Shown here: piece by piece, positions 1-64,000 of the stretch | Layout: each line of letters opens with the position of its first letter | Position numbering within the stretch: position 1 is the first letter of the stretch | From: Neisseria mucosa | GTDB taxonomy: Bacteria > Pseudomonadota > Gammaproteobacteria > Burkholderiales > Neisseriaceae | Direction: 5' to 3' | Length of the DNA: 64,000 nt | NCBI RefSeq assembly: GCF_013267835.1 | Contig: NZ_CP053939.1 | Location: 620,001 to 684,000 of the forward strand | Position numbers and translations under genes: made by a program | Notes under the pieces: model-generated | Databases searched by the model: none | What the model was told of the DNA's origin: nothing | Seen by the model: the letters and a program-made list of their open reading frames with translations, nothing else

Positions 1-513
1 CAGCAAAACAGTTGGCAAGCGGCAGAGCAGGTGCAGGATTTTAGCGCAGATGGTCGTTTGGCTGTCAAAGTGGAAGGCAAAGGCTCTTATGCCAATTTTG
101 ACTGGACTTATCAGAACGCGGTTCAAACCATTGATGTCAATACACCGTTGGGTAGTACCGTAGGCCAGCTGTGCCAAGACAGCGAAGGCGTATTGGCAGT
201 AGACAGTAAGGGTAAGGTTTATCAGGCGGAAACGGCTGAAGAATTGAGCAGACAGCTTTTGGGCTTTGCTTTGCCGGTTCAATATCTGCATATTTGGGCA
301 GATGGCAAACGCGTTGCCAATGCGCCATACAAAATCCTGTCTGACGGCCGACTGGAGCAGTTTGACTGGACAATATCGCGCACATTAAATAGCTCGGGAC
401 AGCCCAAAACGCTACAACTTGAAAATGCCAAGTTTAATATCCGCTTGGTGTTCGACACGGTAAACCACTCTTTAGATAAAAATGGACAAACCCGATGCGC
501 AGCACGCAAATAG
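1..513 (+). CDS. lolB: Outer-membrane lipoprotein carrier receptor LolB, 3' part
   Basis: The reading frame is open from the first base to a TAG at 511-513, so signal peptide and lipobox lie upstream of the window and about 170 residues remain. The visible part has the family pattern of a GRLAVK strand followed by an ANFDW motif near its beginning, and a late LPVQYLHIW segment. LolB accepts lipoproteins from the periplasmic carrier LolA and inserts them in the outer membrane. The stop codon is only 8 bases from the ispE start and the lolB-ispE order is common in beta- and gammaproteobacteria, so the two are probably co-transcribed. Identity rests on these motifs and the neighbour. Confidence 0.85.
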
Positions 514-521
514 AGGATAAC

Positions 522-1370
522 ATGTCTGTTTCAGCGGAAATCCAAGCCTTTCCTGCACCGGCCAAATTAAATTTGGATTTGAGGATTACCGGTCGCAGGA
601 GCGATGGTTATCATAATTTGGAAAGTATTTTCTGTTTGATCGGCTTATACGATACCGTTCATCTGAAAATGCGTACCGATGGGCAAATTATTCTACATAC
701 GCCGGTTGAAGGGCTTAAGCCTGAGCAAGACTTGACTTATCGGGCGGCTAAATTATTACTGCCCTATGCAAGCGTACCGTACGGCGTCGAAATCTGGTTG
801 GATAAAGTGATTCCGACGGGTGGTGGATTGGGTGGTGGCAGCTCCGATGCGGCCACTGTCTTAATGGTTTTAAACCAATGGTGGCAATGCGGCTTGAGCA
901 GGCAGCAACTGATTGATTTAGGTGTAAGTCATGGTGCGGATGTTCCTTTTTTTATTTTTGGCAGAAGTGCTTTTGCCAAAGGTGTGGGCGAGAAGCTGGC
1001 TGAAATAGATGTTCCTAAACAATGGTATGTTATCGTTAAGCCCCCCGTCCATGTGGCAACAGCTAAAATTTTTGCACATGAAGGCTTGACACGGGATTCT
1101 AAACCCAGCATAATGCCGACTTTCCAATCATTACAGCCGTTTCAAAATGATATGCAGGCGGTTGTGTTTCAGGAATATCCTGAAGTTTGGAAGGCTTATA
1201 TTGAGTTATCCCAATATGGTCATGCATTAATGACCGGTTCTGGGGCATGCTTATTTATAGCATGTGAATCTCATCAAGAAGCAAATACAATTTACCAACA
1301 GGTTTCTCAATTATATGAAGCTTATTGTGTGGAAGGATTAGATATTCATCCGCTGTTTCATATGATTTAG
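522..1370 (+). CDS. ispE: 4-diphosphocytidyl-2-C-methyl-D-erythritol kinase
   Basis: GHMP kinase of 282 residues. It phosphorylates CDP-methylerythritol in the MEP pathway of isoprenoid synthesis in the cytoplasm. The N-terminal [10 protein letters not shown] segment carries the conserved Lys, and the glycine-rich ATP loop [11 protein letters not shown] lies near residues 90-100; a late GSGAC motif is the third GHMP signature. An in-frame ATG exists at 495, but it sits inside lolB; the ATG at 522 follows AGAGGA at 512-517 and gives the usual N terminus, so it is chosen. The tRNA-Gln cluster begins five bases after the stop. Confidence 0.95.
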
Positions 1371-1375
1371 TAAGT

Positions 1376-1451
1376 TGGGGAGTCGTCAAGCGGTTAAGAC
1401 ACTGGATTTTGATTCCAGCATGCGAAGGTTCGAATCCTTCCTCCCCAGCCA
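1376..1451 (+). tRNA. tRNA-Gln (UUG), copy 1 of 3
   Basis: A 76-base cloverleaf with a TGGGGAG/CTCCCCA acceptor stem, anticodon TTG in the loop ATTTTGA, the T-arm motif GGTTCGAATCC and an encoded 3' CCA. It starts directly after ispE, so it may be processed from the ispE transcript. Confidence 0.97.
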
Positions 1452-1461
1452 AACCCTTTGT

Positions 1462-1537
1462 TGGGGAGTCGTCAAGCGGTTAAGACACTGGATTTTGATT
1501 CCAGCATGCGAAGGTTCGAATCCTTCCTCCCCAGCCA
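1462..1537 (+). tRNA. tRNA-Gln (UUG), copy 2 of 3
   Basis: Identical in sequence to the copy at 1376, separated from it by a 10-base spacer. Same TTG anticodon and encoded CCA. Confidence 0.97.
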
Positions 1538-1548
1538 ACACCCTTTAT

Positions 1549-1624
1549 TGGGGAGTCGTCAAGCGGTTAAGACACTGGATTTTGATTCCAGCATGCGAAG
1601 GTTCGAATCCTTCCTCCCCAGCCA
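1549..1624 (+). tRNA. tRNA-Gln (UUG), copy 3 of 3
   Basis: Third identical copy, 11 bases after copy 2, followed within six bases by a strong hairpin terminator. Confidence 0.97.
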
Positions 1625-1629
1625 AATAA

Positions 1630-1659
1630 AAGCGTGTAAGTTTTCTTACACGCTTTTTT
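1630..1659 (+). terminator. Terminator of the tRNA-Gln cluster
   Basis: The stem AGCGTGTAAG/CTTACACGCT with a TTTT loop is followed by seven T residues. It is a non-DUS intrinsic terminator, unlike most terminators in this window. Confidence 0.9.
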
Positions 1660-1711
1660 ACGCCAAGGGAAAAATAACGCTGAAAAACTTTTTTTTACCC
1701 GTCTTTACGCG

Positions 1712-1717
1712 TATAAT
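1712..1717 (+). promoter_or_regulatory. Probable -10 box of the prs promoter
   Basis: TATAAT lies about 85 bases before the prs start and just after the tRNA terminator. The -35 region at the right distance is only a T-rich tract, so strength cannot be judged. Confidence 0.45.
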
Positions 1718-1800
1718 CGCGAAATTAGTGTCTTGGACATAGGGCAAAGGGAAGCGTAATGTTTTCTGAGCGTAAATCAAATCTAGAATCAGGTGAAGAT

Positions 1801-2784
1801 ATGGCTGCTTATGACAGTTTAATGGTGTTTACCGGTAATGCAAATCCGGAATTGGCGCAACGTGTTGTCAAACATTTGGATATTTCACTCGGTGAAGCCA
1901 CCGTTTCCAAATTCTCTGATGGCGAAGTGGCCATTGAATTGCTGGAAAATGTGCGTGGTCGCGATGTGTTTATTTTGCAACCTACCTGTGCGCCTACCAA
2001 TGACAACCTGATGGAAATTTTGACTATGGCCGATGCACTCAAACGTGCTTCTGCTGGTCGTATTACTGCCGCGATTCCTTACTTTGGCTATGCACGCCAA
2101 GATCGCCGTCCACGCTCTGCTCGTGTACCGATTTCCGCTAAATTAGTGGCGAACATGTTGTACTCAGCAGGTATCGACCGTGTATTGACTGTTGACTTGC
2201 ATGCCGACCAAATTCAAGGTTTCTTTGATATTCCGGTAGATAATATTTACGCTACCCCGATTTTATTGAACGATATTAAACAGCAACGCATTGATAATTT
2301 GACCGTCGTCAGCCCCGATATCGGTGGTGTTGTGCGCGCGCGCGCTGTTGCTAAATCTTTAAATGCTGATTTGGCCATTATCGATAAACGCCGTCCTAAA
2401 GCCAACGTGGCTGAAGTAATGAACATCATTGGCGACATTCAAGGCCGTACCTGCTTGATCGTAGATGATATGATCGATACGGCAAATACTTTGTGTAAAG
2501 CAGCCGTTGCCCTGAAAGAGCGTGGTGCAGATCGTGTATTGGCATATGCCAGCCATGCAGTATTCTCCGGTGAAGCAGTGAATCGAATTGCTTCTTCTGA
2601 AATTGACCAAGTAGTTGTAACAGATACGATTCCGTTGTCTGAAGCAGCTAAAAAATGTGAACGCATCCGTCAAGTAACTATTGCCGGTTTGCTGGCTGAA
2701 ACGGTACGCCGTATCAGCAATGAAGAATCCGTCTCATATCTTTTTAATGAAGAAGTGATGACAGGCAGTATGTTGCTGCCATAA
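1801..2784 (+). CDS. prs: Ribose-phosphate pyrophosphokinase
   Basis: PRPP synthetase of 327 residues, making the PRPP used for purine, pyrimidine, His, Trp and NAD synthesis. It has the catalytic flexible loop [12 protein letters not shown] near residue 190 and the PRPP-binding [11 protein letters not shown] near residue 220. The frame stays open to an ATG at 1759, but the product from 1801 ([13 protein letters not shown]) matches the neisserial N terminus and has AGGTGA ten bases upstream. rplY follows after 65 bases without a clear terminator, so prs and rplY probably share a transcript. Confidence 0.95.
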
Positions 2785-2849
2785 CCCCATGTCGTCTTAA
2801 GCTGGTCGCGGCCGATGACGACGATTTTATCTAAATTGGAGTATTAAAC

Positions 2850-3422
2850 ATGACTTACGAAATTCAAGCCTCTGTACGCGAAGCCCAAGGCACTGGTGCG
2901 AGCCGCCGCCTGCGTCGCGAAGGCCAAATCCCTGGCATTCTGTACGGTGAAGGTCAAGAGCCTGTTGCAATCGCTGTAGACCACAAAACTGTATTCTACG
3001 CATTGGAAAAAGAATCTTTCCATACCGCTTTGATTAAACTGTCTCTGAACGGTGAAGCCAAAGACGTTATCGTGCGTGACTTCCAAATGCATCCATTCCG
3101 TCGCGAAGTTCAACACATCGACTTCCAAGCTGTGAAAGCCGATCAACCTGTACGCATCCGCGTTCCTCTGCACATTGTTAACGCTGAAAACTCTCAAGCT
3201 GTTAAACTGCAAGGTGGTCGCGTATCTCTGTTGAACACTTCTGTTGAAGTAATTGCTTTGCCTGCAAACATTCCTGCTTTCTTGGAGCTGGATTGTACAT
3301 CAGTAGTTGCCGGCGACATTCTGCACTTGTCAGACATCAAATTGCCGGAAGGTGTTGAAAGCGTTTCTTTGAAACGTAACGAAAACCTGGCTGTTGCTAC
3401 TGTTACCGGTAAAAAACGCTAA
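2850..3422 (+). CDS. rplY: 50S ribosomal protein L25, Ctc type
   Basis: This is the long (190-residue) Ctc form of L25, which binds 5S rRNA. An N-terminal L25 beta-barrel (about 1-95, with the [20 protein letters not shown] signature) is followed by a C-terminal TL5-like domain. Translation starts at an ATG preceded by TTGGAG. A terminator follows within 20 bases, so rplY is the last gene of its unit. Confidence 0.95.
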
Positions 3423-3439
3423 TCGTAGTGAATATAAGA

Positions 3440-3471
3440 AAACCGTATCAGATAAATCTGATACGGTTTTT
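3440..3471 (+). terminator. rplY terminator
   Basis: AAAACCGTATCAG and its complement flank a short ATAAAT loop and end in a T-run. Because A and T tracts lie on both sides it could also act on the minus strand. Confidence 0.85.
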
Positions 3472-3573
3472 GTTTGATGTAAGCGGCTATAAATTCAAAC
3501 AGTGGAGATAAAGCCAAAGTATCTTATAAAGTCATTTGCTATAAAACTTGGGTATAGCGTAAAGCGATACGTT

Positions 3574-4074
3574 TTATAAGATTGAAGCAATTTCTTTGCG
3601 AAGCTTATTAAGAAAGCGTCCATGCCGTACCCATTGTGCAGCTGATTCATAATCCTGCTGTTCAAATGCTTGTTTCAAATCTTGATATAGGCTGCTTTGT
3701 GCATTTTGGATTTCTTGATCCAATGCTCGGATAGCATCATGGTTTTGTTCCATCTGAGCATCCATTAATGTTTCTCGCCATTCCATTTGTTGCATGAGGA
3801 ATTCTGGAGAGAAAGAAGTATGTTCAGGTGCGTCAGCATCGATACCTTGCATTTTCAACAGGTACGCAGCGCGGTCAATGGGATTTTTTAAGGTACGGTA
3901 GGCTTCGTTGATGGTGGACGACATCATCACTGCCTGCTTTTGCTCGAAGGCGGAGGCTGAAGCGAATTTGTCAGGATGGAAACGGGCAGCCAAGGCGCGG
4001 TAGGTTTGCTCCAAGTTTTCGGCGTCGATATCGAAAGCGGGTTCAAGCTGGAAGAGTGTGAAATATTGAGACAT
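3574..4074 (-). CDS. hscB: Fe-S assembly co-chaperone HscB
   Basis: J-domain protein of 166 residues. The HPD tripeptide is at residues 33-35, within the pattern RFHPDKF, and the C-terminal half is the alpha-helical IscU-binding domain. HscB delivers the IscU scaffold to the Hsp70 HscA and stimulates its ATPase. Its usual partners hscA and fdx are not adjacent here. Unlike the classical isc operon, arfA, read in the opposite direction, lies between hscB and iscA, so hscB must use its own promoter in the short region it shares with arfA. Confidence 0.92.
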   Translation of the reverse strand: MSQYFTLFQLEPAFDIDAENLEQTYRALAARFHPDKFASASAFEQKQAVMMSSTINEAYRTLKNPIDRAAYLLKMQGIDADAPEHTSFSPEFLMQQMEWRETLMDAQMEQNHDAIRALDQEIQNAQSSLYQDLKQAFEQQDYESAAQWVRHGRFLNKLRKEIASIL

Positions 4075-4121
4075 AGCGGGATAATTAATGTGAAATTTTC
4101 GGCAGAAACCTGATTTTGCCT

Positions 4122-4127
4122 TATAAT
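4122..4127 (+). promoter_or_regulatory. Probable -10 box of arfA
   Basis: TATAAT lies 30 bases upstream of the arfA ATG in the hscB/arfA divergent gap. No convincing -35 is visible. Confidence 0.4.
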
Positions 4128-4156
4128 CCGCTGATTCTTAATCAAAAGGACTGAAT

Positions 4157-4378
4157 ATGAGCAGTAAAGTGCAACACAATAAAGGCAAAATACGCGACAA
4201 TGCTTTAAAAGCCTTAGTGAAATCCGATTTGTTCCGACACAAGGTGGAACGGAAAAGAAAAGGCAAAGGCAGCTATAACAGGCAGGAAGCGAAAAAATGG
4301 CGGGATGGTTTTGATACTGTCCCGCCATTTTTATGTCTTAAACGTGGAAGCTCTCGCCGCAGCCGCAAGAGTCTTTGA
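4157..4378 (+). CDS. arfA: Alternative ribosome-rescue factor ArfA, with terminator inside the gene
   Basis: The first 45 residues match the ArfA family pattern: [16 protein letters not shown], then [16 protein letters not shown]. ArfA binds ribosomes stalled at the end of mRNAs without a stop codon and recruits RF2. AAAGGA lies six bases before the ATG. The frame runs on to TGA at 4376-4378 (73 residues), but a strong intrinsic terminator at 4293-4332 sits inside it, so most transcripts should end without a stop at about codon 57-58. Known from E. coli: such a non-stop arfA message is normally destroyed through tmRNA and yields active truncated ArfA only when trans-translation fails. The 3' part overlaps the end of iscA in antisense. 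The active product here is inferred to be about 57 residues. Confidence 0.85.
4293..4332. terminator. Bidirectional terminator inside arfA and behind iscA
   Basis: The 13-bp stem AAAAATGGCGGGA/TCCCGCCATTTTT encloses a 14-base loop. On the plus strand it lies within the arfA coding frame; on the minus strand it is the first hairpin after the iscA stop and ends in a T-run. Confidence 0.88.
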
Positions 4379-4658
4379 CATTCGGGTTTTCAAATTTGAA
4401 ACCTTCCTGCAAACCTTCTTTGGTGTAATCGACTTGCGTGCCGTCCAGATAAACCAAGCTTTTTGGATCGATATAAACGCGCGCGCCGTGTTCTTCAAAA
4501 ATCAGATCATCCTCGTTCACTTCATCGACAAATTCAAGGTTGTATGCCATGCCCGAGCAGCCGCTGGTTTTCACACCCAAGCGCACACCCAACCCTTTGC
4601 CGCGTTTGGTCAGGTAGCTGTTGATGTGTTTGGCTGCGTTTTCTGTGATAGTAATCAT
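4338..4658 (-). CDS. iscA: Iron-sulfur assembly protein IscA
   Basis: A-type Fe-S carrier of 106 residues with the three invariant cysteines C34 (TSGCSGMAY), C98 and C100 ([10 protein letters not shown]). It passes Fe or Fe-S clusters to target apoproteins. An upstream in-frame ATG at 4679 would add seven residues, but the ATG at 4658 has GAGGA at the proper distance and gives the family N terminus. The closing [10 protein letters not shown] and the overall alignment favour IscA over ErpA. The HhH gene and iscU lie upstream on the same strand. Confidence 0.92.
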
Positions 4659-4706
4659 GCTTTTTTCCTCATTTCGCAATCATTTTCTGTTTTGCCTGCT
4701 TTTTTA

Positions 4707-4743
4707 TTTCAGACGGCATCTTGATTATCAGGCCGTCTGAAAA
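4707..4743 (-). terminator. Mixed-dialect DUS hairpin at the end of the HhH gene
   Basis: TTTCAGACGGC and GCCGTCTGAAA face each other across a 15-base AT-rich loop. One arm is the AT-DUS form (ends in GGCAT), the other the AG form. The hairpin begins inside the last codons of the upstream gene and may separate it from iscA. Confidence 0.6.
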
Positions 4744-4973
4744 CGCTGTTTTGCCCACTCTATTGCGGCGGCAATGGCAGCTTTAGCCTGCGGACTATTT
4801 CTCCAACAGGTCGAGCCGGTTAATTGTGCGCCCCGTTCCAAAATATCGTCTAAATCTGCCGCCGCCAGCTTGGCAATATCATCTAATCCCATTTGCTGCA
4901 AACGCTGCAATATGGTTTTACCTATGCCTTCGACAGCAAGTAGGGATTGGACTTCTTCATCAGTAAAAGGCAT
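4728..4973 (-). CDS. Small helix-hairpin-helix protein
   Basis: 81 residues, no signal peptide. A helix-hairpin-helix pattern is visible near the N terminus (LLAVEGIGKTILQRLQQMG, residues about 11-29), as in proteins that contact DNA non-specifically; the C-terminal half is alpha-helical with an Ala-rich stretch. It may belong to the Cdd1-like HhH family, but this cannot be confirmed here. The last residues FQTA and the stop are encoded by a DUS. It lies between iscU and iscA on their strand, so co-transcription is likely; a role in Fe-S assembly is not implied by the sequence. Confidence 0.7.
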   Translation of the reverse strand: MPFTDEEVQSLLAVEGIGKTILQRLQQMGLDDIAKLAAADLDDILERGAQLTGSTCWRNSPQAKAAIAAAIEWAKQRFQTA

Positions 4974-5045
4974 TTCGCCTCCTTTGATTTTGCAGGTATA
5001 ACGACTAAATTAAATATAAGCTGCGATTTATTGCCCTCTCCCTAA

Positions 5046-5068
5046 CCCTCTCCCGCGGGGAGAGGGGA
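5046..5068. repeat. CCCTCTCCC/GGGGAGAGGG palindrome in the iscU-HhH gap
   Basis: The 262-base gap 4974-5235 has no gene. It holds this GC-rich palindrome, preceded by a further CCCTCTCCCTAA copy of one arm, and a weaker stem at about 5183-5201 (AAGACTC/GAGTCTT). The former resembles a dispersed short repeat and could form a terminator or mRNA-stabilising hairpin behind iscU. Function is unproven. Confidence 0.5.
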
Positions 5069-5235
5069 TAGATTGGCAGGCAGTCCCAAATTTGGCGGCA
5101 ACTTCAAAAGGATGAAGTTTCTGTGCTCTCAATTCACCCTGTCTGCTTAAGAGGAGAATAAATCACCAGATTTGCTTTTCTCGAAGACTCGCTAGGAGTC
5201 TTGGGCACCTGCCGACAAGGGGTCGTTGAATTCGG

Positions 5236-5622
5236 TTATTTGTTTTCCTGACGTTTGCGATAGTCGGCAACGGCTGCTTTTACCGCATCTTCAGCCAAGA
5301 TAGAGCAGTGGATTTTAACTGGAGGCAATTCCAACTCTTCGGCAATTTCGCTGTTTTTGATTGCCAGTGCATCGTCAAGGCTTTTGCCTTTCACCCACTC
5401 GGTAATCAGGCTGGAAGAAGCGATGGCGGAGCCACAACCGTAAGTTTTGAATTTGGCGTCTTCGATGATGCCTTCATCGTTTACTTTGATTTGCAGGCGC
5501 ATGACGTCGCCGCAGGCGGGTGCGCCGACCATGCCGGTGCCGACAGACTCGTCGTCTTTGTCGAATGTGCCGACGTTGCGGGGGTTTTCATAGTGGTCAA
5601 TTACTTTATCGCTGTATGCCAT
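5236..5622 (-). CDS. iscU: Fe-S cluster scaffold protein IscU
   Basis: 128 residues, the usual length. The cluster ligands are present: Cys and Asp in GAPACGDVM, Cys in YGCGSAIASSS, and Cys in the LPPVKIHCSILAEDA segment. LPPVK is the HscA recognition motif, consistent with hscB nearby. IscU accepts sulfur from IscS and assembles [2Fe-2S]/[4Fe-4S] clusters. In this genome the gene is separated from iscS by about 1.37 kb of accessory sequence, so its expression may depend on readthrough of hairpins or on a local promoter. Confidence 0.96.
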   Translation of the reverse strand: MAYSDKVIDHYENPRNVGTFDKDDESVGTGMVGAPACGDVMRLQIKVNDEGIIEDAKFKTYGCGSAIASSSLITEWVKGKSLDDALAIKNSEIAEELELPPVKIHCSILAEDAVKAAVADYRKRQENK

Positions 5623-5691
5623 GATGTGGTTTCCTTTATGTTTTTTGATGGTTTAAATGGTTTGTTTGCCGGTTTTCAGACGACCTGAAAT

Positions 5692-5820
5692 TCAGATTTT
5701 GCACGCGCCGCCTTCGCAGCCGTCATCGTTTTCCGAATCGACGCCGCCTTCCACGGTAACGCCGTCAAAATCTCCAAGCAGGCTGTCGAGATTGTCGAGG
5801 TCAAGTTCTTGTTCGTTCAT
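5692..5820 (-). CDS. 42-residue acidic peptide upstream of iscU
   Basis: A short frame from ATG (5818-5820) to TGA (5692-5694) with AAGGA eight bases upstream. The product is strongly acidic (MNEQELDLDNLDSLLGDF at the start, then ENDDGCEGGACKI) and has two cysteines in a C-x4-C arrangement at the C terminus. The good ribosome site, the ordered composition and its place between iscS and iscU support a real gene. No function is recognised; a metal- or cluster-linked role is only suggested by the cysteines and context. It lies between two copies of the mucosa-type DUS, so it may have been imported together with the genes upstream. Confidence 0.55.
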   Translation of the reverse strand: MNEQELDLDNLDSLLGDFDGVTVEGGVDSENDDGCEGGACKI

Positions 5821-5854
5821 GGGCTGTATCCTTGATTTTAATGTGGTGGCTTTT

Positions 5855-5900
5855 AGGTCGTCTGAAAAGGTTTTTTGGGATTTTCAAGACGACCTTTTTA
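5855..5900 (-). terminator. Hairpin from mucosa-type DUS pair
   Basis: AGGTCGTCT/AGACGACCT plus GAAAA/TTTTC form the stem, with one bulged A in the right arm, followed by TTTTTA in plus orientation. It lies between the 144-residue ORF and the 42-residue ORF and uses the AGGTCGTCTGAA dialect. Confidence 0.6.
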
Positions 5901-5956
5901 TTTATTAGGTAGGTTTAGTTGTTAAGCCCAACATTTCGGGTAGATTGATAGGCTTG

Positions 5957-5973
5957 TTGGGTTTTCAACCCAA
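5957..5973 (-). terminator. Small hairpin after the 144-residue ORF
   Basis: TTGGGT and ACCCAA close a TTTTC loop immediately behind the stop codon at 5975-5977. It is flanked by a GTAGATTG...CAATCTAC repeat, so it may belong to a dispersed element rather than be a strong terminator. Confidence 0.4.
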
Positions 5974-5974
5974 T

Positions 5975-6409
5975 CTACGCTTGCTGATTTAATTTTTTGA
6001 TATAAGAAATAATCTCACTAAATTCAACTGGCTCATATCCATATGATTTTACAAATTCCACACAAACAGTAACCCACCGACTTTCTCGAAAGAAAGCTAA
6101 TACAACAGATTTAACCTCTTGATAACCAAGATTTAAATCCTCATTAAAATCTTTTTCCATCAAGGAATGTAGATTACCGTCTAGTCTTCCTTCAAGTATT
6201 TTCTTATCATATTTTTCAAATATATCATGGGCTTTATCTAAATCTTCTTCAGACCAATCAAACTCAATAACTAACGATCCGATCGGATTATTCGAATAAT
6301 TTTGATAGCTATTCAACATGCTTATATGGAATTTAATTTTTGCAATTTCTTCCTTTTGGTTTTCTAGAAGTTTTTGTACGTCAAAATACTGTCTATCGTC
6401 TACCATCAT
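5975..6409 (-). CDS. Unknown protein, accessory island gene 2
   Basis: 144 residues, acidic and soluble, without signal peptide or membrane segment. The N-terminal third (DVQKLLENQKEEIAKIKFHI) is predicted helical; an aromatic FRESRWVTVCVEF stretch lies near the C terminus. I recognise no family. AAGGA precedes the ATG. The DNA is clearly richer in A and T than the isc genes on both sides. The gene begins 17 bases after the 150-residue ORF, so the two form an operon. Size and acidity would fit an immunity or partner protein, but this is conjecture. Confidence 0.7.
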   Translation of the reverse strand: MMVDDRQYFDVQKLLENQKEEIAKIKFHISMLNSYQNYSNNPIGSLVIEFDWSEEDLDKAHDIFEKYDKKILEGRLDGNLHSLMEKDFNEDLNLGYQEVKSVVLAFFRESRWVTVCVEFVKSYGYEPVEFSEIISYIKKLNQQA

Positions 6410-6426
6410 AAAATCCTTTTATCTTT

Positions 6427-6879
6427 TTACCCTATTATTTTATTGCCATTTGAAATCATTAATGCAATATCCGATTGCAAGGCATGTTTAATTTCCAGGA
6501 TAGACTCTTCCGCACTTTTTTGTTCATAATAGCGATTGTATTTAGAGAGAGTATTCTTCCAACCATTGATCTTTTGTCCCAGCACAGGATTCGAAAATTT
6601 ATCATCACTAGCAATAGCTAATTGCGATACTGCTGACATAAGTTTCTCAATTTCTGCGATCTCTGCATCAATTTTTACACCTCGTAAATGTCTAGCAGGT
6701 AACTTCCCAATTTTTTCATAACAATAGCGTAGATTTAAAACCATATCATGCAAATCTCTACGATTAGATATTTCATCTCTTAATTTCTCTGTTTGTTTTT
6801 TCAATCCCCATGCTTTAACAGCCGATACAATGCTGACAATACCTGCAATAATATTGATAAAAGTATTTATTTTTTCCAT
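6427..6879 (-). CDS. Unknown membrane-anchored protein, accessory island gene 1
   Basis: 150 residues. One N-terminal hydrophobic helix (about residues 5-23, INTFINIIAGIVSIVSAVKAW) is followed by a Lys/Arg-rich, largely helical cytoplasmic part with coiled-coil-like stretches (KKQTEKLRDEISNRR; DAEIAEIEKLMSAVSQL). No family is recognised and the ribosome site is weak. It is AT-rich and sits directly downstream of iscS, separated from it by a mucosa-type DUS hairpin. Together with the 144-residue ORF it forms a two-gene cassette inserted in the isc cluster. Confidence 0.7.
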   Translation of the reverse strand: MEKINTFINIIAGIVSIVSAVKAWGLKKQTEKLRDEISNRRDLHDMVLNLRYCYEKIGKLPARHLRGVKIDAEIAEIEKLMSAVSQLAIASDDKFSNPVLGQKINGWKNTLSKYNRYYEQKSAEESILEIKHALQSDIALMISNGNKIIG

Positions 6880-6923
6880 TTGTAATCTGTGTTCAAAAAA
6901 TTTTGATTCAAAATTAGTCTATT

Positions 6924-6967
6924 TTCAGACGACCTGTATAGGCCTATATGTTTAGAGATCGTCTGAA
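6924..6967 (-). terminator. Hairpin behind iscS from mucosa-type DUS arms
   Basis: TTCAGACGA at 6924 and TCGTCTGAA ending at 6967 pair across an AT-rich loop. It is the first hairpin downstream of the iscS stop and should reduce readthrough into the accessory genes and iscU. Confidence 0.6.
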
Positions 6968-6996
6968 GTTTAGTCAGCTAAATATTTGTACCTTTA

Positions 6997-8211
6997 TCAA
7001 TGCGCCGCCCATTCAATCGAATTCAAATCAATCCCATCTTTGAACATTTCCCACAGGGGCGACAGTTCGCGCAGTTTGCCGATTTTGGATTTGATTAGTT
7101 CAGCGGCGAACTGCACTTCTTCTTCGGTGGTCATGCGGCCGAAGGTGATGCGCAGGGATGAGTGTGCCAATTCGTCGTTGCGGCCGAGTGCGCGTAAAAC
7201 GTAGCTTGGCTCAAGGCTGGCGGAGGTACAGGCGGAGCCGCTGGATACGGCGAGTTCTTTCACTGCCATAATCAGGCTTTCGCCTTCGACGAAGTTGAAA
7301 CTGACGTTTAGGTTGTTCGGGGCGCGGTGTTCGAGGTCGCCGTTGATATAGACTTCTTCGATGCCTTCGATACCTTTGAGGAAGATGTCGCGCAGTTTGC
7401 GGTAGTGCGCCATGTCTTGCTCGAGTTCTTCTTTGGCGATGCGGAAGGCTTCTCCCATGCCGACGATTTGATGGGTCGGCAGGGTGCCGCTGCGGAAGCC
7501 GCGTTCGTGGCCGCCGCCGTGCATTTGGGCTTCGAGACGCACGCGTGGTTTGCGGCGTACATACAGGGCGCCGATGCCTTTGGGGCCATATACTTTGTGA
7601 CCGGACATGGACAGCAAATCAACTTTGGCGGCTTCAACGTCGACAGGCACTTTGCCGCATGCTTGCGCGGCATCGACGTGGAAAATGATTTTGCGTTCGC
7701 GGCAGATTTCGCCGATGGCGGGAATGTCTTGCACCACGCCGATTTCGTTGTTTACCCACATTACGGAAACGAGAATGGTGTCTTCGCGGATGGCGGCTTT
7801 CAGTACGTCTAAATCAACCAAGCCGTTTTCTTGTACGTCCAGGTAAGTTACTTCAAAGCCTTGGCGTTCGAGTTCGCGCATGGTGTCGAGCACGGCTTTG
7901 TGCTCGGTTTTGACGGTGATGAGATGTTTGCCTTTGGTTTTGTAGAAGTTTGCCGCGCCTTTGATGGCGAGGTTGTCGGATTCGGTCGCGCCGCTGGTGA
8001 AGATAATTTCTTTGGGGTCGGCGTTAATCAGGGCGGCGATGTCGGCGCGGGCTTTTTCGACTGCCTCTTCTGCTTCCCAGCCGAATGCGTGGCTGTTGGA
8101 AGCGGGGTTGCCGAAGGTTTCGGTCAGGTAGGGAATCATTTTTTCGGCAACGCGTTTGTCAACGGGGGTTGTGGCGGCGTAGTCGAGGTATACAGGGGTT
8201 TTGACGGTCAT
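6997..8211 (-). CDS. iscS: Cysteine desulfurase IscS
   Basis: 404 residues, the standard length. The PLP lysine lies in [12 protein letters not shown] and the catalytic cysteine on the mobile loop in [14 protein letters not shown]. IscS converts cysteine to alanine and passes persulfide sulfur to IscU and to tRNA-thiolation enzymes. iscR lies 51 bases upstream on the same strand, so the two are co-transcribed and probably repressed by IscR. iscU is displaced by the accessory island downstream. Confidence 0.97.
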
Positions 8212-8262
8212 GGTTTGCTCTTTCGTTGGGTCATCTGCCTGCGGTCTTTGCCGTAGGTCGGT

Positions 8263-8709
8263 TTAATGAATGTGTGTAAAGGTAACGACATGACTGCTGT
8301 CGCTGCAGTTTTTTTGTTCAATGATGCTTTGCAGCGTAACGCCGCTGAGGTAATCATTGATGGTTTTGTTTAAGTTTTCCCAAAGGTCATGGGTCAGACA
8401 GGGGGCGCCGTGGTGGCAGTTTGCTTTGCTGCCGCATTGTGTGGCATCCAGTCGGTCTTCGGCTGCGGAAATGATTTGTGCAATATTGATTTGCTCGGCG
8501 GGCGCGGCAAGGATGTAGCCTCCGCCTGGGCCGCGTAGGCTTTCAACCAATCCGGCACGGCGCAGCTTGCTGAATAATTGTTCGAGATAGGAGAGCGATA
8601 TGCTTTGTCGTTCGCTGATGGCACTGAGTTTGACAGCACCGGTTTGCGCGTTCATCGCCAAATCTATCATGGCGGTTACTGCAAATCGCCCTTTGGTAGT
8701 CAGTCTCAT
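8263..8709 (-). CDS. iscR: Fe-S cluster regulator IscR
   Basis: Rrf2-family winged-helix protein of 148 residues. The cluster ligands C92, C98, C104 and the distal H107 are in place (QCGSKANCHHGAPCLTH). Holo-IscR represses the isc genes through type 1 sites; apo-IscR binds type 2 sites. A candidate operator overlaps its own promoter region at 8757-8781. It is transcribed divergently from lldD. Confidence 0.95.
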   Translation of the reverse strand: MRLTTKGRFAVTAMIDLAMNAQTGAVKLSAISERQSISLSYLEQLFSKLRRAGLVESLRGPGGGYILAAPAEQINIAQIISAAEDRLDATQCGSKANCHHGAPCLTHDLWENLNKTINDYLSGVTLQSIIEQKNCSDSSHVVTFTHIH

Positions 8710-8756
8710 GGTGTGGTTGCCTGTGTGGGCGTTTTTATTAGTGGGGGAATTGTCTA

Positions 8757-8781
8757 ATATCTGAGTGTTTCAGTCAAGTAT
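8757..8781 (-). promoter_or_regulatory. Candidate type 1 IscR operator and iscR promoter
   Basis: Read on the minus strand, ATACTTGACT and ACTCAGATAT flank a five-base centre; 7 of 10 positions are symmetric. TTGACT inside the left half-site can serve as -35, with GACAAT 17 bases further. The layout resembles the E. coli iscR promoter, where IscR covers the -35. The rest of the 358-base iscR/lldD gap (8710-9067) holds one DUS at each side of its middle part and an inverted repeat listed separately. Confidence 0.6.
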
Positions 8782-8938
8782 GTGGCGGCTCGGTTTGATT
8801 GTTTGTTTAAATGGTGGCATGGGTTGATTTTTAAATCGGAAAATATTTTCTTTATTTTTCTGTAATTTGGATTTGAGGCCGTCTGAAAAAAGGCTATCAA
8901 CCCTACAAATATCAGGGTTAAAATGTTTTGATTTAATA

Positions 8939-8961
8939 TTGATAGTAATATAGATTATCAA
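8939..8961. promoter_or_regulatory. TTGATA...TATCAA inverted repeat upstream of lldD
   Basis: Two 6-base arms with an 11-base spacer lie about 107 bases before lldD in AT-rich DNA. It could be an operator for lldD; the spacing is too wide for a standard FNR box. Confidence 0.3.
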
Positions 8962-9067
8962 AATTATTCTTAAAATTTAGTTGTTTTGATGGAGCAAAGT
9001 GAAGGGTTGTTTGAAATGTTCAGACGGCCTGAACCATCCGTCTTTACCTTAACAGAGGCAATCGACA

Positions 9068-10240
9068 ATGAAATGTGATTTAAGCAAAATAACCTGTATC
9101 GAAGACTTGCGCCTTGTTGCCAAACGTAAAATGCCGCGTATGTTTTATGACTATATTGACTCAGGCTCTTGGACGGAAACCACTTATCGTGAAAATACTT
9201 CGGATTTTAAAGACATCCGTTTCCGTCAAAAAGTATTGGTTAATATGGAGGGACGCAGCCTTGAGACCAAAATGATCGGGCAGGATGTGAAAATGCCGGT
9301 AGCGATTGCACCGACCGGTTTCACGGGTATGGCGCACGCCGACGGCGAAATCTTGGCGGCGCGGGCGGCGGAAAAATTTGGTATTCCGTTTACGCTGTCG
9401 ACCATGTCCATTTGTTCGATTGAAGATGTGGCTGAAAACACCAGCGCGCCGTTTTGGTTTCAGCTTTATGTGATGCGCGACCGCGAGTTTATGGAAAACC
9501 TGATTAAGCGTGCGAAAGATGCTAACTGCTCGGCTTTGGTTTTGACAGCCGATTTGCAGGTTTTGGGTCAGCGCCACAAAGACATCAAAAACGGCCTGTC
9601 TGCGCCGCCGAAACCGACCATCGCCAATTTAATCAATTTGGCGACCAAACCGGAATGGTGCATGAAAATGCTGAATACGGAACGCCGCACCTTCCGCAAT
9701 ATTGTCGGTCATGCGAAAAACGTGGGCGATTTGTCTTCGCTGTCTTCATGGACTTCCGAACAATTCGACCCGCGCCTGAGCTGGGACGATGTGGCGCGCA
9801 TTAAGGATTTGTGGGGCGGCAAGCTGATTATCAAAGGCATTATGGAACCTGAAGACGCGGAAAAGGCAGCGAAAAGCGGTGCGGACGCATTGGTTGTTTC
9901 CAATCATGGCGGCCGTCAGCTTGATGATACCGTATCCGCCATCAAAGCTTTGCCTGATGTAGTCAGCGCGGTGGGCAGCGATATCGAGGTTTGGATGGAC
10001 AGTGGCATTCGCAGCGGTCAGGATATTTTGAAGGCTTGGGCTTTGGGTGCAAAAGGTACGATGATAGGCCGGGCGTTCCTGTATGGTTTGGGTGCGTATG
10101 GTGAAGAAGGCGTAACCCGTGCGCTGGAAATCCTGTATAAAGAAATGGATATTTCCATGGCGTTTACCGGTCACCGCAATATTCAAGATGTGGATTCCAG
10201 CATTTTGCGTTCTACGCGTTGGACTCAAGATGAATTTTAA
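9068..10240 (+). CDS. lldD: L-lactate dehydrogenase, FMN-dependent
   Basis: 390-residue member of the FMN-dependent alpha-hydroxyacid dehydrogenase family, which oxidises L-lactate to pyruvate at the membrane and feeds the quinone pool. The active-site His motif SNHGGRQLD, the FQLYVMRDRE substrate loop and the FMN-binding DSGIRSGQDILKA and GAKGTMIGRAFLYG motifs are visible. Start at the ATG after AGAGGCAATCGAC. Adjacency to iscR/iscS is, from memory, also found in N. meningitidis. A DUS terminator follows. Confidence 0.94.
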   Translation: MKCDLSKITCIEDLRLVAKRKMPRMFYDYIDSGSWTETTYRENTSDFKDIRFRQKVLVNMEGRSLETKMIGQDVKMPVAIAPTGFTGMAHADGEILAARAAEKFGIPFTLSTMSICSIEDVAENTSAPFWFQLYVMRDREFMENLIKRAKDANCSALVLTADLQVLGQRHKDIKNGLSAPPKPTIANLINLATKPEWCMKMLNTERRTFRNIVGHAKNVGDLSSLSSWTSEQFDPRLSWDDVARIKDLWGGKLIIKGIMEPEDAEKAAKSGADALVVSNHGGRQLDDTVSAIKALPDVVSAVGSDIEVWMDSGIRSGQDILKAWALGAKGTMIGRAFLYGLGAYGEEGVTRALEILYKEMDISMAFTGHRNIQDVDSSILRSTRWTQDEF

Positions 10241-10257
10241 TTTTTAAACATAAGAAA

Positions 10258-10290
10258 AGGCCGTCTGAAAATCTGTTTTCAGACGGCCTC
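10258..10290. terminator. DUS-pair terminator, lldD/dsbD
   Basis: AGGCCGTCTGAAAA and TTTTCAGACGGCCT with a short loop lie between two convergent genes and can stop transcription from both sides. Confidence 0.85.
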
Positions 10291-10301
10291 TTTATAGACT
10301 G

Positions 10302-12107
10302 CTATTTCTCGTTTTTGCGATACCATTCGATGAAGGCATCAGGTTTGACAAAGCCTAATAAGGCTTCGCTATGACTGCCGTCGGCGCGGACAACAAACAC
10401 GCCCGGAGGGCCGAAGAGGCCGTATTCTTTCAGTAAGGCCTGATGGCCGGGAGTATTGGCAGTCACGTCGATTTGGAAGAAGCGCTGCATATCGACCGCT
10501 TCGTGTACCTGCGGCTGGTTGAGCGTGTAGGCGGCCATTTCTTTGCAGGATACGCACCAGTCGGCGTAGAAATCAATCAGCACGGGCTTGCTTGGATCGG
10601 CTTTCAAGGCGGCATCCATAGCGGCTTTGAGTTCGCCGACATCGGTAAACATCTTGCCGTGGTCGGTTTCTTGTCCGTCTTCTGATGGAGGAACCAGCGT
10701 TAGGAAGTGGTGCAGGGCGGTGGTTTGTTTATTGAAGCTTTGCCAGCCAAACCACGAGCCGCCAATCAGCAGTAAAAAGCCCAATACGGCGGCAACTGTT
10801 TTCAGACGGCCTTTTTGTTTGCCTGATTTTGCCAAAAGCATCAGGGCGGGAACAATCATCAGCAAGGTGTAGAGGCCGACTACTGCGAAATAGGGCAGAT
10901 GCGGCGTGGCGAGATATACGGCAACGGCCAGCAAAATGAAGCCGAATGCGTATTTGATGCCGTTCATCCAGTCGCCTGCTTTAGGCAGGATATGGCCGCC
11001 GAATGTGCCGATGATAATGAGCGGTACGCCGGTGCCAAGTGCCAAGACGTAAAGCGCGAGGCCGCCCAACACGGCATCGCCGGTCTGGCCGATATAGCCC
11101 AAAGCAAATGCCAGCGGAGGCGCAACGCACGGGCCGACAATCAGCGCAGACAAAATACCCATGATGAAGACGGAAACGATTTTACCGCCGGAGAGTTTGC
11201 TGCTTTGATTTTGGAAATAGGATTGGACGGAGTTGGGCAGCTGGATATTGAAGAAGCCGAACATCGACAGCGCCAATACCACCATCAACGCAGCGGCGGC
11301 AAGTACGACCCAAGGTTGTTGCAGCCATACGGTCAACAGCGCGCCGGTCAAACCGGCAATCACGCCGACCAAGGTGTAGGTCAATGCCAAACCTTGTACA
11401 TAAACCATAGACAAGGTAAACGCGCGGCCTTTGCCGGCTTTTTTATCGCCCACGACAATACTGGAAACAATCGGCAGGAGCGGATACATGCAGGCAGTAA
11501 AGCTTAAGCCCAAACCTGCGACAAAAAACGCCAACAGGTTGGCGTTTAAAGTATCCCAAGAGAGCTTGAAGCGGCTGCTGTCGGGATTGTTTGCACTAGG
11601 CTGGGCAGGCATTGGGCCGTCTGAAGAGGTGGACGGTTGTAAAAAGCGGTCTTTGGCAGAAACCGGCTCATCGCTTTGCGGCTGGTAAACCCCGTTGCCT
11701 TTTACGTCAAACTCAGTATCCACCGGCGGATAACACACACCGGCCTCGGCGCAGCCTTGATAAGTCAGCGTCAGTTTGTATTGCGGCGCGGCTTGTTTGT
11801 AAGGCAGGTCAACCTGTGCGGTATGGTGGTAAACCGTTTGTTTGCCGAAGAATTCGTCTTCTTTTTCTTCGCCTTTGCTGAATTTGGGTTTACCCAAGAC
11901 TTTGTCCGGATCGGTTGCTGCAACGATTTTGGACTGGTACATATAGTAGCCGTCAGCGATTTTGAACTGCACGCTGACGCCTTGATCAGTTACATTGACT
12001 TGAGGCACAAAGGCTTGCTCGGGAGGCAGCAAATCATTGGCATCTACTGCGAATGCGAAGCTGCTCAAGCCTAAAAATGCAATGAGGAAATAAAGGAATT
12101 TTTTCAT
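10302..12107 (-). CDS. dsbD: Thiol:disulfide interchange protein DsbD
   Basis: 601 residues. An N-terminal signal peptide (MKKFLYFLIAFLGLSSFAFA) leads to an alpha domain with paired cysteines (GCAEAGVCYPP), a multi-pass membrane beta domain with cysteines in ACMYPLLP and GPCVAPPLA, and a C-terminal thioredoxin-like gamma domain with WCVSCK. DsbD carries reducing power from cytoplasmic thioredoxin to periplasmic DsbC and cytochrome c maturation. A GTG at 12116 is also in frame, but the ATG at 12107 gives a clean signal peptide. It is transcribed alone. Confidence 0.95.
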   Translation of the reverse strand: MKKFLYFLIAFLGLSSFAFAVDANDLLPPEQAFVPQVNVTDQGVSVQFKIADGYYMYQSKIVAATDPDKVLGKPKFSKGEEKEDEFFGKQTVYHHTAQVDLPYKQAAPQYKLTLTYQGCAEAGVCYPPVDTEFDVKGNGVYQPQSDEPVSAKDRFLQPSTSSDGPMPAQPSANNPDSSRFKLSWDTLNANLLAFFVAGLGLSFTACMYPLLPIVSSIVVGDKKAGKGRAFTLSMVYVQGLALTYTLVGVIAGLTGALLTVWLQQPWVVLAAAALMVVLALSMFGFFNIQLPNSVQSYFQNQSSKLSGGKIVSVFIMGILSALIVGPCVAPPLAFALGYIGQTGDAVLGGLALYVLALGTGVPLIIIGTFGGHILPKAGDWMNGIKYAFGFILLAVAVYLATPHLPYFAVVGLYTLLMIVPALMLLAKSGKQKGRLKTVAAVLGFLLLIGGSWFGWQSFNKQTTALHHFLTLVPPSEDGQETDHGKMFTDVGELKAAMDAALKADPSKPVLIDFYADWCVSCKEMAAYTLNQPQVHEAVDMQRFFQIDVTANTPGHQALLKEYGLFGPPGVFVVRADGSHSEALLGFVKPDAFIEWYRKNEK

Positions 12108-12234
12108 AATATCCACGGATATGCCGTTGAGAAACCGTCATTATAAATGATGGGAAAACAATCGGCTTAATTTAAGTTAAAGATTACGCGAGTTGTCTAA
12201 TTCTTTTGAATTATATCGGATTACAGTTAACCGT

Positions 12235-12255
12235 ACATGAGCGATAGTCTCATGT
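12235..12255. promoter_or_regulatory. Inverted repeat in the dsbD upstream region
   Basis: ACATGAG and CTCATGT are separated by seven bases, about 130 bases upstream of dsbD. A possible operator; nothing else is recognised in 12108-12273. Confidence 0.25.
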
Positions 12256-12273
12256 TATCGTTCAATTTATGCC

Positions 12274-12304
12274 AAAGGCCGTCTGAAACGTTCAGACGGC
12301 CTTT
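12274..12304 (-). terminator. DUS-pair terminator of folE2
   Basis: A 14-bp stem AAAGGCCGTCTGAA/TTCAGACGGCCTTT with a three-base loop lies 20 bases behind the folE2 stop. Confidence 0.85.
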
Positions 12305-12323
12305 GTTGCTATTCGGCTTAACT

Positions 12324-13097
12324 TTAAGGATAAGCGATATAAGCGTAAGCGGAATGGTTGTGTATCGATTCGAAGTTTTCGCTTTCGACGACGAATGATT
12401 CAATGCGTTTGTCGGCTATTAACACCGTGGCCACATCACGAACCATGTCTTCGACAAACTTCGGATTTTCGTATGCTTTTTCCGTTACATACTTTTCGTC
12501 AGGGCGTTTGAGCAAGCCGTAGAGCTGGCAGCTTGCCTGTGCTTCAACGTAATCGATGATTTCTTCAATGCCTACATCCGCATTCGCAATCAGACTGACG
12601 GTTACATGCGAACGTTGATTGTGCGCGCCGTATTGGGAAATTTCTTTGGAGCACGGACACAAGGAAGTAACCGGAACCATCACTTTCAAGCTGTGGCTGT
12701 ATGTACCGTTTTTGGTTTCGCCGGTCAGGGTAACATCATAGTCGAGCAGCGATTGGATGCCGGAGACCGGCGCGCTCTTCTTGCGGAAAAACGGGAAGGA
12801 CACGCTGATTTTGCCGGAATGCGAATCCAGCAGGGCAACCATGTCGGCAGTCAGCTTGTGCAGCGTATCGAAATCCAAAGCATCGGTTTGTTTTTCCATC
12901 AGGGCGACAAAGCGCGACATATGCGTGCCTTTTTGGTCGGCAGGCAGGAAAACCGTCATGGTCAGGCGGGCGACGGTGGATTGTTCGCCTTCTTTGCTTT
13001 TGAGGGAAATCGGAAAGCGCAGGTCTTTGATGCCGACCTGATTAATCGGCAGGTTGCGTAAATCGCGGCTGGATTGCACGTCTGCAATGGCGTTCAT
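12324..13097 (-). CDS. folE2: GTP cyclohydrolase FolE2 (type IB)
   Basis: 257 residues. FolE2 converts GTP to dihydroneopterin triphosphate, the first step of folate synthesis, and works with several divalent metals, unlike zinc-dependent FolE. The signature [19 protein letters not shown] near residue 147 contains the catalytic cysteine. The frame continues to an ATG at 13115, but the product starting [17 protein letters not shown] at 13097 has AAGGA upstream and matches the gonococcal enzyme as I remember it. It is divergent from the Cys/Met PLP enzyme. Confidence 0.93.
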
Positions 13098-13209
13098 GCG
13101 TTGTATGTCCTTCATGATAGGATTGTTGAGATGCGTGTAGGGGAATCGGCTCGTGTCGGCCGATTTGCAAATGCGAGATTATATCACTTGCTTTATCCGC
13201 CTGCATTGA

Positions 13210-13239
13210 TTGTTTCTATTTTTCAGATAGTGATAAAAT
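13210..13239 (+). promoter_or_regulatory. Probable promoter of the Cys/Met PLP enzyme
   Basis: TTGTTT and TAAAAT are 18 bases apart and the -10 is preceded by TGA, an extended -10. It lies about 36 bases before the start codon. No SAM riboswitch-like structure is visible. Confidence 0.4.
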
Positions 13240-13274
13240 CTTCGATTATTCACATCTACATAGGCAGAGACCCA

Positions 13275-14432
13275 ATGAAATTCGCCACGAAAGCCATCCA
13301 TTCCAGCTACGATTGCGACGAACACAACCGTGCGCTGATGCCGCCGATTTATCAAAACAGTATGTTTGCGCTGCACGAAATCGGCGAGCAGGTTCCTTAC
13401 CGCTATTCGCGTCTGAGCAACCCGACCCGCCAAGTCTTGGAAGATACCGTTGCCGATTTGGAGCACGGTGCGGCCGGTTTTGCGTTTTCCAGCGGCATGG
13501 CGGGGATTGATGCCGTGTGGCGCACTTTCCTGCAACCTGGCGATACCCTTGTTGCCGTCGCCGATATTTACGGCGGCGCTTATGATTTATTGGTCGATGT
13601 TTATCAAAAATGGGGTGTGAACGTTATTTTTGCCGATTTGGGCAATCCGGATAATTTGGACGAGCTGCTCAAAGCACACAATGTCAAACTGGTTTGGTTG
13701 GAGACTCCGTCCAATCCGCTTTTGCGCTTGGTAGACATCAAAGCGCTTGCCGAGAAAGCCAAAGCGGCCGGCGCGCTGGTCGGCATCGACAACACCTTTG
13801 CCACGCCGTATCTGCAACAACCCTTGGATATGGGTTGCGATTTTGTGTTCCATTCCGCTACCAAATATTTGTGCGGCCATTCCGACGTATTGATGGGCAT
13901 CGTTGTGGCCAAAACCAAAGAACTGGCACAGCCTTTGCACGACATGATGGTGCATACCGGCGCGATTGCAGGTCCGATGGACTGCTGGCTGGTGTTGCGC
14001 GGTATCAAAACACTGGCTCTGCGCATGAATGCCCATTGCCAAAACGCACTCGAAATCGCGCGCCGTTTGGAAGCTCATCCTGCCATTGAAAAAGTGTTCT
14101 ATCCCGGCCTGCCGTCGCACGAATATTACGAACTCGCCAAAACACAAATGCCCAAAGGCATCGGCGGCGTGGTTACGGTTTATCTCAAAAACGACACGCG
14201 TGAAGCGGCCAATAGCGTGATTAAAAACATGAAACTGGTCAAAATGGCTTCCAGCCTCGGCGGCGTGGAAAGTCTGGTCAACCATTGCTATTCCCAATCC
14301 CACAGCGGCGTGCCGCATGATGTGAAAATGGAAATGGGCATCAAAGTCGGCCTGCTGCGTTTCTCTGTCGGTATTGAAGATGTGGACGATATTTGGAACG
14401 ATATTTCCAAAGCATTGGATACGACTTTGTAA
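13275..14432 (+). CDS. Cys/Met metabolism PLP enzyme (cystathionine synthase/lyase family)
   Basis: 385 residues. The frame is open from 13074, but the ATG at 13275 preceded by GCAGAGA fits the family length. The PLP lysine is in DFVFHSATKYLCGHSDV, the phosphate site in SSGMAGIDAVW and the aspartate in GIDNTFATP. Members act in trans-sulfuration: cystathionine gamma-synthase, gamma-lyase, beta-lyase or O-succinylhomoserine sulfhydrylase. Sequence alone does not separate these; SRLSNPTRQ and SLGGVESL are typical of the whole family. It is monocistronic, between folE2 and a DUS terminator. Confidence 0.88.
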   Translation: MKFATKAIHSSYDCDEHNRALMPPIYQNSMFALHEIGEQVPYRYSRLSNPTRQVLEDTVADLEHGAAGFAFSSGMAGIDAVWRTFLQPGDTLVAVADIYGGAYDLLVDVYQKWGVNVIFADLGNPDNLDELLKAHNVKLVWLETPSNPLLRLVDIKALAEKAKAAGALVGIDNTFATPYLQQPLDMGCDFVFHSATKYLCGHSDVLMGIVVAKTKELAQPLHDMMVHTGAIAGPMDCWLVLRGIKTLALRMNAHCQNALEIARRLEAHPAIEKVFYPGLPSHEYYELAKTQMPKGIGGVVTVYLKNDTREAANSVIKNMKLVKMASSLGGVESLVNHCYSQSHSGVPHDVKMEMGIKVGLLRFSVGIEDVDDIWNDISKALDTTL

Positions 14433-14441
14433 ATAAGGCTT

Positions 14442-14481
14442 AAAGGCCGTCTGAAGGTGGATGGTTTTTCAGACGGCCTTT
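14442..14481 (+). terminator. DUS-pair terminator after the Cys/Met enzyme
   Basis: AAAGGCCGTCTGAA pairs with TTCAGACGGCCTTT across a 12-base loop, ten bases behind the stop. Confidence 0.85.
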
Positions 14482-14502
14482 AGCAATAAATTAGGAATGG
14501 AT

Positions 14503-14946
14503 ATGAAAACATTATTCGGCGCATTAATGAGTATGGTGGTTTTGGCAGCTTGTACATCTCCTTCAGCGTCTCAGGCTGAACAAGCCTCTAAAGTGCAGGT
14601 GCAAACTCAACAAATGGCGCAGCCTACTTTAGCTGCCAAATGGCGTGTTGTTGCTTTCAATAAATTCACTGAAAAAGAATTGGCCGGTACTGATGCCTAT
14701 CTGGATTTGAGCGAGATGCCTAAGGCGTATGGCAAGATGGGTTGCAACGGTATGATGTTTCAAGCCAATACGATTGGTTCGGACAAAATTGATTTTGGCC
14801 ATATTGCGGTAAACATGATGCTGTGTGAAGACATGAAGTTGGAAGATGCGTTTTTGCGCAAACAAAGCGTGTGGAACTATCGTTTTGACGGTAACGATTT
14901 GATTTTGGAACAAAAAGGCATCAGTATCCGTTTGCGCCGTGAATAA
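14503..14946 (+). CDS. META/HslJ-domain lipoprotein
   Basis: 147 residues. The start is the ATG at 14503, six bases after AGGA; the ATG two codons earlier touches that AGGA. The signal sequence MKTLFGALMSMVVLAAC ends in a lipobox with Cys17. The mature part contains the WRVVAFN opening and an MGCNGMMFQA core typical of META (DUF306) domains as in HslJ. Such proteins are envelope lipoproteins linked to stress in other bacteria; the exact role here is unknown. Confidence 0.85.
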   Translation: MKTLFGALMSMVVLAACTSPSASQAEQASKVQVQTQQMAQPTLAAKWRVVAFNKFTEKELAGTDAYLDLSEMPKAYGKMGCNGMMFQANTIGSDKIDFGHIAVNMMLCEDMKLEDAFLRKQSVWNYRFDGNDLILEQKGISIRLRRE

Positions 14947-14950
14947 TCTT

Positions 14951-14988
14951 AAAGGCCGTCTGAAAATAAATATTTCAGACGGCCTTTT
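14951..14988 (+). terminator. DUS-pair terminator of the META lipoprotein
   Basis: AAAGGCCGTCTGAAA and TTTCAGACGGCCTTTT around a short AT loop, five bases after the stop. Confidence 0.85.
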
Positions 14989-14995
14989 GAATCTT

Positions 14996-15001
14996 TATAA
15001 T
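14996..15001 (+). promoter_or_regulatory. Probable -10 box of fpr
   Basis: TATAAT lies 43 bases before fpr and eight bases behind the preceding terminator; the matching -35 position falls inside the DUS arm. Confidence 0.4.
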
Positions 15002-15044
15002 AAGCCCTATTTGAAACTGATACCGCATATCAAGGAAACCTATT

Positions 15045-15824
15045 ATGGCAGCTTCTCCAGAAGCCAAGTTTACCGAAGAAAAAGTCTTGTGGGTCAAACA
15101 CCATACGCCTAAGCTGATGACTTTTGCCATCAGCCGCCCCGAGTCCTACCGTTTTTCGGCAGGGCAGTTTTCGCGCCTTGGTTTTCGTGACGGCGAGGGC
15201 TTTATTTGGCGCGCGTATTCTGTCGTTTCTGCCGAATACGCCGATACGCTTGAGTATTTCGCGGTGTTAATCGAAGGCGGCCCGATGTCGGCACGTTTTG
15301 CTGCGATGAAAGAGGGTGACACTATTTTGCTGGATAAAACGGCTACCGGTTTCCTCTTGCCCGAGCGTTTCCCCGACGGTAAGGATTTGGTCATGCTCTG
15401 CACGGGTTCCGGCATTGCGCCTTTCCTCTCCATTATCGAGCAGCCTGAAATTTGGCAGCGTTTCGACCGTTTGGTTTTGGCGCATTCCGTCTCTTATGCC
15501 GACGAGTTGATTTTCAACCAACGCCTTGCCGATTTGAAAGAGCATCCGCTGATTGAAGAATATTTCCATAAATTCACTTTTGTTCCGGTTACCACGCGTG
15601 AAGAAACGGAAGGCGCATTGAGCGGCAAACGGATTCCCGAATTGCTGAAGAATGGCGGTTTGGAAGCAAAAATCGGCTTTAAGTTCACCAAGGCCGATAC
15701 GCGCTTTATGGTTTGCGGCAATCCGGCAATGGTCAAAGACACTTTCCAAGCCCTGATGGATTTGGGCTATGCCATGCACCGCAACCGCATCCCCGGCGAA
15801 ATCATGATGGAAAATGGTTTTTAA
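15045..15824 (+). CDS. fpr: Ferredoxin--NADP+ reductase
   Basis: 259 residues. The FAD-binding motif RAYSVVS, the NADP pyrophosphate loop LCTGSGIAPFLS and the C-terminal CGNPAMVKD are all present. The enzyme exchanges electrons between NADPH and ferredoxin or flavodoxin, supporting Fe-S repair and radical-SAM enzymes such as BioB encoded nearby. Length and motifs match the bacterial subclass. Confidence 0.93.
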   Translation: MAASPEAKFTEEKVLWVKHHTPKLMTFAISRPESYRFSAGQFSRLGFRDGEGFIWRAYSVVSAEYADTLEYFAVLIEGGPMSARFAAMKEGDTILLDKTATGFLLPERFPDGKDLVMLCTGSGIAPFLSIIEQPEIWQRFDRLVLAHSVSYADELIFNQRLADLKEHPLIEEYFHKFTFVPVTTREETEGALSGKRIPELLKNGGLEAKIGFKFTKADTRFMVCGNPAMVKDTFQALMDLGYAMHRNRIPGEIMMENGF

Positions 15825-15837
15825 CAGATAAATGGTC

Positions 15838-16912
<1,075 letters not shown>

Positions 16913-16913
16913 T

Positions 16914-16947
16914 AAAAGGCCGTCTGAAAGTTTCAGACGGCCTTTTA
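16914..16947. terminator. DUS-pair terminator, adenine deaminase/bioB
   Basis: AAAAGGCCGTCTGAAA and TTTCAGACGGCCTTTT with almost no loop, between two convergent genes. Confidence 0.87.
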
Positions 16948-16956
16948 TCATGACGG

Positions 16957-18009
16957 TTAATAGTCGACTTTGATTTTAGGCGTTTCCTGCGCGGCTTTGT
17001 ATTCTTCTTCCAATTCAAAGCGCAGTGGATACAAATTCAATTTTTCCATCAGCAGGCGGTCGCCGTCTTCGTCCGGATTGCCCGTAGTCAGCAGCTTGTC
17101 GCCGTAGAAAATCGAGTTTGCGCCAGCCATGAAACACATGGCCTGCATGGATTCCGGCATATTGCTGCGGCCTGCGGAGAGGCGGACGTAGCTGTGCGGC
17201 ATGGTAATGCGCGCGACGGCGATGGTACGGACAAATTCCGTCCAGTCCAAATCTTCGGCATCGGCCAGCGGCGTGCCTTCCACTTTGACCAACTGGTTGA
17301 TCGGCACGCTTTCGGGTTGCGGGTCGAGGTTGGCAAGGCTGGCAATTAGGCCTGCGCGTTCGGCGCGGGTTTCGTTCATGCCGACGATGCCGCCGCAGCA
17401 GACTTTCAAACCGGCATTGCGGACTTTGCCCAAAGTATCCATGCGGTCTTCGTGTTTGCGGGTGTGGATGATGTCGTTGTAGCGTTCGGGGTCGGTATCG
17501 AGGTTGTGGTTGTAGTAGTCCAGGCCGGCTTTTTTGAAGTCTTCCGCCATGCCGTCTTCGAGCATGCCGAAGGTGCCGCACACTTCCATGCCCAAGCTTT
17601 TTACCGCGCTGATGATTTCGGAAACGACAGCCACGTCTTTGGGTTTGGGGCCGCGCCATGCCGCGCCCATGCAGAAACGGCTGGCGCCGCGCGACTGGGC
17701 AATTTTGGCTTTTTCGACGATTTCATCTACATCCATCATCTGCTCTTTGCCCAGATTAGTGTTGTGGTGTGCCGATTGCGGGCAGTAGGCGCAGTCTTCG
17801 GGACAGCCGCCGGTTTTGATGGAGAGCAGGGTGGAGAGTTGGATTTCGCGCGGATTGAAGTTTTGGCGGTGGATTTCGGCGGCTTGGAAAACGAGGTCGA
17901 GAAAAGGCAGTCCAAACAAAGCCTCGACATCGCATTTTTTCCAATAACGCGCAGTCGGATGCGGCTTGCGCTCGGTTTGACGGCGCAAGGCTACGGGAGA
18001 TACGGTCAT
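16957..18009 (-). CDS. bioB: Biotin synthase
   Basis: 350 residues, radical SAM. The CxxxCxxC motif is C69, C73, C76 ([13 protein letters not shown]), followed by FCMGAAWR and YNHNLDT segments that bind the [2Fe-2S] cluster and dethiobiotin. BioB inserts sulfur into dethiobiotin and depends on the isc system. The frame extends upstream to 18126, but the ATG at 18009 gives the family length. Confidence 0.95.
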
Positions 18010-18102
18010 AGTGTGTTCTTTCGTGTTTACAGCGGCGCAGTGTCGCTGACGGCTTGACTGCCGGCGCAATGACGGCAGCAGCAGGTTTGAAATCAATATA
18101 AA

Positions 18103-18180
18103 AGGCCGTCTGAAACGGCGCAGCAAGTGTAACGCTTTTGATAATGTAGAGCAAATGTTTCAGACGGCCTGAAATATGGT
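18103..18180. repeat. Inverted DUS pair in the bioB/miaA divergent gap
   Basis: AGGCCGTCTGAA at 18103 and TTCAGACGGCCT ending at 18180 are separated by 54 bases. Both neighbouring genes start away from it, so it does not terminate an annotated gene. Confidence 0.7.
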
Positions 18181-18192
18181 CTGCCCGGGTTT

Positions 18193-18200
18193 GCTATAAT
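18193..18200 (+). promoter_or_regulatory. miaA promoter, extended -10
   Basis: TGCTATAAT, with the TATAAT at 18195-18200, lies 26 bases before the miaA ATG. Confidence 0.55.
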
Positions 18201-18226
18201 CGCATTTTTAATTTTTCCGTTTTCTT

Positions 18227-19168
18227 ATGAACGCGCCCAAAGCTTTCGCCGTACTCGGCCCGACTGCCGGCGGTAAAACCGCACTGGCCTTAAATATTGC
18301 CCGATCGTTGCCGGTGGAAATCATCAGTTTGGACTCCGCGCTGGTGTATCGCGGCATGGACATCGGTACGGCCAAGCCGACTGCCGAAGAGCTTGCCGCC
18401 GTACCGCATCATTTGATTGATATTATCTCGCCGCTGGAAAGTTACAGTGCGGCGGATTTTGTCGGCGACTGCGTGCGCTTGGTGAACGAAATACATGCGC
18501 GCGGACGCTATCCGCTGATTGTCGGCGGCACGATGATGTATTTCCACGCGCTGACGGAAGGCTTGAACGATTTACCCGGCGCGGATGCGGCGGTGCGCGC
18601 ACAGCTTCAGGCGGAAAAGAACGAACACGGTCTGGCAGGCCTGTATCGCCGTTTACAGGAAGTTGACCCGATTACGGCAGGCCGTCTGAAAGCCAATGAC
18701 AGCCAGCGTATTGAACGCGCTTTGGAAGTCTATCTTCTGACCGGAAAGCCTTTGAGCAAACATTTTACAGAGCAGAAGCAGGCCGCGCCTTTATTGGATT
18801 TATGTACGGTTGCCCTGATTCCCGAAGACCGTCATTTGTTACACCGCCAAATCGAAAAACGCTTTTTAAATATGCTGGAACACGGTTTCCTCGATGAAAT
18901 GCACACCTTGCGCCGCGATTATCCGCAACTGCATGCGGATATGCCGTCTATGCGCTGCGTGGGCTACCGTCAGGCTTGGGATTATCTCGTAGGCGAAACC
19001 GATTATGAAAGCTTTGTCGAAAAAGGCATTGTTGCCACGCGCCAGCTTGCCAAACGCCAGTTGACCTGGTTGCGGAAAATTCCTTTGGCGCACACGTTAG
19101 ATCCTTACGCAGACAGCGATTATGTTCAGACGGCCTTAGCCTTGGCGCGACGGCATTTTCAGGAATAA
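18227..19168 (+). CDS. miaA: tRNA dimethylallyltransferase
   Basis: 313 residues. The P-loop GPTAGGKTAL lies at residues 10-19, followed by the SLDSALVYRGMDIGTAKP signature and GGTMMYFHAL. MiaA adds the isopentenyl group to A37 of tRNAs reading UNN codons, using DMAPP from the pathway that includes IspE. The tadA start is only three bases after the stop, so two tRNA-modification genes form an operon. Confidence 0.95.
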   Translation: MNAPKAFAVLGPTAGGKTALALNIARSLPVEIISLDSALVYRGMDIGTAKPTAEELAAVPHHLIDIISPLESYSAADFVGDCVRLVNEIHARGRYPLIVGGTMMYFHALTEGLNDLPGADAAVRAQLQAEKNEHGLAGLYRRLQEVDPITAGRLKANDSQRIERALEVYLLTGKPLSKHFTEQKQAAPLLDLCTVALIPEDRHLLHRQIEKRFLNMLEHGFLDEMHTLRRDYPQLHADMPSMRCVGYRQAWDYLVGETDYESFVEKGIVATRQLAKRQLTWLRKIPLAHTLDPYADSDYVQTALALARRHFQE

Positions 19169-19171
19169 TCC

Positions 19172-19894
19172 ATGCTGACCACGCCACCACTTTCGCCTAA
19201 AACATTGACCGCGCTAAAAGAATTGGGTATTTGTACACTGGAAGATTTACAAAAAATCGGCGCAGTCCGCGCATTTCTATTGCTGAAAGCATCGAGTTTG
19301 ACCGTAACCAAAAGCACCTTGTGGCAACTGGATGCGTTGGTTTCAGGTGTGGATGTCCGGCATATTTCCGAGGAGGGAAAGACGGAGCTGGGCGAGGCTT
19401 TGAAAAACCATCCGCCTGTTGCCGTTTTCCCTTTGCAAAACGATATGGAAGCCTTTATGCGGCTGGCGATAGAACAGGCCAGACAATCAGCGGCATTGGG
19501 CGAAGTGCCCGTTGGCGCGGTCATCGTATATCAAGGCAAGGCAATCGCAGCGGCACACAATACCTGCATTGGCGACCACAATGTCAGCCACCATGCCGAA
19601 ATCAACGCGCTTGCCGCCGCAGGCAAAGCCTTACAAAACTACCGCTTGGAAGATTGCGACGTATACATCACCTTAGAACCTTGCGCCATGTGCGCCTCTG
19701 CCTTGATACAGGCACGGGTCGGGCGCGTGATTTATGGTGCGGCCGAACCCAAAACCGGCGCGGCAGGCAGCGTGGTCGATTTGTTTGCCGACAAACGTCT
19801 GAACAAGCATACCGCAATTTTAGGCGGCATATTGGTAGAAGAATGCCAAAGCGTATTGCAGGATTTCTTTGCGGCCAAACGGAAGGCCGTCTGA
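19172..19894 (+). CDS. tadA: tRNA-specific adenosine deaminase TadA with N-terminal TfoX_C domain
   Basis: 240 residues, about 80 longer than E. coli TadA. Residues 1-80 (PLSPKTLTALKELGICTLED, then KIGAVRAFLLLK) look like a TfoX C-terminal domain, with helix-hairpin-helix character. Residues from about 90 are the deaminase: zinc ligands H141 with E143 (HAE) and PCAMC at 170-174. TadA makes inosine 34 in tRNA-Arg(ACG). It is translationally close to miaA. The stop codon TGA is part of a DUS. The fusion is, from memory, general in Neisseria; what the extra domain does is unknown. Confidence 0.93.
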   Translation: MLTTPPLSPKTLTALKELGICTLEDLQKIGAVRAFLLLKASSLTVTKSTLWQLDALVSGVDVRHISEEGKTELGEALKNHPPVAVFPLQNDMEAFMRLAIEQARQSAALGEVPVGAVIVYQGKAIAAAHNTCIGDHNVSHHAEINALAAAGKALQNYRLEDCDVYITLEPCAMCASALIQARVGRVIYGAAEPKTGAAGSVVDLFADKRLNKHTAILGGILVEECQSVLQDFFAAKRKAV

Positions 19895-19908
19895 ATTTCA
19901 GACGGCCT
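19884..19908 (+). terminator. DUS-pair hairpin overlapping the tadA stop
   Basis: AGGCCGTCTGAA and TTCAGACGGCCT are separated by one base; the first arm encodes the last residues and stop of tadA. No T-run follows, so it may be a weak terminator. Confidence 0.7.
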
Positions 19909-19947
19909 GTCAGCAAAAATACTTTATTTTAAATTTTCGGATTTCCC

Positions 19948-20763
19948 ATGTCAGTCAATCATTACGAAAACTTCCCAGTCGGCTCCATTGTGTTGCCACG
20001 CCGTTTGCGTAAGCCGGTTCACGCCGTTTACGCTTTTGCGCGGACGGCGGACGATATTGCCGACGAAGGCAACGCCGAAGCAGCCGAGCGCCTGCACCAA
20101 CTGGACGAACTGAAATCAGAGTTAGACCGCATTGCAAAAGGTGGGAAACCGCAAACGGCTTTGATGCAACGTTTATATAACGAAGCGATTGTGCCGTTTC
20201 AATTGCCGTTGCAGCCGTTTTATGATTTGCTGGCGGCGTTCAGTCAGGATGTGGTCAAAACCCGTTATGAAAACTTTGGCGAATTGATTGCCTATTGCCG
20301 TTTGTCCGCCAATCCGGTGGGACGTATTATGCTGCATTTGTACGGGCAAACCGATGAAGTGAGCATGGCGCAAAGCGACGGCATTTGCACTGCCTTGCAG
20401 CTGATTAATTTCTGGCAGGACGTGGCGGTAGATTGGCAAAAAGGACGCGTGTACATCCCTCATGAAGATTTGCAGAAGTTCAAAGTCAGTGAAGAGCAGA
20501 TTGCGGCCGGCAAAGCCGACTTTGCTTTCCAACGATTGATGGCGCACGAGTGCCAACGTGCTTTTCAAATGCTGAAGGCCGGCTCGCCGTTGGGCAAAAC
20601 CCTCAAAGGACGAATCGGTTTTGAGTTGCGCATGATTATTGTCGGCGGCCAGTTGATTTTGCAGAAGCTGGACGGTTGCAAATATGATGTGTTTAACCAG
20701 CGGCCGTTGTTGGATAAGAAAGACTGGATGATTATCATCAAACGGGCTTTGCTGAAGAAATAA
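19948..20763 (+). CDS. hpnC: Squalene synthase HpnC-like
   Basis: 271 residues of the squalene/phytoene synthase family. The first Asp-rich motif is FARTADDIADEG and the second is LINFWQDVAVDW. In hopanoid-type pathways HpnC works with HpnD and HpnE to make squalene from farnesyl diphosphate; partners are not in this window. The NHYENFPVGS start is typical of HpnC. It may be co-transcribed with miaA-tadA, though a DUS hairpin intervenes. Confidence 0.82.
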   Translation: MSVNHYENFPVGSIVLPRRLRKPVHAVYAFARTADDIADEGNAEAAERLHQLDELKSELDRIAKGGKPQTALMQRLYNEAIVPFQLPLQPFYDLLAAFSQDVVKTRYENFGELIAYCRLSANPVGRIMLHLYGQTDEVSMAQSDGICTALQLINFWQDVAVDWQKGRVYIPHEDLQKFKVSEEQIAAGKADFAFQRLMAHECQRAFQMLKAGSPLGKTLKGRIGFELRMIIVGGQLILQKLDGCKYDVFNQRPLLDKKDWMIIIKRALLKK

Positions 20764-20765
20764 AA

Positions 20766-20801
20766 AAAAGGCCGTCTGAACTTAATGTTTCAGACGGCCT
20801 T
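20766..20801. terminator. DUS-pair terminator, hpnC/htpX
   Basis: AAAAGGCCGTCTGAA and TTCAGACGGCCTT with a seven-base loop, between convergent genes. Confidence 0.85.
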
Positions 20802-20812
20802 GATGTTTTCGA

Positions 20813-21652
20813 TTAGCGGTTTTTCAAACGGCTGATACGGTTGTCCAATGAAGGATGGGTGCTGAACCAAGAGTCTTTGGCATCGCTGGCAATGCCCATT
20901 GCCGTCATGGTTTGCGGCAAATCGCTGGGGTTGCCTTTCAAGCGTTGCAGGGCGGCAATCATTTTCGGCGCGCCCACCAGTTTTGCAGCACCCGCATCGG
21001 CACGGTATTCGCGTTGGCGGCTGAACCACATCACAATAATGCTGGCAAGGAAGCCGAATACAACCTGCAAGACCATGCTGACCATGAAATATGTGCTTTG
21101 AGAAGTGCTGCCGTCATTGTTTCGCGCCACCATGCTGGAAATGATACGCGCCAAGAAGACGACAAAAGTATTCACAATACCTTGAATCAGCGTCAGCGTT
21201 ACCATATCGCCGTTGCCGACGTGTGCCATTTCATGCGCCAAAACGGCTTCGACTTCATCGCGGGTCATGTGGTCGAGCAGGCCGGTGCTGACGGCGACGA
21301 GCGAGCTGTTTTTGGTCGCGCCGGTTGCAAAGGCGTTAGGCTCGGACGAGTTGTAAATGGCGACTTCCGGCGTTTTCAGATTCCATTGGCGGGCTTGCGC
21401 TTCAACAGTTGCCAACAGCCAAGCTTCTTCTTCGCTTTGGGGCTGGTCGATGACGACGGCGCCGACCGAATGTTTGGCAATGGTTTTCGACATCAGCAGG
21501 GAGACAATCGAGCCGCTGAAGCCGACGACTGCGGAATAAGCCAACAGACTGCCGACTTGGTTGGTACTGTTGATGCCCAAGATGGCCAAAACAACACGGA
21601 TGACAACCAAAACGGCGATATTGGTTGCGATAAATAAGAAAATGCGTTTCAC
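20813..21652 (-). CDS. htpX: Membrane zinc protease HtpX
   Basis: 279 residues, M48B family. The zinc motif is HEMAH (in [15 protein letters not shown]) with the third ligand in REYRADAGA. Two N-terminal and two central membrane helices are visible. HtpX degrades misfolded inner-membrane proteins together with FtsH. Translation starts at GTG (21650-21652), preceded by AAGGA seven bases upstream. Confidence 0.94.
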
Positions 21653-21773
21653 CGATTATTCCTTTTTAGTGCGGTTTGTGAGGTGATTTTTATATGGGCG
21701 CATTGTCTCAAAAACTCTATAGAGATGAAACAGCATGATAGGCAAAGGTATGCAAATTCAAAGCAATTGAAGC

Positions 21774-21831
21774 AAAGGCCGTCTGAAAAGGTAGTCTCAA
21801 CCAGTGAGAATCGCTTTTCAGACGGCCTTTT
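21774..21831 (-). terminator. DUS-pair terminator of hemF
   Basis: AAAGGCCGTCTGAAAAG and CTTTTCAGACGGCCTTT with a 24-base loop; it lies just after the hemF stop and before htpX transcription begins. Confidence 0.8.
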
Positions 21832-21841
21832 ATAGGTAAAA

Positions 21842-23412
<1,571 letters not shown>

Positions 23413-23455
23413 GGTGAATTCCTCCGGCCGCATGATTTTTGTTTTCAGACGGCCT

Positions 23456-24979
23456 CTATAATAATCCTTCTATGGGCAGAATGGACAGGATTTTTGAAGT
23501 CATCCGTTTCCAGAACTTGGCTTCGGGCTCGTGTGCGTAAGTTCGTTTTTCGCTCGGGTCATACCAGTATAGTTTATTGTAATTGCCAAGCGTTACCTGA
23601 TAGGCGTAGCTTGGGGTGGTCGTTACGAGGGTGCGCTGCATTTGGCCTGCGATTTCGGGGCTTTCGATGACGACACCCATTTCGGTATTGAGGCGTGCGG
23701 AGCGTGGGTCGAGGTTGAATGAGCCGATGAAAATGCGTTTCTCGTCCACGATGAATGTTTTGGCGTGCAAGCTGGTGGCGGAGCTACCGGTCAAGCCGCG
23801 GTCTTTGGAGGTCGGAACGGCGTGGTTGGGCTGGAGCTCGTAAAGTTTGACCCCGGCTTTAAGCAAGGGCTTGCGGTATTTGACGTAGCCGGAATGGACG
23901 GCGGCAACGTCGGTCGCCTGGAGGGAATTGGTCAGGACGGTAACGTCCACGCCGTTGTGTATCAGCTTTTCTATGGCTTTGACACCTGATTTTGTGGGTA
24001 CAAAATAGGGCGAGACAAGGTAAACGCTTTTTTCGGGTTGCTTGAGGGCGTCTTGTAGGCGTTCGGAAATAGGCGGTTTATGCCGGTCGCGGTCTAAGCC
24101 TTTGGCCGGATCGTCGCTGATTAAACGTGTGCTGACGCTTTGCCACTCTATAAGGTTGCTCTGCATTTTTTGATAGAGGCTGGAGTGTTCGATGCTTTGG
24201 CGATAGCGGATGAGCGTTTGATTTTTATCTTGGTCGGTGTAATTAAGTTCGGCCAGTCCTTTTTGCAGGTTTCCCCGTTTGATGACGCTGGTCGCATTAT
24301 AGGCGGAATGGCTTGCCCAATAGCGGTCGAAGTCTTGGGAAACTTCGGTTACTACGCGGCCTGTGGCGAGGATATCGAGGTCGGCAAAGATGGTATCGTC
24401 GTTAACCTTAAAATATTCGTCGCCGATATTGCGGCCGCCTAAAATGGTGGCACGGTTGTCGGCGGTAAACGATTTATTGTGCATTCGGCGGTTAAGTCGC
24501 GGAAAGTCGGCAATATAGCCGAGTGCACGCCATTTTCTGAAAATAAAGGGATTAAACAGACGGACTTCGATATTGGGATGATTGTCAAGTGCCAGCAGGA
24601 GATCATCCATGCCGTTGGTGTTGTTGTCGTCCAAAAGCAAACGCACACGGACGCCGCGTTCGGCCGCGCGATGAATCAGGTTGAACAAAAGCTTGCCGGA
24701 GATGTCGTTGTGCCAGATATAGTACTGTAAATCAAGGGTATGGTCGGCGGCTTCAATTAAGGCTGCTCGGGCGACAAAGGCTTCATGGGCATCGTTCAGC
24801 AGATAGATATGGGAAATATCGGCCTTGGAGGGGGCGGAAGGAATACCTAAGGTGCTGTCCAGCCGCGGCGTTGAAGGGATGTCAAGATAACTGCTTTGGG
24901 TGCGTTCGTCCAATGATGGCAAAAACGCGGCGCAACCGCCCAATAGCAGAGTATAAAGAAGAGGAAGATGAAATTTCAT
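23456..24979 (-). CDS. Phospholipase D family lipoprotein
   Basis: 507 residues. The N terminus MKFHLPLLYTLLLGGC is a lipoprotein signal. Two HKD motifs are present: HNKSFTADN in the first half and HAKTFIVDEKRIFIGSFN in the second, as in cardiolipin synthases and neisserial PLD. It could hydrolyse or transfer phosphatidyl groups at the outer membrane or periplasm. A TTG 15 bases upstream is possible as start, but the ATG at 24979 gives the better signal peptide. No strong ribosome site is visible. Confidence 0.88.
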   Translation of the reverse strand: MKFHLPLLYTLLLGGCAAFLPSLDERTQSSYLDIPSTPRLDSTLGIPSAPSKADISHIYLLNDAHEAFVARAALIEAADHTLDLQYYIWHNDISGKLLFNLIHRAAERGVRVRLLLDDNNTNGMDDLLLALDNHPNIEVRLFNPFIFRKWRALGYIADFPRLNRRMHNKSFTADNRATILGGRNIGDEYFKVNDDTIFADLDILATGRVVTEVSQDFDRYWASHSAYNATSVIKRGNLQKGLAELNYTDQDKNQTLIRYRQSIEHSSLYQKMQSNLIEWQSVSTRLISDDPAKGLDRDRHKPPISERLQDALKQPEKSVYLVSPYFVPTKSGVKAIEKLIHNGVDVTVLTNSLQATDVAAVHSGYVKYRKPLLKAGVKLYELQPNHAVPTSKDRGLTGSSATSLHAKTFIVDEKRIFIGSFNLDPRSARLNTEMGVVIESPEIAGQMQRTLVTTTPSYAYQVTLGNYNKLYWYDPSEKRTYAHEPEAKFWKRMTSKILSILPIEGLL

Positions 24980-24996
24980 GGGAAACCGGTACAAAC

Positions 24997-25029
24997 AATC
25001 CCTACCTAAATGACATTTAGGCAGGGATT
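24997..25029 (-). terminator. nlpD terminator
   Basis: AATCCCT plus CCTAAATG pair with ATTTAGG plus AGGGATT, with one internal mismatch, followed on the minus strand by a GTTTG tract. It is not DUS-derived. Confidence 0.75.
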
Positions 25030-25057
25030 GAAGTGAAATTAGGTTGCTTGAATCAGC

Positions 25058-25969
25058 TTAGAAGGCAACATAATTTGCCGGATTGACCGGTTTGCCGTTT
25101 TGACGGATTTCAAAGTGCAACTGGGTGCGAGATGCATCGGTATTACCCATGTGGGCAATGGTTTGGCCGCGTTTCACGGTTTGGTTTTCATTAACCAGCA
25201 GGCGTTGGTTGTGGCCGTATGCGCTCAAGAATGAGGAGTTGTGTTGGATGATGACCAAGTTGCCGTAACCGCGCAAGCCTGAGCCTGCGTAAACGACTTT
25301 ACCGTCTGCCGCTGCAACGACAGGCTGGCCTTGAGTACCTGCGATATCCACGCCTTTGTTGCTGCCGCCGAAGTTGGCGATAACGTTACCGGTAGTCGGA
25401 CGCTGCCATGTGATGCCGCTGACGTTGCGGCTGCTGCCGGTAGATACGGTTGGTGTATTGGCAGGCGTGCTTGGGACCGGAGCAGTGGTTGTAGTTGTTG
25501 GCGTCGAAGGTTTGCTTGCAGAAGCTGCAGGTGCAACGTAGCCTTCAGGTTTCACGCGCAGGGTTTGACCAATGCTGATGGTGTTGTCGGCCAGGTTATT
25601 CCATGCACGCAGATTGTCTTGGGTAATGTTGTAGCGTTTGGAGATGTTGTAAACGGTATCGCCACGAACAACAGTATGTGTCGCTGCATTGATATCGACA
25701 GGCGCATAAGAAGGCGTGTAAGTGCCGGTGCTGCCGCTGTTGTACGTTGGGGCAGGTGTACTTGCCGGCGGAGTGTATGGCGCATCTGCCGCAGGGCTGG
25801 TGTTGGTATTGTAAGGCGCGGCACCGTAAGGATTGTCAGCGGTAGAGCTTGTTGTTGAACCACCGCTTTGTGTGCCGACGACTACAGGAGCCGGTTGTTG
25901 GCTGGCACAGGCTGCAAGTAATAAAACCAAAGCTGCCGATCCGGCATAAGATACACTTTTTTTCAACAT
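25058..25969 (-). CDS. nlpD: Amidase activator lipoprotein NlpD
   Basis: 303 residues. Lipobox LLLAAC; Pro/Thr/Ser-rich linkers surround a LysM domain ([17 protein letters not shown], about residues 95-140); the C-terminal M23/LytM domain is degenerate, because the usual metal-binding His before GVDIAG is Asn (NKGVDIAG) and the HxH pair is QLHFE. This fits NlpD-type activators of AmiC, which bind amidases instead of cutting peptidoglycan. Start at 25969 gives the signal peptide; upstream in-frame codons would spoil it. surE lies 93 bases upstream, the common surE-nlpD order. Confidence 0.92.
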
Positions 25970-26062
25970 GTTAATGACTTTCGTATTCGGGTAATTGTTC
26001 TCGTCGGGGCATATCATAATAAAAATATGCTTGATTCTCAAGTGTTCGGCTGTTAGGGACTG

Positions 26063-26818
26063 TTAAGGCGCAGGGATTTCTGACCAAAAGGAAGCGGTTT
26101 GCTCCATTTGTCCGTAGGCAGTCAAATCGACTTGCAGGGGGGTAATCGTGATGAAGCCGGCCGCGCATTCGCCAAAGTCGGTACCTTCTTCGCTGTCGGA
26201 AACATCGCCGACCGGCCCAATCCAATAAATTTGTTCGCCACGTGGATTATACATGGGAACAATGCTTTGTTCATGATGGCGACGGCCGAGCCGTGTTATT
26301 TTTATGCCTTGGATATCTTCAGGTGCGACGGCAGGGATATTGATGTTCCATAAGATGGGTTTGGAAATAGGGCGTTTGAGAAAGTAGGAAAGCAGCATCC
26401 AAGCGGCTTTTTCTGCGGTTTCCCAATAACGGCCGCTGGAATCGGCAAGCGAAAAGGCAATAGCGGGAATGCCCATCAGATAGGCTTCCGTCGCGGCGGC
26501 AACCGTACCGGAATAAAGCGTATCGTCACCCATGTTTGCGCCGTTGTTAATGCCGGATAAGACTAAGTTGGGTTTGAAATCGGCAAGGGCATGCTGGCCG
26601 ACATGAATGCAGTCGGTGGGCGTGCCATTCACATAATAAAACCCGTTTTCCGCCTGTTTCAGTTGTAAAGGACGGTCTAAAGTCAGGGAATTGCTGACGC
26701 CGCTGCGATCGCGTTCAGGCGCAACCACCCTGACATTGGCAAATTCTGCACATACTCTTGCCAAAACTGCCAAACCGGGCGCAAGATAACCATCGTCGTT
26801 TGAGATTAATATGTTCAT
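26063..26818 (-). CDS. surE: 5'/3'-nucleotidase SurE
   Basis: 251 residues. The metal-binding SNDDG (D8, D9), SGVSNSLTL and [24 protein letters not shown] motifs are intact. SurE hydrolyses nucleoside monophosphates and helps stationary-phase survival. It is followed by nlpD on the same strand and is divergent from the small cupin gene. Confidence 0.95.
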
Positions 26819-26916
26819 GTGACAATATTGTGTCTATCGGTAAGATGGACGGTATTGTACTGGTTTGCTTGAGCGATTGTCCATGAATCGGCAACGTTTG
26901 GGCGGAAAGGATAATA

Positions 26917-27255
26917 ATGAAACATTATGAATTAGACCCCAAAGCTTTATTGGGCGGCGTGATTGCTTCAGACGGCAATCAGGAGATTGTTCAGCTTTCA
27001 CTGCAGAAAAATAATGAAATTCCGGCATATGAGACGGATGCGATTATTTTGCTTTTGGTTTTAAACGGCAAAGCCGAAATCAAAACGGTGGACGAAGTTT
27101 TGCAAACCGAAGGCTTGCAAGTTATCCGACTTGAGCCGATGGAGGCGCACAGCATTCGCGCGTTGTCCGATAACACCAATATTTTGGTTATCAAACAATT
27201 GATTCATGAAGCCGGTCTCAGCAAACGTTTGAGATTTGGAAGTTGCTGTCTGTAA
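26917..27255 (+). CDS. Small cupin-like protein
   Basis: 112 residues, cytoplasmic. The pattern VLNGKAEIKT...LQVIRLEPMEAHSIRALSDNT resembles a single cupin barrel with one of the usual histidines (EAHSI). No enzyme is indicated. A GGATAATA stretch precedes the start. It is followed at once by a DUS terminator. Confidence 0.72.
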   Translation: MKHYELDPKALLGGVIASDGNQEIVQLSLQKNNEIPAYETDAIILLLVLNGKAEIKTVDEVLQTEGLQVIRLEPMEAHSIRALSDNTNILVIKQLIHEAGLSKRLRFGSCCL

Positions 27256-27261
27256 TGTAAT

Positions 27262-27295
27262 AAAGGCCGTCTGAAAAATTTCAGACGGCCTTTTT
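27262..27295. terminator. DUS-pair terminator, cupin/rhodanese
   Basis: AAAGGCCGTCTGAAA and TTTCAGACGGCCTTTTT with a two-base loop, between convergent genes. Confidence 0.87.
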
Positions 27296-27309
27296 AAAAT
27301 CAGCTAGGT

Positions 27310-27678
27310 TTATTTCAAACCTTTTTTCACTAAGTCTTCATAACCGCCGTGGTTGGTTACATTGGTGTAGCCGGCTTTTTTCAGTTCGGTCAGTGCGGCT
27401 TCTGCTCGGCGACCGCTGCGGCAGTAGAGGTTGACCGGTGCGTTTTTATCCGGGCTGACGGATTTGATGCGTTCAACGATTTGGTCGTGCGGAATATTGA
27501 GCGCACCTTGCAAATGGCCTTCTTTGAATTCTTCGGCAGAGCGGACATCAATCCAAACGCCTTTTGCTTTTGCAGGTTGTGCCGCGCTTTTTTCAACTTT
27601 AGGCATAGAGGCAGCGGAAGCGGCCAAAGGAGTGGCGATAGCGGCGGCAAAAAGTACGGCGGTCAGCAGTTTCTTCAT
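27310..27678 (-). CDS. Periplasmic rhodanese-like protein
   Basis: 122 residues. A signal peptide (MKKLLTAVLFAAAIATPLAASA) is followed by one rhodanese domain: WIDVRSAEEF, then the active loop YCRSGRR with the catalytic Cys. It resembles PspE-type single-domain sulfurtransferases exported to the periplasm. AGGAG precedes the start. Confidence 0.88.
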   Translation of the reverse strand: MKKLLTAVLFAAAIATPLAASAASMPKVEKSAAQPAKAKGVWIDVRSAEEFKEGHLQGALNIPHDQIVERIKSVSPDKNAPVNLYCRSGRRAEAALTELKKAGYTNVTNHGGYEDLVKKGLK

Positions 27679-27738
27679 GATTCAATCTCCTGTTAGATAG
27701 AAAATAATATAATAACTATATTAGTTTAGCATTTCATC

Positions 27739-27774
27739 AGGCTGTCTGAAAGGGGAGTTGTCTTTCAGACGGCC
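27739..27774 (-). terminator. Imperfect DUS-pair terminator behind the AhpD-like gene
   Basis: AGGCTGTCTGAAA (one change from consensus) pairs with TTTCAGACGGCCT across 11 bases. Confidence 0.7.
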
Positions 27775-27790
27775 TGATTTTACAAGCTGA

Positions 27791-28126
27791 TTAGCGTTGG
27801 GTTTCTACTGCTTCTAAGGCGCGCAAAGCATATGTATAAGCAGCACCTGCGTTTAGAGAAATAGCGGTGGCCAATGCGCCGGCGATTTCGCTGTCGGTTG
27901 CACCTGCTTTGGCAGCGGCGGCTGCGTGCACGCTGATGCAGCTTTCGCAACGTGTGGTAATGGCAACGGCAATGGCGATCAGTTCGCGTGTTTTGGCATC
28001 CAGTGCTTCGGCAGCGGCTGCTTGTTCCAGCGCGCCGTAGGCTTGCAGCATTTTAGGATGGTTTTTACCCAGTTCGCCGAATGATTTTTTTACCAAGGCG
28101 GTATGTTCAGGCCAGTCTTTAAACAT
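27791..28126 (-). CDS. Carboxymuconolactone decarboxylase/AhpD-like protein
   Basis: 111 residues, all-helical. The redox motif is CESCISVH, in the position of the AhpD CxxC and proton-relay His. These proteins reduce peroxiredoxins or act as alkylhydroperoxidases. AAAGGACATATC precedes the ATG. It is transcribed divergently from the AraC-type regulator, which may control it. Confidence 0.85.
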   Translation of the reverse strand: MFKDWPEHTALVKKSFGELGKNHPKMLQAYGALEQAAAAEALDAKTRELIAIAVAITTRCESCISVHAAAAAKAGATDSEIAGALATAISLNAGAAYTYALRALEAVETQR

Positions 28127-28192
28127 GATATGTCCTTTCTTAATGTGAGTGGATAAGATAAAAAATCCTATCCGTTTGTGTTTGGTGTGTGT

Positions 28193-28206
28193 ATTATTGC
28201 AATAAT
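28193..28206. promoter_or_regulatory. Perfect palindrome in the AhpD-like/araC-type gap
   Basis: ATTATTGCAATAAT is a 14-base perfect palindrome 50 bases before the regulator; a second inverted repeat (GGATA...TATCC, 28151-28173) lies next to it. Both are operator candidates. Confidence 0.4.
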
Positions 28207-28255
28207 TGGAAGATTTTAATCGTCAAAACATCTCATTTATTGGTAAAAAAACACT

Positions 28256-29212
28256 ATGGATATTTTAGATAGGCTGGTCGAATTGGCGCAGATAAAGGGC
28301 AGTGTGGATGTTCAGTGCCTGTTTCAAGGGGAGTGGTATGTGCGGCATGAGCCCAAGCGTGCGCATGGTTTGGTGCATATCGTAACTGCCGGTTCGGGCT
28401 ATATCCGAATTGATGGAGAGAAAGAGGCCAGGCTGCTGAGTGCGGGGGATATTATTTTCTTCCCGCGCAGCGTTGGGCATACTTTGAGCAGCGACAGCAG
28501 TTGTGAAAATTTCGGTGTTCGCGTGCTGACGGCTGAGAATGGTGCATTTAAAGTCAAGCAAAGTCATGCCGGTGGAGAGGCGGCTTTGCATCTTTTTTGC
28601 GCAAGGTTTGAATATGAAGCGCAGGCGGATATGATGACGGGGCTGCCTGATACCGTTTTATTGAACATCAACCATCCGTCTTTGCAGTATTTGGTGACCT
28701 TATTGCAATATGAGAGCAGTCAGGCTTTATCCGGCTCGGTAGCGGTTGTGAATGCATTGGCTTCGGTATTGCTGGTCTTTCTGCTTCGTGCCTGTTTGGA
28801 GAAAAATGAGGAAGCGCAATTAAGCGGTTTGCTGAATGGTTGGCAGGATAAACGTTTGCGGAATTTGCTTCAGGCAGTCGTCGAAAAACCGGAAGAAGAA
28901 TGGAATATTGAGAAAATGACTGCGATGGCCAATTTGTCCCGCGCCCAATTGATGCGGGTATTTAAACAGCAGACGGGAACAAGCCCGCATGCCTTTGTTA
29001 ACAGCATCCGCTTGCAGCAGGGGGCGTTATTGTTAAAGCAGACGGCGGATTCGGTTTTATCGGTTGCGCTTTCGGTCGGTTTTCAATCGGAAACGCATTT
29101 TGGTAAGGCATTTAAAAAGCAATATGGGATATCGCCGGGGCAATATCGTAAAAATGACCGACCTGATGAAGCGGCGGTGCAGGCGGAAGAAATGTCGATT
29201 TACTTTATTTAA
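28256..29212 (+). CDS. AraC-family regulator, MtrA-like
   Basis: 318 residues. An N-terminal cupin-like sensor (about 20-110, with GLVHIVTAGSGYIRIDGE and DIIFFPRSVGHTL) is joined to a C-terminal double HTH (about 215-305, with MTAMANLSRAQLMRVFKQQTG and SVALSVGFQSETHFGKAFKKQ). The start MDILDRLVELAQ and overall pattern recall gonococcal MtrA, activator of the mtrCDE efflux pump, but mtrCDE is not here and orthology is not proven. It faces the AhpD-like gene across a shared gap. Confidence 0.87.
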   Translation: MDILDRLVELAQIKGSVDVQCLFQGEWYVRHEPKRAHGLVHIVTAGSGYIRIDGEKEARLLSAGDIIFFPRSVGHTLSSDSSCENFGVRVLTAENGAFKVKQSHAGGEAALHLFCARFEYEAQADMMTGLPDTVLLNINHPSLQYLVTLLQYESSQALSGSVAVVNALASVLLVFLLRACLEKNEEAQLSGLLNGWQDKRLRNLLQAVVEKPEEEWNIEKMTAMANLSRAQLMRVFKQQTGTSPHAFVNSIRLQQGALLLKQTADSVLSVALSVGFQSETHFGKAFKKQYGISPGQYRKNDRPDEAAVQAEEMSIYFI

Positions 29213-29221
29213 ACAGATGAT

Positions 29222-29285
29222 AAAAGGCCGTCTGAAAGTGTAAAAGTGAAATCTAGGATTTCCAAAACACTTTTCAGACGGCCTT
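29222..29285. terminator. Long DUS-pair terminator, araC-type/typA
   Basis: AAAGGCCGTCTGAAA...GTGT pairs with AACAC...TTTTCAGACGGCCTT, enclosing a GAAATCTAGGATTTC inner stem. The inner part resembles the hairpin at 36216-36277. It serves two convergent genes. Confidence 0.8.
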
Positions 29286-29313
29286 GATTTTAAAGTATGT
29301 CAATCAAACAGGA

Positions 29314-31125
29314 TTAGTCCAGTTTTTTGAAATGGCGGCGACGTTCCAACTCGCTCAGGTAACGTTTGCGCAGGCGGATGGATTGTGGCGTGATTTCAAC
29401 CAGTTCGTCATCGTCGATAAACTCAACTGCGCCTTCCAAAGTCAATTTAATAGGCGTGGTCAGGCGGACGGCTTCATCTGTACCGCTGGCGCGGATGTTG
29501 GTCAGTTTTTTGCCTTTCAGAGGGTTTACCACCAAGTCGTTATCACGGCTGTGGATACCGATAATCATGCCTTCGTAGACTTTATCGTTTGGAGAAACGA
29601 ACATACGGCCGCGGTCTTCCAAGTTCCACAGGGCGTAAGCAACGGCTTCACCTTGCTCTTGAGAAACCAATACACCATTGTGTCGGCCTGGCATATCAGG
29701 TTTAACCGGAGCATAGTCGTCAAAAACGTGGCTCATCAAGCCGGTACCGCGGGTCAAGGTCATAAATTCACCTTGGAAACCGATCAGGCCGCGTGCAGGA
29801 ATATGGTATTCCAAACGCGTACGACCGTTACCGTCGCTTTCCATATTGGTCAATTCGCCGCGGCGGCGGCCGAGTTCTTCCATGACCGCGCCTTGGTTTT
29901 CATCCGGTACGTCCACAGTCAGATTTTCGTAAGGCTCGCATTTTTGACCGTCAATTTCACGGAATACCACGCGCGGTTTGCCGACCGCCAATTCAAAGCC
30001 TTCGCGGCGCATGTTTTCCAACAAAATGGTCAAGTGCAATTCGCCGCGGCCGGAAACGCGGAAGACATCGGCATCGGCAGTATCTTCAACACGCAGGGCA
30101 ACGTTGGTCAGCAATTCTTTTTGCAGGCGGTCGCGGATTTGGCGGGAAGTTACGAATTTGCCTTCAGTACCGGCCAGAGGGGAAGTATTGACCATAAAGT
30201 CCATGGTCAGTGTCGGCTCGTCCACGCTCAACATCGGCAAGCCTTTGGGATTGTCTTTGTCGGTAATGGTTACGCCGATACCGATGTCTTCGATACCGGA
30301 AATAATCACGATGTCGCCGGCTTCAGCTTCTTCCAAAGGTACGCGTTCCAAGCCTTGGAAGCCCAACAGCTGGTTGATGCGGCCTTGGGCGACTTGTTCT
30401 TCATGATTCATGACGGCAACGACTTGGCCGGGTTTGATGCGGCCGTTCAGGATGCGGCCAATACCGAGGCGGCCGGTGTAGTTGTCGTAGTCCAGTTGGG
30501 AAATTTGCAATTGCAGCGTTTCGTCCGCGCTGCCGCTTGGTGCAGGCGTGTGTTTTAAGATGGTCTCAAACAGAGGACGCATATCGTTGCTCTCGTCGGT
30601 TTCTTCCAATTTGGCAAAGCCGGAGAGGCCGGAAGCATAAACAATAGGGAAGTCCAATTGTTCGTCTGTTGCACCTAAGCTGTCGAACAATTCGAATGTT
30701 TGGTCGATAACCCAGCTTGGACGGGCGGACGGTTTGTCGATTTTATTGATGACGACGATCGGTTTCAGACCCAAAGCCAAGGCTTTTTTGGTCACAAAAC
30801 GGGTTTGCGGCATAGGGCCTTCTTGTGCGTCAACCAACAGTACGACGCAGTCGACCATGCCCAATACACGTTCCACTTCGCCACCAAAATCGGCGTGTCC
30901 CGGGGTATCTACGATGTTGATATGGTAGCCTTCGTATTCGATGGCGGTATTTTTAGCGAGAATGGTAATGCCGCGTTCTTTTTCAAGATCGTTGCTGTCC
31001 ATGACGCGTTCTTCGACTTGCTGGTTGGAACGGAATGTACCGGACTGGCGCAGCAATTGGTCAACTAATGTGGTTTTGCCATGGTCGACGTGGGCGATGA
31101 TGGCAATATTGCGGATTTGTTTCAT
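29314..31125 (-). CDS. typA: Ribosome-associated GTPase TypA/BipA
   Basis: 603 residues. G1 [11 protein letters not shown]3 [15 protein letters not shown] and G4 NKIDKP are intact, followed by EF-G-like domains III and V and the BipA-specific C terminus. TypA binds 70S ribosomes and assists 50S assembly and stress translation. It is monocistronic, with a long AT-rich region upstream. Confidence 0.96.
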
Positions 31126-31440
31126 GATAATTTATAAGGTTTAGCTGGTTGCTTAAAAAAAAGATAACTGGCAATTATAGCACGATTCGCAAGTGATGAC
31201 GGAATGGGTGATTCAAAAAAATAAGGCAAAAGCAGTTGAGAATAATTCATAATTAAATTTGATTGATTTTGTCGGATTATTTGCTTTTATTTATGGTTAA
31301 CGAATGTAAATGTTTTTGAATAATGCAATGGATTCTTAATACTAATATCAAAAAAATATTATTAAAAACAGGGGATTAATTTTTCAGACGGCCTTTTGGG
31401 TGGGTTAAATTTTTTGATAATTGTTTGTATTTTAAATAAA
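31126..31440. other. AT-rich intergenic region between typA and bfrA
   Basis: About 315 bases without a gene. It contains a single reversed DUS near 31383 and many A/T runs; no clear operator could be defined. It must hold the typA promoter. Confidence 0.6.
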
Positions 31441-31444
31441 AAAT

Positions 31445-31473
31445 TTGTCAAAACCGCTACTTGTGCATACAAT
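31445..31473 (+). promoter_or_regulatory. bfrA promoter
   Basis: TTGTCA and TACAAT are exactly 17 bases apart, about 72 bases before the bfrA start. Confidence 0.6.
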
Positions 31474-31544
31474 TCACTCATTCCGTAACAACACACGAAT
31501 CTTCATTTCGTCATCATCAATTTTTAAAAGAAAGAGAAAGAATT

Positions 31545-32009
31545 ATGCAAGGCAACCAAGCAGTTATTGATTACATGAATGAATTGTTGTCCGGTGAGCT
31601 GGCTGCTCGCGACCAATACTTTATCCACTCTCGTCTGTACTCTGAATGGGGTTACAACAAACTGTTCGAACGTTTGAACCACGAGATGGAAGAAGAAACT
31701 ACTCACGCTGAAGATTTCATCCGTCGTATCCTGATGTTGGGCGGTACTCCTAAAATGACTCCTGCTCCAGTAAACGTAGGTACTGACGTTATTTCTTGCC
31801 TGAAAGCAGACTTGAACACTGAATACGAAGTACGCGATGCGTTGAAAAAAGGCATCAAACTGTGTGAAGAAGCTCAAGACTACGTTACCCGCGACCTGAT
31901 GATTGCTCAGTTGAAAGACACTGAAGAAGATCACGCTCACTGGTTGGAACAACAATTGCGTCTGATCGAGTTGGTTGGCGAAGGCAACTACTACCAAAGC
32001 CAAATGTAA
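31545..32009 (+). CDS. bfrA: Bacterioferritin subunit BfrA (ferroxidase type)
   Basis: 154 residues. Aligned with E. coli Bfr by hand, the ferroxidase ligands E18, E51 and H54 are kept, but the heme ligand Met52 is replaced by Thr (EEETTHAED). The frame extends upstream, yet the ATG at 31545 after AAAGAGAAAG gives the family start [12 protein letters not shown]. It should co-assemble with BfrB, encoded 30 bases downstream, which keeps Met52. The mixed 24-mer stores iron and limits oxidative damage. Confidence 0.95.
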
Positions 32010-32039
32010 TTAAGCGTTTAACTGAATAAGGAGCTGAAT

Positions 32040-32513
32040 ATGAAAGGCGATCGCTTAGTTATCCGCGAATTAAACAAAAACTTAGGTTTGTTGCTGATTA
32101 CCATTAACCAATACTTCCTGCATGCCCGCATTTTGAAAAACTGGGGCTTTGAAGAATTGGGTAGTCATTTCTACAAACAGTCCATCCGCGAAATGAAATC
32201 CGCAGACGATTTGATCGAGCGTATTTTGTTCTTGGAAGGCCTGCCTAATCTGCAAGAATTGGGTAAATTGTTAATCGGTGAATCTACCGAAGAAATCATT
32301 GCCTGCGACTTGAAAAAAGAGTATGAAAAACATGATGCTCTGGTTGCAGCCATCGCCCTTGCAGAAGAGCAACAAGACTACGTCAGCCGTGATTTGTTGG
32401 AAAAACAAAAAGACATCAACGAAGAACACATCGACTGGCTTGAAACCCAGCAGGAATTGATTGGCAGAGTTGGTCTGCCAAACTACCTGCAAACAGGGGC
32501 GCAAGAGGACTAA
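32040..32513 (+). CDS. bfrB: Bacterioferritin subunit BfrB (heme-binding type)
   Basis: 157 residues. Met52 is present (REMKSADD) for heme, but E18 is Leu ([10 protein letters not shown]) and H54 is Ser, so the ferroxidase site is incomplete. It complements BfrA, with which it forms an operon; AAGGAGCTGAAT precedes its ATG. The C terminus [12 protein letters not shown] is typical. Confidence 0.95.
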
Positions 32514-32558
32514 AACACAAACCACTGCCAAATATAGCAGTCCCTGCTGCTCCCATCG

Positions 32559-32592
32559 ACGGCATATCTTTACGGATATGCCGTTTTCTTTT
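32559..32592 (+). terminator. bfrAB terminator
   Basis: ACGGCATATC and GATATGCCGT with a six-base loop, followed by TTTTCTTTT. A non-DUS hairpin. Confidence 0.88.
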
Positions 32593-32604
32593 ATAAAAAT
32601 GCTT

Positions 32605-32633
32605 AAAGGCCGTCTGAATGTTCAGACGGCCTT
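32605..32633 (-). terminator. DUS-pair terminator of the methyltransferase gene
   Basis: AAAGGCCGTCTGAA/TTCAGACGGCCTT with a two-base loop lies five bases behind the minus-strand gene. Confidence 0.82.
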
Positions 32634-32637
32634 GATT

Positions 32638-33753
32638 TTATTTTGTTTTCAAACGGTACAGATAGGTAGTTTCCTTATTTCTGGCAAATGCCAAAGGATC
32701 GGATTCATCAATTGCTTTTTTATGTTGCGGCTTGGTTTTCAGAATATCGACGACATCGAGTGAGGCCGTTTGAAAGCATTGGTTTAAGAAGTCTTTATCG
32801 CGTAAATGCAAGTGTTCTGCCAAGTCGGAAATAATCAGCCAGGCTTCGCCGTTTGGATTTAAGTGGTGACTTACGCCGTTGAGGAAGGCTGTCAACATGG
32901 CATTGTTTGGGTCGTAAAGTGCAATTTCAATGGCGGAGGTCGGTTTTGCCGGCAGCCAAGGCGGATTGCAGACGATAAGGTCGGCACAAGTTTCGGGAAA
33001 TAAATCAATCGATTGGATGTTGACAGCTTTATCTAAGCCTAGACGCTCAAGGTTTGCTGTGGCGCAGGCTATTGCTTTTGGGTTGGTGTCTGTGGCGATG
33101 ATGTCGGGTATGCCTCGTTTGGCCAAAATTGCGGCAATAACGCCTGAGCCGGTGCCGATGTCAAAGGCCGTCTGAATATTGGGAGCGAGTGGCGCTTGTG
33201 CGATTAAATCCAAATACTCGCCGCGCAGTGGAGAGAATACGCCGAAAGGAACATGGATTTTTCCGTCTAGTTGCGAAATGTCTATGCCTTTTTTGTGCCA
33301 TTCGTGTGCACCGATAAAGCCCAGTAATTGATTCAGCGGCAAAAGAAACGGTTTGTCGTTTGGTGTGTCGTAAACATTGTGCAAGGCGGCGTAGATATCG
33401 GGTGCACGCGCATTGTCCAGTTGAAAATTAGGTTGGATTTCGATGGCAAGCATATTGAGCAACCGGCTTTGTTGCGCTTGTTTCATACGGTGGGCATGAA
33501 AGGCCGTCTGAATATCGGCAGGTGCGCCTTTCTTTTTTTCAGACGGCCTGCGGATACGTTTTTTCATTGCAGATAAGACTTGCTTGGCATTATGAAAATC
33601 ACCAGTCCAAACGGTTGCAGTTTGCGCGTGGGCATTTTTTAAGATTTCTGCTGCGCCTGCTTCTTGTATGTAAACAGCCTGCTTAGGCGGCTTTTGTGTG
33701 CTTTCGTTGCGCCATTCGATGTCGGAACGGTCGGTAGGGATGGTGTGGGGCAT
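32638..33753 (-). CDS. Class I SAM-dependent methyltransferase with NPPW motif
   Basis: 371 residues. The N-terminal half is unassigned; the C-terminal half is a Rossmann methyltransferase with FDIGTGSGVIAAILA for SAM and VCNPPWLP as the catalytic motif. NPPW/NPPY enzymes methylate amide or exocyclic amino nitrogens, as in PrmC or RsmC. Target unknown. Several DUS copies lie inside the coding region (near 33164, 33502 and 33537), so it is a likely uptake hot spot. Confidence 0.8.
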   Translation of the reverse strand: MPHTIPTDRSDIEWRNESTQKPPKQAVYIQEAGAAEILKNAHAQTATVWTGDFHNAKQVLSAMKKRIRRPSEKKKGAPADIQTAFHAHRMKQAQQSRLLNMLAIEIQPNFQLDNARAPDIYAALHNVYDTPNDKPFLLPLNQLLGFIGAHEWHKKGIDISQLDGKIHVPFGVFSPLRGEYLDLIAQAPLAPNIQTAFDIGTGSGVIAAILAKRGIPDIIATDTNPKAIACATANLERLGLDKAVNIQSIDLFPETCADLIVCNPPWLPAKPTSAIEIALYDPNNAMLTAFLNGVSHHLNPNGEAWLIISDLAEHLHLRDKDFLNQCFQTASLDVVDILKTKPQHKKAIDESDPLAFARNKETTYLYRLKTK

Positions 33754-33838
33754 AGTGTGTTTTAAATCGGGGAAATAGGGGATTAGTTTACTATATTTAG
33801 GATGTGTTCGGTTTGAGAGGGGCTTTTAATAGTTCAAA

Positions 33839-33919
33839 TTAGACAAAATGTATAAAAATTTCTCAATTTTTAAAATTTACACCAATTTTTTGATAAAAAT
33901 AGATTGTCGTTTTGTCTAA
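33839..33919. promoter_or_regulatory. Paired inverted operator candidates upstream of leuA
   Basis: TTAGACAAAA (33839-33848) and TTTTGTCTAA (33910-33919) are perfect inverse copies with centres 71 bases apart, close to seven helical turns. The right copy sits between the -35 and -10 boxes. Confidence 0.5.
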
Positions 33920-33931
33920 AATAAGTATAAT
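33904..33931 (+). promoter_or_regulatory. leuA promoter
   Basis: TTGTCG and TATAAT are 16 bases apart, ending about 48 bases before the upstream ATG. The spacer contains one of the inverted operator copies. Confidence 0.6.
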
Positions 33932-33979
33932 GCAAAACCTAAACACAATAATCTTAATCAGATTTGGACAAGGAACATC

Positions 33980-35773
33980 ATGCAATTAGACATTGACCGT
34001 TTGGTTGCCTATTTTGGCGGCGTAAACGCGCTGGCCGAAGCCCTGAAACAGCATGACCCGGAAAATGCTGCAACGACGGCGGCTATCTATAAATGGCGTA
34101 CACGCGGTTCCCTGCCTTTGGCTCAGTTGCAAAAACTAACCGCTTTGGCGGAAGCGCAAGGCAGACCGCTTGATTTGAATGCTTTTTTACAAAAAAACGA
34201 ATCTCTGGAGAGAACAGAAATGACACAAACCAACCGCGTTATCATTTTCGATACCACCATGCGCGACGGCGAGCAGTCGCCCGGTGCATCCATGACCAAA
34301 GAGGAGAAAATCCGTATTGCCCGCCAGTTGGAAAAGATGGGTGTCGATGTGATTGAAGCAGGTTTTGCCGCAGCCAGTCCGGGCGATTTCGAGTCGGTTA
34401 ATGCGATTGCCAAAATCATCACCAAATCCACAGTCTGTTCGTTAGCGCGTGCCGTTGAAAACGATGTGCGCAAAGCGGGCGAAGCCGTTTCCCCCGCACC
34501 GAAAAAACGTATTCACACTTTTATCGCCACCAGCCCCATCCACATGGAGCACAAACTGAAAATGAAGCCGCAGCAGGTCATCGATGCGGCGGTCAAAGCG
34601 GTGAAAATCGCCAAAGAATACACTGACGATGTGGAATTTTCCGCCGAAGATGCCGTGCGTTCGGATTTGGACTTCCTCGCCAAAATCTTTACGGCGGTTA
34701 TCGAAGCGGGCGCAACCACCATCAATATTCCCGATACTGTCGGCTACTCCATCCCTTCCGTATGGTACGAGCGTATCAGTAACATCATCAAAAGCGTGCC
34801 CAATGGAGACAAAGTAGTTTGGTCGACCCACTGCCATAATGACTTGGGTATGGCGGTTGCTAACTCATTGGCTGCTGTTCAGGCAGGTGTGCGCCAGGTG
34901 GAATGTACTATCAATGGTTTGGGTGAACGTGCTGGTAATGCCAGCCTTGAAGAAATCGTGATGGCGTTGAAAGTGCGTCATGATTTGTTCGGCTTGGAAA
35001 CCGGCATTGATACCACGCAAATCGTGCCGGTATCCAAACTGGTGTCCACCATTACCGGTTATCCGATTCAGCCAAATAAAGCGGTAGTCGGCGCAAACGC
35101 CTTTGCACATGAATCAGGCATCCACCAAGACGGCGTGTTGAAACACCCTGAAACCTATGAAATTATGACGGCCGAATCAGTCGGCTGGTCAACCAACCGC
35201 CTGACTTTGGGCAAATTGTCCGGTCGCAGCGCATTCCGCAGCAAGCTGGCAGATTTGGGCATCGAGTTGGAAAGCGAAGAGGCGTTGAATGCGGCATTTG
35301 CACGCTTCAAAGAGCTGGCGGATAAGAAACGCGAAATCTTTGATGAAGACCTGCACGCTTTGGTGTCTGACGAAATGGGCAATATGAATACCGAAAGCTA
35401 CAAATTCATTTCCCAAAAAATCAGCACTGAAACTGGCGAAGAGCCGCGCGCCGATATTGTGTTCAGTATTCGCGGTGAAGAAAAACACGCTTCCGCTAGC
35501 GGCTCAGGCCCTGTTGATGCCATCTTCAAAGCCATTGAAAGTGTGGCGCAAAGTGGCGCAACCTTGCAGATTTACTCTGTCAATGCGGTAACTCAAGGTA
35601 CAGAAAGCCAAGGTGAAACTTCCGTCCGCCTGCAACGTGGCGACCGTGTGGTCAACGGCCAAGGTGCAGATACCGATGTATTGGTGGCAACTGCTAAAGC
35701 CTATTTGTCTGCGCTGAGTAAATTAGAATTCGGCCAAGCCAAGCCAAAAGCGCAAGGCAGAGGCATGATTTAA
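33980..35773 (+). CDS. leuA: 2-isopropylmalate synthase with N-terminal HTH extension
   Basis: The frame encodes 597 residues. Residues 1-80 form a Cro/YdaS-like helix-turn-helix domain ([14 protein letters not shown], then [17 protein letters not shown]); from residue 81 ([20 protein letters not shown]) it is a full 517-residue LeuA with metal site HCHNDLG and a C-terminal leucine-feedback domain. LeuA condenses acetyl-CoA with 2-oxoisovalerate. Both starts are plausible: 33980 follows AAGGA, and the ATG at 34220 follows GGAG by nine bases. Both forms may be made. The HTH would let the enzyme or a longer isoform bind its own promoter, where matching inverted repeats lie; this is inference. 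Confidence 0.92.
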
Positions 35774-35787
35774 TGTTTTGAAAAAGT

Positions 35788-35832
35788 AAAGGCCGTCTGA
35801 AAACGTTGTAATACGTTTCAGACGGCTTTTTT
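35788..35832 (+). terminator. DUS-pair terminator of leuA
   Basis: AAAGGCCGTCTGAAAACGT and ACGTTTCAGACGGCTTTTTT with a six-base loop; one arm lacks a C of the DUS. Confidence 0.85.
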
Positions 35833-35855
35833 ATTAGACCGAAGAACCAGCTCGA

Positions 35856-36188
35856 TTATTGAAGTTTCAGCAGCCTATCTTGTTCGACGGACAATACGCC
35901 GTTTACCTTTTTGAAATAGGCAATGGAATCTTCAATCTTGGTCTTGGAAGACGGACGAATAGCAATGCCGTTCAGGTTTTTGTATTCATAAATCAAACTT
36001 GCGCCGGAGGCTTTCACTGCTTTTAACAATGGCGCAGAACCGGTCTGTGTATCATAGAAGATAATCAGGTTGCCGGTAGTATCTTGAGCTTTTTGCTGAG
36101 ATGGAATGGCGGTTGATTGAGCAGGAATACTTGGGCTTTGGCAGGCACAAAGTAGGGTGGAGAGTAGGATGAATGCCAGGGGTTTCAT
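35856..36188 (-). CDS. Small lipoprotein with I9 propeptide-like domain
   Basis: 110 residues. Lipobox LLCAC at the N terminus, then a Ser/Pro/Gln-rich linker. The last 70 residues read like a stand-alone subtilisin propeptide (inhibitor I9) fold: LIIFYDTQTG, a middle GASLIYEYKNLNGIAI and a closing NGVLSVEQDRLLKL. This suggests a periplasmic or surface protease inhibitor or chaperone, but the match is by eye only. It lies between leuA and purE. Confidence 0.68.
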   Translation of the reverse strand: MKPLAFILLSTLLCACQSPSIPAQSTAIPSQQKAQDTTGNLIIFYDTQTGSAPLLKAVKASGASLIYEYKNLNGIAIRPSSKTKIEDSIAYFKKVNGVLSVEQDRLLKLQ

Positions 36189-36215
36189 GATGTTGATTTA
36201 ATTTGATCAATAAAC

Positions 36216-36277
36216 AAGGCCGTCTGAAAAGTGTAAAACGAAATCTAAGTTTCCTTTTACAACTTTCAGACGGCCTT
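36216..36277 (-). terminator. Long DUS-pair terminator of purE
   Basis: AAGGCCGTCTGAAAAGTGTAAAA faces TTTTACAACTTTCAGACGGCCTT around GAAATCTAAGTTTC. It shares its inner sequence with the hairpin at 29222-29285. Confidence 0.8.
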
Positions 36278-36283
36278 AGTCCG

Positions 36284-36769
36284 TTATGCTTCGGGCAATT
36301 CCATGGCTAAAACGGTTTGCTCTTGTTTGGCACGGAAAGCCGCCAATTTTTCAGCCAATTCAGGATTTTCGTTGGCTAAAAGTGAAATGGCAAACAGCGC
36401 CGCATTGGCCGCGCCTGCTTCGCCAATGGCAAATGTGGCAACTGGAACGCCTTTGGGCATTTGCACAATTGAAAGCAGGGAATCTTCGCCGCGCAGATAT
36501 TTGCTGGGAACGGGTACGCCCAAGACGGGGACAGTGGTTTTAGCTGCGACCATACCCGGCAAGTGCGCCGCGCCGCCTGCACCGGCAATAATGGCTTTGA
36601 TGCCGCGTGCGCGTGCGGTTTCGGCGTATTCAAACATCAAATCAGGCGTACGGTGTGCCGAGACGACACGCGCTTCGTATTCAACACCGAATTCTTTGAG
36701 AAATTGTGCTGCCTGCTGCATCACCGGCCAATCGCTGTTGCTGCCCATAATAATGCCGACTTGGATCAT
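36284..36769 (-). CDS. purE: N5-carboxyaminoimidazole ribonucleotide mutase
   Basis: 161 residues, class I Pur[10 protein letters not shown] and the active-site SAHRTPD motif are present. PurE converts N5-CAIR to CAIR in purine synthesis. AAGGAACTCTTC precedes the ATG. purK is not adjacent. Confidence 0.95.
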
Positions 36770-36809
36770 GAAGAGTTCCTTTTGTTTGAATGGATTAAGG
36801 GTAAAAAAT

Positions 36810-36845
36810 ATTCAGACGGCCTTGGGGATGATAAGGCCATCTGAA
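36810..36845 (-). terminator. Imperfect DUS-pair hairpin behind the YbgF-like gene
   Basis: TTCAGACGGCCT and AGGCCATCTGAA (one change) pair across 12 bases, just before purE. Confidence 0.65.
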
Positions 36846-36848
36846 CGT

Positions 36849-37604
36849 TTATCTTTGTTTCAGGCTGATTGCAGCGCGTTTTGCCGCTTCGCTGTTGGGG
36901 AAGCTTTGCATCAGTTTGCGCCATGTGCTGCGGGCAATGTCTTTTTGTTGCAGTTTGTATTGGCACTGGCCGATGCTGTACATGGCGTCCGGGGCTTGCG
37001 GGCTGTTGCGGAATCGATTCGCATAGCGGTTGCCGATTTCGATAACGGATTCGCAGTTGCCCAGACGCTGTTGGCTTTGCAGAAGTAGATACATATTGCG
37101 GCGGGCAATTTCGCTGCCGTTGCCGCCGTCGGCTTCTTTCAAAATGGCCACTGCGGCGGAGAAGTTGTTGCGCTGATAGTATTTTTGCGCCTGGTTATAA
37201 AGGCGCAGCTCGTTTTGTGCGGCTGAATCTGTTTCAGACGGCACGCCGCCGCCATTGGCCAAATAGTTCATTTTCAGCTTGCGGTCGTCCAATCGCTGGG
37301 CTTTGGGTTTGGGAGCCAAAGGGGTTGGACGTTTGATAGTTCGCTGTTGTTCCAATGTGTGCAGGCGTTGATTTAATTCTTCAACGGTGCGTTCCAGTCG
37401 GGCGATTTGTATGCCCAAGTGGTCAATCTGGGTTTGTTCGTCCAAGCGCGGATAGGGAATATTTTTTTCAGGCAAAGGCTCGCGCGGAATATCCGGCAGG
37501 ACAAAGTTGGCATTGTCGGCAGGTTGATGGGGATGGGAAACGGCGCATGATGCGGCCAATAGAGTAAGCGGTAAAAGAAACAGGGAACGTGATAATGTTT
37601 TCAT
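36849..37604 (-). CDS. TPR lipoprotein, YbgF/CpoB-like
   Basis: 251 residues. The signal ends in a LLAASC lipobox; residues about 60-90 form a coiled coil (IDHLGIQIARLERTVEELNQ), and the C-terminal 120 residues are TPR-like (YNQAQKYYQRNNFSAAVAIL; DAMYSIGQCQYKL). The architecture matches CpoB/YbgF, which coordinates peptidoglycan synthesis and outer-membrane constriction, although that protein is not usually lipidated and tol-pal genes are absent here. Function is therefore tentative. Confidence 0.75.
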   Translation of the reverse strand: MKTLSRSLFLLPLTLLAASCAVSHPHQPADNANFVLPDIPREPLPEKNIPYPRLDEQTQIDHLGIQIARLERTVEELNQRLHTLEQQRTIKRPTPLAPKPKAQRLDDRKLKMNYLANGGGVPSETDSAAQNELRLYNQAQKYYQRNNFSAAVAILKEADGGNGSEIARRNMYLLLQSQQRLGNCESVIEIGNRYANRFRNSPQAPDAMYSIGQCQYKLQQKDIARSTWRKLMQSFPNSEAAKRAAISLKQR

Positions 37605-37618
37605 CAGATTGTGTCGTT

Positions 37619-38287
37619 TTATTTTTTTAGCAGCAGTGTCAAACCGTCGCCGATAGGCAGGGTAATGGGAATAATGCGTGTATCGTGCGGCAGGTTTTGG
37701 TTGAAATGGCGCAGGATATCCAGGCTGGGTGGATCGTTTTCGGCAGCTTCATTCATGACGCGCCCACCCAACAAGATATTGTCGATGGCAATCACGCCGC
37801 CACTCCGTACCAGTTGTAAACAGCGTTCAAAATATTTCGGCGTAGGCGGTTTGTCGGCATCGATAAGCGCCAAGTCGTAGCTTTCCGATTCGCCTTGCGT
37901 TATCAAATCGTCCAAAGTCAGCAAAGCCGGCTGCAGATGAAGCGAGATTTTATGCGCTATGCCTGCTGCCTGCCATGTTTCGCGGGCAATATCGGTAAAG
38001 GTTACATTGATGTCGCAAGCCATGATTTTGCCGTCTTCGGGGAGGGCAAGCGCTATGGCGGTGCTGCTGTAACCGGTAAAGACGCCAACTTCCAAATATT
38101 TTTTGGCATTCAATAATTTGGCCAACCACACCAACATGGCTGCCTGCTCTTGGGCGATGGCCATCTTTCCCAGACGATGTGATTGGGTACGCTCGCGCAA
38201 TGCGGTCAAAACGGGATGTTCGGATTGACCGATGCTGTTGAGGTAATGTTGTAATGCCGGATCGGTATTGTGCGTGTTGGTCGTCAT
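37619..38287 (-). CDS. Class I SAM O-methyltransferase
   Basis: 222 residues, caffeoyl-CoA O-methyltransferase type. LEVGVFTGYSSTAIALA binds SAM and ALIDADKPPTPKYFE carries the metal-binding aspartates; AIDNILLGGRV follows. The substrate in bacteria is generally unknown. It is read in the same direction as the YbgF-like gene, 14 bases upstream of it. Confidence 0.85.
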   Translation of the reverse strand: MTTNTHNTDPALQHYLNSIGQSEHPVLTALRERTQSHRLGKMAIAQEQAAMLVWLAKLLNAKKYLEVGVFTGYSSTAIALALPEDGKIMACDINVTFTDIARETWQAAGIAHKISLHLQPALLTLDDLITQGESESYDLALIDADKPPTPKYFERCLQLVRSGGVIAIDNILLGGRVMNEAAENDPPSLDILRHFNQNLPHDTRIIPITLPIGDGLTLLLKK

Positions 38288-38299
38288 GCCGATGCGGGA

Positions 38300-38485
38300 T
38301 TAGTCTTGATAGTAGGTGTAAGGTTTTTTGTTGACTTTGGCCGCTTCAAATTCAGCCTGTTCGGCCGGATTAAGGGTTACATCCCACAGTAAATGGCGGT
38401 TTTCGAGGCGTTGCGCTTCTAATTCGGGATGATCGGCCATGAGTTTGTCGAGGAATTGGGTAGCTTCGGATTTGTAGTGGTACAT
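38300..38485 (-). CDS. DUF3460 family protein
   Basis: 61 residues. The pattern SEATQFLDKL...LENRHLLWDVTLNPAEQ...KKPYTYYQD matches the small betaproteobacterial DUF3460 family, of unknown function. It starts the unit with the O-methyltransferase, 12 bases upstream of it. Confidence 0.8.
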   Translation of the reverse strand: MYHYKSEATQFLDKLMADHPELEAQRLENRHLLWDVTLNPAEQAEFEAAKVNKKPYTYYQD

Positions 38486-38568
38486 GATGTTTTGCCTGAA
38501 TCGTTGTCAGACCGTCATTATAGCCGATATTTTTTGTCAATACGCTAATTAATCGAACTTCCATAAGG

Positions 38569-38574
38569 TATAAT
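38569..38574 (+). promoter_or_regulatory. Probable -10 box upstream of pcnB
   Basis: TATAAT preceded by AAGG; the expected start is near 38580, about 120 bases before pcnB and directly before a DUS hairpin. Confidence 0.45.
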
Positions 38575-38588
38575 GGCACGTCTTTTTT

Positions 38589-38686
38589 AGGCCGTCTGAA
38601 GCCTTTGCTCAATGTTTTGTCTTTATCTACGGCAGGATATTGTGCAAAGGCTTAAGCCGGACAAGTTTCAGACGGCCTTTTTTATT
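38589..38686 (+). promoter_or_regulatory. Nested hairpin in the pcnB leader (attenuator or small RNA)
   Basis: AGGCCGTCTGAA and TTCAGACGGCCT at the outside and GCCTTTGC (38601-38608)/GCAAAGGC (38644-38651) inside form a nested stem ending in seven T residues. It lies between divergent genes, so it cannot terminate an annotated upstream gene. Confidence 0.55.
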
Positions 38687-38702
38687 GTGAAAAGAGCTGC
38701 TT

Positions 38703-40055
38703 ATGTTAAAAAAATGGCTGCATAAAGTGTTGCCTAAAAAACACGTCAAGTCGTTGCCCGAAAAGGAGATTATTCCGCTTGAGCAACATGGTATCCATGC
38801 GGATATGTTGAGCTTTGCCGCTGAGAAAATTGCCAAACGCCTGCATGAAGCCGGTTTTCAGGCTTATGTTGTAGGGGGAGCCGTTCGGGATTTGTTGCTC
38901 GGGGTTGAGCCCAAAGATTTTGATATTGCAACCGATGCCACACCGGAGCAAATCCGTAAAATATTCCGCCGCAGCCGCATTATCGGCCACCGCTTTCAAA
39001 TCGTTCATGTGATGATTGGTCCTGAAACTATTGAAGTGACGACGTTTCGCGGTGGCGATAAGGTTCAGCAAAATGCGCAAGGCCGCATTATGAAGGACAA
39101 TACTTACGGCAGCATTGAAGAAGATGCCATGCGCCGCGACTTTACTTGCAACGCGCTGTATTACGACCCGATTAAAGAGGAAATTTGGGATTTCCATCAA
39201 GGCGTGGCTGATGTTGCCGATAAGAAATTGGTGATGATAGGTAATCCTGCCGAACGCTATCAGGAAGATCCCGTCCGTATTCTTCGCGCCGTCCGTTTGT
39301 CGGGCAAGTTGGGCTTTGAAGTGGAAGAGCAAACGGCTTTGCCGATTGCCGAATACGCAGGCCGTCTGAAAAATGAGCCGGTGGCCCGTCTTTTTGACGA
39401 AATCATGAAAATCCTGTTTTCCGGCCATTCCCGTGCCTGTTTGAAACGGTTGAACGAGTTGGGTATTCCCGAAGGCATCCATCCGCTTTTAGATGCCTTG
39501 AAAACTGCCGAAGCAGCCGACAAACGTATGATTATGTTGGCCTTGAAAAATACCGATGAGCGTCTTCGTGCGGATAAGTCCGTTTCCGTCGGTTTTGTAT
39601 TGGCGGCGGTATTATGGCCGACACTAAACGCCATTTGGCAACGCAATCAAAGCCATGGTCAAAAACCTGTCCCTGCGCTGATGGATGCGATGAACACCAT
39701 GCGCGATACGGTGGAGAAAGGTTGGGGCGTACCGCAAAGATTCTCTGCAACCATGCGTGAAATCTGGCAATTTCAGCCGCAATTCGACAATATGCGCGGC
39801 GCGCGCCCGTATCGTCTGTTGGCGCAAGCCCGTTTCCGTGCTGCTTATGATTTCCTGATTTTGCGTAGTGAAGTTGGCGAGGTTGATAAAGAGGTGGCTT
39901 CTTGGTGGACAACTTTCCAACATGCCGATGAGGAAACCCGCCAGCAAATGACTGCGGCCAATGATCACAAACGTCAGAAACAAAGTGGATCAACCGATGG
40001 CAAACCTAAACGCCGCCGACGCCGTCCGAAAAAGAAAACCACTGAAGCTGAATAA
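38703..40055 (+). CDS. pcnB: Poly(A) polymerase PcnB
   Basis: 450 residues. The nucleotidyltransferase motif VVGGAVRDLLLG and the catalytic DFDIATDA are followed by RRSRIIGHRF and EEDAMRRDFTCNAL; the C terminus is very basic (KRRRRRPKKK), as in bacterial poly(A) polymerases rather than CCA-adding enzymes. PcnB adds 3' A tails that mark RNAs for decay. An internal DUS lies near 39360. Confidence 0.93.
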   Translation: MLKKWLHKVLPKKHVKSLPEKEIIPLEQHGIHADMLSFAAEKIAKRLHEAGFQAYVVGGAVRDLLLGVEPKDFDIATDATPEQIRKIFRRSRIIGHRFQIVHVMIGPETIEVTTFRGGDKVQQNAQGRIMKDNTYGSIEEDAMRRDFTCNALYYDPIKEEIWDFHQGVADVADKKLVMIGNPAERYQEDPVRILRAVRLSGKLGFEVEEQTALPIAEYAGRLKNEPVARLFDEIMKILFSGHSRACLKRLNELGIPEGIHPLLDALKTAEAADKRMIMLALKNTDERLRADKSVSVGFVLAAVLWPTLNAIWQRNQSHGQKPVPALMDAMNTMRDTVEKGWGVPQRFSATMREIWQFQPQFDNMRGARPYRLLAQARFRAAYDFLILRSEVGEVDKEVASWWTTFQHADEETRQQMTAANDHKRQKQSGSTDGKPKRRRRRPKKKTTEAE

Positions 40056-40060
40056 AATTT

Positions 40061-40112
40061 AAGGCCGTCTGAAACGATTAAATCTTTTGAGATTTGGTTT
40101 TCAGACGGCCTT
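40061..40112 (+). terminator. DUS-pair terminator of pcnB
   Basis: AAGGCCGTCTGAAA and TTTTCAGACGGCCTTTT with a 26-base loop, five bases behind the stop. Confidence 0.82.
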
Positions 40113-40127
40113 TTCGTATTCCAATAA

Positions 40128-40154
40128 AAACCGCAGGCTTTTCAACCTGCGGTT
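40128..40154 (-). terminator. rpoD terminator
   Basis: AAACCGCAGG/CCTGCGGTTT with an eight-base loop lies just after the rpoD stop and ends in TTTTTATT on the minus strand. Confidence 0.87.
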
Positions 40155-40159
40155 TGCTT

Positions 40160-42112
40160 TTATGATTTGTTTTCTTCGCTGTCGAGGAAGCTGCGGAGGC
40201 GGTCGCTGCGGGTCGGATGGCGCAGCTTGCGCAGGGCTTTGGCTTCGATTTGACGGATACGTTCGCGGGTTACGTCAAATTGTTTGCCGACTTCTTCGAG
40301 CGTGTGGTCGGTATTCATATCGATACCGAAACGCATACGCAACACTTTGGCTTCGCGCGGTGTCAGGCTTTCGAGGATTTCTTTGGTTACTTCGTGCAGG
40401 CTGGTGTACATCGCAGCTTCTGCCGGCGCAACATTGTTGGCATCCTCGATGAAGTCGCCCAAGTGCGAATCGTCGTCGTCGCCAATCGGTGTTTCCATGG
40501 AAATCGGCTCTTTGGCGATTTTCATGATTTTGCGGATTTTGTCCTCCGGCATTTCCATCAGCTCGGCCAGTTTGGCGGAATCAGGTTCTTCACCGGTTTC
40601 TTGCAGGTATTGGCGCGAGATACGGTTCATTTTGTTGATGGTTTCAATCATGTGAACCGGAATACGGATGGTACGCGCTTGGTCGGCGATGGAACGGGTA
40701 ATCGCTTGACGGATCCACCATGTGGCATAAGTAGAGAACTTGTAGCCGCGGCGGTATTCGAATTTGTCCACCGCTTTCATCAGGCCGATATTGCCTTCTT
40801 GAATCAAATCAAGGAACTGCAAGCCGCGGTTGGTGTATTTTTTGGCAATGGAAATAACCAAACGCAAGTTGGCCTGAATCATTTCTTGTTTGGCGGCTGA
40901 GGTTTCTTTTTCGCTCAACACCATGTTTTTGTTGATTTCTTTTAACTCTTCAATGGAAATGCGGGTTTCGGTTTCCATATTGGCCAGCTCGGCTTGTTTT
41001 TCGAGGATGGCGTGGCGGAAACGATCTAAAGCATTGGCCCACACTCGGCCTTTGGCTACTTCTTTTTCAACCCATTCCAAATCGGTAATGGCAGGCAGGA
41101 AGTTTTCGATGAAGTAGTCGCGTTCCATACGCACGCGGTCGATGCAGATATCGCGGATTTCTCGTTCGAGCTTGCGAATGTTTTCAACGCGGCTGCGCAG
41201 GTTGCTGCTCAAATTTTCAATTTGGCGTGTGGCAAAACGAACTTCCAGCAGTTTGTTGGCAATGGCATCGCGGTGTTTCAGGTAGTTGGCATGTTGGCTG
41301 CCGTGTTTTTCCAGCTGCTTGATCATTTTGCCGTATTCGCTCTCGATAAAGGCGAAATGTTCCAACACTTTTTGTTTCAGTTCGGCCAAATGGGCGGCGG
41401 ACATGGCTTCGGAATCGCTGCCGGAGTCATCTTCATCATCTTCGTCGTCATCTTCGACTTCGCTGTCGGTCTCGCCTTCTTCATCGTCAGGTTTGGTATT
41501 TTCCAAATGACCCAGACCCAATTCGTTTAACAAAACTTCATTAGGGTCGATGATAGCTTCAACCACTTCATCCACACGGATTTCGTCGTTGCGGACTTGT
41601 TCGATCAAAGCCAAAATCTCGGCAATCGAACCCGGGCAGGCGGAAATGGCCTGCACCATATTTTTCAGTGCATTTTCGATTTTTTTGGCAATGATGATTT
41701 CGTCTTCGCGTGTCAACAAATCAACTTGGCCCATTTCACGCATATACATGCGTACAGGGTCGGTTGTACGGCCGAATTCGGAATCTGCGCTGGAAAGTGC
41801 CGCTTCGGCTTCTTCAACGGCATCGTCGTCGGTCAGGGCGGCGGCATTGTCGCTCAAGAGGATGTCTTCAGCATCAGGAGCCTGCTCGGTTACCTGGATA
41901 CCCAAACCGGAAATCATGCTGACGATGTTGTCGATTTGCTCGGCGTCGGACATATCGTCGGGCAGCGCGTCGTTAATTTCGGAATAAGTGATGTAGCCGC
42001 GTTCTTTACCCATAATAATGAGTTGACGCAGACGGGCGCGCTGCTCTTCGATACTCAAGGGACGGTTGTCATCTTGGTCTTGGTATTCTTCGTAGTTTTG
42101 GTTTTTAGACAT
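40160..42112 (-). CDS. rpoD: Primary sigma factor RpoD
   Basis: 650 residues. Region 1.1 is followed by region 1.2, a long acidic non-conserved segment ([14 protein letters not shown]), regions 2.1-2.4 ([35 protein letters not shown]), 3 and 4 ([20 protein letters not shown]). It directs housekeeping transcription. It lies downstream of dnaG as in the macromolecular synthesis operon, but separated by 194 bases with a DUS hairpin. Confidence 0.97.
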
Positions 42113-42221
42113 GGATTGCTCTCTAGGTTGATAGGATGCCGACGGTTTACGGTGATGTGGCCGTACCTGAAGGCAGAGCAGAGCTTTTTGTTGTGAAATC
42201 AGATTTCACTTTAATACTCTG

Positions 42222-42300
42222 AGGCCGTCTGAAAATATTACGGATGGAGTGTTCTGCGTGTCATGCTTCGCAGCGTGTGTTTAGATTGTTCAGACGGCCT
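42222..42300 (-). terminator. DUS-pair hairpin between dnaG and rpoD
   Basis: AGGCCGTCTGAA and TTCAGACGGCCT are 55 bases apart and begin seven bases behind the dnaG stop. It may partly uncouple rpoD from dnaG. Confidence 0.6.
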
Positions 42301-42306
42301 GAGGGG

Positions 42307-44079
42307 TTAGTTTTGCTTTGCCGTCAAAAGCGACAGCAATAGTCTTTTTTCATTTTCGGTCAAACCAGTTTGAATACTTTTTTGCTTTAAAGTTTCGATT
42401 TGACTGTATTTTAATTCATTTAACAACTTTTTCATGCCGATTTGGAAACTTTCGCAATCTTCTTCGTCATCCCCTTCCATTTCTTCAGAGTGAAGGGTTG
42501 ATAAAAAGATTTGATTGACGGTTTCCTCATAGGGCGAACCGCGCATATATTCAAGCACTTGTGCCGTTGCCGGAATCGTGGCGTGATTCTTGATGGTTTC
42601 GGCCAGATTGGCAAGGCAGGCAAAGTCGCCGCTTAAAGCCAGATAATCGGGCAGGTCTATATATGAAGCCCAAGCCGGATTTATCAAGAGGCTGCGTATT
42701 TGCCTTTGCACCAGTGTCAGCATGGTTGGCTGTTTGACAGAAATGGGCGGCAGTTTGTAACTTTTTTGTTTGACGTGCCGCTTGGGCGCTTCTTGTCCGA
42801 GTAACTGGGCGAGGTTGTCAGGATCAATGCCCACCAACTCGCTGAGTTTTTGTTTCAGGAGATAGCCCAATGCCGGCGCGGTAATTTGCGCTAAAAGCGG
42901 GGAACTGGTTTTGACCAATTCTGCTTTGCCTTCTTGTGTATTGAGGTTGAGGCCGTCTGAAAGATGTTCCCAAAAATATTCGGATAGGGGCTTGCTTTGG
43001 TTTAACAAGGCATCTTCAAACTGCGTCTTGCCATAGGTGCGGATGTAGCTGTCGGGGTCGTGTTCTTCGGGCAGGAAGAGAAAATGCAGCGATTTATCGT
43101 CTTTTAATTGCGGCAACGCATTTTCCAGCGCGCGCCAAGCCGCTTTACGTCCCGCGCCGTCGCCGTCAAAACAAAAATAAATACTGTCGGCCTGACGCAT
43201 CAGGATTTTGACATGTTCCGCCGTGGTTGCCGTACCTAGAGCCGCTACGCCGTAGCCGATGCCGAACTGCGCCAATGCGACCACGTCCATGTAGCCTTCG
43301 ACCACCAAAATCCGTCCGGCCTCTTTTACGGCAGCACGCCCTTCATATAGCCCGTAAAGGTTTTTCCCTTTATCGAACAAAGGAGTGTCGGGAGAATTCA
43401 GGTATTTGGGTTTCGAGTCGTCCAATACGCGGCCGCCAAAGCCGATGACCTGCCCACGCGGATTACGGATAGGGAACATAATCCGATGACGAAAGCGGTC
43501 GTAATGTTTGCCTTCGTTATCAATGACCATGCCCGTATCCACCAACGCAGTATTCGGATAGGGCTGAAATACTTGCGCCAAAGGCTGCCAACCGTCGGGC
43601 GCATAGCCCAAACCGTAATGCGCGATGACTTCCGCACTCAAGCCGCGTTTGTCTAAATAAGCCTTCGCTGCCGGATTGAATTTCAACTGTTGCGCGTAAA
43701 AATCCGCTGCCGCCGCCGTTGTTTCTTCCAAAGTCTGCTGTTTTTTCTTACGTTCGGCACGGATTTCGGGATTGTCTTCCTGCCCGCGCACTTTAGGCAC
43801 CGTCATACCGACGCGATCAGCCAAAAACTGCACCGCCTCCGGAAACGACAGCCCCTGATGCTCCATCACAAAACCAATCGCCGAACCATGCGCCCCGCAA
43901 CTGAAACAATGGTAAAACTGCTTGGTCGGACTGACCGAAAACGACGGCGTCTTTTCCTTGTGAAACGGACAGCAGGCCATATAGTTCGCCCCGCCTTTCT
44001 TCAGTGGAACCTGCTCGTCGATAATATCGACAATATCGACTTTGGACAAAAGCTCGTCAATGAAATCAGATGGAATCAT
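42307..44079 (-). CDS. dnaG: DNA primase
   Basis: 590 residues. The zinc finger has CCPFHKEKTPSF and FYHCFSCGAHG near residues 36-62; the TOPRIM core has VVEGYMDVVAL and FDGDGAG; a helicase-binding domain follows. DnaG lays RNA primers for replication. rpsU, the usual first gene of this operon, is not upstream. An internal DUS lies near 42955. Confidence 0.96.
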   Translation of the reverse strand: MIPSDFIDELLSKVDIVDIIDEQVPLKKGGANYMACCPFHKEKTPSFSVSPTKQFYHCFSCGAHGSAIGFVMEHQGLSFPEAVQFLADRVGMTVPKVRGQEDNPEIRAERKKKQQTLEETTAAAADFYAQQLKFNPAAKAYLDKRGLSAEVIAHYGLGYAPDGWQPLAQVFQPYPNTALVDTGMVIDNEGKHYDRFRHRIMFPIRNPRGQVIGFGGRVLDDSKPKYLNSPDTPLFDKGKNLYGLYEGRAAVKEAGRILVVEGYMDVVALAQFGIGYGVAALGTATTAEHVKILMRQADSIYFCFDGDGAGRKAAWRALENALPQLKDDKSLHFLFLPEEHDPDSYIRTYGKTQFEDALLNQSKPLSEYFWEHLSDGLNLNTQEGKAELVKTSSPLLAQITAPALGYLLKQKLSELVGIDPDNLAQLLGQEAPKRHVKQKSYKLPPISVKQPTMLTLVQRQIRSLLINPAWASYIDLPDYLALSGDFACLANLAETIKNHATIPATAQVLEYMRGSPYEETVNQIFLSTLHSEEMEGDDEEDCESFQIGMKKLLNELKYSQIETLKQKSIQTGLTENEKRLLLSLLTAKQN

Positions 44080-44109
44080 GGTTCGGCAGAAGAGGATGGA
44101 CGGAAAACA

Positions 44110-44149
44110 TTTCAGACGGCCTTATAAACAGACAAAGGCCGTCTGAAAA
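44110..44149 (-). promoter_or_regulatory. DUS-pair hairpin in the dnaG leader
   Basis: TTTCAGACGGCCTT and AAGGCCGTCTGAAA pair across 12 bases, only 31 bases upstream of the dnaG ATG and downstream of its likely promoter. Confidence 0.55.
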
Positions 44150-44183
44150 TGGAATTTCGAATGAGGGTTAAAATGAGTTTTGT

Positions 44184-44192
44184 ATTATAGCA
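44184..44192 (-). promoter_or_regulatory. Likely dnaG promoter, extended -10
   Basis: On the minus strand TGCTATAAT is seen, about 105 bases before the dnaG start. No good -35 is needed for an extended -10. Confidence 0.45.
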
Positions 44193-44283
44193 AATTGTTG
44201 TCATACATGTGTCCTATCCTTTTGAGGTAGAGTATCAATCATCTTATTTTATTCGTTATTAAGATAGATATGATATAGCTAAA

Positions 44284-44320
44284 GCAAAGGCCGTCTGTAA
44301 GATATTCAGACGGCCTTTGC
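44284..44320. repeat. Inverted DUS pair upstream of gabD
   Basis: GCAAAGGCCGTCTG and TTCAGACGGCCTTTGC form a hairpin with one imperfect arm in the dnaG/gabD divergent gap (44080-44408). It terminates no annotated gene. The rest of this gap is AT-rich and otherwise featureless apart from the dnaG leader. Confidence 0.6.
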
Positions 44321-44408
44321 TGTTGTCTTATTTTGCGATTCAGTTGCGCTTTCATGGTATGAATATGATAATGAACACATATTCCAGATTTTAGAAAGCT
44401 AGTTTCTC

Positions 44409-45845
44409 ATGAAAGATTTTGTCCGCTTGCTCAACCATTCCGATATTTCCTTTTCTCCGATTCCAAATGCTATTAAAGTTGATAATCCTGCAACAGGTGA
44501 GGCTTTGGCGTTTGTCCGTAAGACCGATTCAGACGGCCTGAAGCTTCTGATTCAGAAGGCGGAGGCGGCACAAAAATTGTGGGCGGCAAAAACTGCGTTA
44601 GAGCGCGCCGATGTGTTGTGGCGTTGGTATTTTCTGATGAAGGAAAACAAAGAAGAACTGGCGCGCATCATGACGATGGAGCAGGGCAAAAGCCTGACCG
44701 AGGCGCGCGGCGAGATTGATTATGCGGCTTCATTTGTACGCTGGTTTGCGGAAGAGGCGCGGCGGATTGACGGCGATGTGCTGACGAGTGTGAAAGCATC
44801 GCAAAAACTGGTCGTGTTGAAACAGCCTATCGGTGTTACCGCCGCGATTACGCCGTGGAATTTCCCATCCGCAATGATTGCGCGTAAGGCTGCACCTGCT
44901 TTGGCGGTAGGCTGCGCGATGATCGTCAAACCTGCATCGCTCACGCCTTTGAGTGCGTATGCATTGGTCGTTTTGGCTTATGAAGCCGGCGTGCCGCAGG
45001 ATTTGTTGCCTGTTGTCAGCGGTAGTGCTTCGGAAATCAGTCATGAATTTGCCACGAATCCGACCGTGCGCAAAATCAGCTTTACCGGCTCAACCGAAGT
45101 CGGCGCGAAAATTTTTGCCGACAGTGCGGCGGACATTAAAAAACTCAGCTTGGAACTGGGCGGCAATGCGCCGTTTATCGTGTTTGACGATGCCGATTTG
45201 GACAAAGCTGTCGAAGGTGCACTTGCCAGCAAGTTCCGTAACAGCGGTCAGACCTGCGTCTGCACCAACCGCGTTTACGCCCAATCCGGCATTTACGACG
45301 AATTTTGCCGCAGATTGAGTGAAAAAGTGGCGGCGCTCAAATTGGGCAACGGCTTGGAAGAGGGCGTAAACCAAGGGCCGTTGATTGAGAAAAAAGCGGT
45401 GGAGAAAGTCGAGCAGCACATCGCCGACGCGCTTGCTAAAGGCGCAAGTTGCCTGACCGGCGGCAAACGCAGCGCATTGGGCGGAACGTTTTTTGAGCCG
45501 ACTGTTTTAAGTGGTGTTACGGCGCACATGGCGGTAGCTCGCGAGGAAACCTTCGGGCCGTTGTGTCCGGTGTTCCGTTTTGAAACCGAAGCCGAAGTCA
45601 TCGTAGCCGCCAACAATACGGAATACGGTTTGGCAGCTTACCTTTTCACCTCCGACACCGCCCGCCAGTGGCGCGTCGGCGAAGCCTTGGAATACGGAAT
45701 GGTCGGCATCAATACGGGCTTAATCAGTAATGAAGTGGCACCGTTTGGCGGCGTGAAACGCAGTGGTTTGGGACGTGAAGGGAGCAAATATGGTGCGGAT
45801 GAGTATTTGGAATTGAAATATTTATGTATTGATGTAGCGGAATAA
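44409..45845 (+). CDS. gabD: Succinate-semialdehyde dehydrogenase family enzyme
   Basis: 478 residues. The catalytic Glu lies in LELGGNAPFIV and the catalytic Cys in NSGQTCVCTNRVY; TPWNFPSAM and FTGSTEVG bind NAD(P). The two cysteines around the active site (CVC) are typical of GabD, which oxidises succinate semialdehyde. Other aldehydes cannot be excluded. It is monocistronic. Confidence 0.88.
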   Translation: MKDFVRLLNHSDISFSPIPNAIKVDNPATGEALAFVRKTDSDGLKLLIQKAEAAQKLWAAKTALERADVLWRWYFLMKENKEELARIMTMEQGKSLTEARGEIDYAASFVRWFAEEARRIDGDVLTSVKASQKLVVLKQPIGVTAAITPWNFPSAMIARKAAPALAVGCAMIVKPASLTPLSAYALVVLAYEAGVPQDLLPVVSGSASEISHEFATNPTVRKISFTGSTEVGAKIFADSAADIKKLSLELGGNAPFIVFDDADLDKAVEGALASKFRNSGQTCVCTNRVYAQSGIYDEFCRRLSEKVAALKLGNGLEEGVNQGPLIEKKAVEKVEQHIADALAKGASCLTGGKRSALGGTFFEPTVLSGVTAHMAVAREETFGPLCPVFRFETEAEVIVAANNTEYGLAAYLFTSDTARQWRVGEALEYGMVGINTGLISNEVAPFGGVKRSGLGREGSKYGADEYLELKYLCIDVAE

Positions 45846-45857
45846 GGCTTACACAGT

Positions 45858-45896
45858 AAAGGCCGTCTGAAATTCGGTTTTCAGACGGCCTTTTTT
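45858..45896 (+). terminator. DUS-pair terminator of gabD
   Basis: AAAGGCCGTCTGAA and TTCAGACGGCCTTTTTT with an eight-base loop. Confidence 0.88.
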
Positions 45897-46110
45897 AAAC
45901 GCAGAAAAGGTATCGGATAATTTTCATATTGTGAGAACGATCTTTATAAAAAGCAAAACCATAAGAAACAAAGTTGCAAAAATTTTGTCACATGTTTATA
46001 AAATTAGTTTGATAACTATTTTGATGTTTTTAATCTTGTTGGATGTGTATTTCAAGTTTCTAGCTGTAGTTTTTTGAGTGATGGCAGCGGAAATTTTGGA
46101 TAATACAACC

Positions 46111-46141
46111 GTGAGCAAGGAAGGATTGTTTTTTTGCTCAC
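46111..46141 (+). promoter_or_regulatory. Hairpin in the upstream region of the small lipoprotein gene
   Basis: GTGAGCAA and TTGCTCAC enclose a 15-base loop with a T-run, about 85 bases before the gene. The rest of 45897-46224 is AT-rich with no gene visible. Confidence 0.35.
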
Positions 46142-46224
46142 ACAGTGTGGCTCATATCGATAGCGTGGGAACTTTATCTAGGCTGCAATTTTGTGGTGTG
46201 ACTTTTATAAAAAAGGTGATGTGA

Positions 46225-46416
46225 ATGTTGAAGAAATTTTTAATCCTGTTTTGCGTAGCTTTTATCGGCGCATGCAGTTCCTTTAATGGGGACGGTTTGT
46301 CAAATGGCTCATATTCTCAAGGGAAACGGCTTGATCCGAATTGTGATCATTATGCTGTCGGCGGTAGTGGCGGCGGTTGTACACCGGCAGGTCAATGGCA
46401 TCTTAAAGATAAATAA
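46225..46416 (+). CDS. Small lipoprotein, unknown
   Basis: 63 residues. The signal MLKKFLILFCVAFIGAC ends in a GAC lipobox. The mature peptide is Gly/Ser-rich with two more cysteines (DPNCDHYAVGGSGGGC). AAAGGTGATG precedes the start. No family recognised. The long AT-rich upstream region suggests regulated expression. Confidence 0.72.
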   Translation: MLKKFLILFCVAFIGACSSFNGDGLSNGSYSQGKRLDPNCDHYAVGGSGGGCTPAGQWHLKDK

Positions 46417-46428
46417 GGACAAAGAGTT

Positions 46429-46461
46429 CCATTCTAGCTTTTAAAAATGATTGTAGAATGG
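46429..46461 (+). terminator. Hairpin after the small lipoprotein
   Basis: CCATTCTA and TAGAATGG form an 8-bp stem with a 17-base loop, followed by an AT-rich tract. Confidence 0.5.
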
Positions 46462-46475
46462 GCATTTAATTATTT

Positions 46476-46510
46476 AGGCCGTCTGAAATTTGGTTTTCAG
46501 ACGGCCTTTG
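46476..46510. terminator. DUS-pair terminator, small lipoprotein/mdh
   Basis: AGGCCGTCTGAAA and TTTTCAGACGGCCTTT between convergent genes; the mdh stop follows within three bases. Confidence 0.85.
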
Positions 46511-46512
46511 TT

Positions 46513-47499
46513 TTAGAGTAGATCTTGGATGGCTGAACGCTCTTCTTCCAATTCGGCCAGCGTGGCTGCAATACGTTTTTGGCTGAATTCGTCCGACAAA
46601 TCTAAGCCTTGGACGATGCGGTAGCTGCCTGCGTCGCAAATGACGGGGAAGCCGAAAACCAAACCTTCGGGAATGCCGTAAGAGCCATCGGATGGAACGC
46701 CCATCGTTACCCATTTGCCGCTGCTGCCGAGCAGCCAGTCGCGCAGGTGGTAGATGGCGGCATTGGCGGCGGAGGCTGCGGATGATGAGCCGCGTGCGGC
46801 GATAATGGCTGCACCGCGTCCGGCGATTTTCGGCATGAAGACTTCGGTGTTCCAGTCGGGTTCGGTAATCATGTCTTGGACGGACTCGCCGTTGCTGGTG
46901 GCGTAGCGGTAGTCGGCGTACATGGTCGGGCTGTGGTTGCCCCAGACGCACATTTGCTCGATGGAAGGAATCGGGCGGTTGATTTTTTCGGCAATTTGGC
47001 TGACGGCGCGGTGGTGGTCGAGGCGCATCAGGGCGGTGAAGTTTTCCGGCGGGATGTCGGGTGCGGACTTCATGGCGATGTAGGCGTTGGTATTGGCCGG
47101 GTTGCCGACGACGAGGACTTTGACGTTGCGATGGGCAACTTTGTTCAACGCCGCGCCTTGTATTTTGAAAATTTCGGCGTTGGCATGCAGCAGGTCGGCG
47201 CGTTCCATGCCTTGCGTACGCGGGCGCGCACCAATCAAGAGGGCGATGTCGGCATCTTTGAAGGCGACTTCGGGATCGTCTGTAGCGAAGATGTCGGCTA
47301 AGAGGGGGAAGGCGCAATCCTGCATTTCCATAATCACACCGCGCAATGCTTGTTGCGCCTGCGGCAGGTCGAGCAGTTGCAGGATAACGGGTTGGTCGCG
47401 TCCGAGCATGATGCCGCCGGCGATACGGAAGAGGGTGGCGTAGGCGATTTGCCCTGCCGCGCCGGTAACGGCGATTCGGACGGGTGGCTTGAGGGTCAT
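46513..47499 (-). CDS. mdh: NAD-dependent malate dehydrogenase
   Basis: 328 residues. The NAD loop is [16 protein letters not shown], the substrate arginines lie in [15 protein letters not shown], and the catalytic His in [13 protein letters not shown]. It belongs to the cytosolic-type MDH common in betaproteobacteria. AAAAGGAAAAAT precedes the start. Pathogenic Neisseria are reported to lack NAD-malate dehydrogenase and rely on malate:quinone oxidoreductase, so its presence here fits a commensal. Confidence 0.95.
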
Positions 47500-47571
47500 A
47501 TTTTTCCTTTTGAAGTCGTTGTTTTACTTGGTTTTCGGATTATAGCAGTATTATGTGCCGAATGATGTAGG

Positions 47572-47605
47572 AAGGCCGTCTGAAATTTGATTTTCAGACG
47601 GCCTT
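47572..47605 (-). terminator. DUS-pair terminator of phoH
   Basis: AAGGCCGTCTGAAA and TTTTCAGACGGCCTT with a five-base loop, 15 bases behind the phoH stop. Confidence 0.85.
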
Positions 47606-47620
47606 CAGTGTTTGAAAAGA

Positions 47621-48595
47621 TTATTCGTCGTTTTTCTTTTCAGCTTGTTCTTCGGCAGCTTCATAGGCTTCGACGATTTTCTGTACCAATGGATGGCGGA
47701 CAACGTCTTCGCTGGTGAAGGTGTGGAAATACAGGCCTTCTACGTCGCGCAGTTTTTCGCGTGCATCTTTCAAGCCGGATTTGATGTTGCGCGGCAGGTC
47801 GATTTGGCTGATGTCGCCGGTAATGACTGCTTTGGCACCGAAGCCGATACGGGTTAGGAACATTTTCATTTGTTCGGGCGTGGTGTTTTGCGCTTCGTCC
47901 AAGATGACATACGCGCCATTTAAGGTACGGCCGCGCATATAGGCCAGCGGCGCAATTTCAATCAAACCTTTTTCCATCAGTTTGGTTACGCGGTCAAAGC
48001 CCATCAAGTCATAAAGCGCATCATAAAGCGGTCGCAGGTAGGGATCGACTTTTTGCGCTAAATCGCCCGGCAGGAAGCCTAATTTTTCGCCTGCTTCGAC
48101 TGCAGGGCGCACCAAAACGATGCGTTCGATTTGGTGTTTTTCCATGGCATCAACTGCGGCGGCAACGGCAAGATAGGTTTTGCCTGTACCGGCAGGGCCT
48201 AAACCGAACACGACATCGTGGTTGAGCAAGGCGCGGATATAGCCGTTTTGGCGCGGTGTGCGGCCGCCGATGCTGCCGCGTTTAGTGCGGAAATAGTATT
48301 GTTGGTCGTGGTGTTTTTCTTCGTGTTTTTCATCTGCGGTTTTGGCTTCAACGGCCGCGAGGCTGATGGCGTTGTCGTCCAAGTCGCCTTTTTCTGCGGC
48401 TTCGGCAAGCGATAGCAAGGCACGGCGGCCGGCGTGTGCCAGTTCGCCCATGAAGGTGAAATGTTCGAAGCGGCGGCTGATTTGGATATCAAGGGCTTTG
48501 CCTAAGGCTTCGAGATTGCTGTCGAGCGCGCCGCACAGGCGTTGCAACACGGTATTGTCAATTTCTTCAAACTGCAGATGGACGGTGTGGGTCAT
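47621..48595 (-). CDS. PhoH-like ATPase (YbeZ)
   Basis: 324 residues. Walker A is [12 protein letters not shown] and Walker B is [10 protein letters not shown]; an N-terminal KH-like part and a Lys/Glu-rich tail frame the ATPase. YbeZ works with the RNase YbeY on rRNA in other bacteria; ybeY is not adjacent here. The N-terminal region includes a charged [13 protein letters not shown] loop. Confidence 0.9.
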
Positions 48596-48627
48596 ATCGG
48601 TTTCCGTAAATAAATCTATTTTTCCGT

Positions 48628-48661
48628 ATTATACCCTTGTTCAGACGGCATGCTTTATAAT
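48628..48661. promoter_or_regulatory. Divergent -10 boxes for phoH and azlC
   Basis: TATAAT on the minus strand (48628-48633) and on the plus strand (48656-48661) lie either side of a single AT-type DUS (48640-48651). Confidence 0.45.
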
Positions 48662-48696
48662 ACGTCGCTTCTTTTTGATAAACCGTTTCAATTAAA

Positions 48697-49407
48697 ATGA
48701 GTCATACTATTTCCCCGCAGTCTGAGTTTCTGCGCGGCATTAAAGAATGTTCCCCTATGCTGATCGGCCTGTTGCCGTGGGCGCTGATTTTGGGTATGCA
48801 GGGCGGGCAGAAGGGCATGAGTTGGCTGGAAATGCTGCTGATGACGGGCATGAATTTTGCCGGAGGTTCGGAATTCGCCGCAGTCAATTTATGGGCAAAT
48901 CCTTTGCCGATTCTGCTGATTGCAACGGTAACGTTTATGATTAATTCGCGCCATATCCTGATGGGTGCGGCGATTGCGCCGTATATGAGGGATATGCCGT
49001 TGAAAAAGGCGATGCCTGCGCTGTTTGTGATGTGTGATGAAAGCTGGGCAATGGCGTTTGCTGAAATTCAAAAGCGTAAGGCGGCAGGTTTGCCTGCGTT
49101 CAACATGCCGTTTTATGCCGGCGTGTGCTTTATTTTGTATGTAACTTGGATTGGTTTTGCGGCGTTTGGCGCGGCAGTCGGTCCGATGTTCGGCGATGTG
49201 GCGGCATGGGGCTTCGGCATGGCGTTTCCTGCGGTGTTTTTGGTGTTGCTGCGCGGTATGTGGAAGAGCTTTGCGGCTTCACGCCCTTGGTTTGTCAGCC
49301 TGATTGTGGCGTGCGCAACTTATTTGACCGTGGATGGCGCATGGTATGTTCCGGCTGGAGCGTTGTCGGGTTTGTTGGCGGCGTATTTTTTGGGAGAGCA
49401 AAAATGA
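48697..49407 (+). CDS. azlC: Branched-chain amino acid exporter large subunit AzlC
   Basis: 236 residues with about seven membrane helices. The SRHILMGAAIAPYM and MCDESWAMAF motifs are typical of the AzlC/YgaZ family. With AzlD it exports branched-chain amino acids. Its stop overlaps the azlD start (ATGA). Confidence 0.9.
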   Translation: MSHTISPQSEFLRGIKECSPMLIGLLPWALILGMQGGQKGMSWLEMLLMTGMNFAGGSEFAAVNLWANPLPILLIATVTFMINSRHILMGAAIAPYMRDMPLKKAMPALFVMCDESWAMAFAEIQKRKAAGLPAFNMPFYAGVCFILYVTWIGFAAFGAAVGPMFGDVAAWGFGMAFPAVFLVLLRGMWKSFAASRPWFVSLIVACATYLTVDGAWYVPAGALSGLLAAYFLGEQK

Positions 49408-49712
49408 AGGATTTGTTGTCGCTGCAATCGTTTTTGCTGTTTTTAAGTATGTTGGCCGTAACCTATTCGACCCGATTAATCGGCTTTTTTGCATTGCGCA
49501 ACCGTACGTTGAGCCGTCGCGCGCAAGTAGTTATGGAGGCCGCGCCGGGCTGCGTGTTGATTTCCGTGATTGCGCCTTATTTTGTATCGGACAAACCGCA
49601 TGAGCTGATTGCCATTGCTTTGACGGTATTGGCCGCCAGCCGGTTTTCGATGTTGGTGACGGTATTAATCGGCGTTGGTGCTTCGGGCATACTCGGTTAT
49701 TTGATGAAATAA
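49404..49712 (+). CDS. azlD: Branched-chain amino acid exporter small subunit AzlD
   Basis: 102 residues with four predicted helices. The start ATG overlaps the azlC stop by four bases and follows GGGAGAG, indicating translational coupling. Conserved TRLIGFFAL and TLSRRAQVVMEAAPGCVL segments match AzlD/YgaH. The frame is also open upstream within azlC, which is not used. Confidence 0.88.
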   Translation: MKDLLSLQSFLLFLSMLAVTYSTRLIGFFALRNRTLSRRAQVVMEAAPGCVLISVIAPYFVSDKPHELIAIALTVLAASRFSMLVTVLIGVGASGILGYLMK

Positions 49713-49760
49713 AAAATTTTCAGACGGCCTTACTTGTTATAATGGCCGTCTGAATTTTTT
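49712..49760 (+). terminator. DUS-pair terminator of azlCD with rlmB promoter in its loop
   Basis: AAAATTTTCAGACGGCC and GGCCGTCTGAATTTTTT form the hairpin; its loop contains TGTTATAAT (TATAAT at 49738-49743), an extended -10 suited to rlmB, which starts 32 bases further. Confidence 0.75.
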
Positions 49761-49774
49761 GATAAAGCAAAAAC

Positions 49775-50524
49775 ATGGCAAACCAACGACTCATCTATGG
49801 CTTTCACGCCGTCAATGCCCGTTTGTGGCAAAACCCGAAATCGATTACCGAACTCTATATCCAAGAGGGCAAATCCGATGCGCGCACCCGCGATGTATTG
49901 GATAAAGCAGCCTCTGAAAACGTACGCGTGCATTTTGCCGATGCCGACCGCTTGAATGCCATCAGCAAAGGGGCGCGTCATCAGGGCGTGGTCGGGTTTA
50001 TCGATGCTTCCAAAAACCATGTTCACTTGGAAGATGTGTTGGAAAATCTGAGCGAACCGCCGTTTTTGCTGGTATTGGACGGCATTACCGATCCGCACAA
50101 CCTCGGCGCGTGCCTGCGTACTGCCGATGCGATGGGCGTGCATGCCGTGATTGCACCCAAAGACAAAAGCGCCGGCCTGAATGCGACCGTCAGCAAAGTT
50201 GCCTGTGGCGCAGCGGAAACCGTGCCGTATATTACTGTAACCAATCTTGCCCGTACTTTGCGTGAGCTGAAAGAATACGGCATTTGGATTGTCGGTACGG
50301 ACATGGGCGGCGACTCAGACCTTTACCACTGCGATTTACCCGACAGCGCGGCATGGGTGATGGGCAACGAAGGCGAAGGCATGCGCCGTCTGACGCGCGA
50401 ACATTGCGATATGCTGGTATCGATTCCGATGTTTGGCACAGTCGAGAGCATGAATGTTTCCGTCAGCGCAGGCATGGTATTGAGCGAAACCCGCCGTCAA
50501 CGTGTGTTGAAATCGGAAAAATAA
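49775..50524 (+). CDS. rlmB: 23S rRNA (guanosine-2'-O)-methyltransferase RlmB
   Basis: 249 residues, SpoU family. An N-terminal substrate-binding domain is followed by motif 1 [20 protein letters not shown], motif 2 [12 protein letters not shown] and motif 3 [17 protein letters not shown]. It methylates G2251 of 23S rRNA. Confidence 0.95.
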
Positions 50525-50536
50525 AAAGTGTAATTA

Positions 50537-50571
50537 AAAGGCCGTCTGAATGTTTTTCAGACGGCCTTTTT
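50537..50571. terminator. DUS-pair terminator, rlmB/VWA lipoprotein
   Basis: AAAAGGCCGTCTGAA and TTCAGACGGCCTTTTT with a six-base loop, between convergent genes. Confidence 0.87.
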
Positions 50572-50577
50572 CAGGTT

Positions 50578-52170
50578 TTATTCTTTAACCAAAGGACCTG
50601 ATTGCTTTTCATTACCGGCGGCAATGCGAACCAATTGGAGAAATTCCGATTTCAGCTCAAACGGATCATCGCCTTGGACTTGCTGTACCATTTTTTCAAT
50701 GTCGCTCCAGCCAAGTTTGCCGTTGTATTCGCCGCCGCGCAGGGCTTGGGCATAGGAAGCCGCGGCAAGGGCGAGCAGGGTGTCTTTATCGGCTTGCTCC
50801 AGCGGTTTGCTGCCAACGGGAATTGCTTGTTCCATCAGCTTGCTGTCTTTTTCCCCAGGCAGTTTGTAGCGGACTTTGACAAAGGCGTATTCGTTTTTAC
50901 TGCCTTTGGCGGCAGGGGCTTTTTGATAGCGTGATTCGTTCAGCCAGCCGGTTTTTCCTGCCGGAATGATTTCATAAATGGCGGTCACGCTGTGGCCTGA
51001 GCCGATATCGCCCGCATCTACTTTGTCATTATTGAAGTCTTCATTGCGCAGGGTACGGTTGGTGTAGCCGACCAAGCGGTATTCTTTGACAGTGGCAGGA
51101 TTGAATTCGACTTGGATTTTGACATCCTGCGCTACGGTGGCGAGCGTGGAAGTCAGTTGTTGCTGTAAAACTTTTTTCGCTTCTTTTTCGTTGTCGATAT
51201 AGCTGTAATTACCGTCGCCTGCATCAGCAATTTGTTCCATCATGTCTTCGTTGTAATTGTCCGTACCAAAGCCTAGCGTACTGAGTGAAATACCGGTTTT
51301 ACGTTTTTCGGCAACCATGGATTTGAGGGTTTCGGTATCAGATACGCCAACGTTAAAGTCGCCATCGGTCGCCAGCAGGATACGGTTGATGCCGTTAGGT
51401 ACAAAGGCTTTTTGCGCTTCTTCGTATGCCATGCGTAAAGCGGATTCGCCCGAAGTCGAGCCTTCGGCTTTCAGCTTGTCGATGGCCTTCAGGATGGTTT
51501 CTTTATCTGAACCTGATGTGGGCGGAAGCACCAGCTCTTCGCCTGATGAATAGGTAATCAGTGTAACCTTGTCCTGCGGGCGTAATTGTTGGGTCAAGAT
51601 ACGCAACGTTTTTTGAACCAACGGAAGTTTATTTTCTTCATCCATACTGCCGGATACGTCCACGAGGAACACAAGATTGGCGGGCGGCAGGTCTTTCTTT
51701 GCCGTGTCTTGTGCTTGAATGCCGATTTTGATCAGCTTGGCTTCCGGTTGCCATGGAGAATCAATGGTTTCAGTGTGAACGGCAAATGGGCGGCCGTCAG
51801 TAGGCAGTGGGTAGTTGTAAGGGAAATAATTGATGATTTCCTCAATGCGCACGGCATCTTTGGGCGGCTGTTTGCCGCTGTTCAGAAATCGGCGGACGTT
51901 GGCGTAGCTGCCGGTATCGACATCGATGCTGAATGTGGAAACAGGTTCTTGGGCAACGGATTTGACCGGTTGATCGGGTTGGTCTTGGTAGCGTTCGGTG
52001 TTTTCTGTAAGAGACAGATTTTCTTCAGCAACGGCAGTAGCAGGCAATGCTGAGTCCGGTGCGCCATGAAGATTTTCGGTTGACGAGTCTGAACGGTCGA
52101 GTGGGCCGGAACACGCGGTTAAAGCTGCCAAAGTGAGTATGGAAACGGTTTTTAGGAAAAAACGGGGCAT
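50578..52170 (-). CDS. VWA-domain lipoprotein, YfbK-like
   Basis: 530 residues. A lipoprotein signal ends in LTAC (Cys20). A conserved domain with TFSIDVDTGSYANVRRFL precedes a von Willebrand A domain with the metal site DVSGSMD near residue 175, and a C-terminal domain of the YfbK/YoxA type follows. Such proteins bind partners at the cell surface or periplasm; function unknown. GGAGCTCGAATC precedes the ATG. Confidence 0.87.
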   Translation of the reverse strand: MPRFFLKTVSILTLAALTACSGPLDRSDSSTENLHGAPDSALPATAVAEENLSLTENTERYQDQPDQPVKSVAQEPVSTFSIDVDTGSYANVRRFLNSGKQPPKDAVRIEEIINYFPYNYPLPTDGRPFAVHTETIDSPWQPEAKLIKIGIQAQDTAKKDLPPANLVFLVDVSGSMDEENKLPLVQKTLRILTQQLRPQDKVTLITYSSGEELVLPPTSGSDKETILKAIDKLKAEGSTSGESALRMAYEEAQKAFVPNGINRILLATDGDFNVGVSDTETLKSMVAEKRKTGISLSTLGFGTDNYNEDMMEQIADAGDGNYSYIDNEKEAKKVLQQQLTSTLATVAQDVKIQVEFNPATVKEYRLVGYTNRTLRNEDFNNDKVDAGDIGSGHSVTAIYEIIPAGKTGWLNESRYQKAPAAKGSKNEYAFVKVRYKLPGEKDSKLMEQAIPVGSKPLEQADKDTLLALAAASYAQALRGGEYNGKLGWSDIEKMVQQVQGDDPFELKSEFLQLVRIAAGNEKQSGPLVKE

Positions 52171-52280
52171 GATTCGAGCTCCATAGAAATATCTCTTGCT
52201 GATTGTTAAAAGTGTTGATGGCAGTGTATTGGCAGAGTTAACGCTGGTGCTGAGTCACTTTTTTTGAATTTTAATGTGTG

Positions 52281-52350
52281 AATAGTGGGTTAAGTTTAAA
52301 TCAGGACAAGGCGGAGCAACGCGGTACTGGTCTAAACTTAACCCACTATT
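52281..52350. mobile_element. Short Correia-like repeat element
   Basis: A 70-base unit with perfect 18-base terminal inverted repeats (AATAGTGGGTTAAGTTTA at the left). The interior contains AATCAGGACAAGGCG, also found in Correia repeat enclosed elements, whose ends are of the form TATAGTGGATTAA. It is about half the usual size, so it is an internally deleted or related relic. It lies in the 251-base gap 52171-52421. Confidence 0.65.
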
Positions 52351-52373
52351 TTTATGACTTAGGCAAGATTTTG

Positions 52374-52410
52374 TCGGGCTGAGACGATTTTGTAAAGGCC
52401 TCAGCCCCGA
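52374..52410 (-). terminator. rluB terminator candidate
   Basis: TCGGGCTGAG and CTCAGCCCCGA pair across about 16 bases (one bulge), 12 bases behind the rluB stop; the T-run is weak. Confidence 0.6.
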
Positions 52411-52421
52411 TTTATCTTACA

Positions 52422-53480
52422 TTAACTTTTCTTCCGGCGACGTTCACCCGGCAGCAGCATGTCCGCCCATTTGATGATGTTGGCGACTTCTGCCGGATTG
52501 AGTTCGTAGAACTGGCCGCGTTTGAGGCGGTTTGGCAGGCCGATAGGGCCGAAGCCTACGCGGACGAGGCGGCTGACGGTCAGGCCTTGGCTTTCAAAAA
52601 TGCGGCGTACTTCACGGTTGCGACCTTCTTTGATGACGACGTTGTACCATTTGTTTGCGCCTTCGCCGCCTTGTTCGTAGATGCGTTCGACTTTTGCCAA
52701 ACCGTCTTCGAGCATGACGCCTTCTTCGGTCAGGACGCGCATTTGTTCGGTGGTCAACTCGCCCAATACGCGCACGGCGTATTCGCGTTCGACTTCAAAG
52801 CTGGGGTGGGCAAAGCGTTGAACGAGTTCGCCTGAAGTGGTTAGAATCAAAAGGCCGCTGGTATTGATGTCCAAACGGCCGATAGCCACCCAGCGACTGC
52901 TGGCTGCTTGCGGCAGGCGGTCGAAAATGCTGATGCGGCCTTGCGGGTCGTCGCGGGAAACGATTTCGCCTTCTTGTTTGTAGTAGAGGATGATGCGCGG
53001 CAGGCGGTCTGCCCATTTGAGTTTGATAATGCTGCCTTTGACGGTAACGTGGTCGTCGGGGGTGACTTTGTCGCCCAGTTGGGCGACGCGGCCGTTGACC
53101 GTTACCCAGCCGTTGCTGATCCATTCTTCCATTTCGCGACGAGAGCCGACGCCGGAAGCGGCCAGGACTTTTTGCAGGCGCTCGGGTTCGAAGCGGGAAA
53201 GGTCGCTGCGGCGTTCTTTCAAATCGCGGGCGTGCTCCATGATTTTTTGGTTGGGATTGCGGACAACCAGTTTTTTGGCTTTGGCGGCACGTTGTTTTGG
53301 CGCGGTATTTTGAGCTTTAGGGCCGTCTGAAACTTTTTGGCCGTAAGGTTTGCCTGATGTTTTGCGTTCGTTGTCTGGACGTTTTTTATTGGCGAAGGAT
53401 TTGGCCGGTTTGGAAGGTTTCTTGGCGGCAGATGATACGCCGTCGCGCCATTGGCGTTTGCTGGAAGGCTGTTTGGACAT
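52422..53480 (-). CDS. rluB: 23S rRNA pseudouridine(2605) synthase RluB
   Basis: 352 residues. A basic low-complexity N-terminal extension (about 1-95, rich in Lys/Pro/Ser) is followed by an S4 domain (RLQKVLAASGVGSRREMEEWI) and the RsuA/RluB catalytic domain with Asp in AIGRLDINTSGLLILT. It makes pseudouridine 2605 in 23S rRNA. RluB rather than RsuA/RluE is inferred from the S4 domain and basic tail. Confidence 0.9.
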   Translation of the reverse strand: MSKQPSSKRQWRDGVSSAAKKPSKPAKSFANKKRPDNERKTSGKPYGQKVSDGPKAQNTAPKQRAAKAKKLVVRNPNQKIMEHARDLKERRSDLSRFEPERLQKVLAASGVGSRREMEEWISNGWVTVNGRVAQLGDKVTPDDHVTVKGSIIKLKWADRLPRIILYYKQEGEIVSRDDPQGRISIFDRLPQAASSRWVAIGRLDINTSGLLILTTSGELVQRFAHPSFEVEREYAVRVLGELTTEQMRVLTEEGVMLEDGLAKVERIYEQGGEGANKWYNVVIKEGRNREVRRIFESQGLTVSRLVRVGFGPIGLPNRLKRGQFYELNPAEVANIIKWADMLLPGERRRKKS

Positions 53481-53547
53481 GATTTTTCCTAACTCGCTTG
53501 AAAAAGCGGTTCTTCTGCGGCAGTTGCGGCAGGGGTTGGATTGGGGG

Positions 53548-53582
53548 AAAAGGCCGTCTGAAAATCAGATTCAGACGGCCTG
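53548..53582 (-). terminator. DUS-pair terminator of pdxH
   Basis: AAAAGGCCGTCTGAA and TTCAGACGGCCT with a seven-base loop in the rluB-pdxH gap. Confidence 0.75.
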
Positions 53583-53639
53583 CCGATGAAAGGCTGTATT
53601 GTAACTCAACCAGTAAATTTTTGTTTGAAAATCCGAAAA

Positions 53640-54272
53640 TTATGGCGAAAGGCGTTCGCGTATCCAGTTGCCGTCAACCAGGCGGTATTGGATGCGGTCA
53701 TGCAGGCGGCTGGGGCGGCCTTGCCAGAATTCGATGCGGTCGGGAATAACGAGGTATCCGCCCCAATGCGGAGGACGGGGAACATGCAGGGGATGTTTGA
53801 CGCCGACGGCTGCGGCTTTGGCCACCAAAACGGCTTTGCTGGAAATCACTTCGCTTTGCGCGCTTGCCCATGCGCCGATACGGCTGGTATACGGGCGGCT
53901 TTCAAAATATTCGTCCGAAGCGGCGGCGTCGAGTTTTTCAATGCGTCCTTCAATGCGCACTTGGCGCTCGAGTTCCGGCCAGAAAAAAGTCATGGCGGCA
54001 AAAGGGTGTGCCGTATAGGAGCGGCCTTTGCGGCTGTGGTAATTGGTAAAGAAAACAAAGCCTTTGGGGTTGACTTCTTTTAGCAGCACCATGCGGCTGT
54101 TGGGCCTGCCGTCTTCGCCCACAGCGGCAACGTTGACCGCGGTCGGCTCGTTGACTTCGGCGTGAATCGCTTCGTTCAGCCATTGCTCGAATTGGACAAT
54201 CGGGTCGGCGTGGCATTCGGCTTCCGACAGCTCGCGTTTGCTGTAATCTTCGCGGATATTGTGCAGATCCAT
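53640..54272 (-). CDS. pdxH: Pyridoxine/pyridoxamine 5'-phosphate oxidase
   Basis: 210 residues. FMN and substrate motifs [23 protein letters not shown] and the C-terminal [16 protein letters not shown] are present. PdxH makes pyridoxal phosphate. The ATG at 54272 after AAGGAG is preferred to in-frame codons further upstream. Confidence 0.95.
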
Positions 54273-54337
54273 GATTTTTCTCCTTAGGTTTGACCGAATC
54301 ATACTCCGTTTTTTCAGACGGCCTCAAGGGCATTGTG

Positions 54338-54343
54338 TATAAT
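54338..54343 (+). promoter_or_regulatory. Probable -10 box of dut
   Basis: TATAAT, 40 bases before the dut start, just behind a single reversed DUS. Confidence 0.45.
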
Positions 54344-54382
54344 CGTAGCCCTTTCCAATATAGAACAATACGGAGTCCTGTC

Positions 54383-54835
54383 ATGCAAACCGAAGTCGAA
54401 CTGAAAATCTTAAATCCGAAAATGGCCGATTCCCTGCCTGCTTATGCAACGCCTGGTTCTGCCGGTTTGGACTTGCGTGCCTGCTTGGATGAAGCCGTTG
54501 TATTGCAACCGGGCGATGTGTATCTCGTGCCGACCGGTTTGGCTGTGCATTTGGCCAACCCTGCGTATGCAGCCGTTTTGCTGCCGCGTTCCGGTTTGGG
54601 TCATAAACACGGTATTGTTTTGGGCAATTTGGTCGGTTTGATTGACTCGGATTATCAAGGCGAATTGAAGGTTTCCTTGTGGAACCGTGGTAAAGAAGCG
54701 TTTACCATCGAGCCGATGGAGCGTATCGCGCAAATGGTGATTGTGCCGGTTGTCCAAGCCGCGTTTAAAGTCGTGGACGAGTTTGCCGCCAGCGAGCGCG
54801 GCGAAGGCGGATTCGGCAGCACCGGCAAAGCCTGA
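54383..54835 (+). CDS. dut: dUTP diphosphatase
   Basis: 150 residues. The five dUTPase motifs are seen: [43 protein letters not shown] and the C-terminal [10 protein letters not shown]. It hydrolyses dUTP to dUMP. Start at 54383 after CGGAGT; the open frame upstream is not used. Confidence 0.96.
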
Positions 54836-54842
54836 TGATTTG

Positions 54843-54912
54843 AAAGGCCGTCTGAAACAGGATAAATTGAAATATTTGATTTCGGTTTGCCGTTGTTCAG
54901 ACGGCCTTTTTG
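54843..54912 (+). terminator. DUS-pair terminator of dut
   Basis: AAAGGCCGTCTGAA and TTCAGACGGCCTTTTT with a 41-base loop. Confidence 0.75.
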
Positions 54913-55021
54913 TTGTGCCAACCTTTGCATAATCACACACAAGATTGCATTTTTATATCTTGTCTGTATGACCGGCGCACCCAATAATACAGGCCGTCTG
55001 AAACCTTTACGGAGCGTTGTT

Positions 55022-55348
55022 ATGTCCCGTCCTTCACTTTTTCTGCCTTTATTTTTGATTATCTTTGGCGCAGTTTGGTTTTTACGCGCCACGGATATTT
55101 TGCCTGCGACATCGACAATGATTGCCGGCGCATTAATTATTTTGGGCTTTGCCGTGTTGATTATGGACGGCATCAACAAACAGTCCATCGTTTCCGGACC
55201 GATGCTGGTTTATATCGGTACAGCTATTTATCTGCACATGAGCTACTGGATTTACCTCTCGCCGTTGCTGGCCATCGGCATGGTCGTGTTGGGTTGTCTG
55301 CTGTTGCTCTCGCGCAGCGATATGATTCCTGAGAAACACACAAAATAG
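55022..55348 (+). CDS. Small inner-membrane protein, unknown
   Basis: 108 residues, four hydrophobic segments (about 5-20, 29-48, 54-72, 76-95). GGAG seven bases before the ATG at 55022 supports this start; the frame is open further upstream across a DUS. The arrangement recalls short LiaF/DUF5668-like membrane domains, but no function is assigned. Confidence 0.72.
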   Translation: MSRPSLFLPLFLIIFGAVWFLRATDILPATSTMIAGALIILGFAVLIMDGINKQSIVSGPMLVYIGTAIYLHMSYWIYLSPLLAIGMVVLGCLLLLSRSDMIPEKHTK

Positions 55349-55377
55349 AAAGATGAGAGATTTAGGTTTTACCCTAT

Positions 55378-55427
55378 AAAGGCCGTCTGAACAATGGTAT
55401 AATCCGCCGATTCAGACGGCCTTTTTT
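55378..55427 (+). terminator. DUS-pair terminator with guaA promoter in its loop
   Basis: AAAGGCCGTCTGAA and TTCAGACGGCCTTTTTT flank a loop containing TGGTATAAT (TATAAT at 55398-55403), an extended -10 about 95 bases before guaA. Confidence 0.7.
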
Positions 55428-55496
55428 ATTGTGGTTTAAATTTGAAATTTACCCTCCCGGCCGCACCGTTTTCTTACATTTTGCAAAGTTTCCGCC

Positions 55497-57062
55497 ATGA
55501 CCCAAGACAAAATCCTCATCCTCGACTTCGGCTCGCAAGTTACCCAGCTGATCGCCCGCCGCGTGCGCGAAGCCCACGTTTACTGCGAACTGCATTCTTT
55601 CGACATGCCTTTGGAAGAAATCAAAGCCTTCAATCCAAAAGGCATCATCCTCTCCGGCGGCCCCAATTCCGTTTACGAATCCGATTATCAAGCCGATACC
55701 GGTATTTTTGATTTGGGTATTCCGGTTTTGGGCATTTGCTACGGTATGCAATTTATGGCGCACCACTTGGGCGGCGAAGTTAGCCCGGGCAACCAACGTG
55801 AATTCGGTTATGCGCAAGTGAAAACCATCGACAGCGAGCTGACACGCGGCATTCAAGATGATGCTCCTAATACGCTCGACGTTTGGATGAGCCATGGCGA
55901 TAAAGTTTCCAAACTGCCTACCGGCTTCTCCGTCATCGGCGATACGCCGTCTTGCCCGATTGCCATGATGGAAAACGCTGAGAAACAATTCTACGGCATC
56001 CAATTCCACCCTGAAGTGACCCATACCAAACAAGGCCGCGCGTTGTTGAACCGCTTTGTCTTGGATATTTGCGGCGCACAACCAAGCTGGACCATGCCGA
56101 ACTACATCGAAGAAGCCGTTGCCAAAATCCGCGAACAAGTCGGCAACGACGAAGTGATTTTAGGTTTGTCCGGTGGCGTGGACTCTTCCGTAGCGGCGGC
56201 GCTGATTCACCGTGCCATCGGCGACCAACTGACCTGTGTGTTTGTTGACCACGGCCTGTTGCGCCTGAACGAAGGCAAAATGGTGATGGACATGTTTGCC
56301 CGCAACTTGGGCGTACGCGTGATTCACGTTGATGCCGAAGAGCAGTTTTTGGCGAAACTTGCCGGCGTGACCGATCCCGAGAAAAAACGCAAAATCATCG
56401 GTGCGGAATTTATTGAAGTCTTTGACGCTGAAGAGAAAAAACTCACCAACGCCAAATGGTTGGCACAAGGTACGATTTACCCTGACGTAATCGAATCCGC
56501 AGGCGCGAAAACCAAAAAAGCCCACGCCATCAAATCGCACCACAATGTCGGCGGCCTGCCTGAAAACATGAAACTCAAATTGCTTGAGCCGTTGCGCGAC
56601 TTGTTCAAAGACGAAGTGCGCGAATTGGGCGTCGCTTTGGGTCTGCCTCGTGAAATGGTGTACCGTCATCCGTTCCCGGGCCCGGGTTTGGGCGTGCGTA
56701 TCTTGGGTGAAGTGAAAAAAGAATACGCCGACTTGCTCCGTCAGGCGGACGACATTTTCATCCAAGAATTGCGCAACACCACCGATGAAAACGGTACATC
56801 TTGGTACGACCTGACCAGCCAAGCCTTTGCCGTATTCCTGCCTGTGAAATCCGTCGGCGTGATGGGCGACGGCCGCACATACGATTACGTCGTTGCCTTG
56901 CGTGCCGTGATTACCAGCGACTTTATGACTGCGCACTGGGCAGAGCTGCCATACTCGCTGCTTGGCCGTGTGTCCAACCGCATCATCAACGAAGTCAAAG
57001 GTATCAACCGCGTGGTTTATGATGTCAGCGGCAAACCGCCTGCCACGATTGAATGGGAATAA
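55497..57062 (+). CDS. guaA: GMP synthase (glutamine-hydrolysing)
   Basis: 521 residues. The glutaminase domain has the nucleophile C81 in GICYGMQ and a catalytic HPEVTHT; the ATP pyrophosphatase domain has [11 protein letters not shown]; the dimerisation domain ends in TIEWE. It converts XMP to GMP. Confidence 0.97.
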
Positions 57063-57074
57063 TCCCTAAATAAT

Positions 57075-57113
57075 AAAGGCCGTCTGAACAGATATTGTTC
57101 AGACGGCCTTTTT
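57075..57113 (+). terminator. DUS-pair terminator of guaA
   Basis: AAAGGCCGTCTGAACA and TGTTCAGACGGCCTTTTT with a six-base loop; the stem extends beyond the DUS. Confidence 0.88.
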
Positions 57114-57196
57114 GCACTGATGAGCTTAGTTAACGCATACAATGAAATCAATCAGCAAACTTTCCGTTAGCGGTTTAAGCAAACTCAGCAAATACC

Positions 57197-58069
57197 TTAA
57201 TCAATACGGCCGAATTTTCCGCTTTTAAAATCGCTAACGGCTTGTCGGATTTCTTCAGCAGTATTCATCACAAATGGGCCGTAGCCGACTACGGGTTCAT
57301 CAATCGGAACGCCGGAAAGCAGCAAGATTTTGACTTCTTCGCTACCGGCTTTCGCGCGCACTTTACCGCCGGTTTGCTCAAAATTGACCAATTCTCCGGC
57401 TGTTGCCTGTTCATTGCCATTAAACGTAACCGTTCCGCGCAGGACAACCATAGACAGATTGTGATTGTCAGGTATTTCCAACTCGGCTTCTTTATTGGCA
57501 TGGAGCACAATATCCCAAACATTCATTTCGGTGAACGTGTCCGCCGCGCCTTTTACGTCGTCATGTTCGCCTGCAATCAGGCGTAAGTAGCCGGCTTCGT
57601 TGGGAAATTTGACGACGGGAATATTTGCTTTGGCAAGATGCTGATAGCGTGGCGGAGTATTTTTGTCTTTGGCCGGCAGGTTGACCCAGAGTTGCACCAT
57701 TTCAAAGAGTCCGCCTTTTTTGCTGAAGTTTTCAGAGTGGAATTCTTCATGAATGATGCCTGAACCTGCGGTCATCCATTGCACGTCGCCTTCGTAAATA
57801 ATGCCGCCGCCTCCGCTGGAGTCGCGGTGTGCCACTTCGCCGTGGTAGGCGATGGTAACGGTTTCAAAGCCTTTGTGCGGATGTTGTCCGACACCGCGCG
57901 GACCGTGCGTTTCGTTGGGTGCAAATTCATATGGCGCAGCATAGTCCAACATCAGGAATGGATTGGTGCAGCGGTCGTCAGCCATGTGGGAGAACAAAGG
58001 TTGCACGAGGAATCCGTTGCCTACCCAGTGTTGGCTGTCGGCTCGGTAGATTTGTTTGATGTTGCGCAT
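57197..58069 (-). CDS. Pirin family protein
   Basis: 290 residues, double cupin. The metal ligands appear in HPHKGFETVTIAYHG and IIHEEFHSE. Pirins are iron-binding proteins, some with quercetinase activity. It is divergent from an HxlR regulator, which probably controls it. Confidence 0.9.
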   Translation of the reverse strand: MRNIKQIYRADSQHWVGNGFLVQPLFSHMADDRCTNPFLMLDYAAPYEFAPNETHGPRGVGQHPHKGFETVTIAYHGEVAHRDSSGGGGIIYEGDVQWMTAGSGIIHEEFHSENFSKKGGLFEMVQLWVNLPAKDKNTPPRYQHLAKANIPVVKFPNEAGYLRLIAGEHDDVKGAADTFTEMNVWDIVLHANKEAELEIPDNHNLSMVVLRGTVTFNGNEQATAGELVNFEQTGGKVRAKAGSEEVKILLLSGVPIDEPVVGYGPFVMNTAEEIRQAVSDFKSGKFGRID

Positions 58070-58201
58070 GATAAAGTTCCTTCTTTTTATGGCGTCTGAA
58101 GCCTTTCAGATGGCCTTTTGTTACGGAATGATTGTATTATAGGGGGTACAAACTTTATAACAAATACGCACATTTTTTATACTGTGGTTTGGAGATTTTG
58201 T

Positions 58202-58552
58202 ATGTCGGAAACAGTACACGCACACGGCTCTTGCTGTCCGGTCGTCAATACTTTGGATATTATCGGCGGTAAATGGAAGGTATTGATTTTATATTATTTA
58301 AATAGCGAAACCCGTCGCTTCAATGAGTTGCAGCGTTTGTTGGCAGGTATTACCCAGCGGATGCTGACGTTGCAGCTGCGCGAATTGGAAAACGACGGTA
58401 TCGTTCATCGGGAAGTGTATCCGCAGGTACCGCCGAAGGTAGAGTATTCGCTGACTGAATTTGGGCGGACGCTGATGCCTGTGATCGAAGCCATGCACCG
58501 TTGGGGCGAACAATATGCTGCGGAATGTGTGAAACATAAAAAGCAGCCGTAG
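58202..58552 (+). CDS. HxlR-family transcriptional regulator
   Basis: 116 residues. The winged-helix HxlR core is seen: [49 protein letters not shown] and the wing [13 protein letters not shown]. Two adjacent cysteines (C11, C12) precede it, as in redox-sensing HxlR members. GGAG precedes the ATG at 58202. Divergent orientation with the pirin gene suggests quinone- or electrophile-responsive control, which is inference. Confidence 0.88.
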
Positions 58553-58590
58553 GCTTATGCTTTTATGGTTATGATATTGATGAAGGCTTT

Positions 58591-58642
58591 AAGGCCGTCT
58601 GAACAGGCGTGATTCAAGGTTTCACGCTTGTTCAGACGGCCT
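58591..58642. terminator. DUS-pair terminator, hxlR/gloB
   Basis: AAGGCCGTCTGAACA plus GCGTG pair with CACGC plus TGTTCAGACGGCCTT around a ten-base loop; it serves convergent genes. Confidence 0.87.
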
Positions 58643-58665
58643 TATTCTTTGGGGACTAAGCCCAA

Positions 58666-59415
58666 TCAAAATTGATTTTTCAATTCACGCAAAGCGGCGA
58701 AGACTTCGAGTTCGCTGTTTAATTTTCGTCCGCTCAATTCTTCGGCGCGTGCCCGAACTTGGGGCAGGTGTACGCGGAAAAACGGATTGACTTTGCGTTC
58801 GTGCGCCAGGCTGACAGGCAGTGTCGGCGTGTGTTCGGCTGCGGCCAAGGCCGTCTGAATGTCGGCGTTGTCCGGCTCGATATGTTGGGCAAAGCGCAGA
58901 TTGGAGGCGGTGTATTCGTGCGCCGGATAAAATAGTGTTCCTTCGGGCAGCTGGTTGAATCGGTGGAAGCTGTCGTAAAGCTGCTCGATTGTGCCGGTGA
59001 ATACGCGGCCGCAACCGGCGGAGAACAAGGTATCGCCGCAGAAAACGTGCAGGCCGTCTGAATTTTCCAACAGATAGCTGATGTGGCGGTCGGTATGGCC
59101 GGGGGTCGCCCAGACGGTAACCAAGCCTTCGCCAAACGGGAACTGCGTGCCTGCTGTGACGGTATGCGTCGCCACGTCGATGTCGCTTTCGCCATAGATT
59201 GGGGATTCTAAGAAGCCGTTGTGCAGCGCTTTTGCGCCGCCGGTATGGTCATGATGGGGATGGGTAATCCATATTTGCGCCAGCATCAAGTGGTTGTGAA
59301 CAAGGAATTTTAAGACCGGCGTGGCATCGGACGGATCGACGCAGACGGCATGATTGCCTTCTTGAATCATCCAGATGTAGTTGTCGTTTAGGGCTTGGAT
59401 TGGTGTGATTTTCAT
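58666..59415 (-). CDS. gloB: Hydroxyacylglutathione hydrolase (glyoxalase II)
   Basis: 249 residues. The metallo-beta-lactamase motif THPHHDHTGG, then PGHTDRHISY, FCGDTLFSAGCGR and the substrate-binding HEYTASNLRFA are present. It hydrolyses S-lactoylglutathione to lactate. A DUS lies inside the gene near 58850 and another near 59055. Confidence 0.94.
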   Translation of the reverse strand: MKITPIQALNDNYIWMIQEGNHAVCVDPSDATPVLKFLVHNHLMLAQIWITHPHHDHTGGAKALHNGFLESPIYGESDIDVATHTVTAGTQFPFGEGLVTVWATPGHTDRHISYLLENSDGLHVFCGDTLFSAGCGRVFTGTIEQLYDSFHRFNQLPEGTLFYPAHEYTASNLRFAQHIEPDNADIQTALAAAEHTPTLPVSLAHERKVNPFFRVHLPQVRARAEELSGRKLNSELEVFAALRELKNQF

Positions 59416-59438
59416 ATGCTTTCTTCTGGTTTGGGGTT

Positions 59439-60524
59439 TCAGACGGCCTCTAAATAATCTTTGATATTCGGGCTTTGGCCGAACACGGCTTCATAGGCTT
59501 GCTGGATGCACAGTCGGTTGAACAGCAATCTTTGAGTTTGGTCGCCGTCAATAATCCGCACTTGGCCTTGCAGTTTGGGCGCGTCGTGATGAAAGGTGTT
59601 TTTAAACGCGTGCCAACGGCCGGTTTGCAGATGGACGATGGCAAACATATCGTGCGAAATATTGACGCCGACGCTCAATAGCTTGGCCGAGGCTTGCAGG
59701 CAGAAACTGCTGTCGCCAAACAGGCACAGCCCCGTGTTTTCCGGATAGCGGAACAATTCGATTTTCACGGCTTCGGGTTCGGCAAAGATATTACAAAACA
59801 ACCTCTCAAACAACGACGGCTGCGCCACGCCTTCGCTTAACATACCGTAAAGCCCGCCCAGCCAATCAACATAGCCGAGAAAGGTGAAACGGTAGTCCTG
59901 CATAATGGTTTCGATGCGCTTGGGGTCGCGTTTGCTGATCAAGCGGACAAATTCAAAACCGACTTCCGGCAGCCGCGCCCGAAGTGTTTGGTGCAGGCGG
60001 TGGGCAAACAGGTTTTTATGGTTGTGCGGATTGCGCAGGATACCGAGGAATTTCAGCCGCAATATCCGCCACAAGGCATCCGGTACTTTGACGGTATCGG
60101 CATTTGCCGTAGTTGTTTTCAGACGGCCTTCGGGCAGCGTGCGCAGGTGGTTGCAGGCCTCTTCGTAGCCGCTTTCATGACGGTTGAACCAGCTTTCCAG
60201 ATTGTATTGGTTGGCAGAGTCTTCGACAAAGGTCAGCGTATAGAGGTTTTTCGCCGCCAAGTTTCCGATGATGTTGACGCTTATCGCTTCGCTGCGGTTT
60301 TGTTCTTTGCCGTGGTTTTTTTCGCCAGTATGGAACATTGACAGCGGCAGGTGGTAAACGTTTTGATTCTGCGGGCTGACCTGCGGATTATGCGAATGCT
60401 GCCGCTGCTCGGTCTGGGCGATGAAGTGGTGTTCCTTCGTCGGATTCGCGGTCAACAGGGCGTAAGGCTTTTCTCCGCATTCGGAAAATTCGCAATCGCT
60501 GAGGATAAAGGCTTGTCGAGTCAT
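59439..60524 (-). CDS. Unknown protein of 361 residues
   Basis: A long, uninterrupted frame without signal peptide. Residues 120 onward look like an ordered, mostly helical domain (DALWRILRLKFLGILRNP; LPEVGFEFVRLISKRDPKRI; FTFLGYVDWLGGLYGML). I could not assign a family. The first 80 residues are low-complexity and His/Gln-rich, so translation might begin later. The gene ends in a DUS that supplies its stop codon, and has another DUS inside near 60120. Composition matches the rest of the genome. Confidence 0.72.
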   Translation of the reverse strand: MTRQAFILSDCEFSECGEKPYALLTANPTKEHHFIAQTEQRQHSHNPQVSPQNQNVYHLPLSMFHTGEKNHGKEQNRSEAISVNIIGNLAAKNLYTLTFVEDSANQYNLESWFNRHESGYEEACNHLRTLPEGRLKTTTANADTVKVPDALWRILRLKFLGILRNPHNHKNLFAHRLHQTLRARLPEVGFEFVRLISKRDPKRIETIMQDYRFTFLGYVDWLGGLYGMLSEGVAQPSLFERLFCNIFAEPEAVKIELFRYPENTGLCLFGDSSFCLQASAKLLSVGVNISHDMFAIVHLQTGRWHAFKNTFHHDAPKLQGQVRIIDGDQTQRLLFNRLCIQQAYEAVFGQSPNIKDYLEAV

Positions 60525-60586
60525 AATGTCGGGAAAGGCCGTCTGAATATGTTGATTATAGTTTAAAAGTGGGAATTATACAGAAG

Positions 60587-60683
60587 GACGGCGACGGGTT
60601 TGGTCTTTATACGCAAAAGGACGCAAAAAGGTCGTCTGAAAACAAATATAGTGGGGTTCGCTAAATCGTTTTCAGACGACCTT
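60587..60683. repeat. Left direct repeat of the HNH cassette, with mucosa-type DUS hairpin
   Basis: 97 bases that recur, with changes, at 61690-61785. Shared features in order: GACGGCG, GGTCTT(T)ATACGCAAAAG, AGGTCGTCTGAAAA, a TATAG segment, CGCTAAATCGTTTTCAGACGACCTT (part). The DUS arms at 60629-60640 and 60671-60682 make a hairpin that terminates the HNH gene. Confidence 0.8.
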
Positions 60684-60708
60684 AAATCAACGGACTGTTC
60701 AACACTAT

Positions 60709-61515
60709 TTATTCTTCTTTTTGGAAAACATGGTTGCGGTGATACTCGAAATATTTTTTGCTTTTCGGTCGAATTTTCAATTTAATATTGGGAGAAATTC
60801 CAAGCCGCTTTTGATTTTCCGGATCGATTTTCGGACTGATTTTTATCGTCCCGTCGGTCTCAAACGTAATCAGACCGCTATCGAATAATGCGTCGATATT
60901 GGGTGCGAGCATCAGACCATTGGAGGGGTCTAAACGCTCTGTATCGTTGCACTTACTCCAAGGTTTAATATGGCTGGCAATGAGTAAAGATTGAATATTT
61001 AGACCTGTTAGCGGGCAGCTTGGATATAGTTCGAGTACGTCTTGCCGGAATTTTCCTTGCGCTAGACGGGCTTTGATCAAAGTCTCAATTTCGGTTCGCT
61101 TTTCTGGATTGGTTTCGGATGCTAAACATTCTTCGAGTTCGTCTATATCAGATTTTAAGGATAAGGCAGAAGCTGCCTGAAAATTTGGTATTCCTGTGAG
61201 CTGTTCTAACGGTAACCCTTTATCCTTACAGGTTTTGCATGGATTTAGTCCTTTTTGGTATTCAATCCAGCTCCATTGTTCAAGTTCTTCAATGGAGTTT
61301 GAGCAAACTTTGAAATATTTTTCAGTTGTGCTTTCTCCCGGTCTATCATTTAGGTGGTGACAATTAGCAAAATGTATTCTGGGATGACTCTTATGAATAT
61401 TAGAAGGGTTTTTACGCCTATGTATATTTAATACAAATCCATTTGGGTTTTCATCAATCCATTTAATATAGTCATCATCATCTGGCATATCTTTAAAAAT
61501 TTTTATATCAGACAT
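60709..61515 (-). CDS. HNH endonuclease, restriction-like
   Basis: 268 residues from the ATG at 61515, preceded by GGAG. The C-terminal HNH_2-type domain has CPLTGLNIQSLLIASHIKPW, then RLDPSNGLMLAPNIDALFDSG: the His of ASHI, the Asn of SNGL and the downstream Asn/Asp form the betabetaalpha-metal site. The N-terminal half is unassigned but has CxxC (CKTCKD). Such nucleases occur as stand-alone or type II/IV-like restriction enzymes; no methyltransferase is next to it. AT content is higher than in the flanking genes, and the gene sits between long direct repeats, so it is likely imported. Confidence 0.82.
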   Translation of the reverse strand: MSDIKIFKDMPDDDDYIKWIDENPNGFVLNIHRRKNPSNIHKSHPRIHFANCHHLNDRPGESTTEKYFKVCSNSIEELEQWSWIEYQKGLNPCKTCKDKGLPLEQLTGIPNFQAASALSLKSDIDELEECLASETNPEKRTEIETLIKARLAQGKFRQDVLELYPSCPLTGLNIQSLLIASHIKPWSKCNDTERLDPSNGLMLAPNIDALFDSGLITFETDGTIKISPKIDPENQKRLGISPNIKLKIRPKSKKYFEYHRNHVFQKEE

Positions 61516-61590
61516 AAGTTTCTCCAAATCTTTTCTATAGATTCAATTAAGTTTGTTTGTATATATAGGTTCGGGACAAAAAATCTAGGC

Positions 61591-61693
61591 CGTCATTCCC
61601 GCGCAGGCGGGAATCCAGAAGTTTGGATTTACAGTAATCTTTAAATATTTCTGAAATACAGAGGTCTGGATTCCCGCCTGCGCGGGAATGACG
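61591..61693. repeat. dRS3-bounded NIME repeat unit
   Basis: Two dRS3 copies, each ATTCCC-8 bases-GGGAAT (61595-61614 and 61670-61689), face each other and bracket about 55 bases; the arms extend to CGTC...GACG and CCAGA/TCTGG. This matches neisserial intergenic mosaic elements. It occupies most of the 302-base gap 61516-61817 together with the right direct repeat. Confidence 0.82.
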
Positions 61694-61785
61694 GCGGTCG
61701 GCTCGGTCTTATACGCAAAAGAACATATAAAGGTCGTCTGAAAATAGATATAGCAGAATCCGCTAAATCGTTTTCAGACGACCTT
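61690..61785. repeat. Right direct repeat of the HNH cassette, with mucosa-type DUS hairpin
   Basis: Second copy of the 97-base repeat. Its DUS arms (61731-61742 and 61773-61784) form the terminator behind purL. Confidence 0.8.
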
Positions 61786-61817
61786 TTCTTTAAAGCCGAA
61801 TCAAATCAGCCTGCCGG

Positions 61818-64000
61818 TTAACCCAAAGCCTTCCTTGCTCCGGCGAAGAGGCGGTACCAGCCGGACAGTTCCGTCCAGTCTTCCGGTTTCCAGCTCATTT
61901 GTGCGGCACGGTACACGCGTTCCGGATGCGGCATCATGATGGTAACGCGGCCGTCGGTGTTGGTCACACCGGCGATGCCTTGCGGCGAGCCGTTAGGGTT
62001 GAGCGGATAAGTTTGGGTCACTTTGTTTTGACCGTCCACATATTGCAGCGCAATACCCAAATCGGCAGAAATATTGCCGCCGTGAAGCGCGAAGTCGGCG
62101 CGGCCTTCGCCGTGGCTGACGACGACGGGCAGGCTGGAGCCTTGCATTTCGTTCAGGATCAGGGAAGCTGATTGGGGGACGTGAACCATACTCAGGCGCG
62201 CTTCGAACTGTTCGCTCAGGTTGCGTTTGAACTTCGGCCAGCCTGCCGTGCCGGGGATGATTTCGGCAAGGTTGCTGACCATTTGACAGCCGTTGCACAC
62301 GCCCAATGTCAGCGTGTTCGGATCGGCAAAGAAGGCGGCAAATTGGTCGCGCAGAGCAGGGTGGAACAGAATCGATTTCGCCCAGCCTTCGCCTGCGCCG
62401 AGTACGTCGCCGTAGCTGAAGCCGCCGCACGCCGCCAGCATTTTGAAGTCGGCAAGGTGGACGCGGCCTGCCATCAGGTCGGACATATGCACGTCGTAGG
62501 CATCGAATCCGGCGCGGGTAAACGCGGCGGCCATTTCGATTTGTCCGTTTACACCCTGTTCGCGCAGGATGGCGATTTTGGGTTTCGCGCCGCTGTTGAT
62601 AAACGGCGCGGCGATGTCTTCTTTTACGTCGAATTTCACGTCGGCAAACAATGCGCTGCGTTCGTTGTCGCCAATCAGGGCAAACTCGCTGTCGGCGCAG
62701 GCAGGGTTGTCGCGCAGGCGTTGGATGGCGTGGCTGGTTTCCTGCCATGCGCGTTGCAGGTCGGTAAGGGATTGATTGAAAATTTCTTCTCCTGCATTGA
62801 TGACCATATGGCCGCTGTCGGTAAACTCTCCCAAATGGTGCAGTGTGAGATTCAGTTTCTCGCACAAATTAGAAATATATTCGTGGTCGGCAGCGTGAAC
62901 AGCAATAACGGCTCCTAATTCTTCATTAAACAGGGTAGTTAGGACAAATTTTTGCCATTCTTGAGGCGAGTAATACTCGTTTTGAACGTTAATATTTTTA
63001 CTTACCATTGTCAGCAGGTCGAGATTCATGCCACGGCGAGAAGCAAATGCCATTTCTGCCAGAGTCACAAACAAACCGCCGTCGCTGCGGTCGTGGTAGG
63101 CCAGCAACTTATCTTCTTGAACGAGTTGCTGAATTAACTGATAAAATGCTTTCAGACGGCCTGCATCAATATCAGGTGCTTCGCCGCCGCTTCGGTTATA
63201 CACTTGAGCCAGTGCAGAACCACCCATACGGCACTTGTTGTTGCCTAAGTCAATCATCAGCAGAATAGCGAACGAATTGGCATTGTCTTTTAATACGGGT
63301 GTAACAGTCTTGCGTACGTCTTCCACTGGCGCGAACGCAGAAATAATTAGGCTCAACGGCGAAACGACGGATTTTTTCTCTTCGCCGTCCTGCCACACGG
63401 TTTTCATCGACAGGCTGTCTTTGCCTACGGGAATGCTCAAATCCAATGCCTGACAGGCTTTGGAAACCGCTTCGACGGTGCGGTAGAGTTTTTCGTCTTC
63501 GCCCTCATTGCCGCACGCCGCCATCCAGTTGGCGGAAAGTTTGATGTTGCCGATGTCGCCGATGTTGACCGCCGCGATGTTGGTGATAGCTTCGCCGACA
63601 CACATTCTGCCTGAAGCAGGTGCGTCAAACAGGGCGACGGTCGGTTTTTCGCCCATAGACATCGCTTCGCCGCGATAGGTGTTGAAGCCCATCATGGTAA
63701 CGGCGCAGTCGGCTACGGGCGTTTGGTATTTGCCGACCATTTGGTCGCGGTGGGTCATGCCGCCGACGCTGCGGTCGCCGATGGTAATCAGGAAGTTTTT
63801 AGCGGCTACGGTAGGCAGGCGCAAAACGCGGTAGGCGGCTTCGGTAATGTCGATATCGCCGGCGTTAAACGGTTTTTCAGACGGCGTAACTGTTTTGTCG
63901 GTGCGCGTGGTTTTGGGCGGTTTGCCGAGCAAAACGTTCAACGGTAAATCGACAGGATTGTTGGAGAACAAATCGTCGCGTACCTTCAAATGACCGTCGT
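61818..64000 (-). CDS. purL: Phosphoribosylformylglycinamidine synthase, C-terminal part
   Basis: About 727 of roughly 1300 residues are visible; the 5' end lies beyond the window. The order is: part of the synthetase core ([39 protein letters not shown]) and the C-terminal glutaminase with the nucleophile in [12 protein letters not shown] and HPER near the end. It is the large PurL of Gram-negative bacteria, which makes FGAM from FGAR. DUS copies lie inside the gene near 63155 and, degenerate, near 63878. Confidence 0.96.

Follow-up and report, generated by a model that had tools for sequence, protein, structure and literature searches.

In Neisseria, the definition of minimal mobile elements (MMEs) includes conserved flanking genes, between which lie different whole-gene cassettes that differ between strains and are incorporated solely by homologous recombination (PMC3898611). 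The core defense hotspots of Pseudomonas aeruginosa also have fixed core-gene borders and changing cargo that includes defense genes, with medians of 26 kb and 6 kb (PMC10250203). On a smaller scale, toxin-antitoxin modules place two small genes side by side. Here we describe an interval of Neisseria mucosa, between iscS and iscU, that can be compared with all three, along with the two genes, called A and B, that it holds. The window, meaning the whole stretch of DNA that was analyzed, is 64,000 nucleotides long, and its relevant features are listed in Table 1.

Table 1. Features of the iscS–iscU interval and its borders (window coordinates)
Feature	Position	Strand	Remarks
iscU, conserved flank	5236..5622	-	Pfam NifU_N, 2.1e-55; identity to relative G034 steps within it or close by
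iscS–iscU interval (cargo slot)	5623..6996		1374 bp in the window
AGGTCGTCTGAA uptake sequence, gap between 42-codon ORF and iscU	5675..5686	-	Exact
42-codon ORF, slot resident	5692..5820	-	Acidic; C terminus GCEGGACKI; in 18 of 43 intervals
AGGTCGTCTGAA uptake sequence, gap between B and 42-codon ORF	5855..5866	+	Exact
Gene B	5975..6409	-	ORF of 144 aa; second gene of the module
Gene A	6427..6879	-	ORF of 150 aa; first gene of the module
AGGTCGTCTGAA uptake sequence, gap between iscS and A	6924..6935	-	Exact
DUS-like AGATCGTCTGAA	6956..6967	+	Inverted relative to AGGTCGTCTGAA at 6924..6935
iscS, conserved flank	6997..8211	-	Pfam Aminotran_5, 3e-92; identity to relatives mosaic

An earlier note, made from the letters of the window, had placed two AT-rich genes between iscS and iscU, and both are there: Pfam confirms the two genes that border the gap, and the GC content is 0.29 to 0.35 over A plus B versus 0.45 to 0.58 over the neighboring isc genes (300-base windows). 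Its description of A as membrane anchored and of B as acidic also fits: A starts with a hydrophobic stretch, and B has 27 D/E residues against 17 K/R. The note had further counted a 42-residue ORF as part of the cassette, and this had to be given up, since the ORF occupies the same site, nearly unchanged, in 18 of 43 intervals (Table 1). It carries two cysteines and may represent a small protein resident in the isc cluster. Cargo lies mostly on its iscS side and, at two loci (L033 and L047), on its iscU side. Across positions 5600 to 7050, 4 promoter-like sites were counted (6.1 expected), and a search for terminator-like sites returned none.

What occupies this interval in other species? iscU was found in 43 of 46 genomes of the genus, the window's own included and each species represented by one genome. 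Both iscS and iscU are on the fetched stretch in 42 of these, and a contig end intervenes in one. In the 41 other species, the gap ranges from 86 to 1802 bp and its contents differ between species: 15 have a gap of at most 318 bp and 26 have inserts of 597 to 1802 bp. The control gap between iscR and iscS is 26 to 95 bp (44 loci, some genomes fetched twice), and the distance from iscU to the next gene is 45 to 731 bp (42 loci, again with some genomes fetched twice). The comparison across Neisseria that had been proposed as a check therefore finds the slot empty or differently filled in all 41, and the iscS–iscU interval is almost certainly a cargo slot across the genus. No publication on it as a Neisseria exchange site was found, judging from titles and the starts of abstracts. 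The stretch from iscU to iscA (4338 to 5235 in the window) is also variable in length, at 29 to 1348 bp over 43 loci with some genomes represented twice, and could be another variable site of smaller size.

The cargo was typed by Pfam (20 proteins), by PADLOC (20 proteins), and by mutual BLAST, some ORFs lying outside these scans. Clear toxin or defense genes are present in 8 of the 26 inserts: Fic proteins in three; a MazE-like/PIN pair in two, one of which was scanned while the other is 85 to 86% identical to it; a CAP12/PCTIR TIR protein in one; a TIR-like effector, recognized by PADLOC at 9.7e-9 with no Pfam match, in one; and JukA in one. Elsewhere the slot holds one DUF559 protein, one weak HEPN match below the cut-off, and secreted, lipoprotein-like, or unrecognized ORFs. 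The most recurrent cargo seen is a set of RraB/DUF695 fusion proteins at four loci (L056, L063, L064, and L065), 75 to 94% identical, one of them scanned. An enrichment of the slot for defense genes was considered and is not claimed, because PADLOC matches at 1e-8 also arise in ordinary window ORFs. In a control set of 54 ORFs (55 were picked, and that at 4305 to 4721 was dropped), 22 models had one or more matching members at that threshold; DndA is among them, a match probably explained by IscS.

How might such cargo be exchanged? The sequences of the flanks are mosaic. The four nearest relatives are 97.3 to 98.2% identical to the window in iscR and 90.6 to 93.4% in iscS; in 300-base steps, identity is 94 to 98% over positions 8401 to 9300 and 90 to 94% over 6901 to 8100. 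The first 15.6 kb has other dips similar in size to that of iscS (e.g., at 301 to 900, 2101 to 2400, and 12001 to 12300) and larger ones at 3301 to 4200, so two other patterns carry more weight. (i) In one relative, G034, identity steps down from 98.0% (5101 to 5400) to 88.3% (5401 to 5700) and 83.5% (5701 to 6000). (ii) Two other genomes, G007 and G013, share 77 to 79% identity with the window in a core gene at 9068 to 10240 and 78 to 79% in iscR, versus 91 to 94% in iscS and 89 to 91% over the region of the 42-codon ORF. Among the four nearest relatives, the slot has no insert in G026 and G011, JukA in G034, and a gene with a signal-like N terminus in G044. Such a pattern would be expected if cargo were replaced through recombination between homologous flanks, and the mosaic flanks point to exchange by recombination. 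No recombinase or integrase was recognized among the ORFs of the window's interval, from the ORF list and Pfam.

The uptake sequences (DUS) of the interval need to be read with the slot in mind. There are three exact copies of AGGTCGTCTGAA, one AGATCGTCTGAA, and none of AGGCCGTCTGAA, and in the genome as a whole AGGTCGTCTGAA is the rare dialect, with 103 copies versus 2473 of AGGCCGTCTGAA. By our own reading, AGGTCGTCTGAA is the AG-mucDUS dialect, which has been described for N. mucosa and N. sicca strains and differs from AT-DUS at positions -1 and +2 (PMC3630211). A majority of AG-DUS suits several commensal species that the same paper names, including N. subflava. The observation of a rare dialect in the interval stands, but its exclusiveness does not: four further copies of AGGTCGTCTGAA lie in the window at 60629 to 61784, and 11 of 42 intervals from other species (one of the 42 truncated where its contig stops) contain it too, which makes the slot itself a source of part of the signal. 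In four of the 11 (L036, L039, L049, and L058), two exact copies in opposite orientation stand immediately 5' to the 42-codon ORF. The dialect by itself was rejected as proof of a donor, given that the slots of other species share AGGTCGTCTGAA. The copies at 60629 to 61784 form two inverted pairs about 1.1 kb apart that flank an ORF at 60712 to 61527, possibly another imported block. Import by transformation, which the earlier note had argued from the dialect, now finds support on firmer ground, namely, the slots of 41 species that are empty or otherwise filled and the mosaic flanks.

Set beside the described systems, the site resembles the MMEs of Neisseria. Two conserved genes flank differing whole-gene cassettes (42 intervals with the window's, inserts in 26 of the 41 others), and the flanks appear to recombine, their mosaic identity being read with the similar dips elsewhere in the window in mind; no integrase was recognized among the interval ORFs. 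The differences from MMEs as defined (PMC3898611) are that variation is seen here between species rather than between strains and that the site is inside the isc gene cluster. The likeness to the P. aeruginosa hotspots is one in spirit, through the fixed borders and changing cargo. Unlike those hotspots as they are described (PMC10250203), the slot holds mostly one to three genes within 1.8 kb, and it has mosaic flanks instead of a recognized mobile element.

What do A and B look like as proteins? A is predicted to have an N-terminal membrane helix followed by a helical domain (pLDDT 80.6; helices at 2 to 58, 70 to 90, 98 to 119, and 124 to 149). B is modeled as soluble and all-helical (pLDDT 89.6), and structure comparison gave 1sed, the YhaI protein of Bacillus subtilis, as its best match, so that the model of B matches the DUF1878/YhaI fold. 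A structure search on both proteins, as had been suggested, was thus productive for B but not for A, for which Foldseek returned helical look-alikes only and none at an E value of 0.001. A profile of A searched against PDB sequences reached at best 0.0003, to a designed repeat taken as noise. With Pfam DUF1878 (PF08963), window B scores 18.2 bits (E 0.0038), below the 23-bit gathering cut-off; of 26 A and B proteins scanned from the wider group, 9 match at an E value of 0.01 or lower, the best at 1.9e-9. B also departs from YhaI in the signature of the A-linked group, W52 and H61-D62-x-F-E65-x-x-D68, which by our reading of the alignment is absent from the aligned YhaI stretch. A search of the literature for DUF1878 gave no paper, and one for YhaI gave nothing related.

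No toxin, antitoxin, or defense domain was found in A or B with Pfam, NCBIfam, PADLOC, or PHROGs, and B has no match among viral models at an E value of 0.001. Neither window protein matches PADLOC-DB 2.0.0 at an E value of 10, and 26 family members give only stray single-member matches there, at 0.0047 or worse. The pair is outside every named defense or toxin-antitoxin family in the libraries searched.

Relatives of B were found on six plasmids of Agrobacterium, Methylomonas, and Methylobacterium (32 to 43% identity) and in ten genome loci (35 to 46%) belonging to Methylococcaceae, Nitrosomonas, Rhodobacteraceae, Shewanella, Novosphingobium, two Escherichia, Acinetobacter, Jiella, and Halarcobacter. 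An alignment search added one viral contig, in which B stands behind two ORFs that we read as putative integrases. In a six-frame profile search of the fetched loci, B is immediately preceded by an open A frame in 13 lineages, counting the window; two of the 13 (L084 and L089) are close relatives. The lineages span alpha-, beta-, and gammaproteobacteria, Campylobacterota, and the viral contig. The genes run in the same direction, spaced by -8 to +5 nucleotides in 12 lineages and by 17 in the window; one locus, L091, has no usual start codon ahead of the membrane helix of A. Because window A shares only about 20% identity with the other A proteins, it was tested against shuffled versions of itself: it scores 31.4 bits with a profile built from eight other A proteins, versus at most 16.6 for 2000 shuffles that keep the first 35 residues. 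Judging from this score, window A is homologous to the gene upstream of B in the other lineages. The adjacency in 13 lineages bears out the paired membrane/soluble module that had been suggested, and A–B is very probably a travelling two-gene unit.

Could the pair be decaying foreign DNA with no function in its host? The strong AT bias and the low identity of window A would suit such an origin, but both frames are open, B keeps all 19 listed columns that are invariant across the family, and the pair is adjacent and in the same order as in other lineages. Decay seems very unlikely.

The distribution of the pair is patchy. Among 398 sampled genomes of the phylum, B was matched only in the window's own and in one other (G551), and among 5426 Escherichia coli genomes it was matched in 16. 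Its settings are mobile ones: plasmids, an integrase-adjacent E. coli island, and the viral contig. Searches anchored on A led back to those 16 E. coli genomes and to 5 of the 6 plasmids that carry B, none of which had A without B; loci on genome contigs were found through B, so that A-only loci could be missed there. Plasmid searches gave no record with window A and 5 records with the A of the viral contig. Searches gave nothing for A in the genome contig collection or for A or B among phage records, and single-sequence searches gave nothing for either in viral contigs. Single-sequence matches to B in 23 genomes besides its own, among 369 of the class, had E values of 0.001 to 0.8 and were treated as chance. 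A conserved third gene downstream was considered and rejected, as the ORF lists of ten loci and Pfam searches of nine neighbors and one integrase showed no recurring family. In the Nitrosomonas locus (L090), a PLD-like protein (PLDc_2, 2.5e-21) directly follows the pair at 1414 to 2295.

Within the genus, the earlier note had named, among the findings that would count against its reading, the same genes at this place in all Neisseria with normal composition. Neither A nor B occurs in any of 99 other genomes, of which 45 belong to the genus. This also bears on whether the pair is a dedicated accessory of iron–sulfur assembly, placed in the isc operon to serve it, as the shared strand and the position inside the operon might suggest. 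In those 45 genomes, the slots are empty or hold unrelated genes, and the Agrobacterium and E. coli loci shown have no annotated isc gene next to the pair, which makes such a role exceedingly improbable. A broader alternative is that A and B form a membrane-linked pair for stress or physiology, with no part in conflict, that happens to use an exchange slot. It draws on the 18 of 26 inserts that are not clear defense genes, RraB/DUF695 and secreted or lipoprotein-like ORFs among them, and on the lack of a toxin or defense domain in both proteins. Set against it is the extreme patchiness just described, with plasmids and integrases as company, and we regard this alternative as unlikely.

The fate of the two genes differs where the pair is degraded. 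Four Escherichia loci (L094, L095, L099, and L100) share identical internal deletions in A. Of these, the first three retain an intact B, whose dN/dS of 0.12 to 0.16 among them indicates purifying selection; in L100 B is frameshifted, and L106 has an annotation for the same short ORF. L099 adjoins a tRNA-Ser gene. G551 has no A by profile search, and a short ORF upstream of its B resembles, by eye, the membrane helix of A and then stops. In the integrase-adjacent E. coli type of island (L101, 10089 to 10640), the A frame shifts near its 3' end, by a lesion or a programmed frameshift; the shift is common to four E. coli genomes with identical sequence, and 5 of the 16 B-positive E. coli genomes were inspected. 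The losses fit a gene A that is costly and a gene B worth keeping alone, and selection on B without A suggests that B has a function beyond guarding A.

In 60 of 66 pairs, B is also more strongly conserved than A (mean identity, 46.2% versus 33.6%), an observation that fits B as the active part at least as well. The roles could then be reversed, with A a fast-evolving, membrane-anchored sensor and B, the conserved partner, an effector or enzyme recruited or activated by A. The invariant polar residues of B (H61, D62, E65, D68, Y96, Q97, and K100), which by alignment reading are not kept in the aligned stretch of YhaI, would make sense in such an enzyme. An effector that depends on A would oddly be maintained intact, under purifying selection, where A is deleted, and YhaI, the closest solved relative, is without known activity. 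We consider reversed roles quite unlikely.

Taking both assignments of roles together, a conflict function for A–B is somewhat probable. The pair shares several traits with toxin-antitoxin modules: two small, co-oriented genes that are adjacent in 13 lineages and overlap or nearly do so in most, a patchy distribution, and the loss of one partner while the other is kept. It differs from them in having no known toxin or antitoxin family and in a first gene whose product is predicted to be membrane anchored. The toxin-immunity, defense, or stress module that the earlier note had guessed at is plausible and now better motivated, by the neighbors in the slot, the mobile contexts, and the decay of A with B persisting. 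Our preferred reading, held tentatively and at something short of even confidence, is an anti-phage or toxin-control pair in which B restrains a harmful membrane protein A; that A is the harmful part is a possibility we would put no higher.

How would such a system work? Cargo would be swapped by DNA uptake and by homologous recombination through iscS and iscU. A would be anchored in the inner membrane, its helical domain facing the cytoplasm, as the lysines that follow the helix suggest. The two genes may be translationally coupled, and their products would bind each other, B holding A in check. A trigger such as phage infection would then release A to act at the membrane. It is conceivable, if somewhat doubtful, that both parts of the larger picture hold at once: A–B as an undescribed anti-phage or conflict system made of a membrane effector and a YhaI-fold controller, and iscS–iscU as a genus-wide swap site at which transformation exchanges single conflict modules.

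Overall, the slot offers a fixed address between two core genes at which the cargo of Neisseria, conflict genes included, can be read species by species. As inserts come and go there, their effect on iscU expression becomes testable. The pairing makes the orphan DUF1878/YhaI fold one half of a two-gene system that is open to test and has members in alpha-, beta-, and gammaproteobacteria and in Campylobacterota, and should the proposed function of A–B prove true, the DUF1878 superfamily would gain its first function.
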